Shown: positions 1 through 39,086 of the stretch, piece by piece
How the letters are laid out: the number at the start of each line of letters is the position of its first letter
Numbering within the stretch: the first letter of the stretch is position 1
Assembly (NCBI GenBank): GCA_002364245.1
Contig: DEXR01000032.1
Span: forward strand, 1-39,086
Direction of reading: 5' to 3'
Origin: Flavobacteriaceae bacterium UBA3179
Lineage (GTDB): Bacteria > Bacteroidota > Bacteroidia > Flavobacteriales > Flavobacteriaceae
DNA: 39,086 nucleotides
Translations under genes and position numbers: made by a program
The notes under the pieces: generated by a model
The model's input: the letters and a program-made list of their open reading frames with translations, nothing else
Told to the model about the DNA's origin: nothing
Databases searched by the model: none

Positions 1-1588
1 TCTGCGAGTCTTCACCAAAACGGTTTACATTCTTTTCGGCTCTTAAAATTGCAGATTCAGCCATATAAGCTTCAATTAATATATCTGAAGCAGCTAAAAG
101 TAGTTGCTGGTGTTCTTCCAGGTCCTGGCCAAATTTTTGAACCGCGCTTCCGGCTACCATTAAGAACACTTTTTTCAGTTTCTTAATCATATCCTTTTCT
201 TCAGCGAATAATTCGTTGAAATCTGGCTTGTCCATAGAGGGAATTCCTGTAAGTTCTTCACCTACTGCCTGTGCAGGTCCTAAAAGATCTACGTGGCCTT
301 TCATTGCCTTTTTAATCAACATTCCCACAGCCAACATTCGGTTAATTTCGTTGGTTCCTTCGTATATTCTGGCAATTCTGGCATCTCTCCAGGCAGATTC
401 CATAGGAGTATCTGCTGAAAAGCCCATACCGCCTAATACCTGTATGCCTTCGTCACTACAATTCTGAACATCTTCAGAACACGCAACTTTTAGAATAGAA
501 CATTCTATGGCATATTCCTCGAAAGTCTTTAATTCAGCATCTGAATGCGATTCTCCAGCTTCTAAACGAAGATTAATTCGGTCTTCAATATTTTTAGCAG
601 CGCGGTAACTTGCAGCTTCTCCAACCCAGGCTGAAGTAGCCATTTCTGCTAATTTAGATTTTATAGCACCAAACTTTGCAATTGGAGTTTTAAACTGAAC
701 TCTATCATTCGCATATTTTACAGCAACATCGGTTACTCGTCGTTGCGCTTCTAAAGATGCTGCAGCCAGTTTGATTCGACCTACGTTTAAAGCATTCATC
801 GCGATTTTAAATCCGTTTCCTCTTTCTGAAAGCATGTTCTCAACTGGCACTTTGGTATCGTTGAAAAACACTTGACGAGTAGAGGAGGAGTGGATGCCTA
901 ATTTTTTCTCTTCTTCGCCAAACGTAATTCCGTTTTCAGAATCATTTTCAACTATAAATCCTGTAATATATTTGTCGTCTTCAATACGGGCAAACACGAT
1001 AAATACATCTGCAAATCCCGCATTCGAGATCCACATTTTTTGACCGTTGATGATGTAGTTTTTTCCATCTTCAGAAAGAACGGCTTTTGTTTTTCCACTA
1101 TTGGCATCACTTCCTGCACCTGGTTCAGTAAGGCAATATGCGCCAAACCATTCACCAGTAGCTAATTTAGGAACGTACTTTTTCTTTTGTTCTTCAGTAC
1201 CATAAAGTGTAATTGGCATGGTACCAATACCTGTATGTGCTCCAAATGCAGTGGCGACAGAACCTGTAGCTCCAGAAATGTAATCACAAACCAACATTGT
1301 AGTTACGAAGCCCATTCCCAATCCGTCATACTCCTCAGGAACGGCAACACCCAGTAAGCCCATTTCACCAGCTTTACGCATAACTTCTTCTGTTAATGCG
1401 TAATTTTTCTTTTCAAATTCTTCTTTTTTCGGCCAGATTTCGCGATCTACAAATTCTTTAACCGAATCGCGCATCATTTTTTGTTCTTCGGAAAAATCTT
1501 CCGGCGTGAAAATAGCTTCTGCAGCTGTTTCTTTTACTAGAAACTGTCCGCCGCGAAGCAGATCATTATCTTTAGTTTTTGTATTCAT
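1..1588 (-). CDS. acyl-CoA dehydrogenase (C-terminus cut by window edge)
   Basis: This flavoprotein would catalyse the first, FAD-dependent step of fatty acid beta-oxidation, making trans-2-enoyl-CoA. The start is the ATG read from 1588, giving MNTKTKDNDLLRGGQF; 529 codons are visible before the window ends and no stop is reached. The N-terminal helical domain, a middle beta domain with YCLTEPGAGSDANSG and WISNAGFADVF, and the C-terminal flavin domain are all present in order. The motif IYEGTNEINR near residue 410 holds the expected catalytic glutamate. Sequence continuing well past this motif suggests the ~600-residue type with an extra C-terminal domain, as in very-long-chain enzymes. It is the last visible gene of the MarR/fadB-like/thiolase operon but is separated from the thiolase by the IVS-type cassette at 1602-2020. 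Substrate chain length cannot be read from the sequence. Confidence 0.95.
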   Translation of the reverse strand, partial: MNTKTKDNDLLRGGQFLVKETAAEAIFTPEDFSEEQKMMRDSVKEFVDREIWPKKEEFEKKNYALTEEVMRKAGEMGLLGVAVPEEYDGLGMGFVTTMLVCDYISGATGSVATAFGAHTGIGTMPITLYGTEEQKKKYVPKLATGEWFGAYCLTEPGAGSDANSGKTKAVLSEDGKNYIINGQKMWISNAGFADVFIVFARIEDDKYITGFIVENDSENGITFGEEEKKLGIHSSSTRQVFFNDTKVPVENMLSERGNGFKIAMNALNVGRIKLAAASLEAQRRVTDVAVKYANDRVQFKTPIAKFGAIKSKLAEMATSAWVGEAASYRAAKNIEDRINLRLEAGESHSDAELKTFEEYAIECSILKVACSEDVQNCSDEGIQVLGGMGFSADTPMESAWRDARIARIYEGTNEINRMLAVGMLIKKAMKGHVDLLGPAQAVGEELTGIPSMDKPDFNELFAEEKDMIKKLKKVFLMVAGSAVQKFGQDLEEHQQLLLAASDILIEAYMAESAILRAEKNVNRFGEDSQ

Positions 1589-1601
1589 ACTTTTTGATAT
1601 T

Positions 1602-1627
1602 TAGAATCAAGAGCCAAGATTCAAGAC
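1602..1627. repeat. Left inverted repeat of the IVS-type cassette
   Basis: After TAGA the arm reads as three heptamers, ATCAAGA, GCCAAGA and TTCAAGA, then C. It is the inverted counterpart of 1988-2020: the outer 10 bases (TAGAATCAAG) are identical and the inner 16 match at 14 positions. The right arm carries one extra heptamer. Confidence 0.85.
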
Positions 1628-1630
1628 TTA

Positions 1631-1981
1631 TTATGAAAGTCCTGAACGGAATCCTGAAATCATTTTTTGAATTTGTTTTATTTTATTTTCTGTTTCTTTA
1701 AATTTTTCTATTGGAATATAATTTTCATTAAAAGCTATTATTAATTGAGTTTCTAATTCAAAAGAAGACCCCAAACTATTATCAAGGTATTGTTTAAAAT
1801 GTTTATCTGTACTTTTACTTGAGCCTTCAGCAATATTTGAAGGAATAGAAACAGCACATCTATTCATTTGTGATACTAAACCAAACTTTTCATTAGTTGG
1901 AAAAGATTTTGTTATACTATAAACTTCAGAAACTAAATGCATACTTTCTATCCATATTTTCAATTTCTTAAAATTGTGCAT
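1631..1981 (-). CDS. Four-helix bundle protein, 23S rRNA IVS (S23) family
   Basis: This 116-residue protein belongs to the small four-helix-bundle family first found in intervening sequences of 23S rRNA genes and related to the accessory protein Avd of diversity-generating retroelements. Conserved family features are visible: FKKLKIW at the N-terminus, SFPTNEKFGL at about residues 26-35, QMNRCAVSIPSNIAEGSSK at about 38-56, and a later YLDNSLGSSFELETQ segment. Length is normal for the family. The ATG at 1981 lies 6 bp inside the right inverted repeat and the TAA at 1631 lies 3 bp inside the left one, so the repeats frame the gene tightly. No reverse transcriptase or rRNA is nearby. The family's biochemical function is unknown; a nucleic-acid-binding role is a common suggestion only. 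Confidence 0.9.
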   Translation of the reverse strand: MHNFKKLKIWIESMHLVSEVYSITKSFPTNEKFGLVSQMNRCAVSIPSNIAEGSSKSTDKHFKQYLDNSLGSSFELETQLIIAFNENYIPIEKFKETENKIKQIQKMISGFRSGLS

Positions 1982-1987
1982 AAAATT

Positions 1988-2020
1988 GTCTTGTGTCTTG
2001 GCTCTTATAACTTGATTCTA
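1988..2020. repeat. Right inverted repeat of the IVS-type cassette
   Basis: On the minus strand, after TAGA, the arm reads as four heptamers, ATCAAGT, TATAAGA, GCCAAGA and CACAAGA, then C. It pairs with 1602-1627 apart from one inserted heptamer and two mismatches. The outermost TAG doubles as the thiolase stop codon. Confidence 0.85.
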
Positions 2021-3208
2021 GTTTAAAAACTCATAGATTCCGGCGGCGCCTTGTCCTGTACCTACGCACATAGTGACCATACCATACTTACCTTGCATAT
2101 TGCGCTTTCTCATTTCATCGAAAAGTTGAACGGATAATTTACTACCGGTACAGCCAAGTGGGTGGCCTAGTGCAATGGCTCCTCCATTTACGTTTACTAT
2201 ATCTTTATTAAGACCTAGCTTTCTAATTACAGCAAGAGATTGAGAAGCGAATGCTTCATTTAATTCAACCAAATCTATTTGATCTAATTTCATTCCTGCT
2301 TGATCTAATGCTTTTGGAATTGCTTTAATAGGCCCAATTCCCATAATGCGAGGTTCAACTCCCACAGCGGCATAGTTTACCATACGGGCGATAGGTTCTA
2401 TATTTAATTCTTTCACCATTTCTTCGCTCATTACCATTGTAAAAGCAGCCCCATCACTCATTTGCGATGAGTTACCAGCTGTTACACTTCCGCCTTCTGC
2501 GAAAACGGGGCGAAGTTTAGATAAAGCTTCCATATTGGTGCCTTTCCTAGGTCCTTCGTCTTGTTTTACGGTATAAGTTTTTGTTTCTTTTTTTCCAGCA
2601 TCGTTTACAAATGTTTCTTCAACATCAATAGGGACAATCTGCTCTTGAAAACGGTTTTCTTCTTGTGCTTTCAAAGCTTTCATATGGCTGTTGAATGCAA
2701 ATTCATCTTGATCTTCACGAGAAACGTTGTATTCATTAGCAACAGCTTCTGCTGTTAAACCCATTCCCCAGTAATAGTCTTCGTGGCCTTGCTTAGCCAA
2801 TTTATAATCTGGAACTGGTTTGTAACCACCCATAGGGATGTAGCTCATGCTTTCGGCACCACCAGCGATGATACAATCTGCCATGCCACTTTGAATTTTA
2901 GCGGTAGCCATCGCAATCGTTTCTACACCTGAAGCACAGTATCTGTTTACTGTAACACCAGGGATATCTTCAGTTTTAAGTCCCATTAAGGAAATTAAAC
3001 GCCCCATATTTAGTCCTTGTTCGGCTTCGGGCATCGCATTACCGACAATTACATCGTCTATGCGTTTTTTGTCAAGTTGCGGAAGCTCATTCATCATATA
3101 TTGAATGGTTTCTGCAGCCAGTTCATCTGGTCTTTTAAAACGGAACAAGCCTCTAGGTGCTTTCCCTACTGCTGTTCTGTATGCTTTTACTATATATGCT
3201 GTTTTCAT
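2018..3208 (-). CDS. Acetyl-CoA C-acyltransferase (thiolase)
   Basis: This enzyme would perform the last step of beta-oxidation, cleaving 3-ketoacyl-CoA with CoA to release acetyl-CoA. At 396 residues it has the usual thiolase length. The nucleophilic cysteine is C91 in NRYCASGVETIAM. The general-base histidine is H349 in GGAIALGHPLGCTGSK, and the second catalytic cysteine is C381 in MCVGTGQGAAG. The NEAFA motif is present in the C-terminal half. It follows the dehydrogenase/hydratase fusion by 57 bp on the same strand, and the two gene products would act in sequence. Its TAG stop lies inside the inverted repeat of the downstream IVS-type cassette. The degradative rather than biosynthetic role rests on operon context. 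Confidence 0.96.
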   Translation of the reverse strand: MKTAYIVKAYRTAVGKAPRGLFRFKRPDELAAETIQYMMNELPQLDKKRIDDVIVGNAMPEAEQGLNMGRLISLMGLKTEDIPGVTVNRYCASGVETIAMATAKIQSGMADCIIAGGAESMSYIPMGGYKPVPDYKLAKQGHEDYYWGMGLTAEAVANEYNVSREDQDEFAFNSHMKALKAQEENRFQEQIVPIDVEETFVNDAGKKETKTYTVKQDEGPRKGTNMEALSKLRPVFAEGGSVTAGNSSQMSDGAAFTMVMSEEMVKELNIEPIARMVNYAAVGVEPRIMGIGPIKAIPKALDQAGMKLDQIDLVELNEAFASQSLAVIRKLGLNKDIVNVNGGAIALGHPLGCTGSKLSVQLFDEMRKRNMQGKYGMVTMCVGTGQGAAGIYEFLN

Positions 3209-3265
3209 ATTTTTTTATTTTGAATTATTAAATTTTAGTGCTTTAACTTTCTAATATTTAATAAT

Positions 3266-5674
3266 CTAATTTCTCAGTGGTTTGTTTTTCTGAATCATAT
3301 GTTGCAACCTTTCAAGAGTTTTTCGTTCCCCGCAAAGGCTTAAGAATGCTTCTCTTTCAAGATCTAACAGATATTGCTCGCTAACTTGTTGCGGTTCGCT
3401 TAAATCGCCACCGGCCATTACCCAAGCTAATTTGTTTGCAATATTCTTATCGTGTTCACTAATGTATTTTCCGGCTTGCATTTGGTCTGTCCCTACAAGG
3501 AATGCACCTAATGCTTGCTTACCTAATACTTTAATGTCGGTTCGTTCAATAGGTTTTGTATACCCTTGATCTGCCATCATTCGTGCTACTTCTTTTGCAG
3601 CAGCAATACGACGGTTTTTATTTACGATTATGATATCTTTTCCTTCTTTCAAAATATTGGTATCGAAAGCTTCGTAAGCAGAAGTTGATACCTTTGCCAT
3701 CCCGATGGTTAAGAAATGCTCTCTTAACGTATTAAGTTCTACATCTCCTTTTTGAAATAAATCTTGAGCGCGAACGGTCATTTCTTTAGAACCACCACCG
3801 CCAGGAATTACTCCAACGCCAAATTCAACTAAACCAATATAACTTTCTGCAGATGCTACCACGCGATCGGCGTGTAAGGTCATTTCGCAACCACCACCTA
3901 ATGTCATTCCGTGAGGTGCAACTACGGTTGGAATTGAAGAATACCGAAGACGCATACACGTGTCTTGGAAGTATTTAACAGCAGCGTTCAATTCGTCATA
4001 TTCTTGCTCTACCGCCATCATAAAAATCATTCCTACGTTGGCGCCAACAGAGAAATTTTTTCCGTTGTTGGCAATTACCAATCCGTCGTAGCTTTTTTCG
4101 GCAATATCGATAGCTTTGTTAATCCCGGCTAATACATCGCCACCAACGCTGTTCATTTTACTTCTGAATTCTACATTTAAAATACCATCGCCAAGATCTT
4201 CAACTACAACTCCGCTGTTTTTGAAAACCTCTTTGCTTTCGCGAATGTTATCTAAAATAATGTATGAATCTTGTCCAGGGATTTTAACGTGTGTTTTTTC
4301 AGGAATACCGTAATAATAGGTGTTTCCTTCTCGAACGTCGTAGAAACTGTCTACTCCGGTTTCAAGCATTTCGTTTACCCAAGCTGCAGGTTCTTTGTCT
4401 AGTTCTTTTATTAATTCGATTCCTTTTTTAACACCAACGGCATCCCAAATTTCGAAAGGCCCGTGTTCCCAACCAAATCCAGCTTTCATCGCATCATCGA
4501 TTTTGTAAAGCTCATCGGTAATTTCAGGAATACGTTTAGAAACGTAGGCGAATAGTGCACCAAAGTTTTTACGGTAAAACTCACCAGCTTTGTCATCACC
4601 ATCTATCAATATTTTAAAACGATCGGCAACGACATCGATGTCTTTGGTTTTTTTCAAGGTGTCGAATGAGGCGCGTTCTTTGTCGCGATACTCCATAGAT
4701 TCTAAATCTAAAGTCAAGATTTCGCTGCTACCGTCTTCTTTTTTAATTTTTTTATAGAACCCTTGTCCGCTTTTGCTACCTAACCATTCTTTTTCCATCA
4801 TCGTATCGATGAAATTAGGCAGTTCAAAAATATCATGTTCTTCGTCTTCTGGTACGTTTTTATGAATACCATTTGCTACGTGAACCAATGTGTCAAGCCC
4901 TACAACGTCTACTGTACGGAAAGTGGCAGATTTTGGGCGACCGATTACAGGTCCTGTTAATTTATCAACCTCTTCAACGGTTAAGCCCATTTCTTTTACT
5001 TGATGAAATAAACTTTGAATTCCGAAGATTCCAATTCGATTCCCTATAAAAGCAGGGGTGTCTTTGGCAACGATTGATGTTTTACCAAGAAATTTTTCAC
5101 CATATTCATTTAAGAAATCAAGTACATCCTGATCGGTTTTTGGACCTGGAATGATTTCAAAAAGCTCTAAATAACGCGGTGGGTTAAAGAAGTGAGTTCC
5201 ACAGAAATGTTTCTGAAAATCTTCACTTCTACCTTCACTCATCATATTAATAGGAATACCTGAGGTATTTGAGGTGATTAGTGTTCCCTCTGTTCTATGT
5301 TTTTCAAGGTTTTCGAAAACTTGTTGTTTAATATCCAATCGTTCTACAACAACTTCGATAATCCAATCTACTTCAGAAACCTTTGCGATATCATCTTCCA
5401 TATTTCCTGTAGAAATACGGTCGGCAAAATCTTTATGGTAGAGTGGAGCAGGCTTTGATTTTATGGATTCTTGTAGCGAATCATTAACCAGCCTATTACG
5501 CACTTGTTTATCTTCAAGGGTAAGACCTTGTTTCTTTTCTTTATCGGTAAGTTCACGCGGAACGATGTCTAGCAGTAATACCTCCACGCCAATATTGGCA
5601 AAGTGACAGGCAATCCCGCTTCCCATAATTCCGGAACCTATAACGGCTACTTTATTTATTCTTCTTTTAGACAT
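3266..5674 (-). CDS. 3-hydroxyacyl-CoA dehydrogenase / enoyl-CoA hydratase fusion
   Basis: This 802-residue bifunctional protein would hydrate enoyl-CoA and oxidise the resulting 3-hydroxyacyl-CoA with NAD. The NAD-binding Rossmann fold is at the very N-terminus (VAVIGSGIMGSGIACHFAN, residues 9-27), followed by the hydroxyacyl-CoA dehydrogenase C-terminal domains. The crotonase-type hydratase domain follows, with LGGGCEM (E597) and GLVEFGVG (E617) supplying the two glutamates expected of an active hydratase. The domain order is the reverse of E. coli FadB, where the hydratase comes first. It starts 1 bp after the MarR stop codon and shares the operon with thiolase and acyl-CoA dehydrogenase. 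It would probably form a trifunctional complex with the thiolase; that is inference from the family. Confidence 0.95.
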   Translation of the reverse strand: MSKRRINKVAVIGSGIMGSGIACHFANIGVEVLLLDIVPRELTDKEKKQGLTLEDKQVRNRLVNDSLQESIKSKPAPLYHKDFADRISTGNMEDDIAKVSEVDWIIEVVVERLDIKQQVFENLEKHRTEGTLITSNTSGIPINMMSEGRSEDFQKHFCGTHFFNPPRYLELFEIIPGPKTDQDVLDFLNEYGEKFLGKTSIVAKDTPAFIGNRIGIFGIQSLFHQVKEMGLTVEEVDKLTGPVIGRPKSATFRTVDVVGLDTLVHVANGIHKNVPEDEEHDIFELPNFIDTMMEKEWLGSKSGQGFYKKIKKEDGSSEILTLDLESMEYRDKERASFDTLKKTKDIDVVADRFKILIDGDDKAGEFYRKNFGALFAYVSKRIPEITDELYKIDDAMKAGFGWEHGPFEIWDAVGVKKGIELIKELDKEPAAWVNEMLETGVDSFYDVREGNTYYYGIPEKTHVKIPGQDSYIILDNIRESKEVFKNSGVVVEDLGDGILNVEFRSKMNSVGGDVLAGINKAIDIAEKSYDGLVIANNGKNFSVGANVGMIFMMAVEQEYDELNAAVKYFQDTCMRLRYSSIPTVVAPHGMTLGGGCEMTLHADRVVASAESYIGLVEFGVGVIPGGGGSKEMTVRAQDLFQKGDVELNTLREHFLTIGMAKVSTSAYEAFDTNILKEGKDIIIVNKNRRIAAAKEVARMMADQGYTKPIERTDIKVLGKQALGAFLVGTDQMQAGKYISEHDKNIANKLAWVMAGGDLSEPQQVSEQYLLDLEREAFLSLCGERKTLERLQHMIQKNKPLRN

Positions 5675-5675
5675 A

Positions 5676-6122
5676 TTATGCTATTTTTTCGGTATATATT
5701 TTTTTTGAATTGATCAGTTCTAAAATGGTGTTGGCCACTTTTTTAAACGTTTGTAGTTCTTCTTCTGAAATGTTCTCTTTTACAGCTTCGTCAAACCGAA
5801 GCACAACATTTTTTGAAAACTCTCGCATTTCCTTTCCAAAAGGGGTTAAATGTATCAAAACACCGCGACCATCTTCAGGATTTGGTTTTCGTTCAATCAG
5901 GCCTTTCGCTTCCATATTTTTAAGGGTACGCGAGAGGCTAGTGGCTTCCATTCCCATTTTAGGACCTAAGGCTGTAGAAGGAGTTCCTTCTTCAGGATCT
6001 ATACTTATTAAGGCAAATCCTGTTGCCATTGTACTATCTTTTTTACTGGCCTCTTCGTTATACATTTTTTGTACGTTCATCCAAGTAGAGCGCAGTATGT
6101 AATCTATTGTTTTTTCTTTCAA
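5676..6122 (-). CDS. MarR-family transcriptional regulator
   Basis: This 148-residue winged-helix DNA-binding protein is the first gene of the beta-oxidation operon. The recognition region TSLSRTLKNMEAKGLIERK (about residues 82-100) and the wing PNPEDGRGVLIHLT that follows match the MarR fold. MarR proteins bind as dimers to palindromes and release DNA on binding a small ligand, often an aromatic or acyl-CoA compound. The 1-bp gap to the dehydrogenase/hydratase gene implies co-expression. A near-perfect 22-bp inverted repeat at 6164-6185 in the promoter region upstream is the obvious candidate binding site, so the protein likely represses its own operon. An acyl-CoA ligand would make sense but is not shown by the sequence. 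Confidence 0.92.
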   Translation of the reverse strand: MKEKTIDYILRSTWMNVQKMYNEEASKKDSTMATGFALISIDPEEGTPSTALGPKMGMEATSLSRTLKNMEAKGLIERKPNPEDGRGVLIHLTPFGKEMREFSKNVVLRFDEAVKENISEEELQTFKKVANTILELINSKKIYTEKIA

Positions 6123-6149
6123 AAAGTATTGTTTTGTTTATCGGGATAC

Positions 6150-6157
6150 CAAAGATA
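6150..6157 (-). promoter_or_regulatory. -7 promoter element of the beta-oxidation operon
   Basis: The minus strand reads TATCTTTG, an exact match to the Bacteroidota -7 consensus TAnnTTTG, 28 bp upstream of the MarR start codon. Nineteen bases further upstream the expected TTTG is TATG, inside the inverted repeat at 6164-6185. Confidence 0.6.
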
Positions 6158-6163
6158 GAAAAT

Positions 6164-6185
6164 TTTATTATGCACGCATAGTAAA
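6164..6185. promoter_or_regulatory. Candidate MarR operator palindrome
   Basis: Ten-base arms TTTATTATGC and GCATAGTAAA are separated by AC and match at 9 of 10 paired positions, with the central TATGC/GCATA perfect. The repeat covers the position of the -33 element, so a bound dimer would block RNA polymerase. Length and symmetry fit MarR-type operators; assignment to the adjacent MarR gene is inference. Confidence 0.55.
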
Positions 6186-6323
6186 TAAATGTAAAATTTT
6201 TCTGATGAATGTTAAATAATCTTCTATAAAAGAAAAAGGTTAAGGTATTTACTTTTATTTAAGAAAACAAAAGTGATTAATTACTATCAGGGTTTAAGTA
6301 ATTAGTAATTATATAGAAAATAA

Positions 6324-7745
6324 TTAATTTTTAATCAATTGCCGAACGGTGGTTTGATTGCCCGATCTAATTTGAACAAAATAAATTCCTTCGGAAAGGT
6401 CTTTCACCGAGTAAAAGCTATCACTTACATTATAATGTTTTACAATTCTACCTTGACTGTCTATTACTTTAATTGTTCCTTCTTTTACGTTTGAAATATT
6501 AAAAGAATCATTAGTAGGATTGGGATAAATTTCCACTTCTGAAAGTGGATTTTCTTGAGTGCTGAGTTCGCAGTTAGCTTCTATTTCTTGACGGGTATTA
6601 CAACCACCAAGGTTTTCATTAATATTGGCTTCATTTGTTGGAATTGCTAAATAATTGCACACACTTTCAACACTACATTGTGAAAGGAGATCATTAAAAC
6701 CTATTTGTAAGATTGTTATCGTGGAGCTATCTACATTTTTTATCGCTTCAATACTGGTCATACTTTCATTAAAAAGAATTGATAAAATACCATTAATAGC
6801 AGTTAAATTTTCTAAACCTGAAAGACTTGGTAAATCATAGTTATTTGAAATAAATAAATCTCCACCAACTTGTTGTAAATTGGACAATGCAGTTATTGAA
6901 GTTAAATAAGAATTATTCTCTATGGAAAGAACATTCCCAACAATAGACAAGTTATTTAAACCTTCTAAAGAAGTTAATGAAACATTAAAATCAATAGATA
7001 AGGTTTCAGCTACAAACGTTAAATTTCCCAACCCGGATAAATCACTTAAACTTTGGTTCTGATCTATTAAAAGGCGTCCATCTGTTATATTTTCTAAACT
7101 GTTTAAACCATCTAAGGATGTCAATGAATCATTGCTATATATATCAAAATTTGAAACGATAGTAGTTAAAGTATTTAATCCTTCTAGAGAAATTAAATTA
7201 GGATTGTATTGAATGAAGTTAGGCAATGAGCCACCTAGGGAACTCAATCCAGAGAGACCAACTAAGTTTTCTAAATCATCATTACCATCAATTTTTAAAC
7301 TTACTAAACTTGAAAGGTTCTCCAAGCCTGCAAGATTGATTAGCCCTCCGTTGTTGCTAATATTCAATCTATCCCCTACTGATGTTAAACTTTCCAGCCC
7401 ATTCATATTTGAAAGGCTATAGTTACTTCTGAAAATAAAAGCTCCGCCGATTGAGGTTAGGTTATGTAACCCTATCAAATTGCTCAATTCTGTATGCCCT
7501 TCAATCCATAGACTACCATCAATAGATTGTATTTGGGATAATCCATTAAGGTTAGTCACTGCATTTCCTCCATAAATTTCAAGATCCTCTAATAATTCTG
7601 TACATCCAGGATAATCGGATGCAAAATTGTCTATATCTTCTTGAGAGTTTAATTCAATTGTAGTGGTGGGGCATTGTGCTTTGGCTTCAAAAAAAGTAAA
7701 AATAAATGTCGTTGCGAAAATAAATAAAAAGGCTATTTGTTTCAT
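6324..7745 (-). CDS. Secreted leucine-rich-like repeat protein with T9SS sorting domain
   Basis: This 473-residue protein has an N-terminal signal peptide ending at about FEAKAQ. Residues about 40-345 contain roughly a dozen repeats of ~23 residues with the pattern LxGLxxLxxIxGxLxIxxNxxL, resembling receptor L-domain or leucine-rich repeats that form a solenoid. A short cysteine-containing segment (QCSVESVCNYL) follows. The C-terminus, from about residue 403, has the type A sorting signature IYPNPTNDSFNIS and ends in QLIKN, so the protein should cross the outer membrane through T9SS and be surface-bound or released. It lies 57 bp after the response regulator gene on the same strand and may be co-transcribed with the sensor pair. 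No enzymatic domain is visible; a binding role is a guess. Confidence 0.88.
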   Translation of the reverse strand: MKQIAFLFIFATTFIFTFFEAKAQCPTTTIELNSQEDIDNFASDYPGCTELLEDLEIYGGNAVTNLNGLSQIQSIDGSLWIEGHTELSNLIGLHNLTSIGGAFIFRSNYSLSNMNGLESLTSVGDRLNISNNGGLINLAGLENLSSLVSLKIDGNDDLENLVGLSGLSSLGGSLPNFIQYNPNLISLEGLNTLTTIVSNFDIYSNDSLTSLDGLNSLENITDGRLLIDQNQSLSDLSGLGNLTFVAETLSIDFNVSLTSLEGLNNLSIVGNVLSIENNSYLTSITALSNLQQVGGDLFISNNYDLPSLSGLENLTAINGILSILFNESMTSIEAIKNVDSSTITILQIGFNDLLSQCSVESVCNYLAIPTNEANINENLGGCNTRQEIEANCELSTQENPLSEVEIYPNPTNDSFNISNVKEGTIKVIDSQGRIVKHYNVSDSFYSVKDLSEGIYFVQIRSGNQTTVRQLIKN

Positions 7746-7801
7746 TTGGATTGGATTAAAAGGATAAGTAGGCTAATTTTTCAATATATAAAATTTCGGC
7801 T

Positions 7802-8416
7802 TTAAGAAACTTCATAGAGATTTGACTGTAATGCAAAGCGGACTAATTCGCCTACAGTACTGAGTTTTAATTTCTTTTTAATGTTTTTTTTATGCTTTTC
7901 AACAGTATGAGAGGAAATATTTAAGTAGTTGGCAGCTTGTTTACTGGTTTTCCCTGAAGCAATTACAACTAGAATTTCTTTTTCCCTTTTAGTGAGTTCT
8001 TCAATTTGATCTGTATATTCAAGGTTTTCACCAAGATTATCATTTTCTTTTTGATAATTTAAATGAGCAAGGTCTATAGTTACTTTTAATTGCGTCTCGT
8101 TGAAAGGTTTTAAAAGATACGCAAAAGGCATGGTTTCTTTTGCGCGCTTTAAGATATCGGGGGAGTCGTAGGCTGTTAAATAGACAACAGGGACTGTTTT
8201 AATTTGCTTAAACTCGGTTATTATGTCGATACCATCTTTATCTTCATTTAAGTTAATGTCACAAATTATTATATCAATATCATTTGCTTTAAAATGAATG
8301 TATGCTTCTTCATAATTTCTGGCAGTCTTGACTTTTATAGATGTATCTTTCTCCAATAACAGTTTAATGTCCTTGGCAATGATAAATTCATCTTCAATTA
8401 ATAAAATATGTCTCAT
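7802..8416 (-). CDS. Response regulator with receiver and LuxR-type HTH domains
   Basis: This 204-residue protein is a NarL/LuxR-type transcriptional regulator. The receiver domain covers residues 1 to about 120, with acidic pocket E8/D9, phospho-acceptor D53 (IIICDINLN), T81 (VVYLTAYD) and K103 (LLKPFN). The C-terminal HTH covers about 137-200 with LTKREKEILVVIASGKTSKQ and NISSHTVEKHKKNIKKKL. All residues needed for phosphorylation are present. It follows the histidine kinase gene by 12 bp, so the pair is surely co-expressed and probably cognate. Targets cannot be read from the sequence; the secreted repeat protein 57 bp downstream is the nearest candidate. Confidence 0.95.
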   Translation of the reverse strand: MRHILLIEDEFIIAKDIKLLLEKDTSIKVKTARNYEEAYIHFKANDIDIIICDINLNEDKDGIDIITEFKQIKTVPVVYLTAYDSPDILKRAKETMPFAYLLKPFNETQLKVTIDLAHLNYQKENDNLGENLEYTDQIEELTKREKEILVVIASGKTSKQAANYLNISSHTVEKHKKNIKKKLKLSTVGELVRFALQSNLYEVS

Positions 8417-8428
8417 ACTTAGATGGTT

Positions 8429-11400
8429 TTAAGATGTATAGGGAATTTTTATTGTATTTACTACCGCGTTAGAACTTTCAGTGGTAATTGTACCATTTAA
8501 TTGGTATACCATTTCGGTTACCATATCTAACCCTAATGAATCCTGTTTAATGTCTTCTTTTTTATACCCTACACCGTTATCTTCAATTTTTAAAATAATG
8601 GTGTCCAGTTCTCTTTTACATGAAATTTGTAATAAGTTGTTTTTGTTATAGGTTTTGAATGCGTATTTAAATGTATTGGTGATTAATTCGTTTAATATCA
8701 ATCCAACTAGCGTAATATTTATTTTACAGATTATGTTTTTATCTAAATCAAATTTTAATTCAAATTTTGCAGAACGCTCATCGGTTAACGTTTCCATTAT
8801 TTTTACTGTGAAGTTGTTTACAAACTCACCAATGTTTACTTCATCGGTTTTTGAACTTAGCTCTGCTTGCACATAAGAAATTGCCAAAATCCTATTTTTG
8901 GCAATAGTTAAAATTTCTTTTGAATGTTCGTCTTTAATAGAATTGGTTTGAATGTTCAATAAACTAGAAACTATCTGTAAATTGTTTTTAACGCGATGGC
9001 TTAATTCCTTCATTAGAAACTCAATATTATCGCGTTGCTTTAAAATAACCTCATTGTATGCTTTTAGGTCTTCATTTTTATTGATTAAGTCTTCTGTGCG
9101 CTCATGAACAAGGCCTTCCAGTTTTTGTTTGTCACGTTTTAGTTTTCTGGTTTTGTATAAATAGAAAGCGATCCCTAGAAGTAGTATTGATAGAATTGCA
9201 ACTATTCTAAAAAGTGTTGTTTGGTACCATGGTGGAATAATAATTAAACTAACTGTTTTAACGGCATCACTCCATACTCCGGCATCGTTTGATGCTTTTA
9301 TTTTTAGGGTGTACTTTCCAGGATTTAAGTTAGTGTAGGTAACACTCCGTTTACCACTTGGTGGACTCCAAGCCTTGTCAAAATTATCTAGTTTGTATTG
9401 ATACGATACTTTTTGTGAATTTAAGTAGTTTAAAGCTGCAAAATTGAATGTTAAAACATTTTCTTCGCTTTTAAACCTCAACGTGTCCTTATACCGTTCG
9501 TTTTGTTCAATAGGCTTATTAAATAGTTCAACCGATTCTACATAAACTTTTGGTAAGAATGGATTGTCAACAATATTTTCGGGCTTAAACATATTAAAGC
9601 CATTAATTCCGCCAAAGTAAAACGTACCGTCAGCATCTTTAAAGCCTGCCTTTCCGTTAAACTCATTGTCCTGCAAACCGTCTTCTTCAGTGTAATTTTT
9701 AAAAGTATTCGTATTTATGTTTAAAACTGAAAGACCATAATTGGTACTCATCCAAACGTGGTCCTTGTTATCAATTAGTATATTGTAAACAAAGTCGCTT
9801 GTAAAGCCCTTTTGTTTGTAAAAAAGGGTAGTTTCATCAGTTTCAGGGTTTAGTTTGGTTAAGCCAGAACTGGTCCCTATCCAGATGTTACCTTTTTTAT
9901 CTTCTTTAAGTGCAAAAACCCTATCGTTGGTAAGTTGATTACTTTCAGGGCTATTTTGAACAAACGTTTTAACCCATTTTTCGTTTGAAAGCTTATATAA
10001 TCCTTGATCAGTACCCAGCCATAGGTTTTTTTTTGAATCCTTAAGGTAAACTCTAACCCTGTTTAATTGTTTATCATTTACTAAGACAGGAGTAAATGTT
10101 TCAGTTTTTGTGTCAAACTCACTAATTCCTCCCGCCCATGTGCACAGCCAAAGTTTATTGTTGGACATTGGGATTATGGTCAGTACTTCGTTGTCTGGCA
10201 GACTGTTTTTGTTTTTTTCTGAAAGCCATTGTTTAAAAGTTTCGGTTTTAGGGTCGTACTTCATCAAGCCATCATAAATACCACCAGCCCAAAGCGTGCC
10301 ATTTTCGTCTTCAGCAAAACAATAGGTAATTCCTTTTATTCCGGTTTCATATTGTTTGAAAGTTTTATTTTTCAAATTATATTTCAATGTACCTCTTGTA
10401 GTGCCCATCCATAAAATAGAATCGTTTCGTTTAAAAAAAGGAAAAACACTAATGCGTTGATCGTCGCTTTTAAAAGGAAGCTTTACTTGTACAGAAGTAA
10501 ACTTTTTTTGGTATTTATTACTATGAAGTACTCCTTCACCAGCTGTTCCCCGCCATAAATTACCCTTATTATCTTTTATAAACTGCTCCAATACTATGTT
10601 TTCATAAACTTTAGATTGTTTATCCTTAAAAGTGATTTTTGTTACCTTTTTGCTGGTAGTATTGTAAAAAAAGGCTCCTTGATAGGTCGCTACGTGAATT
10701 TGATCATCATTTTTTTTAAATATATATTTAACCGAATTATTAATAGAGGTTTCAGAAAACGTACCATTGGTAATATTGTGAGAGAACAATCCTTGTTCAG
10801 TGCCAATGTATATGGTGGCTTCGTTTTTAAGGAAGCTAGAAACCGAGTTTTGATTAAAAGTTTGTAGTGAATTTATTTCGTTTGTCGAAATGTTAAAAGT
10901 AAGAATACCAGAGGCAGTTGTAGCAAGCCAATATGTGTTTTCTGAAATTTCTATAACATCACTTACAAAATTTTCCTTTTGGGTTTTAGGAAGTGTAAAT
11001 GTTTGGGTCTTTTTCTTTTTTCGATCAAAAATTATAAAATGGTTTTTTGTAGAAAAAAGAAGAAGGTTTGAGTTTACTTTTAAAATTTCATACGCAATGG
11101 CTAAATCACTATTATTATAACTTTCAAATAAATTAAAAAAACTATTTTCTGAAAGCTTATATCCAGTAATTCCTTTGGAATTAGTCGCAATCCATAAGGT
11201 ATCGTCAACAGCCAATAAACCACGTATATGATCATCGGTAATTGAAGAGCTATCCTTGGCATGAGCTATATAGGGTTTAAACTCATAACCATTAAACCTA
11301 TGTAATCCATCTTCGGTACCAACCCATACATACCCTAAATGATCTTGAGTCAGTGCCTGGGCATTTAACTGTAGTAAACCCGCCTCTTGACCTAACCTAT

Positions 11401-11464
11401 TTATTTGGACTATCTCTGTTTCTTGAGCACAAACCTTAAAAATAAACAATAAGAATACTGCCAA
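8429..11464 (-). CDS. Reg_prop beta-propeller sensor histidine kinase (HisKA_2 type)
   Basis: This ~1011-residue sensor has an N-terminal secretion signal (VFLLFIFKVCAQ) and a long periplasmic region of two-component-regulator-propeller repeats, recognisable by motifs such as YVWVGTEDGLHRFNGYEF and NIWIGTSSGLTKLNPET. A Y_Y_Y-type domain (KYTLKIKASNDAGVWS) precedes one membrane segment (about 747-765), a coiled coil, a HisKA_2 dimerisation domain with phospho-histidine H823 in LSHRVKNNLQ, and an ATPase domain (LNELITNTFKYAF; DNGVGY). Unlike hybrid Bacteroides sensors it has no receiver or AraC domain; the separate regulator lies 12 bp downstream. The start is uncertain: the frame has no ATG. 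TTG at 11464 gives a signal peptide without a basic N-region. An ATT at 11519-11521 would add 19 residues, including two lysines. Ligand unknown. Confidence 0.92.
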   Translation of the reverse strand: MAVFLLFIFKVCAQETEIVQINRLGQEAGLLQLNAQALTQDHLGYVWVGTEDGLHRFNGYEFKPYIAHAKDSSSITDDHIRGLLAVDDTLWIATNSKGITGYKLSENSFFNLFESYNNSDLAIAYEILKVNSNLLLFSTKNHFIIFDRKKKKTQTFTLPKTQKENFVSDVIEISENTYWLATTASGILTFNISTNEINSLQTFNQNSVSSFLKNEATIYIGTEQGLFSHNITNGTFSETSINNSVKYIFKKNDDQIHVATYQGAFFYNTTSKKVTKITFKDKQSKVYENIVLEQFIKDNKGNLWRGTAGEGVLHSNKYQKKFTSVQVKLPFKSDDQRISVFPFFKRNDSILWMGTTRGTLKYNLKNKTFKQYETGIKGITYCFAEDENGTLWAGGIYDGLMKYDPKTETFKQWLSEKNKNSLPDNEVLTIIPMSNNKLWLCTWAGGISEFDTKTETFTPVLVNDKQLNRVRVYLKDSKKNLWLGTDQGLYKLSNEKWVKTFVQNSPESNQLTNDRVFALKEDKKGNIWIGTSSGLTKLNPETDETTLFYKQKGFTSDFVYNILIDNKDHVWMSTNYGLSVLNINTNTFKNYTEEDGLQDNEFNGKAGFKDADGTFYFGGINGFNMFKPENIVDNPFLPKVYVESVELFNKPIEQNERYKDTLRFKSEENVLTFNFAALNYLNSQKVSYQYKLDNFDKAWSPPSGKRSVTYTNLNPGKYTLKIKASNDAGVWSDAVKTVSLIIIPPWYQTTLFRIVAILSILLLGIAFYLYKTRKLKRDKQKLEGLVHERTEDLINKNEDLKAYNEVILKQRDNIEFLMKELSHRVKNNLQIVSSLLNIQTNSIKDEHSKEILTIAKNRILAISYVQAELSSKTDEVNIGEFVNNFTVKIMETLTDERSAKFELKFDLDKNIICKINITLVGLILNELITNTFKYAFKTYNKNNLLQISCKRELDTIILKIEDNGVGYKKEDIKQDSLGLDMVTEMVYQLNGTITTESSNAVVNTIKIPYTS

Positions 11465-11539
11465 AAATACTTGGGAAATAGTTTTTAGTGCACTTTTTGA
11501 GGAGAGAGAGGGTGTCGTAATTTTTTTTGAGTTTAGGTG

Positions 11540-13321
11540 TTATTTGTTTCGTTCATAAATTTTATCGTACAAATCTTGATATTTTTCTTGAATCACTTTA
11601 CGTTTCATTTTCATGGTAGGGGTGAGGTGTCCTTCTTCAATGCTCCAAACATCTGGCGTAAGCTCAAACTTTTTGATGCGTTCCCACTTTCCGTACCGTT
11701 CATTATAAAAATCAACTTCTTTTTGAATTCGTTTTATAACTTTTTTGTTTTTTACTATCTCTTTAGGATCTGAAGATAAATCACGCCCTTTTTTAGCCCC
11801 CCAATCTTTTAAAAATTCAAAATCTGGCTGTATTAAAGCGGCTGGCATTTTTTCACCTTCGCCCACTACTAATATTTGCTCAATGAAACGAGATTGTTTC
11901 ATGTCGTTTTCTATTAACTGTGGTGCTACATATTTACCTCCACTAGTTTTAAACATGGATTTTTTCCTATCCGTGATTTTTAAAAACCCTTCCTTATCGA
12001 TTTCACCAATATCACCGGTATGGAAATATCCATCTACCAATACTTCATCAGTCTTTTCTTTGTCTTTGTAGTATCCACACATTACCTGTGGCCCTTTTAT
12101 TAAAATTTCCCCGTCATCGGCAATTTTAATTTCGGTTTCCTTTAAAGGTTTTCCAACGGTTCCTATTTTAAAACCTTTATCTCTCATATCATTTACAGAC
12201 ACTACCGGGGAGGTTTCGGTTAAACCGTACCCTTCCATTACAGGAATTTCAGCAGCATTAAAAACCCTTGCTAAACGGGGCTGTAGCGCTGCACTACCAC
12301 TGGCAATGGCTTTTAGTTCGCCTCCTAAAGCTTCTTGCCATTTACTGAATATTAGTTTACGAGCTATACTTAACTTGCTTTCGTACCACCAACCGTTTTG
12401 ACCGTAGGGTTCGTACTCTAGGCCAAGTTCGATGGCCCAGTAAAATAATTTTTTCTTTATACCAGATAATTCGGCTCCTTTTGCATAAATTTTATCATAC
12501 ACTTTTTCAAGTAGCCTTGGTACGGCACTCATCACGTGAGGCTGCACTTCTTTTAAGTTGTCACTTATAGTTTCAAGTGATTCGGCAAAGTGAATTTCAA
12601 CGCCTGTATATTGGTACATATATAGAAGCATACGTTCGTAAATATGGCAAACAGGTAAAAAACTTAAAGCTTTGGATTTACCAATAGTAATAGGTAAGCG
12701 CTCTGAACTATAAATAGCATTGCTGGCGATGTTTTTGTGCGATAACATAACCCCTTTAGGTCTTCCGGTTGTTCCTGAGGTATAAATTAAAGTTGCTAAG
12801 TCATCTTCTGTGATAGCTTCTTTACGCTTTTCAACTTCATCTTGATTACTATCGTCTTTTCCTTTCTCTAAAACTTCTTCCCAGTTTTTACAATTGTCAA
12901 TTTTATCAAAGCAATATACTTCTTGCAATGAAGGTACATTATTTTTGATTTTATTTACTTTTTCGAGTACTTCTTCACACGAAACAAAAACGTATTTACT
13001 TTCACTATGATTTAATACATATTCGTACTCATCTTCAGAAATAGTAGGGTAGATAGGCACGTCTTGGGCACCCGTTTGCATAATACCAATATCACAAATA
13101 TTCCATTCGGTACGGTTGGTCATCGATATGATAGCAATTTTATCATTGGGTTCAACTCCCATTTTTAGTAACGCTCGACTTAGCATATTTGCCTTATCTA
13201 TATATTCTTGTATGGAAGTGGCTTTCCATTCACCATCATACTTTGTTACCAATGCATTCTGTTGCGGATGAGTTTCAAGTTGATAGTATGGAAAGTCAAA
13301 AAGTCTTTTAGGGTCTGTCAT
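11540..13321 (-). CDS. Long-chain acyl-CoA synthetase (AMP-binding)
   Basis: This 593-residue ANL-superfamily enzyme would activate free fatty acids to acyl-CoA using ATP, feeding beta-oxidation or lipid synthesis. The phosphate-binding loop LIYTSGTTGRPKGVML lies at about residues 177-192. The adenine/acyl motif EGYGLTETSPVVS is near 336, and the hinge region DGYFHTGDIGEIDKEGFLKI near 430. The extended C-terminal domain ends in LTPTMKMKRKVI. Length and motifs match the long-chain (FAA1/FadD15-like) group rather than short-chain acetate enzymes. It stands at the head of a minus-strand run leading into the sensor kinase, whose frame opens within 75 bp. The operonic link to a signalling pair is unusual, and whether it is functional is unknown. 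Confidence 0.94.
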   Translation of the reverse strand: MTDPKRLFDFPYYQLETHPQQNALVTKYDGEWKATSIQEYIDKANMLSRALLKMGVEPNDKIAIISMTNRTEWNICDIGIMQTGAQDVPIYPTISEDEYEYVLNHSESKYVFVSCEEVLEKVNKIKNNVPSLQEVYCFDKIDNCKNWEEVLEKGKDDSNQDEVEKRKEAITEDDLATLIYTSGTTGRPKGVMLSHKNIASNAIYSSERLPITIGKSKALSFLPVCHIYERMLLYMYQYTGVEIHFAESLETISDNLKEVQPHVMSAVPRLLEKVYDKIYAKGAELSGIKKKLFYWAIELGLEYEPYGQNGWWYESKLSIARKLIFSKWQEALGGELKAIASGSAALQPRLARVFNAAEIPVMEGYGLTETSPVVSVNDMRDKGFKIGTVGKPLKETEIKIADDGEILIKGPQVMCGYYKDKEKTDEVLVDGYFHTGDIGEIDKEGFLKITDRKKSMFKTSGGKYVAPQLIENDMKQSRFIEQILVVGEGEKMPAALIQPDFEFLKDWGAKKGRDLSSDPKEIVKNKKVIKRIQKEVDFYNERYGKWERIKKFELTPDVWSIEEGHLTPTMKMKRKVIQEKYQDLYDKIYERNK

Positions 13322-13344
13322 GATCAGTATTTAATGTATAAGTG

Positions 13345-13372
13345 CAAAATAGTAATTTTTTTCAGATTACAA
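13345..13372 (-). promoter_or_regulatory. Probable promoter of the acyl-CoA synthetase gene
   Basis: On the minus strand TTG (13372-13370), an 18-base spacer and TATTTTG (13351-13345) resemble the Bacteroidota -33/-7 pair, one T short of the full TAnnTTTG. The predicted start point would leave a leader of under 20 bases before the ATG at 13321. Confidence 0.45.
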
Positions 13373-13373
13373 C

Positions 13374-13410
13374 CAAAAAAAAATGGAGCAACTAACTTTA
13401 GTTGCTCCAT
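13374..13410 (-). terminator. Rho-independent terminator of the M14 peptidase gene
   Basis: A perfect 13-bp stem (ATGGAGCAACTAA / TTAGTTGCTCCAT, two-base centre) lies 28 bp past the peptidase stop codon. On the minus strand it is followed by an unbroken run of nine T. It separates the purL/peptidase pair from the acyl-CoA synthetase promoter. Confidence 0.9.
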
Positions 13411-13437
13411 TAAAATTAAGGATAATTTTTTAGAATG

Positions 13438-15831
13438 CTATTGCTTCACAATTTTAAACGTTTGTGAAACTTCTTTTGAAGTCAGTTTTAGCAAATAAAT
13501 TCCCGAGGTATACTTGCTATAATCCAATGTTTGTGCACCTGTATTATTTTCTGAAACAAAAATACGCTGACCTTGAATGGTATATAGTTCAGCAGTATAA
13601 TTGCTAAGAGAAGTATCTATGTTTAAGAGGTCATCTACAGGGTTTGGATAAATATCAAAAGAGCTTTCAGAAACACCTGTAACAGAAAGCCCTGTATCAT
13701 TAACTATATTGATAGATAAATCGTCAAAGTAAAACCCGTCAGCACTCACGGCACCGTCCGATTCAAACTGAAACTGGACTAAAATGCTTTCGCCTAAATA
13801 ATCACTTAAGTCAATTTCTTCAAGCACCCAATCATTTTGTTCTCCGTCATACAAGGGTTGTCCCGTTGGCTGTCCGCTATTGGTACTACCGTTATTTGTG
13901 TATTTGCCACATTGTGGTGTCCAAGTAGCGCCATTATCTGTAGACACTTCAAACTGTGTATAATCCCAATTGTTTTCAATTTCCCATTTGGCATTAAACG
14001 TCACATTTGCACCAATAGCATTTGAGAGGTCAATAGCATCTTTTAAAGTTATTGTTTTATTGGCATTATCTTGATAGTTACCTGACGGTGAGTCTGTAAT
14101 TGAGCTTGGTGCCGACACAAAAGTTGTTGTAGAAATACCCCAACCGTTGTTGTTGAAGTTCTCTGTTACACTTTCGCCCGGGTCTTCAAAAACAGCTTCC
14201 AAGGCCCCAAACTTTTTGTTAATTAGGACAGAAGTATCATAAGTTCCATTATTCACGATAAGTTCGTAAACAATATCATCGCCAGCTTCCACATCTGTTG
14301 AAAGAGTGTATTCAATATTTCCATTATCTTCTTCCAACAACTCTAAACTATTAAATGTAACTGGGTTGCCAGTTGAAGCAATATTTGCCGAAACAGGGTT
14401 TAGACTAACTGTAAAATCACCATTTCCATTAATACCTAAGCGTTTAATCCTAAAAGTAGCATTGTTTGAAGTAGAATTTCCTGTAAAAGCAGGAGTGGTG
14501 TCTGTCACTTCAGCAAAATTATTTACCATTTTTGCTGAAGTTAAATTTAGGTACATCATTGTTTTAACCAAAGGTTCAATTTGATTGGAAGGAGGCCAAA
14601 ACTCTGGGCCAATCTCCGGCGTCATTGCATAAATTTTATCGTGTGTACCTATGGTACCGTACATAAAATCGTCACTATCACCAGAGGCAGGATATAATTC
14701 TGAAGATAGAATATTACTAAAACCGTTTCGGGAAACTAATTCTTCTGAAATCCCGACAAATAAGTCATTTTCAGGAGTAGGGGCATTTTCAGTATATCCA
14801 TAAGGATACAGCAGCAGGTCTCCTGATGTGTGGTTATTAAAAGCCATAACAAAATTATGGTTTTCAACGAACCATTTCATGGCTTGTGTTTCTACTTCTG
14901 AAAAAGGAGCAGGACCGTGATAGGTTTCACTACCAGTGTTTGAAGAAGCTCCTTCACCACCCCACATACCGTTATTTGGGTCGCCATTTATATAATACTC
15001 ATAATTACGGTTTAAATCTGTACCATACGTGTTTTTTCTATTTTTCCGCCAAAAACCACCTCCATTTGGGTTTGTTTTCTCATTGTATAAATATCCATCA
15101 GGATTTATTACAGGCACGAAATACAATTCGGTATTATTTACAATACTTTGTACTTCTGGGTCTGAATCATAATTTTCCAATAAATACCACATATAGAAAA
15201 CTAGTTGAGAAAGCGATAGCGGTTCTCGTGCGTGGTGTATAGCGGTATATAAAATTTGTGGTTCACCTTCTGAAGTAGTTTCAGGGTTGTCACTAATTTT
15301 CACCCATTTAATACCATTTCCTCCAATAGATGGAGTAGTTGAGTTATCTGGAGTTCCTTCGGTTAAAAAATTACTAATGTTTTCTTTTGCAGTAATTAAA
15401 TCTGGATATTGAGCACGCATCGCATCTAGCTCATCTAAGAGCTCCTGATAGGTTAAGTATCCCCCCATAGAACCTAAATTAAAATTGGCCGGGGTTTCAT
15501 AATCTTCTGAAGCTGTATCACAACTTGGATTTACAACAGGTTCTTGCATTCTGTTACGCTGAAGAAAATATTCCTTACTGTCTTCTATTAAAATATCGAC
15601 CTTAAAACCTGCATCCCGGGCATTTTCAATTTCAGAAACTGAAAAATCTGAAATAACAAAATGTTCTCGTTTGTGTGTGCCGTGTTCTACAGGAACTCCT
15701 AACGATTCTAATCTTGAAAGATCATCGGTTGAATTATAATTTATTTTTGCTCGCTGGTATTTTTCTTGTACTTCCTGAGAAAATAGAAATGTAGAAGTTA
15801 AGAATAAAAAGAGATGTAGTGTTTTTTTCAT
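13438..15831 (-). CDS. Secreted M14 zinc carboxypeptidase with T9SS sorting domain
   Basis: This 797-residue protein starts with the signal peptide MKKTLHLFLFLTSTFLFSQ. A propeptide-like segment precedes the M14 metallocarboxypeptidase domain (about 115-430). Zinc ligands are H200 and E203 in IHHAREP and H334 in NNHTSGD; the catalytic glutamate is E406 in MTPEIGPEFW. Substrate-pocket residues NRNYEY and NPDGY are also present. A beta-sandwich resembling the MAM/immune-inhibitor-A adhesion type follows (FNAKWEIENNWDYTQFEVS, about 615-710). The C-terminus carries FDIYPNPVDDLLNI and ends KIVKQ, a type A T9SS sorting signal. It follows purL by 56 bp on the same strand but has its own terminator. 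The enzyme would trim C-terminal residues from proteins outside the cell; specificity is not evident. Confidence 0.94.
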   Translation of the reverse strand: MKKTLHLFLFLTSTFLFSQEVQEKYQRAKINYNSTDDLSRLESLGVPVEHGTHKREHFVISDFSVSEIENARDAGFKVDILIEDSKEYFLQRNRMQEPVVNPSCDTASEDYETPANFNLGSMGGYLTYQELLDELDAMRAQYPDLITAKENISNFLTEGTPDNSTTPSIGGNGIKWVKISDNPETTSEGEPQILYTAIHHAREPLSLSQLVFYMWYLLENYDSDPEVQSIVNNTELYFVPVINPDGYLYNEKTNPNGGGFWRKNRKNTYGTDLNRNYEYYINGDPNNGMWGGEGASSNTGSETYHGPAPFSEVETQAMKWFVENHNFVMAFNNHTSGDLLLYPYGYTENAPTPENDLFVGISEELVSRNGFSNILSSELYPASGDSDDFMYGTIGTHDKIYAMTPEIGPEFWPPSNQIEPLVKTMMYLNLTSAKMVNNFAEVTDTTPAFTGNSTSNNATFRIKRLGINGNGDFTVSLNPVSANIASTGNPVTFNSLELLEEDNGNIEYTLSTDVEAGDDIVYELIVNNGTYDTSVLINKKFGALEAVFEDPGESVTENFNNNGWGISTTTFVSAPSSITDSPSGNYQDNANKTITLKDAIDLSNAIGANVTFNAKWEIENNWDYTQFEVSTDNGATWTPQCGKYTNNGSTNSGQPTGQPLYDGEQNDWVLEEIDLSDYLGESILVQFQFESDGAVSADGFYFDDLSINIVNDTGLSVTGVSESSFDIYPNPVDDLLNIDTSLSNYTAELYTIQGQRIFVSENNTGAQTLDYSKYTSGIYLLKLTSKEVSQTFKIVKQ

Positions 15832-15887
15832 AATGTGATTTTAGGTTATTGTAGTCTAAAAACGGGTTGAAAACTAACATATTGTAA

Positions 15888-18800
15888 TTAGTTTTTCTCT
15901 AACCATTTTCGCGCATTTACAAAAGCTTCTAGCCAAGGGGAAACTTCATCAGTGCGATTTTTTGGGTAATGTGCCCAGTTCCAAGGGAAGGTTGAACGCT
16001 CTAAATGTGGCATCATAACCAAATGTCTTCCGGTTTCATCGGTCATCATTGCGGTATTGAAATCACTTCCGTTCGGGTTTGCTGGGAAGGTTTCGTACCC
16101 ATATTTTCCTACGATGTCATACTTGTCTTCGGTAAGTGGAAAACTGAATTTTCCTTCTCCGTGAGCTGCCCAAATACCCAAAGTACTTCCAGCTAAGGAA
16201 GACAGCATTACCGACTTGTTTTCTTGAATAGTTACAGAGGTGAAATTACATTCAAATTTGCCGGTATCGTTGTGCAGCATCTTTGGTTTTTCATCGTGGT
16301 TAGGCGTCATCAAACCAAGCTCAATAAATAATTGGCAACCGTTACAAACTCCCAGTGACAGTGTGTCGTCTTTTGCAAAGAAGTTTTTTAGTGCTTTATT
16401 AGCTTTTTCATTGTATAAAAAGGCTCCAGCCCAACCTTTGGCGCTTCCCAGCACGTCACTGTTTGAGAATCCACCAACAGCGGCAATAAATTTAATATCT
16501 TCTAGTGTTTCACGACCTTCAATTAAATCGGTCATATGCACGTCTTTTACATCAAATCCGGCCAAGTACATAGCATTTGCCATTTCACGTTCACTATTAC
16601 TTCCTTTTTCGCGTAAAATAGCGGCTTTAATTCTCGGTTTTTCTGAAGAGATTTTCGGTAACTTTCCATCAAATTGCTTCGGAAATGTAAACTGAAGCGG
16701 TTGTTTTTTATAATTATGAAAACGTTCTTGCGCTTTAACTTTTCCGCTTTGTTTTTCATCTAATAAATGTGAAGTGGTATACCACACATCGCGCATTTCA
16801 GGAATATTAAAGCTCAACGGATTATCGTTGAATTTAATCTCTAAAGTTTCAGAATCTGTAACCGATCCAATTTTAATAAAATCAACGTTTGCTGAAGTGA
16901 AAGCTTCTTCAATAACTTTATCTTCTGAAGCTTGGATAACCACACCGCAGTTTTCAGAAAACAATACTTTTACTAAATCATCCCCTAATTCTGAAAGATT
17001 TAAATTAGTTCCCAAATTAGTATCGGCAAAACACATTTCCAATAATGTAGTAATCAATCCACCTGAAGCTACATCGTGACCTGCGGTAATTTTTCCTTCA
17101 GAAATTAAGTTTTGAAGGGTGTTGAAAACGGTTTTCACATAGTCAGCGCTTTTAACCGTAGGGACTTCATTACCAACAGTGTTTAAAATTTGCGCAAAGG
17201 ACGAACCGCCTAATTTAAAATCGTCTTGTGAAAGATTGATGTAATAGATGCTTCCGGCATTTTTCTGAAGCACCGGTTCAACTGTTTTCTTAATATCGTT
17301 ACAATGTCCAGCAGCCGAAATAATAACCGTTCCCGGTGAAATAACTTCTTCGTTCTTATATTTCTGCTTCATGGAAAGCGAATCTTTTCCAGTAGGAACG
17401 TTAATACCTAAATCGATTGCAAATTCTGAAACTCCTTGAACCGCTTGATACAAACGCGCATCTTCACCTTCGTTATTACAAGGCCACATCCAGTTGGCAG
17501 AAAGTGACACGCTTTTTAAACCTTCTTCTAATGGAGCCCAAACTATGTTAGTAAGCGCTTCGGTAATAGAGTTACGGGAACCCGCAACAGGATCTACAAG
17601 ACCTGAAATAGGTGAGTGGCCAATAGAGGTTGCAACTCCTTCTTTTCCGTTATAATCTAAAGCCATAACACCGCAATTATTTAAAGGCAATTGTAATGGC
17701 CCAGCACATTGTTGTTTGGCTACTTTTCCGCCTACACAACGGTCCACTTTGTTGGTGAGCCAATCTTTACAGCCTACAGCCTCCAACTGTAAAACTTGTT
17801 CTAAATATCCTTTGATATCGGCAGAAACGTATTCAGGGTTTTTATAATTTCTAGTTACTGTCTTATCTTTTAAAACTGTTTTTGGAGAACTACCAAACAT
17901 ATCGGCTAGTTCAAAATCCATTGGTTTTTCGCCAGTAGTTTTACTTTCGAAAGTAAAGCGGTAATCGCCAGTAACATCACCAACTTCGTACATTGGTGAG
18001 CGCTCTCTATCTGAAACGCGTTTAAGTTTTTCAATGTCTTGACCCCCAATTACAAGCCCCATTCGTTCTTGCGATTCGTTGCCAATAATTTCTTTAGCTG
18101 AAAGTGTAGGGTCACCAACAGGTAATTTATCTAAATCTATCTTACCACCGGTTTCTTCTACCAATTCGCTAAGGCAGTTGAGGTGACCACCTGCTCCGTG
18201 ATCGTGAATAGAAACAATAGGGTTAGCTTCACTTTCTACCATTCCACGAACTGCATTGGCAGCTCTTTTTTGCATTTCGGGATTACTTCTTTGAATGGCG
18301 TTTAATTCAATTCCGCTTTCAAAAGCTCCAGTATCTGCTGAAGAAACTGCAGCTCCGCCCATACCAATACGGTAGTTTTCACCGCCAAGAATAACTACTT
18401 TATCCCCTTTTTTGGGTGTGTCTTTTATGGCTTGATTTGCTTTGCCGTAGCCAACACCTCCAGCAAGCATTATAACTTTATCGAAACCTAACTTACGTGC
18501 TTCTTCTTCGTGCTCAAAGGTTAAAACCGAACCGGCAATTAATGGTTGCCCGAATTTGTTTCCAAAATCTGAAGCTCCATTACTTGCTTTAATCAGAATA
18601 TCCAAGGGTGTTTGGTATAACCAATCACGTTCTTTTACTGCTTTTTCCCAAGGACGGGAATCGTTTAAACGAGAATAGGAAGTCATATACACCGCAGTTC
18701 CGGCTAATGGTAACGATCCTTTTCCGCCTGCTAAGCGATCTCTAATTTCGCCACCACTTCCGGTTGCAGCACCGTTAAAAGGTTCGACCGTAGTAGGAAA

Positions 18801-19559
18801 ATTATGCGTTTCAGCTTTAATGGAAATAACACTGTCAAATTCAGAGTTTTGATAAAAATCAGGCTTATCTGCAGATTTAGGTGCAAACTGTATCGCTTTT
18901 GGGCCTTTTACGAATGCAACATTATCTTTATAAGCCGATACAATGGTATTCGGGTTTTTTTCAGAGGTTTTTTTAATCATTTTAAAAAGAGAAGAAGGCA
19001 TCTCTTTTCCATCAATTTCAAACGTGCCGTTAAAGATTTTATGGCGGCAATGTTCACTGTTTACTTGACTGAACCCGAAAACCTCACTGTCGGTTAATTT
19101 TCGGTTTAATTTAGTAGATAGATTTTCTAAATAAACAACTTCTTCTTTGTTAAGTGCTAAGCCTTCAGCTTCATTAAAAGCAGCAATATCATCAATTTCT
19201 TTAATTGCTTCCGGTTCAATATCGATTGTGAAAATATCTTGATCTAGGTTGTTGTATTTTTGAGACAACATTGGGTCGTACTCAGAAAAATCATCGGTAA
19301 CCTTAGTAAACTCTTCAATACGAAAAATGCCTTCAAGACCCATATTTTGAGTAATCTCTACAGCATTGGTGCTCCATGGTGTAATCATTGCCGCCCTTGG
19401 CCCAATAAAGGTGCCTTTACATTCTTTTAAAGGTTTTAAGGTGGAAGTGCTATCTATTGCAAAAAGCCATTGTAGTTTTTTAATATCTTTTTCTGAAAGG
19501 TTTATCTCAGTTTGAACCGCAAAAGTGATATTGTTTGGAGCAGAAAAATAATGAATCAT
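15888..19559 (-). CDS. purL: Phosphoribosylformylglycinamidine synthase, single-chain PurL
   Basis: This enzyme carries out the fourth step of purine synthesis, converting FGAR to FGAM with glutamine and ATP in the cytoplasm. It is the large form (1223 residues) in which the synthetase and glutaminase are fused. The linker and first AIRS-like half contain SVISIKAETHNFPTTVEPF and GATGSGGEIRD; a second AIRS-like half follows. The glutaminase domain has nucleophile C1072 in GVCNGCQLF and H1133/E1135 in AAHGEGKF. I chose the ATG at 19559 (MIHYFSAPNN). A GTG eleven codons upstream also keeps the frame open, but it abuts the likely -7 promoter element and would not be transcribed. No other purine gene is adjacent. 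Confidence 0.97.
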   Translation of the reverse strand: MIHYFSAPNNITFAVQTEINLSEKDIKKLQWLFAIDSTSTLKPLKECKGTFIGPRAAMITPWSTNAVEITQNMGLEGIFRIEEFTKVTDDFSEYDPMLSQKYNNLDQDIFTIDIEPEAIKEIDDIAAFNEAEGLALNKEEVVYLENLSTKLNRKLTDSEVFGFSQVNSEHCRHKIFNGTFEIDGKEMPSSLFKMIKKTSEKNPNTIVSAYKDNVAFVKGPKAIQFAPKSADKPDFYQNSEFDSVISIKAETHNFPTTVEPFNGAATGSGGEIRDRLAGGKGSLPLAGTAVYMTSYSRLNDSRPWEKAVKERDWLYQTPLDILIKASNGASDFGNKFGQPLIAGSVLTFEHEEEARKLGFDKVIMLAGGVGYGKANQAIKDTPKKGDKVVILGGENYRIGMGGAAVSSADTGAFESGIELNAIQRSNPEMQKRAANAVRGMVESEANPIVSIHDHGAGGHLNCLSELVEETGGKIDLDKLPVGDPTLSAKEIIGNESQERMGLVIGGQDIEKLKRVSDRERSPMYEVGDVTGDYRFTFESKTTGEKPMDFELADMFGSSPKTVLKDKTVTRNYKNPEYVSADIKGYLEQVLQLEAVGCKDWLTNKVDRCVGGKVAKQQCAGPLQLPLNNCGVMALDYNGKEGVATSIGHSPISGLVDPVAGSRNSITEALTNIVWAPLEEGLKSVSLSANWMWPCNNEGEDARLYQAVQGVSEFAIDLGINVPTGKDSLSMKQKYKNEEVISPGTVIISAAGHCNDIKKTVEPVLQKNAGSIYYINLSQDDFKLGGSSFAQILNTVGNEVPTVKSADYVKTVFNTLQNLISEGKITAGHDVASGGLITTLLEMCFADTNLGTNLNLSELGDDLVKVLFSENCGVVIQASEDKVIEEAFTSANVDFIKIGSVTDSETLEIKFNDNPLSFNIPEMRDVWYTTSHLLDEKQSGKVKAQERFHNYKKQPLQFTFPKQFDGKLPKISSEKPRIKAAILREKGSNSEREMANAMYLAGFDVKDVHMTDLIEGRETLEDIKFIAAVGGFSNSDVLGSAKGWAGAFLYNEKANKALKNFFAKDDTLSLGVCNGCQLFIELGLMTPNHDEKPKMLHNDTGKFECNFTSVTIQENKSVMLSSLAGSTLGIWAAHGEGKFSFPLTEDKYDIVGKYGYETFPANPNGSDFNTAMMTDETGRHLVMMPHLERSTFPWNWAHYPKNRTDEVSPWLEAFVNARKWLEKN

Positions 19560-19591
19560 TGTACTGTTGTGTTGTTCTGTTTTAAAAACCA

Positions 19592-19599
19592 CAAATTTA
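19592..19599 (-). promoter_or_regulatory. -7 promoter element of purL
   Basis: The minus strand reads TAAATTTG, an exact TAnnTTTG match, 32 bp before the chosen ATG. No good -33 TTG is seen at the usual distance. Its position rules against the upstream GTG start. Confidence 0.5.
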
Positions 19600-19756
19600 C
19601 AGTAATTCTTGCGAATCTTCGTTACATTTTTAATGTGTTATGCACAGGGTTTTCAACTAAATTTTCACATACCTATTTATTATATTATTGTTACCTTGTG
19701 CAAATACAGTTTTTTGCTATTCAGTAATTTGTATTTTTACCGCATATTTTTATTTT

Positions 19757-21721
19757 ATGAAACATTATTTCTCCCTACTTACACTTATTTTTTTCTTTAC
19801 TTCTTCATTAAATGCCCAAATTGTAATTAATGAGTTTGATACCGATACAGACGGTCAAGATTTTGAAGAGTTTGTTGAGCTGAAATCTGACACACCAAAT
19901 ACAAATTTAGATGATTATGTGTTGGTTTTTTTCAATGGTTCAGAAAGTGGGGCAGACAGTAGTTATTTGGCTTTCGATTTAGACGGTTTTTCGACTGATG
20001 TTAATGGAATACTTACTATTGGAAGCAGTAATGTTTCGCCAGTACCAGAGTTTTTAATTCCACCAGCTATTATTCAAAATGGTGCAGATGCGGTTGCTAT
20101 TTATCAAGGAAGTGCAGACGATTTTCCAGAAGGAACCTTGGCAACCACTACAAATTTAATTGACGCTTTAGCTTATGACACTAACGATGCAGATGATACA
20201 GTTTTGTTAGGCTTATTGGGTTTGACCGAGCAAATTAATGAAGGAGAAAATGGAAATCAAACTACCGAATCTATTCAAAGAAATAACGATGGTAGCTACA
20301 CAGTAACCACGCCAACTCCAGGTGCATTAAATGATGGAAGCGGGGTTGACCTAAACGGAGTTTCATTTACTGTAGATCAACAAGAATATAGCGAAGGGGA
20401 TACCATGACAATTACCTTTACTACGGAAGAAGCTGTGTCGAGTGATTTAAATTTTAACTTTATATTAGAGAACGAAACCTTTACAACCGATGACTACACA
20501 GGAAACACCTCTGTTTTTATTGCTACAGGAACTAATGAGGCAAGTATTCAAATTCAATTTGTAGAAGATGGAATAAATGATGGAGATGAGTTTGCCGAAA
20601 TAGATATACAAACATTACCGCAGGAATTCAATCGACTTACCGATAATGTAGAAGTATTGGTAATAGACTTAGATTTTACAGTTGCTCAATGGGGCACGCC
20701 ATTAGACCCAACATATGGTTTTGTTGAAAGTACAGAGCCAGAAGATTATTACAATTCAATTGGCGGATTGGCAGATAATGAATTGCGGCAAGCGATACAG
20801 GATGTAGTTGCAGATCCCGAAACAGTGCGCACACAAACCTATGCCGACGCCATTGATATTTTAAAAAGTGCCGATCAAAGCCCTGAAAATAGCAACGAAG
20901 TTTGGTTGTTATATACTGAACAATCCCGCCCAAAAATCGACTTTCAAAATTTAGGAGGAAGTAACATAGGTAAATGGAACAGAGAACATACGTATCCCCG
21001 CTCTCGAGGTGGTTTTTATGAACTGGAAGAAGATGAAGTCGCCGATGGAATGAATATTTTCATTGAAACCAATGCAGATTCACTTCGTCACGGAATTTCT
21101 GATGCGCATGGGCTACGTGCAGCAGACGGATCAGAAAACAGTTCAAGAGGAAATCAAGATTATGGTGAATACAACGGGCCCACTGGAAATTTGGGAAGTT
21201 TTAAGGGCGATGTAGCCCGAGCTGTACTTTTTATGGCTGTTCGTTACAACGACCTTGAAGTTGTAAATGGTGACCCCGAAAATACAACAGTAGGTGAGTT
21301 GGGTGATTTGCAGACCTTATTAGAGTGGCACAGAAACGACCCACCCGACGATTTTGAAATGAACCGTAACAATATTGTTTACACTTGGCAAAGAAACAGG
21401 AACCCTTTTATAGACCGCCCTATTTTGGTAGAACATCTATGGGGGAATATGCAGGGTGAAATATATTACCCTCCACTTTCAATTGAAGAAAATAACAGAC
21501 CTGAAATTGTATTGTACCCAAACCCGGTTTCTGAAATACTGAATATTGATGGGGTTTCTGGTAAAACTGAAATAAGTGTCTTTTCAACAGACGGGAAAGA
21601 AGTATTAAACAAAACCATCTTTAAAAACAAAATCCTGAACCTTTCTTTACAATCAGGAGCGTACGTAATGGTTTTGGTAACAGGTGAATACATAAACGTA
21701 AAACACATAATTGTTAAATAG
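19757..21721 (+). CDS. Secreted endonuclease I family nuclease with lamin-tail-like domain, T9SS
   Basis: This 654-residue protein starts at the ATG giving MKHYFSLLTLIFFFTSSLNA, a good signal peptide; an upstream in-frame ATG at 19688 would put an unlikely extension before it. The mature N-terminus IVINEFDTDTDGQDFEEFVE resembles a lamin-tail domain. A Calx-beta-like segment follows (about 200-300), then the endonuclease I (His-Me finger) domain with H411 in WNREHTYPRSRGG, DAHGLRAAD and RNRNPFIDRP. The C-terminus has IVLYPNPVSEILNID and ends HIIVK, a type A sorting signal. It should degrade DNA or RNA outside the cell. A second nuclease of this family lies at 28020-29060, and two paralogous secreted proteins lie between them. 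The lamin-tail and Calx-beta calls are by pattern only. Confidence 0.92.
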   Translation: MKHYFSLLTLIFFFTSSLNAQIVINEFDTDTDGQDFEEFVELKSDTPNTNLDDYVLVFFNGSESGADSSYLAFDLDGFSTDVNGILTIGSSNVSPVPEFLIPPAIIQNGADAVAIYQGSADDFPEGTLATTTNLIDALAYDTNDADDTVLLGLLGLTEQINEGENGNQTTESIQRNNDGSYTVTTPTPGALNDGSGVDLNGVSFTVDQQEYSEGDTMTITFTTEEAVSSDLNFNFILENETFTTDDYTGNTSVFIATGTNEASIQIQFVEDGINDGDEFAEIDIQTLPQEFNRLTDNVEVLVIDLDFTVAQWGTPLDPTYGFVESTEPEDYYNSIGGLADNELRQAIQDVVADPETVRTQTYADAIDILKSADQSPENSNEVWLLYTEQSRPKIDFQNLGGSNIGKWNREHTYPRSRGGFYELEEDEVADGMNIFIETNADSLRHGISDAHGLRAADGSENSSRGNQDYGEYNGPTGNLGSFKGDVARAVLFMAVRYNDLEVVNGDPENTTVGELGDLQTLLEWHRNDPPDDFEMNRNNIVYTWQRNRNPFIDRPILVEHLWGNMQGEIYYPPLSIEENNRPEIVLYPNPVSEILNIDGVSGKTEISVFSTDGKEVLNKTIFKNKILNLSLQSGAYVMVLVTGEYINVKHIIVK

Positions 21722-21925
21722 ATTTTTTTACTTTTTTAAGTTTCTTAATTAAATATAAATACTCAACGAAATTTGTTTTATTCTAAATTCTTGACTATAT
21801 TATGATTAGCAGTGTAAAATTTAACTTAAATCAATTACTCCTACTGATTTAGTGGGTTTTTAAATCCCTTTTTTTATATTATATTGCGAACACTATTAAG
21901 ATTTAACCTTTTTAACTAAAAAAGT

Positions 21926-24844
21926 ATGAAAAAGAACTATTTATTATTAACGCTTAGCTTATTGTGCTTAGCAACCGTATTTGGGCAGGAAAAACTTCCT
22001 CCAGAAGAAATAATATCAGGAACTTTTATTGGTAAAACAATACCTTTAAGAGATTTCCCAACAATACAGCCTGGAGATGTAAGAAGTGAAGCTATAGAGG
22101 TTATGGTTCCTAACGATTCTAGGACACCAATGGAACATGTTGAAACGACTACCGTTATAAACAACTTACAGACTGAGAAAGGTAAAATTCAAACAAGAGA
22201 ACTTGAACAGAATTTTATTGGGGCTTCACAATCTGAATCTGGATTTCTACCACCCGACCCCACTGGAGCAGTAGGTCCAAATCATTATATTCATTCAGTT
22301 AACTCTTTAGTAAAGATTTTTGATAAAAGTGGTAACCTTGAAGTTGGCCCTGTGAGCCTTGGGGCATTTTTGGGTATCAATTCCAATGCCGGTGACCCTA
22401 TAATTCTTTACGATCAATTGGCAGACCGTTGGGTAGTAAGTGAGTTTGGCTCATTGAACAATTCCTTAGCTATTGGTGTTTCTGAAACAAATGATCCAAC
22501 AGGAGCTTATAATGTGTATCAGTATCAATTTAGCGGTTTTCCAGATTACCCAAAATATGGGCTTTGGCATGATGGTTATTATGGTACCGTAAACCTAAAC
22601 GGACAGACTACACAAGCATTTGTCATGGACCGTGATGAAATGTTAGCAGGAGCGGCAAATCCAACTATCCAGATTTTTAACCTGCCACAAATTGTGGTAA
22701 ACCCTAACCAAGTTAAGAGTCCAGGGGCTGTAAGCTTATTGGGGACAGATGTTGATACTTCAGCACCAGGTTATATTGTTTATTTACAGGACGACGGTTG
22801 GACCAGTCAAATAACCTTTGACCATTTAAAGATTTGGGAAATCGATGTGGATTTTGATAATCCTGGCAATTCAACAGTATCACAACCATTGGAACTACCT
22901 ACCGATCCTTTTGATGCAGGTGAACTTTTTGGAAATGGAAACGGAGCCATTCGTCAACCAGGAACTAGTCAACGATTAGCTGGACATGGTGGAATTATTT
23001 CATTCCCAACTCACTATCGATCATTTACAAATCATAATTCATGGTTACTTACCTTTAATACATTTATCGATGCCAATGAAACAGGAGGTATTCGTTGGAT
23101 TGAATTAAGAAATGATGGTACAAACGATTGGTCTATTTTTCAAGAAGGTACCTATTCTATTGCAGATGGTCATAGCCGCTTAATGAGTAGTGCGGCAATG
23201 GATGCTGCTGGTAATATTGCAATGGCATATACAACTGCCAGTGAAAACTTACCGGTTTCCTTACGTTATACAGGGCGGTTTGACGGAGATCCTTTAGGAC
23301 AGATGACCGTAGCTGAAGAAGTAATTATTGATGGTCCAGGTGTGCGAACAAATTCAAATAGATATGGTGATTATTCACATATGTCAATGGATCCTAATAA
23401 CCTTCAGTTCTGGTTTACTTCAGATTATTTTTCTACAAACAACCAATGGAGAACGCAAATTGCCGCTTTTTCTTTAAGTTCAGGTTTTGCTGACGATGTG
23501 GGTGCTATTTCTATTACAGAGCCCAATGACGGTGTTTTAAGTGATGATGAGACGGTAGAAGTTATTATAAGAAACTTCGGTACTGACCCTCAAAGTGGAT
23601 TTCCTTTAGAACTTTCATTGGACGGTAACCTAATTGCGACAGAAATTTATTCAGGAACAATAGCCCCGAATGAAACAGGAACATATACTTTTAACGAGAC
23701 ATTGGACCTTTCAAACCCAACAACAACTTACAGCATTGAAGTTGCGACCGATTTATCAGGTGATGAATTTACAGGTAATGATTCAGTGACTAAAGAAGTG
23801 ACGAATATGCTAGCATCGGATGTTGGAGTTGCAGCTATTACTTCTCCCGAAAGTGGTGTAGCTTTAGGAATGGAAGATGTAATTATCGATATTCAAAATT
23901 TTGGTGCGAACCCACAATCAAATTTTGATGTACAATATACTTTTGATGGTGGAACACCAGTAGTAGAAACTTATACAGGGACTGTAAACTCTGGAGAAAC
24001 CGTTAGTTACGAATTTACCGAAAGAGTTGATTTTAATGAAATTAGAGAATATGAGATTACGGCTACAACAGCATTATCAGGAGATCAAGACGCTTCAAAC
24101 GATGCAGTTACAGTTACTGTAGAAAACCAACTTTGTCAACCAAGTTTAGGTTGTAATTTTGGTGATGGTTTCCAATTAGTTTCCATTGCAGAAATAAACA
24201 ACACTTCTGGTTGTGAAGGGTATGGTGACTTTAGAAATTTAGTAGCCAATTTAGACGTGCCAAGTACAAACGAACTAACTGTTACCACTGGTTATGGTGA
24301 TCAAAATGTTAAGGTGTGGATTGATTTTAACGATGATTATTTCTTTGCCAACAATGAAGTTGTTGTACCTAACTTTGTGATAGCACCTGGTGAAGACGCT
24401 GGTAGCTATACCGAAACCGTTGAACTTGTTATCCCTTCAGGTGCTACAATGGGCGAGCATATAATGAGGGTTAGAAGTAACAGAGGCTCTCCTGTTCCTA
24501 GCGATTGTGAACAAGTAGGAGCTGGTGAAGTAGAAGATTACACAGTGAATGTTGGAGATCTTGGAGTAAATGATTTTAAAATTTCAGATGCTGAACTTAT
24601 CGTTACCACATTAGGTAATAATAAATATGATGTTTCTTTGACAACAGATTATGATAGTGGTGTTTATTTAACTATTTTTAATACACTTGGACAAGAAATA
24701 GCTATGAATAAATCAGTGTCCAAAGAAGGAAATACATATAGAACTTCTTTAGATATGTCCAAAGTATCAAGTGGTGTTTATATCTTAAAAATGGGTGGAA
24801 TTTCCACTACAAGCTATAAAACAGCAAGGATTATTGTTGAATAG
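21926..24844 (+). CDS. Large secreted GEVED/CARDB-like T9SS protein, paralog A
   Basis: This 972-residue protein has a signal peptide (MKKNYLLLTLSLLCLATVFG). A long N-terminal domain to about residue 520 begins with a conserved PPDPTGAVGPNHYIHSVNS block; I do not recognise its fold. Two CARDB-like Ig repeats follow, starting at DVGAIS (about 525) and DVGVAAI (about 632). A GEVED domain with QPSLGCNFGDGF (about 735) ends in GEVEDYTVNV (about 866). The last ~80 residues resemble a sorting domain (FNTLGQEIA, GVYILKMGG, ARIIVE) but lack the usual YPNP motif. The next gene is a full-length paralog with the same domain order. TATATTG at 21880-21886 may be a weak -7 element. Function unknown; adhesion or polymer binding is a guess. 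Confidence 0.88.
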   Translation: MKKNYLLLTLSLLCLATVFGQEKLPPEEIISGTFIGKTIPLRDFPTIQPGDVRSEAIEVMVPNDSRTPMEHVETTTVINNLQTEKGKIQTRELEQNFIGASQSESGFLPPDPTGAVGPNHYIHSVNSLVKIFDKSGNLEVGPVSLGAFLGINSNAGDPIILYDQLADRWVVSEFGSLNNSLAIGVSETNDPTGAYNVYQYQFSGFPDYPKYGLWHDGYYGTVNLNGQTTQAFVMDRDEMLAGAANPTIQIFNLPQIVVNPNQVKSPGAVSLLGTDVDTSAPGYIVYLQDDGWTSQITFDHLKIWEIDVDFDNPGNSTVSQPLELPTDPFDAGELFGNGNGAIRQPGTSQRLAGHGGIISFPTHYRSFTNHNSWLLTFNTFIDANETGGIRWIELRNDGTNDWSIFQEGTYSIADGHSRLMSSAAMDAAGNIAMAYTTASENLPVSLRYTGRFDGDPLGQMTVAEEVIIDGPGVRTNSNRYGDYSHMSMDPNNLQFWFTSDYFSTNNQWRTQIAAFSLSSGFADDVGAISITEPNDGVLSDDETVEVIIRNFGTDPQSGFPLELSLDGNLIATEIYSGTIAPNETGTYTFNETLDLSNPTTTYSIEVATDLSGDEFTGNDSVTKEVTNMLASDVGVAAITSPESGVALGMEDVIIDIQNFGANPQSNFDVQYTFDGGTPVVETYTGTVNSGETVSYEFTERVDFNEIREYEITATTALSGDQDASNDAVTVTVENQLCQPSLGCNFGDGFQLVSIAEINNTSGCEGYGDFRNLVANLDVPSTNELTVTTGYGDQNVKVWIDFNDDYFFANNEVVVPNFVIAPGEDAGSYTETVELVIPSGATMGEHIMRVRSNRGSPVPSDCEQVGAGEVEDYTVNVGDLGVNDFKISDAELIVTTLGNNKYDVSLTTDYDSGVYLTIFNTLGQEIAMNKSVSKEGNTYRTSLDMSKVSSGVYILKMGGISTTSYKTARIIVE

Positions 24845-24871
24845 GTATAATTGTTTACGCTTAATTTTATT

Positions 24872-24904
24872 AAAACCTGCAGAATATTCTGCAGGTTTTT
24901 TTTT
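24872..24904 (+). terminator. Rho-independent terminator after paralog A
   Basis: A fully palindromic stem (AAACCTGCAGAATA and its complement) is followed by a run of T ending at 24904. It lies about 30 bp after the stop codon and separates the two tandem paralogs into distinct transcripts. Confidence 0.9.
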
Positions 24905-24910
24905 GTTAAA

Positions 24911-24936
24911 TAACTACAATTATAAAATTGTAGTTA
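24911..24936. repeat. Perfect 11-bp inverted repeat upstream of paralog B
   Basis: Arms TAACTACAATT and AATTGTAGTTA enclose a four-base loop ATAA. It begins 7 bp after the terminator T-run and lies about 87 bp upstream of the next start codon. There is no T-tract on the plus side, so it is more likely an operator or leader structure than a second terminator. Confidence 0.6.
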
Positions 24937-25022
24937 TCAATATTAAATTACAACTTTTAGAACCTTTAGGCTTTTAATAGTATATTGTAAAAAATTAAGA
25001 ATGTTTAAAAAAAATCAATCGT

Positions 25023-27947
25023 ATGAAAGTTAAAAATTTACTATTATTATTTACTATTTTCAGTACGTGTATCATTTTTGCACAGGACCTTCATGAACCA
25101 AATGTAATTGCTACTGGAAAATTTATTAAAAAAACCATCCCCCTTCGTGATATACCCATAAGGACAACTATTGAAAAAGGAGAAACCAGCAATCTTAAAA
25201 TTATTCAAAATAGATTGCGTGCTAACAGAAAGACGAATGAAAATGCTCTCCCACTTAATGGCGATGTGTTAGCGCAAAAAAAATTTGGTGGTGTTACCAC
25301 TAAGGCAATTGAACAAAACTTTGATGGTGCCGATGCTTCCGAAGGCCAAGCAACTCCTCCAGATCCTACAGGGGCCGTAGGACCAAACCACTACGTTCAT
25401 GCTGTTAATTTAGTAGTGAAAATATTTGATAAGTCTGGTAATCTTTTGGCAGGTCCTACTTTTCTTGGAGACTTTTTAGGTTCTGGGAATAATAGTGGAG
25501 ATCCAATTGTATTGTATGATCAATTGGCAGATCGTTTTTTTGTAAGCCAGTTTGATACAGGAAATGATAGTCTAATAATTGGTGTTTCTGAAACTTCTGA
25601 CCCAACGGGATCATATAATGTATATGAGTTTCCATTAGATGCTTTTCCAGATTATCCACATTATTCTGTTTGGCCAGATGCGTATTACCTAACTGCCAAT
25701 AAATTTTCAGGAAATACTACTTACGCTTTAGAACGCGATGCTTTGATTGCAGGTGACCCAAATCCACAAATTATTGGATTTAATCTACCTGGTGTAACCA
25801 ATAATCCAGATACAGTATTTAGTCCAGAGCCAGCTAATCTCACAGGCACCTCTTTTCCAGCAGATGTGCCAGGTTATATTGTGTATTTGCAAGATGATGG
25901 TTGGTCTGGAGTAAGTTTCGATCACTTGAAAGTGTGGGAAATTGAATTGGATTGGGATACCACATCAAACTCAACCATATCTTCTCCACTTGAAATACCA
26001 ACAACTCCTTTTGAAGCTACGTTTGCACCTTTTGGAACAGGTGATGTAGGACAACCGGGGACAAGTCAAAAAATTGATATGATTGGCGGGGTAATCTCGT
26101 ACGCTGCTAATTATCGTAGTTTTGGAAGCTATAATTCTTGGTTAATTACCTTTAATGTAGATGTAGATGGTAATGACACTTCAGGTATTCGTTGGATAGA
26201 ACTACGAAATGATACCTCGAACGATTGGTCTATTTTCCAAGAAGGTACGTATGCTCCAGCAGATGGGAATAGCCGTTTTATGGGTAGTGCAGCAATGGAT
26301 GCGGCCGGTAATATTGGTCTCGGCTTTAATATCGCCAGTCCTTCGTTGCCAGCTGGAATTCGTTATACAGGACGTTTTAATGGAGATCCGTTAGGCGAAA
26401 TGACTGTTGCTGAAACGACCATAGTAGATGGTGTTGGTGTACAATCAAATACGAATCGCTTTGGAGATTATTCACATCTAACAATGGATCCTAATAATTT
26501 TACATTCTGGCATACGGCAGAGTACTTTGCATCTAATAACTTTTGGACAACCCGTGTAGCTTCCTTTAGCTTATCTGGTGGTTTTTCTAATGATGTAGGT
26601 GTTAATAATATTACTGCACCAGAAAGTGGAGTTTTAACGAATGCTGAAACAGTAGAAATTGTTATTCGTAACTTTGGAACCGACGCACAATCTAATATCC
26701 CGTTAGAATTACGTGTGAATGGAACTCTTGAAGCTTCTGAAACTTTTGCTGGAACAATAAATCCAAATGAAACAGCAACATATAGCTTCACCCAAACGAT
26801 AGATCTTTCAAATGAAGGAGATACATATACAATTGAGGCAAAAACAGCTTTAAGCGGCGATGAATTTACGGACAATGACGATTTTACTAAAGATGTTATC
26901 CATTATTTAGGAAATGATGTAGGGGTAACAGCTATTCCTGCACCAGAATCTGGAGAAGGATTGGGTATAGAAACCGTGACCGTCACCATTACAAATTTTG
27001 GGGATAACCCGCAATCTAATTTTGATGTTCAATATTCCGTAGATGGTGATACACCAATTGTTGAAACTTTTACTGGTACTATAAACTCTCAAGAAGAAGT
27101 TGATTTTAGTTTTTCTGAAACAGCAGACCTTTCTGTTTTGGGGACGTATGAAATTGAAGCACAGACAAACTTAAATTCAGACCAAAACACCGATAACGAT
27201 GCTTTTCAGGTAACCGTTGAAAATCTTCAATGTTTGCCTACGGGTGATTGTAGTTTTGGGGATGGGTTTGAGCATTTTGTAATAGGAACGATCGATAATT
27301 CAAGTTCGTGTTCGCCAAATGGGTATGGTGATTATACTAACTTGAACACGGAACTTGATTTTAATTCAACGGTAGATGTAACGGTTGCCTCTGGGTTTAA
27401 TAATCAAATTTTTTCTCTTTGGATAGACTATAACGATAACTCGGTTTTCGATGCCAATGAGCTTCTAATTGAAGATGTTGCCATCCCAACGTCAGGAGTA
27501 GATGTAACAACTTCTTTCAGCATCCCAGAAGATCCATCTTTATTGGGCACCCACTTATTGCGCGTACGGGCAGGATGGGCTGATAGTGAAGATACCACAG
27601 CAGATCCTTGTATTGATTTTACTTATGGCGAAACCGAAGATTATACCGTGACTATTATTGATCCTGATTTAGCTATAGGACAACAAGATTTTAACAATAC
27701 CGATGTACTAATATATCCTGTATCTAATAAAATTTATGAAGTTTCATTTAATACCACAACCGATTTTGGAACTATCGATTATGAGGTATTTAATACATTG
27801 GGCCAAAAAATAACTACTGGCGATATGGATAATGGTAATGATGGTTATAAAACTATCATAAACCTTGCAAGCGTAGCTTCTGGTATGTACTTGGTTAAAT
27901 TGTACAATAATGAGTTTAGTACTGTTAAGCGTTTAATCGTTCAGTAA
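25023..27947 (+). CDS. Large secreted GEVED/CARDB-like T9SS protein, paralog B
   Basis: This 974-residue protein is a tandem duplicate of the preceding gene, with the same order: signal peptide (ending near CIIFAQ), the TPPDPTGAVGPNHYVHAVN domain, CARDB-like repeats from DVGVNNI (about 524) and DVGVTAI (about 633), a GEVED domain (CSFGDGFEHF to GETEDYTVTI, about 735-878) and a sorting-like tail ending RLIVQ. Long blocks are near-identical to paralog A (for example GRFNGDPLGEMTVAE), while the start of the mature protein and the GEVED insertions differ. The tail has LIYPVSNKIYEV where YPNP is usual. TATATTG at 24981-24987 sits in a similar place to that of paralog A. A strong shared terminator follows at 27967. 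Function unknown. Confidence 0.88.
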   Translation: MKVKNLLLLFTIFSTCIIFAQDLHEPNVIATGKFIKKTIPLRDIPIRTTIEKGETSNLKIIQNRLRANRKTNENALPLNGDVLAQKKFGGVTTKAIEQNFDGADASEGQATPPDPTGAVGPNHYVHAVNLVVKIFDKSGNLLAGPTFLGDFLGSGNNSGDPIVLYDQLADRFFVSQFDTGNDSLIIGVSETSDPTGSYNVYEFPLDAFPDYPHYSVWPDAYYLTANKFSGNTTYALERDALIAGDPNPQIIGFNLPGVTNNPDTVFSPEPANLTGTSFPADVPGYIVYLQDDGWSGVSFDHLKVWEIELDWDTTSNSTISSPLEIPTTPFEATFAPFGTGDVGQPGTSQKIDMIGGVISYAANYRSFGSYNSWLITFNVDVDGNDTSGIRWIELRNDTSNDWSIFQEGTYAPADGNSRFMGSAAMDAAGNIGLGFNIASPSLPAGIRYTGRFNGDPLGEMTVAETTIVDGVGVQSNTNRFGDYSHLTMDPNNFTFWHTAEYFASNNFWTTRVASFSLSGGFSNDVGVNNITAPESGVLTNAETVEIVIRNFGTDAQSNIPLELRVNGTLEASETFAGTINPNETATYSFTQTIDLSNEGDTYTIEAKTALSGDEFTDNDDFTKDVIHYLGNDVGVTAIPAPESGEGLGIETVTVTITNFGDNPQSNFDVQYSVDGDTPIVETFTGTINSQEEVDFSFSETADLSVLGTYEIEAQTNLNSDQNTDNDAFQVTVENLQCLPTGDCSFGDGFEHFVIGTIDNSSSCSPNGYGDYTNLNTELDFNSTVDVTVASGFNNQIFSLWIDYNDNSVFDANELLIEDVAIPTSGVDVTTSFSIPEDPSLLGTHLLRVRAGWADSEDTTADPCIDFTYGETEDYTVTIIDPDLAIGQQDFNNTDVLIYPVSNKIYEVSFNTTTDFGTIDYEVFNTLGQKITTGDMDNGNDGYKTIINLASVASGMYLVKLYNNEFSTVKRLIVQ

Positions 27948-27966
27948 AAACATCATATATAAATAG

Positions 27967-27998
27967 AAAAAGCGCCGCTGAATTCAGCGGCGCTTTTT
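27967..27998. terminator. Bidirectional terminator between convergent genes
   Basis: A 32-base perfect palindrome with GC-rich arms (GCGCCGCTGAATTC core) is flanked by A5 on the left and T5 on the right. It therefore works for paralog B on the plus strand and for the endonuclease gene ending at 28020 on the minus strand. Confidence 0.92.
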
Positions 27999-28019
27999 AA
28001 TTTCAAACAATTGTAATGA

Positions 28020-29060
28020 TTACTCTACCATAATTTTTTTGGTGATGCTATATTTAGAAGAAATAACTTGCAGTAAATACATGCCACTTCTAAAACCTGA
28101 AATATCAATAAATCCTTCCTCAGTAGCTGGTTGTTGAAGCACTTTTCTTCCTGTTAAATCAAAAAGAACATAACTTTCTGCCTGAAAAGCTGTTGTTGAC
28201 TGTACCCAGATTTTTTCTGAAGTAGGATTAGGATAAACATCTACAGTAAATGTTGAAAAATCTTCCACTGCTAATAAACCCCAACGATCTTCAGCTTGAG
28301 GTCCTCCCCATATTATAGTTGCCAACACGGGATTGTCAATAAAAGGGTTTCTATTGCCGTACTCATTTTCTAAATATGGGTTTCGTTGGTCTTCCACTTC
28401 ACTTACCGGGTCATCAACATTCCATTGTAAAAAGAGTTGTAACATATCGGTAGTGCCTTGTGTAGTTCCATTCCCTACCAAAGACGGTAAACATCGATCG
28501 CCATAACGCGTGTACATATACATCATAATACGGGCTACATCGCCTTTCCATTCATCACCAGGGTACCAAGCACCACTTGTCGATCCAGCATTTCCACTAC
28601 CAGTAATAAATTTTTTATTGCCGCGATTCCCATTGGCTTGAACATCTGATGGGCGCAAATTATGTGGATCAGCTCCAATACCTGTTGTGCCGCTGCTGGT
28701 ACTGCCCATTGGTGGGTTGGCTAATGAACGGGGGAATGTATGTTCGCGGTTATATTCGCACGTACCACCACCAAACTCATCTTTATCACGAGATCTGTCC
28801 GTAATACAATTACCATCGTTGTCGTTATAGCCGTAAATAAGCAATACATTAGAGTTGTTTTCCGGGTCTTCATCGGTAACCTTCACTGCATCTTTTACAT
28901 CATCGTAAGTGAATGTATTGTTGTTAATATCAATTTTATTTTGAAGCTCAAAATATAAATCCTGACCAGTTAAGGTAAGATCCACATCATTGTAATATGA
29001 TTGCTGCGCATAGGTAATTTGGGCAATAAATAGAATTGGGATAAGTAAAAATTTGTTCAT
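28020..29060 (-). CDS. Secreted endonuclease I family nuclease, T9SS
   Basis: This 346-residue protein has a signal peptide (MNKFLLIPILFIAQITYAQ) directly followed by the endonuclease I domain. The His-Me finger motif is EYNREHTFPRSLAN with catalytic H107; DPHNLRPSD, GDVARIMMYMYTRYGD and YGNRNPFIDNP complete the family pattern. The tail has VDVYPNPTSEKIWVQ and ends KKIMVE, a type A T9SS sorting signal. It is simpler than the relative at 19757-21721, which carries extra N-terminal domains. It starts 8 bp after the methyltransferase stop codon, so it is probably co-transcribed with that gene, although the functions are unrelated. It would cleave nucleic acid outside the cell, perhaps for phosphate or nucleoside uptake. 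Confidence 0.95.
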   Translation of the reverse strand: MNKFLLIPILFIAQITYAQQSYYNDVDLTLTGQDLYFELQNKIDINNNTFTYDDVKDAVKVTDEDPENNSNVLLIYGYNDNDGNCITDRSRDKDEFGGGTCEYNREHTFPRSLANPPMGSTSSGTTGIGADPHNLRPSDVQANGNRGNKKFITGSGNAGSTSGAWYPGDEWKGDVARIMMYMYTRYGDRCLPSLVGNGTTQGTTDMLQLFLQWNVDDPVSEVEDQRNPYLENEYGNRNPFIDNPVLATIIWGGPQAEDRWGLLAVEDFSTFTVDVYPNPTSEKIWVQSTTAFQAESYVLFDLTGRKVLQQPATEEGFIDISGFRSGMYLLQVISSKYSITKKIMVE

Positions 29061-29068
29061 ATTGTAAT

Positions 29069-30277
29069 TTATTTATGTTGAAGTAATGCAATGTAAAATC
29101 CATCAAAACCAGATTTACTGGCGTATATTTTTTCTTCTTGTAATAATGAAAAATTAGTTCCGGCTTCACTACTTAAAAAAGAGGAAACCTGTTTGCTATT
29201 TTCTGAAGGTAATATAGAGCACGTAGCATATACCAACTGCCCACCGGTTTTTACCATTTTTGAATAGGAAGTCAACAGTTCTTGTTGTGTTTTTTTTATT
29301 TTTTCCAAAAATTCAGGTTGTAATTTCCACTTAGCATCTGGGTTACGTTTTAGAACTCCTATCCCAGAACAAGGTGCGTCAATCAATACTTTATCGGCAG
29401 AGCCTTTTAGCTTTTTAATCACTTTTGTAGTATCGATTACGCGTGTTTCAATATTATGAACACCATTTCTACGAGCTCTACGTTTTAATTCTTTTAGTTT
29501 GTTTCCGTAGATATCGAGTGCAATTACTTGTCCTTTGTTTTCCATTAACGAAGCAATGTGTAGACTTTTTCCACCCGCACCGGCACAAGCGTCGATTATG
29601 CGCATGCCTGGCTCGGGCTTTAAGATTTCTGCTACTTTCTGTGAAGAAGCATCCTGCACTTCAAACCAACCGTTTTTAAAAGCATCGGTAATAAAAACAT
29701 TAGCCCGCTCTTTAAGTTTTAATGCATATGGATACCCATTTATTGTTTCGGTTTCTATTTCGGCATCAAATAGCTCATTTTGGACTTGTTTTACCGTAGC
29801 TTTTAATGGGTTTACCCGCAATACTACATCGGCCAATTGATTTAAAGCACTAATTTCTGCAGTCCATTTTTTACCTAATTCGGCTTCGCCTAATTTGTCC
29901 ATCCAATCTGGAATGGATTCTCGGTATTTTCTAATTTTTGACAGTTCATCAAACTTACCTTTAATACGGCGGGTAGGGGTGTCTTCAAATTGAGGCCATT
30001 CCGGTATTTTTATTCCGTTAAGGGTGGCCCAAACTGCAAAAAGGCGAAATAGGTTTGCACGATCAAACGGCTCTTTAACTTCGGCTATTTCAGCATATAA
30101 TCGTTTCCATCGTACAATATCATAGGTGGTTTCAGCAATAAAGCTTCTATCTCTAGAACCCCAACGTTTATCACGTTTTAGGGTGTCTTTTAAAACTTTG
30201 TCTGCTTGCTTGTTTTCATTGAAAATCAAGTGCAACGAATCGATTGTTGCAAATACTAAATTTCGGTGTAACCTCAT
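29069..30277 (-). CDS. RsmB/NOP-family rRNA cytosine-C5 methyltransferase
   Basis: This 402-residue cytoplasmic enzyme would methylate a cytosine in rRNA with S-adenosylmethionine. The N-terminal part (about 1-130) resembles the NusB-like RNA-binding domain of RsmB. The SAM-binding motif DACAGAGGKSLHIASLM starts near residue 229. The two cysteines typical of the family are C303 in DAPCSGIGVLKRNPDAKW and C353 in YATCSILPSEN. Length is close to that of E. coli RsmB. It is divergently transcribed from the lipoprotein gene at 30348, with a -7 element at 30295-30302. Position 967 of 16S rRNA, the RsmB target, is the likely site, but related enzymes modify other positions, so the exact target is uncertain. 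Confidence 0.93.
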   Translation of the reverse strand: MRLHRNLVFATIDSLHLIFNENKQADKVLKDTLKRDKRWGSRDRSFIAETTYDIVRWKRLYAEIAEVKEPFDRANLFRLFAVWATLNGIKIPEWPQFEDTPTRRIKGKFDELSKIRKYRESIPDWMDKLGEAELGKKWTAEISALNQLADVVLRVNPLKATVKQVQNELFDAEIETETINGYPYALKLKERANVFITDAFKNGWFEVQDASSQKVAEILKPEPGMRIIDACAGAGGKSLHIASLMENKGQVIALDIYGNKLKELKRRARRNGVHNIETRVIDTTKVIKKLKGSADKVLIDAPCSGIGVLKRNPDAKWKLQPEFLEKIKKTQQELLTSYSKMVKTGGQLVYATCSILPSENSKQVSSFLSSEAGTNFSLLQEEKIYASKSGFDGFYIALLQHK

Positions 30278-30294
30278 GGTTTTAATTTGGATTG

Positions 30295-30302
30295 CAAAGG
30301 TA
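30295..30302 (-). promoter_or_regulatory. -7 promoter element of the methyltransferase gene
   Basis: The minus strand reads TACCTTTG, an exact TAnnTTTG match, 17 bp upstream of the ATG at 30277. No TTG is found at the -33 position. Confidence 0.5.
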
Positions 30303-30323
30303 TTATAATCCCGTCGTTTTCTT

Positions 30324-30331
30324 TATTTTTG
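30324..30331 (+). promoter_or_regulatory. -7 promoter element of the YCF48-like lipoprotein gene
   Basis: TATTTTTG matches TAnnTTTG exactly and lies 16 bp before the ATG at 30348, implying a leader of about 10 bases. It is only 21 bp from the divergent -7 element, so the two promoters overlap. Confidence 0.5.
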
Positions 30332-30347
30332 GCGAAAAATTTTATAT

Positions 30348-31388
30348 ATGCGCTTTTTCCCCTTTTTACTTTTATTAGTAGGTTTAGTCTCCTGTACATC
30401 AAATAATTCGAAAAATTTTACTTCTGTTGATATTGAACCTATATTTATAGACAGTTTAAGCATTAGAGCTATTGAACCCTTGGACGAAAATAGGGTTTGG
30501 TTTGCTGCAAATAAAGGTATTGTAGGGCTCATTGATAATAAACAACCAAAGCTAGCAACCATTAAATATGAAGATTCGCTGTTGCACTTTCGTTCCATAG
30601 CCGCTACCGATTCTGCTGCTTTTGTGTTAAGCATTGCAAATCCTGCCGTTTTATATAAAATAGGGTTTAATGGCACCGAAGCAACCAATATTCAAGAAGT
30701 ATATACAGAAAGTGGGGAAACCGTTTTTTATGATTCTATGAAATTCTGGAACAATAACGAAGGAATTGCCATGGGCGATCCGGTAGATGATTGCTTGTCT
30801 GTACTTGTTACCCGGGACGGAGGAAATACTTGGCAAAAACTTTCTTGTGATAAGCTTCCTAAAGTAGAAAAAGGGGAGGCTGCTTTTGCGGCAAGTAACA
30901 GTAATATTTCCCTTTATAAAGATCAAGTATGGATTGTTACAGGCGGAAAACAGGCACGGGTATTTCATTCAAAAAACAAAGGAAAAGACTGGGAGGTTTT
31001 TAATACACCCATAGTACAGGGAAAAGCCATGACCGGAATTTACAGTGTTGATTTCTTTGATGCTAAAACGGGAGTGATATTTGGTGGTGATTGGGATAAA
31101 AAAGAGTTTAATGAAGGCAACAAAGCCATTACTAAAGATGGTGGAAAAACGTGGAGTTTGATGAGTAACGGAAAAGGACCCGGCTACCGGTCATCAGTTA
31201 AATTTGTGCCCGGTACAAAAGGAAACGATTTGGTAGCGGTTGGTTCCCCAGGGATATCGTATAGTAACGATCAAGGAAAAACTTGGCAGGAACTCACAAA
31301 AGAAGGGTTTTATGCAATTGAATTTGTAAACGATTCCATAGCTTTTGCATGTGGTAATAATAAGATAGCCAAACTCATTTTTAGATAA
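30348..31388 (+). CDS. YCF48/BNR-repeat lipoprotein
   Basis: This 346-residue protein has a lipoprotein signal peptide with lipobox LVSC (C16), so it should be anchored in a membrane facing the periplasm. The rest is a beta-propeller of the YCF48/BNR type, with repeats such as SVLVTRDGGNTWQKLSC, VFHSKNKGKDWEVF, KAITKDGGKTWSLM and SYSNDQGKTWQELT. This family is often annotated as oxidoreductase or photosystem II stability factor-like, but no redox motif is visible, and a photosystem role makes no sense here. Known members assist assembly of membrane complexes; the role in this organism is unknown. It is monocistronic, with its own promoter and a terminator at 31394-31427. Confidence 0.88.
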   Translation: MRFFPFLLLLVGLVSCTSNNSKNFTSVDIEPIFIDSLSIRAIEPLDENRVWFAANKGIVGLIDNKQPKLATIKYEDSLLHFRSIAATDSAAFVLSIANPAVLYKIGFNGTEATNIQEVYTESGETVFYDSMKFWNNNEGIAMGDPVDDCLSVLVTRDGGNTWQKLSCDKLPKVEKGEAAFAASNSNISLYKDQVWIVTGGKQARVFHSKNKGKDWEVFNTPIVQGKAMTGIYSVDFFDAKTGVIFGGDWDKKEFNEGNKAITKDGGKTWSLMSNGKGPGYRSSVKFVPGTKGNDLVAVGSPGISYSNDQGKTWQELTKEGFYAIEFVNDSIAFACGNNKIAKLIFR

Positions 31389-31393
31389 AAAGT

Positions 31394-31427
31394 AAAAGGG
31401 AACATATTTTACAATATGCTCCCTTTT
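31394..31427. terminator. Terminator between convergent genes
   Basis: Arms AAAAGGGA-CATATT and AATATG-TCCCTTTT pair around loop TTAC with one internal mismatch. The symmetry and the A4/T4 ends suggest use from both sides: the lipoprotein gene to the left and the sensor-like gene ending at 31452. Confidence 0.75.
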
Positions 31428-31451
31428 AGCTAAACAAAAACCAACCAATTA

Positions 31452-31910
31452 TTATTTTCTTCTATCTTTTCGTTGTCGATAGCGCTTTAAAAGTTCTTTT
31501 TTGAAATCATCTTCCGCTTTTTTCAGTTTAATGATTTTACCGGGTGAAATTATTTTTTTTAGCTGGGCTACCAATTCTTTTCGGTATTGCAATTCTTTTT
31601 GTTCTAATTGTAGGTCTTTGTCAATTAGAGTATTTGCTTCACTGTCGTTCATAGAGTCTACTCCATCCTTTAATTTTGAATAGATCTCTTTTTTCTTAGT
31701 TTTATGCAAATCGTGCATTTTTTCATCGTACACATTATAAACTGGCCAAAATTTTTCTGCTTCGGCCGAAGAAAGTTGTAATGCTTCGGTGATATGAGCA
31801 GTCTTTAAGGCATCTATCTTTTTATGCCATTCTTCTTTGTCTCTTTTTTGAGCAAATGTTACCGAAGTAACCAACAACAATAAAACTAGTATATTTTTCA
31901 TATTATTCAT
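31452..31910 (-). CDS. Small secreted charged helical protein, ECF-sigma sensor-like
   Basis: This 152-residue protein has a signal peptide (MKNILVLLLLVTSVTFAQ) and a mature part rich in lysine and glutamate that should be almost entirely helical. The pattern LQLSSAEAEKFWPVYNVYDE resembles proteins often annotated in flavobacteria as sensors of ECF-type sigma factors, distantly like Spy/CpxP periplasmic chaperones. It is the third gene of the sigma factor operon. The first ATG (31910) overlaps the stop of the upstream gene by 8 bp; the second ATG (31901) gives a cleaner signal peptide and is at least as likely. A stress-sensing or chaperone role in the periplasm is inferred from family naming and context. 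Confidence 0.8.
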   Translation of the reverse strand: MNNMKNILVLLLLVTSVTFAQKRDKEEWHKKIDALKTAHITEALQLSSAEAEKFWPVYNVYDEKMHDLHKTKKKEIYSKLKDGVDSMNDSEANTLIDKDLQLEQKELQYRKELVAQLKKIISPGKIIKLKKAEDDFKKELLKRYRQRKDRRK

Positions 31911-32403
31911 CTAATAAAATGGATTCATCAACAGTTTCTAAAAGGTAACTTTCCATATCCTCTTCGGAAATAGTTTCGGTTTCATAATACAATGAGCTAT
32001 CATCGTTTTCTGAAAGCATGGTAGAAACATCGTACACATCAAAATCAAGCTCGCCTTCGTTTATATAATTTTCAATAGCCAAATAATCAATCGAGTTCAT
32101 GTCTAAATCAATTGTTTTATTTTGATTGAACAGCAAAACCACTAACACAATAGAGGCGGCAACGGCAACTGCGTATTTTAAATTCTTGTTAGAAAATAAT
32201 GAACGTACTTTTACATGGTTTCCTGAAATTTCAGGATGCTGCATAATAGTATCTTCCAACGTGTCGAAATATTCGGCAGGAGCAGCAAAGCCAGTTTCTT
32301 TAGGTAATTCTTCCGAAGCTATTTTTGCGAAGAGATTTTCTTCAAAAGCTTCAAAATACCCTTCTGGTGCTTTAAACCCATGTGTATGTTTTTGCTTGTC
32401 CAT
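31903..32403 (-). CDS. Single-pass membrane protein, putative anti-sigma factor
   Basis: This 166-residue protein has a cytoplasmic N-terminal part, one membrane segment (about 77-92, YAVAVAASIVLVVLLF) and an acidic periplasmic tail rich in Asp, Glu and Ser. The N-terminal part contains an internal duplication, GFKAPEGYFEAFEE (9-22) and GFAAPAEYFDTLED (38-51). There is no zinc-binding HxxxCxxC motif, so it is not a classical ZAS anti-sigma factor. Its place directly after the sigma factor, the topology, and translational overlap with the secreted sensor-like protein suggest that it tethers and inhibits the sigma factor until a periplasmic signal arrives. That function is inference; no defined family is certain. 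Confidence 0.78.
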   Translation of the reverse strand: MDKQKHTHGFKAPEGYFEAFEENLFAKIASEELPKETGFAAPAEYFDTLEDTIMQHPEISGNHVKVRSLFSNKNLKYAVAVAASIVLVVLLFNQNKTIDLDMNSIDYLAIENYINEGELDFDVYDVSTMLSENDDSSLYYETETISEEDMESYLLETVDESILLDE

Positions 32404-32418
32404 TTATCTTTTGACTGT

Positions 32419-32436
32419 AAAAAACCTAAAAGGTTT
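32419..32436 (-). terminator. Weak hairpin with T-run between sigma and anti-sigma genes
   Basis: On the minus strand a 6-bp stem AAACCT/AGGTTT with a three-base loop runs into six T, in the 77-bp gap between the two genes. It is small for a terminator and could at most attenuate read-through, lowering anti-sigma expression relative to sigma. Confidence 0.3.
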
Positions 32437-32480
32437 CATTGTGATCTTTAATTATTTGTGAAACAGGATTATAAGTTGTC

Positions 32481-33035
32481 TTAAAAGGTGGTTTCATGCT
32501 CTTTTAAATATTCAGTTATTTTCTTTACCGCAATGTGGTAACTGCTTTTTAAACCCCCAACCGAAGTCTCTAAAATTTCAGAAAGTTCTTCGTAGGTATG
32601 CTCATCAAAATACTTCATATTGAACACCAATTGCTGTTTAGGTGGTAACGTGGCAATCGCTTTTTGCAATTGAAGCTGAATGGCAGTTCCTTCAAAATAA
32701 ACATCACTTGTTAAGTTTTGAATAGCACTTTCTTTTACTTCTTCTGAAGAAACCTGCTTGCGTTTGGCGCGTTTATTTATAAATGTGATGGACTCGTTTG
32801 TTGCTATACGGTACATCCATGTGTATAACTTGCTATCGCCCTTAAACGAATGGATATTCTTATAAATTTTTATAAATGTATTTTGCAGCACATCATCGGT
32901 GTCGTCATGATTTATCACTATTTTACGAATATGCCAATACAGCCGTTCTTTGTATTGAGACACAAGTTCCCTAAAAGCAGCTTCTTTATGCTTATTATCT
33001 TGTAAAGCAGTTACTAAATTGTTCTCTGTTACCAA
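32481..33035 (-). CDS. ECF RNA polymerase sigma factor
   Basis: This 184-residue sigma-70 family protein has sigma region 2 (DDTDDVLQNTFIKIYKNIH and KLYTWMYRIATNESITFINK, about 42-90) and region 4 (ALPPKQQL through ETSVGGLKSSYHIAVKKI, about 133-175). Regions 1 and 3 are missing, as expected for the extracytoplasmic function group. It leads an operon with a putative anti-sigma membrane protein and a secreted sensor-like protein. The frame has no upstream ATG: TTG at 33035 is the only plausible start, since a TAA lies six codons earlier and the next candidates would cut into region 2. Target promoters are not evident in this window. Confidence 0.93.
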   Translation of the reverse strand: MVTENNLVTALQDNKHKEAAFRELVSQYKERLYWHIRKIVINHDDTDDVLQNTFIKIYKNIHSFKGDSKLYTWMYRIATNESITFINKRAKRKQVSSEEVKESAIQNLTSDVYFEGTAIQLQLQKAIATLPPKQQLVFNMKYFDEHTYEELSEILETSVGGLKSSYHIAVKKITEYLKEHETTF

Positions 33036-33129
33036 AAACGTATCGGTTTATCTGTAATATTGACTCTTTTAAGTGAAAAAGGTTTAATTATAAAGTTACC
33101 TTTTTTTAATCTAATCCACTAATCACAAA

Positions 33130-33139
33130 AATCGATTAA
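33130..33139. promoter_or_regulatory. Upstream box AATCGATTAA, copy 1
   Basis: This 10-base box recurs exactly at 33365-33374. Each copy lies about 70 bases upstream of a predicted small RNA start and contains the palindrome ATCGAT, so it may bind a dimeric activator or repressor. Confidence 0.45.
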
Positions 33140-33175
33140 ATACGAAATTTTACGATAAAGTGTACAAATAATTTT

Positions 33176-33202
33176 TTTGTAGGAAAATAATTACTAATTT
33201 TG
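33176..33202 (+). promoter_or_regulatory. Promoter of small RNA 1
   Basis: TTTG (33176-33179) and TAATTTTG (33195-33202) match the Bacteroidota -33 and -7 elements; the spacer of 15 is shorter than usual. No gene starts downstream on this strand before the terminator at 33265-33299. Confidence 0.5.
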
Positions 33203-33206
33203 AGGA

Positions 33207-33299
33207 ACACTACTTATGTGTGTGTTTTTGTTATAAGCCTCAAGTATAGCAAAAACGAACTTAAAAACGGGTCTAAGCGGGGGCTGACCCGTTTTTTTT
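33207..33299 (+). ncRNA. Candidate small RNA 1 (two hairpins)
   Basis: A ~93-base transcript is predicted from a promoter and a strong terminator with no real ORF between them. After a 5' tail containing TACTTATGT (33211-33219) there is a 12-bp hairpin, GTTTTTGTTATA (33224-33235) pairing with TATAGCAAAAAC (33245-33256), with one G-U pair and a 9-base loop AGCCTCAAG. A short A-rich linker leads to the terminator: arms 33265-33273 and 33286-33294 (AAACGGGTC/GACCCGTTT) with a 12-base G-rich loop and eight T. The only AUG frame inside encodes six residues (MCVFLL). The layout repeats in the candidate at 33443-33530. I do not recognise a known RNA family. Confidence 0.6.
33265..33299 (+). terminator. 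Terminator of small RNA 1
   Basis: A perfect 9-bp stem AAACGGGTC/GACCCGTTT is followed by a T-run to 33299. No plus-strand gene precedes it (the sigma factor gene is on the other strand), which is the main argument that a short non-coding transcript ends here. Confidence 0.85.
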
Positions 33300-33364
33300 A
33301 TTTCACAAAACACCGATTTTTCACTACTCTATTTGTAGGAAATTGTAAATTATAAAAACAAAAT

Positions 33365-33374
33365 AATCGATTAA
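33365..33374. promoter_or_regulatory. Upstream box AATCGATTAA, copy 2
   Basis: Exact second copy of the box at 33130-33139, at nearly the same distance from the predicted start of small RNA 2 as copy 1 is from small RNA 1. Confidence 0.45.
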
Positions 33375-33406
33375 GTGTGTTAAAATAAAGATTAAATGCA
33401 TTTTTT

Positions 33407-33438
33407 TTTGGTGGATTTAAAAAAAGCATATATATTTG
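33407..33438 (+). promoter_or_regulatory. Promoter of small RNA 2
   Basis: TTTG (33407-33410), a 20-base spacer and TATATTTG (33431-33438) form a full match to the Bacteroidota promoter consensus. No plus-strand gene follows; the next gene is on the opposite strand. Confidence 0.65.
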
Positions 33439-33442
33439 AACC

Positions 33443-33530
33443 AAATAACTTACTTATGTAAATCACCATGTGCCCCAAATATGGTGATTAAAACTAAAAA
33501 AGAGCGGTTCCCCAACCGCTCTCTTTTTTT
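33443..33530 (+). ncRNA. Candidate small RNA 2 (two hairpins)
   Basis: A ~88-base transcript is predicted. The 5' tail holds TACTTATGT (33451-33459), shared with candidate 1. It is followed by a perfect 9-bp hairpin, AATCACCAT (33461-33469) with ATGGTGATT (33481-33489), and an 11-base loop GTGCCCCAAAT. After an A-rich linker comes the terminator stem AGAGCGGTT/AACCGCTCT with loop CCCC. The hairpin sequences differ completely from candidate 1 while the layout is the same. The AUG inside the shared 9-mer is followed at once by UAA. The terminator could also serve the ABC transporter operon on the other strand, but the promoter and first hairpin are then unexplained. Confidence 0.6.
33501..33530. 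terminator. Bidirectional terminator, small RNA 2 and ABC transporter operon
   Basis: The 9-bp stem AGAGCGGTT/AACCGCTCT with loop CCCC has CTTTTTTT after it on the plus strand and a T6 run after it on the minus strand, 16 bp past the ABC transporter stop codon. Confidence 0.88.
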
Positions 33531-33545
33531 ATACTACCTTTTATT

Positions 33546-35369
33546 TTACGCTAAAGACTGCATTTCAACCAAACTGTGATACACACCTTTTTTAGCTAAC
33601 AATTCAGTGTGCTTGCCTTGCTCTACAATTTTTCCTTTTGAAAGAACAACTATCTTATCGGCATTTTGAATGGTAGATAACCTATGTGCAATAACCACAG
33701 AAGTTCGGTTTTGCATCATTTTTTCCAGTGCATCTTGTACCAATCTTTCGCTTTCAGTATCTAGGGCAGAAGTGGCTTCATCTAGAATCATTATTGGTGG
33801 ATTTTTAAGTACAGCCCTAGCGATGCTCAATCGTTGCTTTTGACCACCACTTAATTTATTACCACTATCTCCAATATTGGTGTCTGTTCCTTTCGGTAAG
33901 TCTTTAACAAACTCCCAAGCGTTGGCTATTTTTAAAGCGTCTTCAATTTCTTCATTGGTAGCCGTTTCTTTAGCAACTAATAAATTTTCTTTAATAGTAT
34001 CGTTAAATAAGATAGAGTCCTGAGTAACTAGGCCTAACAAGCCGCGTAGTGACTTTTGTGAGATACTCTTTATATCTAAGCCGTCAATGGTGATAGCTCC
34101 TTTATTTACATCGTAAAAACGTGTCAATAAGTTGGCGATGGTGCTTTTTCCACTTCCACTTTGCCCTACCAGTGCGACAGTATGACCTTTTGGTACTGTC
34201 AACGAAAAGTCATGAAGCACATACTCGTCTTCATATTTAAAGGATATGTTTTGTATATCAATTTTATCGTTAAAACCTTCTTTTTCGGTTGCATTGGGAA
34301 GATCTTGAATGGTCGACTCGGTTTCTAAAATTTCAAGAACACGTTCAGCAGCGGCATTTCCTTTTTTAACACCGTAACTTGCTTTGCTTATTGCTTTTGC
34401 AGGGGTTAAAATTTGATAGGCAAGTCCCATATAAACGATAAATAATTCTGGTTGTAGGCTTTTTTCAACCAAGACCATATGTCCGCCATACCAAAGTATA
34501 ACAGCGATAACGACGATACCCAAAAACTCACTTGTTGGGGAAGCTAAGTTTTGTCTATTTACCAACGAGTTGGAATATTTATAAAACCGAGAGGTCGATG
34601 TGTTGAATTTTCTATTAAAAATGCCTTCCGCATTAAAACCCTTTATAATTTTTAACCCACCTAAAGTTTCTTCTAAAATAGATAGAAAATAACCTTGTTC
34701 TTTTTGTACGCGATCTGACTTCTTTTTTAAACTTTTTCCAATTCGTGAAATAATCAATCCTGAAATAGGAATAAATATGAAGACGAAAAGCGTAAGCTTA
34801 GCACTTATGAGTAGCATCGCTACAATGGCAAATAATATGGTAAGCGGTTCGCGAACAATTAATTCTAAAATCGATAAAAAGGAGTGTTGAATTTCTAAAA
34901 CATCACTGGTAATACGGGCAATGGTGTCACCTTTTCTTTTTTCAGAATAAAACGAAACAGGTAAGTCGACTGTCTTTTTGTACAAATCGTTTCTTAGGTC
35001 TTTTAAAACACCATTTCGCAAAAAGGTAATAAAGTACATTGCCAAATACCCAAAAAGGTTTTTTAACAAGAACATTCCTATTACTAAAATGACCATAAAA
35101 ATTAACACATCTTGCGTTCCCTCTTGAGCTTGTTGAGTTACAAAAAAGTTTAGGTATTCTTCAAAATAATCTTTGGCGTTAATAAGACCATCCCACTGAG
35201 GGGCTGTTTCCCTGCGTTTCGTATTGTCAAAAAGCACTGATAACATAGGGAATAGCGATACCATTGCCAATGTTCCAAACAAGGCATAAAATATATTTGA
35301 AATGATGTTCATCCAAGCATACCCTTTGTAAGGTTGTGCATACTTGAGTATTTTTTTAAAATATTTCAC
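33546..35369 (-). CDS. ABC exporter, MsbA-like (fused membrane and ATPase domains)
   Basis: This 607-residue half-transporter has an N-terminal six-helix exporter domain (about 1-340) and a C-terminal ATPase. Walker A is GQSGSGKST (about 395-403), the signature is KLSGGQKQRLSIARAVL (about 501-517), Walker B is IMILDEATSALD (about 522-533) and the H-loop is VIAHRLST. As a homodimer it would export a lipid or other hydrophobic substrate; MsbA-like lipid A flipping is a family guess. The start codon is GTG and overlaps the stop of the upstream phosphohexomutase gene (TAGTG), implying translational coupling. It is the last gene of the operon beginning at 38619. Confidence 0.94.
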   Translation of the reverse strand: MKYFKKILKYAQPYKGYAWMNIISNIFYALFGTLAMVSLFPMLSVLFDNTKRRETAPQWDGLINAKDYFEEYLNFFVTQQAQEGTQDVLIFMVILVIGMFLLKNLFGYLAMYFITFLRNGVLKDLRNDLYKKTVDLPVSFYSEKRKGDTIARITSDVLEIQHSFLSILELIVREPLTILFAIVAMLLISAKLTLFVFIFIPISGLIISRIGKSLKKKSDRVQKEQGYFLSILEETLGGLKIIKGFNAEGIFNRKFNTSTSRFYKYSNSLVNRQNLASPTSEFLGIVVIAVILWYGGHMVLVEKSLQPELFIVYMGLAYQILTPAKAISKASYGVKKGNAAAERVLEILETESTIQDLPNATEKEGFNDKIDIQNISFKYEDEYVLHDFSLTVPKGHTVALVGQSGSGKSTIANLLTRFYDVNKGAITIDGLDIKSISQKSLRGLLGLVTQDSILFNDTIKENLLVAKETATNEEIEDALKIANAWEFVKDLPKGTDTNIGDSGNKLSGGQKQRLSIARAVLKNPPIMILDEATSALDTESERLVQDALEKMMQNRTSVVIAHRLSTIQNADKIVVLSKGKIVEQGKHTELLAKKGVYHSLVEMQSLA

Positions 35370-37087
35370 TATTTAATTTTTAAGTGCGTACTGATCTTAT
35401 CGATCTTATTTTGAAGCGCTTCTAAAACATCATCACCTTTCGAAGTGGTATTCACACTCATATAGAACTTAATTTTAGGTTCTGTTCCACTAGGTCGCAT
35501 CGCAATTTTGCTACCGTCTTCAGTGTAATAAATCAAAACATTTGACTTCGGAATATCTAAGGTTTCTTTTGTTTTTGAAGGAAATGTTACAGCTTCCTGT
35601 TTTTGTAAGTCTTCAAAACGAATCACGTTACTTTCGGCTATTTCAGTAAAAGGATCTTCACGAAGTGTTTTCATCATTTCTGAAATTTCTTCGGCTCCCT
35701 TTTTTCCTTTTTTAACTAACGATACCAAATGTTCTCTATACGTTCCATATTCTTCATAAATGGATTGTAAATAATAAAACATACTGCTACCGTCGTCTTT
35801 TTTCTGAGCAGCAATTTCACAAGCGAGTAGGGTAGCGGTCACCGCATCTTTATCGCGTACAAAATCGCCCACCATAAAGCCGAAACTTTCTTCGCCACCA
35901 CCAATAAACTGAAGTTTTGGGAAGTCTTTTACCATTTTGGCAATCCACTTAAAACCAGTAAGACCTTCTTTGTAAATTACGTTATAACTTTCAGCCAATT
36001 TCTGCATCATGGGTGTAGAAACCACTGTTGAGGCGATAAATTGAGTTCCGTTCAGCTTTCCAGCTTGTTTGTTTTGTTCGAGTAAAAAATGAGTTTTTAA
36101 AACCATGGCTTGATTGCCGTTAAGTAACGTCATTTTTCCATTAGAATCTCGGACTGCAATTCCTAAACGGTCACAATCAGGGTCGGTGCCAATAACAATA
36201 TCTGCCCCTTGTTTTTCAGCAACATCAAGTGCCATTTTTAGAGCGGCCGGTTCTTCAGGGTTCGGCGATTGTACGGTCGGGAAGTCGCCATCAGGTTTTG
36301 CCTGCTCCTCTACAATGGTAACATTTTTATAACCAGCATCTTCCAAAACCCTTGGAATCATGGTAATTGATGTTCCGTGTAGCGAAGTAAAAACAATTTT
36401 TAAATTGTCTTTAGCTTTTTCTGAAGTATTAAAACTTCCGTTTTTGATAGACGCTTCAGCAAAAGCATCATCCACATCAGTATCTATCAGTTGAATTTTT
36501 TCTGAATTGGCTTCAAAATTAATATCAGAATATTCCAAAGAGTTTATTTCAGCAATAATTTCGCCATCTTGTGGCGGAACCAATTGTCCTCCATCTTCCC
36601 AATATACTTTGTAACCGTTATATTCCGGTGGGTTGTGAGATGCCGTTAAAACAATACCGCACTGGCAATTAAGATGCTTTACAGCAAACGAAAGCTCTGG
36701 TGTTGGGCGTAAATCTGAAAAGAGATACACTTCAATATCATTAGCTGAAAACACGTTGGCGACAACTTGTGCCAGTTCTTTACTATTATGACGGCAATCG
36801 TAGGCAATTGCAACTTTTATTGGTTGGTTGGGAAATTGCTCTTTTAAATAATTGGAAAGTCCTTGTGTGTTTTTTCCGAGGGTGTATTTGTTGATTCGGT
36901 TATCGCCAACTCCCATAATACCACGCATTCCGCCAGTACCAAAAGCCAGGTTTTTATAAAAACTGTCTTCCAGCCCTTCGGGGTCGTGGGCAATCATTTC
37001 TTTTATAGTGTGTTGTGTTTCATCGTCAAAAAAGGGGGTAAGCCATTTATTGACGCGTTCCAGTATAGTAGGGTCTACGTAAATCAT
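35369..37087 (-). CDS. Phosphoglucomutase/phosphomannomutase family protein
   Basis: This 572-residue enzyme would interconvert hexose 1- and 6-phosphates. The phosphoserine loop is LTASHNPPEYNGYK with S150. The metal-binding loop is GTDPDCDRLGIAV, the sugar-binding loop GGGEESFGF, and the phosphate-binding site MRPSGTEPKIKFY. N-terminal FGTGGMRGIMG is also typical. Length matches the larger phosphoglucomutase group (PGM2-like) rather than the ~450-residue ManB/GlmM group. It is followed without gap by the exporter and preceded by a glycosyltransferase, which fits supply of activated sugars for envelope glycans. Substrate preference (glucose, mannose or phosphoribose/deoxyribose) is not clear from the sequence. 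Confidence 0.94.
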   Translation of the reverse strand: MIYVDPTILERVNKWLTPFFDDETQHTIKEMIAHDPEGLEDSFYKNLAFGTGGMRGIMGVGDNRINKYTLGKNTQGLSNYLKEQFPNQPIKVAIAYDCRHNSKELAQVVANVFSANDIEVYLFSDLRPTPELSFAVKHLNCQCGIVLTASHNPPEYNGYKVYWEDGGQLVPPQDGEIIAEINSLEYSDINFEANSEKIQLIDTDVDDAFAEASIKNGSFNTSEKAKDNLKIVFTSLHGTSITMIPRVLEDAGYKNVTIVEEQAKPDGDFPTVQSPNPEEPAALKMALDVAEKQGADIVIGTDPDCDRLGIAVRDSNGKMTLLNGNQAMVLKTHFLLEQNKQAGKLNGTQFIASTVVSTPMMQKLAESYNVIYKEGLTGFKWIAKMVKDFPKLQFIGGGEESFGFMVGDFVRDKDAVTATLLACEIAAQKKDDGSSMFYYLQSIYEEYGTYREHLVSLVKKGKKGAEEISEMMKTLREDPFTEIAESNVIRFEDLQKQEAVTFPSKTKETLDIPKSNVLIYYTEDGSKIAMRPSGTEPKIKFYMSVNTTSKGDDVLEALQNKIDKISTHLKIK

Positions 37088-37127
37088 TCGTTACTATTAA
37101 AAGTGCAAAAATAAGGAAACCAATTCG

Positions 37128-38081
37128 TTATTCTTTAACGTTTCGGTGTTCTTTAATAATGTAGTTTTTTGAGTTCTTTTTACTACGTAAGATTAGTTCG
37201 CCTAAAAAACCAGCTAAAAAGAGTTGAGTCCCCAATATCATGGCAGTAAGGGCTAAGAAAAACTCTGGGCGTTCGGCTAAAAGTCGAGCTTGTTTGTGGA
37301 TAAATAACTTATCAATCCCTAAGTATAATGCAAAACAAAACCCAACAAAGAGCATAAAAGCTCCCCAAGCTCCAAAAAGATGCATTGGGCGTTTTCCGAA
37401 ACGGGATAAAAACGAAATGGTAATTAAATCTAAAAAGCCACGTACAAAGCGTTCGGCTCCAAATTTTGTGGTACCGTATTTTCTTGCTTGGTGTTGAACT
37501 TCTTTTTCACTTATCTTGTTAAACCCTGCGTTTTTTGCCAATACGGGGATGTATCTATGCATTTCGCCTGTAACTTCTATTGTCTTTACAACTTCGTTTC
37601 GGTATGCTTTTAAACCACAATTAAAGTCATGTAATTTTACTCCCGAAGTTTTCCTTGCGGCAAAATTAAAAATTTTGGAAGGCATATTTTTTGAAACAAC
37701 CGAGTCGTATCGTTTCTTTTTCCATCCAGAAACCAGATCGTAACCGTCATTGACTATCATATTGTACAATTCGGGGATTTCTTCTGGATCGTCTTGTAAA
37801 TCGGCATCCATGGTGATAACTACATCACCAATGGCGAGGGCAAAACCAGCATGTAAAGCCTGCGATTTCCCGAAGTTTTTTAAAAATCGAATTGCTTTTA
37901 TTTCTTTATGCTCCCTTGCAAGTTCGTCTATTATGTTCCATGAATTGTCCGTACTGCCATCGTCTATAAAAATGAGCTCGTATAAAAAGCCATTGGATTG
38001 CATAACATTTGCAATCCAATGGTATAATTCTTTTATGGATTCCTCCTCATTGAGAAGAGGGATGACAATGGATAAATTCAT
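37128..38081 (-). CDS. Membrane GT2 glycosyltransferase (DPM1/GtrB/ArnC-like)
   Basis: This 317-residue protein has an N-terminal GT-A domain: SIVIPLLNEEESIKELY near the start and the nucleotide/metal motif VITMDADLQDDPEEIPELY at about 90-108. Two membrane segments follow, at about 236-256 and 272-294. This arrangement is that of polyprenyl-phosphate glycosyltransferases such as GtrB and ArnC, which load a sugar onto a lipid carrier at the inner membrane. It begins 7 bp after the DUF4199 gene and ends 40 bp before the phosphohexomutase gene. A role in glycosylating lipids, polysaccharide or protein is possible; the sugar is unknown. Confidence 0.92.
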   Translation of the reverse strand: MNLSIVIPLLNEEESIKELYHWIANVMQSNGFLYELIFIDDGSTDNSWNIIDELAREHKEIKAIRFLKNFGKSQALHAGFALAIGDVVITMDADLQDDPEEIPELYNMIVNDGYDLVSGWKKKRYDSVVSKNMPSKIFNFAARKTSGVKLHDFNCGLKAYRNEVVKTIEVTGEMHRYIPVLAKNAGFNKISEKEVQHQARKYGTTKFGAERFVRGFLDLITISFLSRFGKRPMHLFGAWGAFMLFVGFCFALYLGIDKLFIHKQARLLAERPEFFLALTAMILGTQLFLAGFLGELILRSKKNSKNYIIKEHRNVKE

Positions 38082-38088
38082 GTAATCT

Positions 38089-38619
38089 TTATTCGTGTGT
38101 AGGTGGGTTTTGTTTCATAACTAACCCTGCTATTAATGAAATTATAAATCCGAAGAAAAGCGAAGCAATCAGCCCCATTGCAAACATAATCCAAGGGCTC
38201 ATAAACTTCTCGGTCATTCCCATGGCCATTTCCATTTGCTCCTCAGTCATATTAGGATTTTGCTCAACCATTTTTTCTCTAGTAATGTCTAGCATTTGAG
38301 GAATAAAGTCGGGTTCAATAACAGTAATAAACAAGTATGTGAAAATAGAACCGATTATTCCTGCGATTAACGAAATTAATAATCCTGTTTTAATGGCGTC
38401 TCCAAGCGTCATAAAGCCTCCACTGCCACTTTTAAAAGCTTTTAAGCCATAAATAATACAGATGGTCATAAATACAAAGTTCAATGCAGATTGCCACCAA
38501 GGCTGTTCTAAGTGCATTCCTATCACATATACAATAACAGAAACACCTATAGTTAATAGGGCCAAGATAAGGCCATAGTTAAGGCCTATTTTTTTAACAG
38601 AAGCTTTATTGTTTTCCAT
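38089..38619 (-). CDS. DUF4199 membrane protein
   Basis: This 176-residue protein has four predicted membrane segments (about 13-34, 45-62, 80-106 and 144-168) and matches the DUF4199 pattern of Bacteroidota: FMTLGDAIKTGLLISLIAGI and a charged, methionine-rich loop (ITREKMVEQNPNMTEEQMEM). I chose the ATG at 38619 (MENNKASVKK). An in-frame ATG at 38697 adds 26 residues, but it lies upstream of the -7 element at 38654-38661 and is unlikely to be transcribed. It heads the glycosyltransferase/mutase/exporter operon. DUF4199 genes often sit beside this type of glycosyltransferase in the phylum, as I recall; the function is unknown. Confidence 0.88.
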   Translation of the reverse strand: MENNKASVKKIGLNYGLILALLTIGVSVIVYVIGMHLEQPWWQSALNFVFMTICIIYGLKAFKSGSGGFMTLGDAIKTGLLISLIAGIIGSIFTYLFITVIEPDFIPQMLDITREKMVEQNPNMTEEQMEMAMGMTEKFMSPWIMFAMGLIASLFFGFIISLIAGLVMKQNPPTHE

Positions 38620-38653
38620 TTTTAAAGTTTTTTTGGTTTGTTTAGTTAGTAAA

Positions 38654-38661
38654 CAAAAGTA
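38654..38661 (-). promoter_or_regulatory. -7 promoter element of the DUF4199 operon
   Basis: The minus strand reads TACTTTTG, an exact TAnnTTTG match, 34 bp upstream of the chosen ATG. The -33 position has no TTG. It decides between the two possible starts of the gene. Confidence 0.5.
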
Positions 38662-38755
38662 GTAAATTGTTACGGTATATTTTTCTGAAATATACAATCT
38701 ATGTATTTTTGATAGAAAGTATAATTTTTTCTTTTCAAAAAAAGAGAATTTATTA

Positions 38756-38785
38756 TTGCTTGTTTATTAAAAATATTTAAATTTG
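38756..38785 (+). promoter_or_regulatory. Promoter of rpmE2
   Basis: TTG (38756-38758), a 19-base spacer and TAAATTTG (38778-38785) match the Bacteroidota -33/-7 consensus. The start codon follows 38 bp later, after a leader containing AAAAAGATAACAAG. Confidence 0.7.
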
Positions 38786-38823
38786 CATTCTCAAAATTGA
38801 GACCCTATTAAAAAGATAACAAG

Positions 38824-39086
38824 ATGAAAAAAGGTATCCATCCTGAAAATTATAGAGTAGTTGCTTTTAAAGACATGTCAAATGACGATGTGTTTTTAAC
38901 AAAATCTACTGCAGAGACAAAAGAGACGATTGAGGTTGACGGTGCAGAATACCCATTGGTAAAACTGGAAATATCTAGAACTTCTCATCCTTACTACACA
39001 GGTAAAGCTAAATTGCTTGATACTGCAGGACGTATTGATAAGTTTAAAAACAAATACGCAAAATTTAAAAAATCACCTAAAAAAGA
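38824..39086 (+). CDS. rpmE2: 50S ribosomal protein L31 type B (C-terminal end cut by window)
   Basis: The visible 87 codons start [19 protein letters not shown] and contain the L31 signature [20 protein letters not shown]. No cysteines are present, so this is the zinc-independent type B (YtjA-like) form and not the zinc-ribbon form. The length seen nearly equals the full family length; no stop codon is reached before the window edge. In many bacteria the type B form replaces the zinc form under zinc limitation, but most Bacteroidota keep only this form, so zinc regulation should not be assumed. A strong promoter lies just upstream. Confidence 0.96.

What the first reader, a model, noticed from the sequence alone, without database searches (positions are those of the whole stretch)
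1602..2020. Lone IVS/S23-type gene enclosed by inverted repeats made of CAAGA heptamers
The arms at 1602-1627 and 1988-2020 are inverted copies whose only length difference is one 7-base unit. After TAGA the left arm is ATCAAGA-GCCAAGA-TTCAAGA and the right arm ATCAAGT-TATAAGA-GCCAAGA-CACAAGA, each ending in C. The arms sit within 6 bp of both ends of a gene from a family best known in 23S rRNA intervening sequences. Established knowledge: IVS ends pair in RNA and are removed by RNase III. Inference: this is a self-contained element with iterated protein-binding sites or a processed RNA stem, placed between protein genes, possibly mobilised by machinery encoded elsewhere.
Basis: partly seen in the sequence, partly recalled or inferred. 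Interest (0 to 1): 0.72.

Follow-up and report, generated by a model that had tools for sequence, protein, structure and literature searches.

The report
Lone S23 gene with heptamer arms
A small gene sits in an operon between two mirrored arrays of 7-letter repeats; the same layout, with a different 7-letter word at most sites, recurs across several bacterial phyla and looks like a widespread, largely undescribed kind of intergenic element.

Summary
It is one case of a recurrent architecture, not a CAAGA curiosity. PF05635 (S23/four-helix-bundle) genes lie mostly between co-directional genes, bracketed by inverted arrays of 7-bp repeats. Lag-7/14/21 periodicity is strong in 91 loci of 27 genomes (own and relatives), 30 phylum-wide loci, 79 named loci (11 not titled Bacteroidota) and 10 cyanobacterial plasmid loci. 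Left and right arms independently give one register, T-D-A-G-W-W-N (A 75-79%, G 87-89%); the other positions are locus-specific and match between the two arms of a locus (own partner best in 40 of 55 within-genome tests, 8 expected). The array often begins at the upstream gene's stop codon. Gene-less hairpins and empty junctions exist at the same sites in relatives. Solo arrays are common in genomes with S23 genes and mostly absent without them. No shared RT or Y1 transposase was found. Wobble and covariation tests gave no sign of RNA-stem selection. Best reading: a self-contained element whose pentameric Avd-like protein recognises the 7-nt arrays, with non-autonomous solo derivatives. Recognition and mobility are inferred. 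GxxExxY nuclease genes show a parallel architecture with another repeat type.

The parts
1631..1981 (-). S23 / four-helix-bundle gene (PF05635, TIGR02436), 116 aa
   Evidence: AlphaFold2 pLDDT 97.1; Foldseek best 2gsc (Xcc0516), then 2rld, Avd 4dwl
1988..2020 (-). upstream (5') heptamer arm in the gene's sense: TAGA + 4 units + C; its first three bases (2018-2020) are the stop codon TAG of the thiolase gene
1602..1627 (+). downstream (3') arm, inverted copy of the other arm, 3 units (one unit shorter)
2018..3208 (-). thiolase (fadA-like), gene upstream of the element; PF00108, PF02803
2..1588 (-). acyl-CoA dehydrogenase, gene downstream of the element (cut by the window edge); PF02771, PF00441, PF02770
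3209..3265 (-). fadB|fadA junction, 57 bp; by eye a possible decayed gene-less hairpin here; in G001, G002, G005, G009, G013, G020, G030 this junction holds an S23 element

Best explanation
The locus is a self-contained operon-junction element: one S23-family gene plus two inverted arrays of 7-bp units, placed at the stop codon of one gene and ending shortly before the start of the next, so that operon function is kept. The arrays carry an AG in a fixed 7-nt register. I propose that the pentameric S23 protein (Avd fold) binds such arrays, one contact per unit, and that this protein-array complex lets the element and its gene-less derivatives (solo hairpins and solo arrays) arise and spread. 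Shown: the architecture, its locus-specific matching arms, shared AG register, junction placement, presence/absence in relatives, association of solo arrays with S23 genes across genomes, purifying selection on the protein. Inferred: the binding, its target (DNA, ssDNA or RNA), and mobility.
For: Periodicity z at lags 7/14/21: 16.7/12.1/9.4 upstream and 19.0/12.8/7.9 downstream in 91 loci, against -3.6/-3.8/9.1 in stretches 500-900 bp away, where lag 1 and multiples of 3 are raised; replicated in 30 phylum loci (9.4/5.2/4.0; 11.4/7.3/5.7), 68 Bacteroidota-like and 11 other loci, 10 cyanobacterial plasmid loci. Own arm best or tied best: 33 of 91, 13 of 30, 30 of 79, 8 of 10; strictly best in 40 of 55 within genomes, 8.0 expected. 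Shared AG register from 147 left and 162 right arrays of 199 elements, information 2.49/2.55 bits against null maxima 1.86/1.99 in 12 permuted runs each. Both neighbours on the gene's strand: 83 of 91, 92 of 97 and 8 of 10. Upstream stop TAG 40 of 78 vs 33 of 133 (p 1.6e-4). TNAG x4 arrays: 811 hits in 28 S23+ genomes, 4 in 12 S23- genomes, rho 0.84; at least 5 hits in 163 of 232 S23+ vs 9 of 63 S23- genomes of the phylum. dN/dS median 0.17 over 127 non-independent pairs.
Against: No insertion was caught with an exact empty site in a near-identical strain; no target duplication was shown. Among 3,936 pairs at non-homologous sites in 91 loci none exceeds 0.8 protein similarity, so no recent transposition is seen. 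Arms follow the protein across non-homologous sites only for close proteins; the corrected overall correlation is rho 0.05, 51 of 500 permutations as high. Solo arrays match an S23 arm of their own genome clearly in 3 of 7 genomes tried. Nine of 63 S23-less genomes have 5 or more array hits. Not every S23 locus has clear arms: 32 of 91 do not exceed the swapped 95th percentile. No binding data exist here.
Confidence: 0.5

Rival explanations
1. IVS-type RNA element: the arms pair in the polycistronic mRNA and the S23 segment is cut out by RNase III, as in 23S rRNA intervening sequences, so the insertion is neutral.
For: Sense orientation in most operons; the window RNA folds better than shuffles, z -2.96; IVS of Coxiella has a 28-bp stem of terminal inverted repeats and is excised by RNase III (PMC4990558, passages).
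Against: Mismatches between arms are not biased to G.U (166) over A.C (204); paired arm positions change mostly on one side (62 single, 5 compensatory double, 6 other double); sampled solo arrays are mostly unpaired; cyanobacterial plasmid copies lie antisense in 3 of 10.
Confidence: 0.15
2. The heptamer arrays or hairpins are a separate, pre-existing repeat class and the bare S23 gene inserts into their loops, as IVS sit in rRNA helices.
For: Gene-less hairpins at the same junctions (by eye); arms abut the ORF within a few bases in many loci; arms are mostly unlike between related proteins at unrelated sites; L268 and L293 show a whole hairpin beside the gene.
Against: Arrays are mostly absent from S23-less genomes; no case was seen of the same arms with and without the gene at one site, among the 30 fad loci looked at.
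Confidence: 0.17
3. Autoregulation: the protein binds NAG repeats in its own 5' leader, as TRAP binds (G/U)AG repeats (recalled), and the element is an ordinary regulated gene.
For: AG in fixed register upstream of the start codon; the Avd relative works in an RNA-protein complex (8ube).
Against: Does not explain the downstream inverted array, the patchy presence, or solo arrays in either strand (left gene on the array's strand in 20 of 39).
Confidence: 0.1
4. Independent short tandem repeats with no functional tie to the gene.
For: Heptamer repeats are over-represented in many bacteria (PMC4692102, passages).
Against: Own-arm matching, shared register, genome-level association.
Confidence: 0.05

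Closest known systems
23S rRNA intervening sequences (IVS) with an S23 ORF (Coxiella and others; PMC4990558, abstract and passages seen)
   Same: Same protein family; ORF between complementary ends; described there as a selfish element, with older ideas of mobility quoted.
   Different: Between protein genes, not in rRNA; arms are 7-bp arrays with locus-specific words; no sign of selection on an RNA stem; up to 16 divergent matches per genome and gene-less derivatives.
Heptamer repeats of Xanthomonas and Nostoc (PMC4692102, passages) and TAACTGA repeats of Beggiatoaceae, Cyanobacteria and Bacteroidetes (PMC4679880, passages); cyanobacterial STRR (recalled)
   Same: Intergenic tandem 7-mers; inverted pairs noted in Xanthomonas. 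Xcc0516, the S23 protein of structure 2gsc, is from Xanthomonas campestris.
   Different: In the passages seen no link to S23 genes is made; the words 's23' and 'four helix' occur 0 times in both main texts.
Avd of diversity-generating retroelements (4dwl, 8ube)
   Same: Same fold by Foldseek, TM 0.79 and 0.78, probability 1.00, but E-values of only 0.04 and 0.07; PF22296 33.1 bits, below its cut-off 40.
   Different: No reverse transcriptase needed in the genome; Avd equivalog NF033474 30.5 bits against a cut-off of 80.
23S_rRNA_IVP genes in cas loci (PMC3936711, passages)
   Same: Same family between cas genes; here cas6|S23|cas4 and cas10|S23|cmr3 on cyanobacterial plasmids, with 7-bp repeats beside the gene.
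   Different: That paper treats them as a CRISPR-associated function; the arms suggest insertion in operon junctions.
MITEs and REP/RAYT palindromes (recalled)
   Same: Gene-bearing and gene-less forms.
   Different: No Y1 protein shared by the carriers; repeats vary between loci.

Membership tests
23S rRNA intervening sequence | S23-family ORF | tested here: met
23S rRNA intervening sequence | inserted in a 23S rRNA gene | tested here: not met
   lies between thiolase and acyl-CoA dehydrogenase genes; no Rfam match at gathering score in the window
23S rRNA intervening sequence | complementary ends | tested here: met
23S rRNA intervening sequence | stem maintained as RNA (wobble or compensatory changes) | tested here: not met
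   G.U 166 vs A.C 204; 5 compensatory double against 62 single changes summed over 22 pairs, some of them poorly aligned
23S rRNA intervening sequence | excision by RNase III | not testable with these tools
   needs RNA data
insertion sequence / transposon | own transposase, or one in trans in every carrier | tested here: not met
   only PF01797 and PF00078 were looked for; both absent from G001, G006, G008 and others that carry S23 genes, e.g. G004 with 9 matches; DDE families were not tested
insertion sequence / transposon | near-identical copies at unrelated sites | tested here: not met
   0 of 3,936 pairs above 0.8 similarity
insertion sequence / transposon | target-site duplication | tested here: inconclusive
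   empty junctions differ too much for exact boundaries
diversity-generating retroelement (Avd) | RT with template and variable repeats | tested here: not met
   Avd equivalog score below cut-off; no RVT_1 in several carriers; template/variable repeats were not searched for
short tandem heptamer repeats (STRR) | intergenic tandem 7-mers | tested here: met

The most novel reading that the evidence does not exclude
S23 proteins are the autonomous drivers of a cross-phylum class of intergenic elements: a ring of four-helix bundles reads nucleic acid in 7-nt steps with AG at a fixed place, builds or copies matched inverted heptamer arrays at stop codons, and seeds the long-known but unexplained bacterial heptamer repeats in trans. 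rRNA IVS would be one branch of this class, and GxxExxY nucleases the drivers of a parallel class with longer, CACAGAG-like repeats.
Probability: 0.3. Interest if true: 0.93.

Novelty: new variant of a known kind. Interest (0 to 1): 0.8.

Why it matters
PF05635 genes occur in 233 of 296 sampled genomes of the phylum (own genome included), yet the family is named after rRNA insertions and I know of no agreed function. Tying it to matched heptamer arms gives a testable ligand, offers a source for unexplained heptamer repeats in Bacteroidota, Cyanobacteria and perhaps Xanthomonas, and would reinterpret S23 genes in cas operons as insertions rather than CRISPR parts. It also makes the old question of what the IVS-encoded S23 protein does directly testable.

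Tried and rejected
CAAGA as the signature: rejected, it is local. A shared RT or Y1 transposase as mobiliser: rejected for these two families only. RNA stem under selection: not supported. Protein-heptamer coevolution across all sites: one search gave rho 0.25 with 0 of 300 permutations, but its 'variable columns' wrongly included the AG columns; the corrected run with stricter flank exclusion gave rho 0.05, 51 of 500, and only close proteins (similarity above 0.6, 134 non-homologous pairs, mean 2.02-2.15 against about 1.6) keep like heptamers. A 91-locus heptamer version gave rho -0.01 between genomes and 0.16 (p 0.07) within genomes; an earlier arm-score version gave rho 0.09, 3 of 500 permutations. 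Master-copy test for solo arrays: clear in G163, G323, G195, weak in G329, absent in G152, G101, G183; 19 of the 28 match rows were scored. Strand bias of solo arrays: none. The control pattern (read backwards) is also raised in array-rich genomes, so it does not correct for periodicity; the comparison rests on S23+ against S23-. Phages: no tblastn match to the window protein.

Dropped rows: of the matches only the better ones were fetched (the weakest and most fragmentary were not); 95 merged elements, 94 distinct, 91 with enough flank. Of 80 loci, 79 were used. Of 20 plasmid records with a match 10 were read. Of the 32 thiolase matches, the 30 with a locus were printed. The 40 solo arrays were picked by hand from the first places listed; places already known as S23 arms (for example G009:C86, G163:C34) were not picked, so 'none beside an S23 gene' is partly by choice. 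GxxExxY: 21 loci, 50, 49; fragments were left out.

Full report
1. The observation. Both arms, their coordinates, the extra 7-base unit and the bracketing of the gene are exactly as described. The gene is PF05635/TIGR02436. It lies between a thiolase gene upstream and an acyl-CoA dehydrogenase gene downstream; the next gene upstream is a 3-hydroxyacyl-CoA dehydrogenase/enoyl-CoA hydratase. The upstream arm begins with the thiolase stop codon TAG. Inverted repeats of this length are not rare in the window (18 pairs), so the case rests on the register and on recurrence.

2. Recurrence. The own genome has 2 PF05635 genes. Of 40 genomes (own and 39 relatives) 28 have matches, up to 16 per genome, and 233 of 296 genomes sampled across the phylum. 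Printed flanks of 30 loci show, by eye, tandem ~7-bp repeats on both sides in most of them, reverse complements of each other within a locus and different between loci. Over 91 distinct loci from 27 genomes the autocorrelation peaks at 7, 14 and 21 (z 8 to 19), far above the neighbouring lags (at most 3.5, at lag 8). Thirty phylum-wide loci, 79 named loci and 10 cyanobacterial plasmid loci repeat this. The 11 loci not titled Bacteroidota (Treponema, several Bacillota, an alphaproteobacterial MAG, Patescibacteria, and one plain 'bacterium') are metagenome-assembled or uncultured records, so single labels may be wrong. The cyanobacterial plasmids are complete records; among those ten, L450 shows no clear repeats in the printed flanks.

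3. Matched arms. Scoring each upstream flank against the reverse complement of every downstream flank, the own partner is best or tied best in 33 of 91, where about 1 is expected, and strictly best in 40 of 55 against partners of the same genome, 8.0 expected. Over all 199 elements, 131 exceed the 95th percentile of swapped pairs.

4. A shared register. Arrays were found in 147 left and 162 right arms of 199. Aligned independently, both give T-D-A-G-W-W-N with A 0.79/0.75 and G 0.87/0.89; column-permuted controls (12 runs each) reach at most 1.86/1.99 bits against 2.49/2.55. In the five variable columns the two arms of a locus agree at a summed 2.86 against 1.67 for swapped arms (137 elements with both arrays). 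In matched positions the 5' arm has 947 G and 246 C on the sense strand.

5. Placement. Both neighbours share the gene's strand in 83 of 91 (0 both opposite), 92 of 97 Bacteroidota-like (1 both opposite) and 8 of 10 other loci. In cyanobacterial plasmids it is 7 of 10, with 3 antisense, so sense orientation is a strong tendency, not a rule. Genes were called by a simple ORF rule, except on the plasmids. The upstream stop is TAG in 40 of 78 against 33 of 133 other genes.

6. Presence and absence. In 30 fad loci the fadB|fadA gap is 18 bp or less in 14 and the fadA|acyl-CoA dehydrogenase gap is 30 bp or less in 13. Others hold, by eye, gene-less heptamer hairpins (for example fadB|fadA in G011, G019, G021; the window's junction in G001, G003, G006), and others S23 elements. 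Occupancy of fadB|fadA (25 of 189 elements, a set enriched by the query) needs 12 changes on a FastTree protein tree, that of the window's junction 5 for 8 elements (no shuffled labels were run). The window's element is shared with G002, where both arms are identical but the gene has a 1-bp deletion.

7. Association in trans. The pattern TNAG x4 at 7-base spacing gives 811 hits in 28 S23-bearing and 4 in 12 S23-less genomes of the relatives set, and at least 5 hits in 163 of 232 against 9 of 63 across the phylum; 22 of 63 S23-less genomes have at least one hit. Hits in one long array count repeatedly. Genomes are not independent, and S23-less ones are often small; among relatives of at least 2.7 Mb the three S23-less genomes have one hit each. 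In sampled stretches, lag-7 windows per 10 kb of intergenic DNA were 14.2 in G013 (16 matches), 1.7 in G002 (13), 0.4 in G014 and 0 in G015 (none), against 0.4 to 0.9 for other lags. Forty hand-picked arrays away from known S23 genes were mostly unpaired (5 have an inverted partner of score 20 or more within 50 bp), had no strand bias, and none had an S23 gene within about 2 kb. In three of seven genomes an S23 arm carries the genome's solo heptamer.

8. The protein. The model is confident (pLDDT 97.1) and matches 2gsc (Xcc0516, deposited as 5 chains) and 2rld; Avd 4dwl and the DGR ribonucleoprotein 8ube follow with TM about 0.8 but weak E-values. A reference title quoted in PMC3936711 describes Xcc0516 as five four-helix bundles. 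The closest pairs have dN/dS of 0.03 to about 0.2, median 0.17 in 127 pairs with dS below 2. So the protein is kept by selection while its sites come and go.

9. Mechanism. A pentamer of an RNA-handling fold beside arrays with one AG per 7 nt suggests unit-by-unit binding; this is inference. Against an RNA stem: no wobble excess and few compensatory changes. In 16 close pairs arms differ at 8.1% of sites, spacers at 12.3%, with mean synonymous difference 39%, so arms are conserved over short times, but arms of related proteins at unrelated sites are mostly unlike. Either arms are remade at each new site, or the gene enters existing hairpins. I could not separate these two.

10. A parallel class. 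GxxExxY genes (PF13366) occur in 10 of 40 genomes of the relatives set and 58 of 118 phylum genomes. Of 50 loci, 33 exceed the swapped 95th percentile and 23 rank first; the repeat is not 7-periodic (z -0.9/-1.3 at lag 7; weak peaks at 9 to 12, and at lag 2) and is rich in CACAG/CAGAG; 39 of 49 lie with both neighbours co-directional. Repeat type thus goes with gene family.

11. Literature. Searches of the held library listed no paper whose title or abstract start links S23 genes to heptamer arrays; subscription journals are mostly not held, and no paper was read whole. [quoted passage not shown]

12. Verdict. The finding is real and much wider than stated. It shares its gene and paired ends with IVS but fails the rRNA location and shows no RNA-stem constraint, so I file it as a new variant rather than as an IVS.

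Noticed in passing
L033-L057, L352-L380: GxxExxY (PF13366, PD-(D/E)XK nuclease family) genes are also bracketed by matched inverted arrays, with CACAGAG/CGCAAAG-like repeats of about 9-12 bp.
   Followed up: partly
window 3209-3265: The fadB|fadA gap in this genome looks by eye like a decayed gene-less hairpin; the same junction holds an S23 element in seven relatives.
   Followed up: partly
L451, L453, L458: S23 genes beside 7-bp repeats sit between cas6 and cas4 and between cas10 and cmr3 on cyanobacterial plasmids, which may explain reports of 23S_rRNA_IVP as a CRISPR-linked family.
   Followed up: partly
L225:284-361, L227:302-383, L228:257-379, L234:251-334, L240:271-392: In G013 two recurring sequences near contig starts run directly into different heptamer arrays, as if insertion sequences target such arrays.
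   Followed up: no
L268, L293: L268 has a whole heptamer hairpin on each side of its S23 gene, L293 one upstream, instead of one arm per side.
   Followed up: no
G047, G131, G141, G205: Genomes without a PF05635 match that still have 27 to 113 TNAG x4 hits.
   Followed up: no
L224:17471-17913: Inverted heptamer arrays around a degraded S23 gene (weak PF05635 fragment at G013:C3:17683-17865), apparently a decaying element.
   Followed up: partly
L145 (fadB|fadA junction of G028): A different, 132-bp sequence with a small palindrome fills this junction.
   Followed up: no
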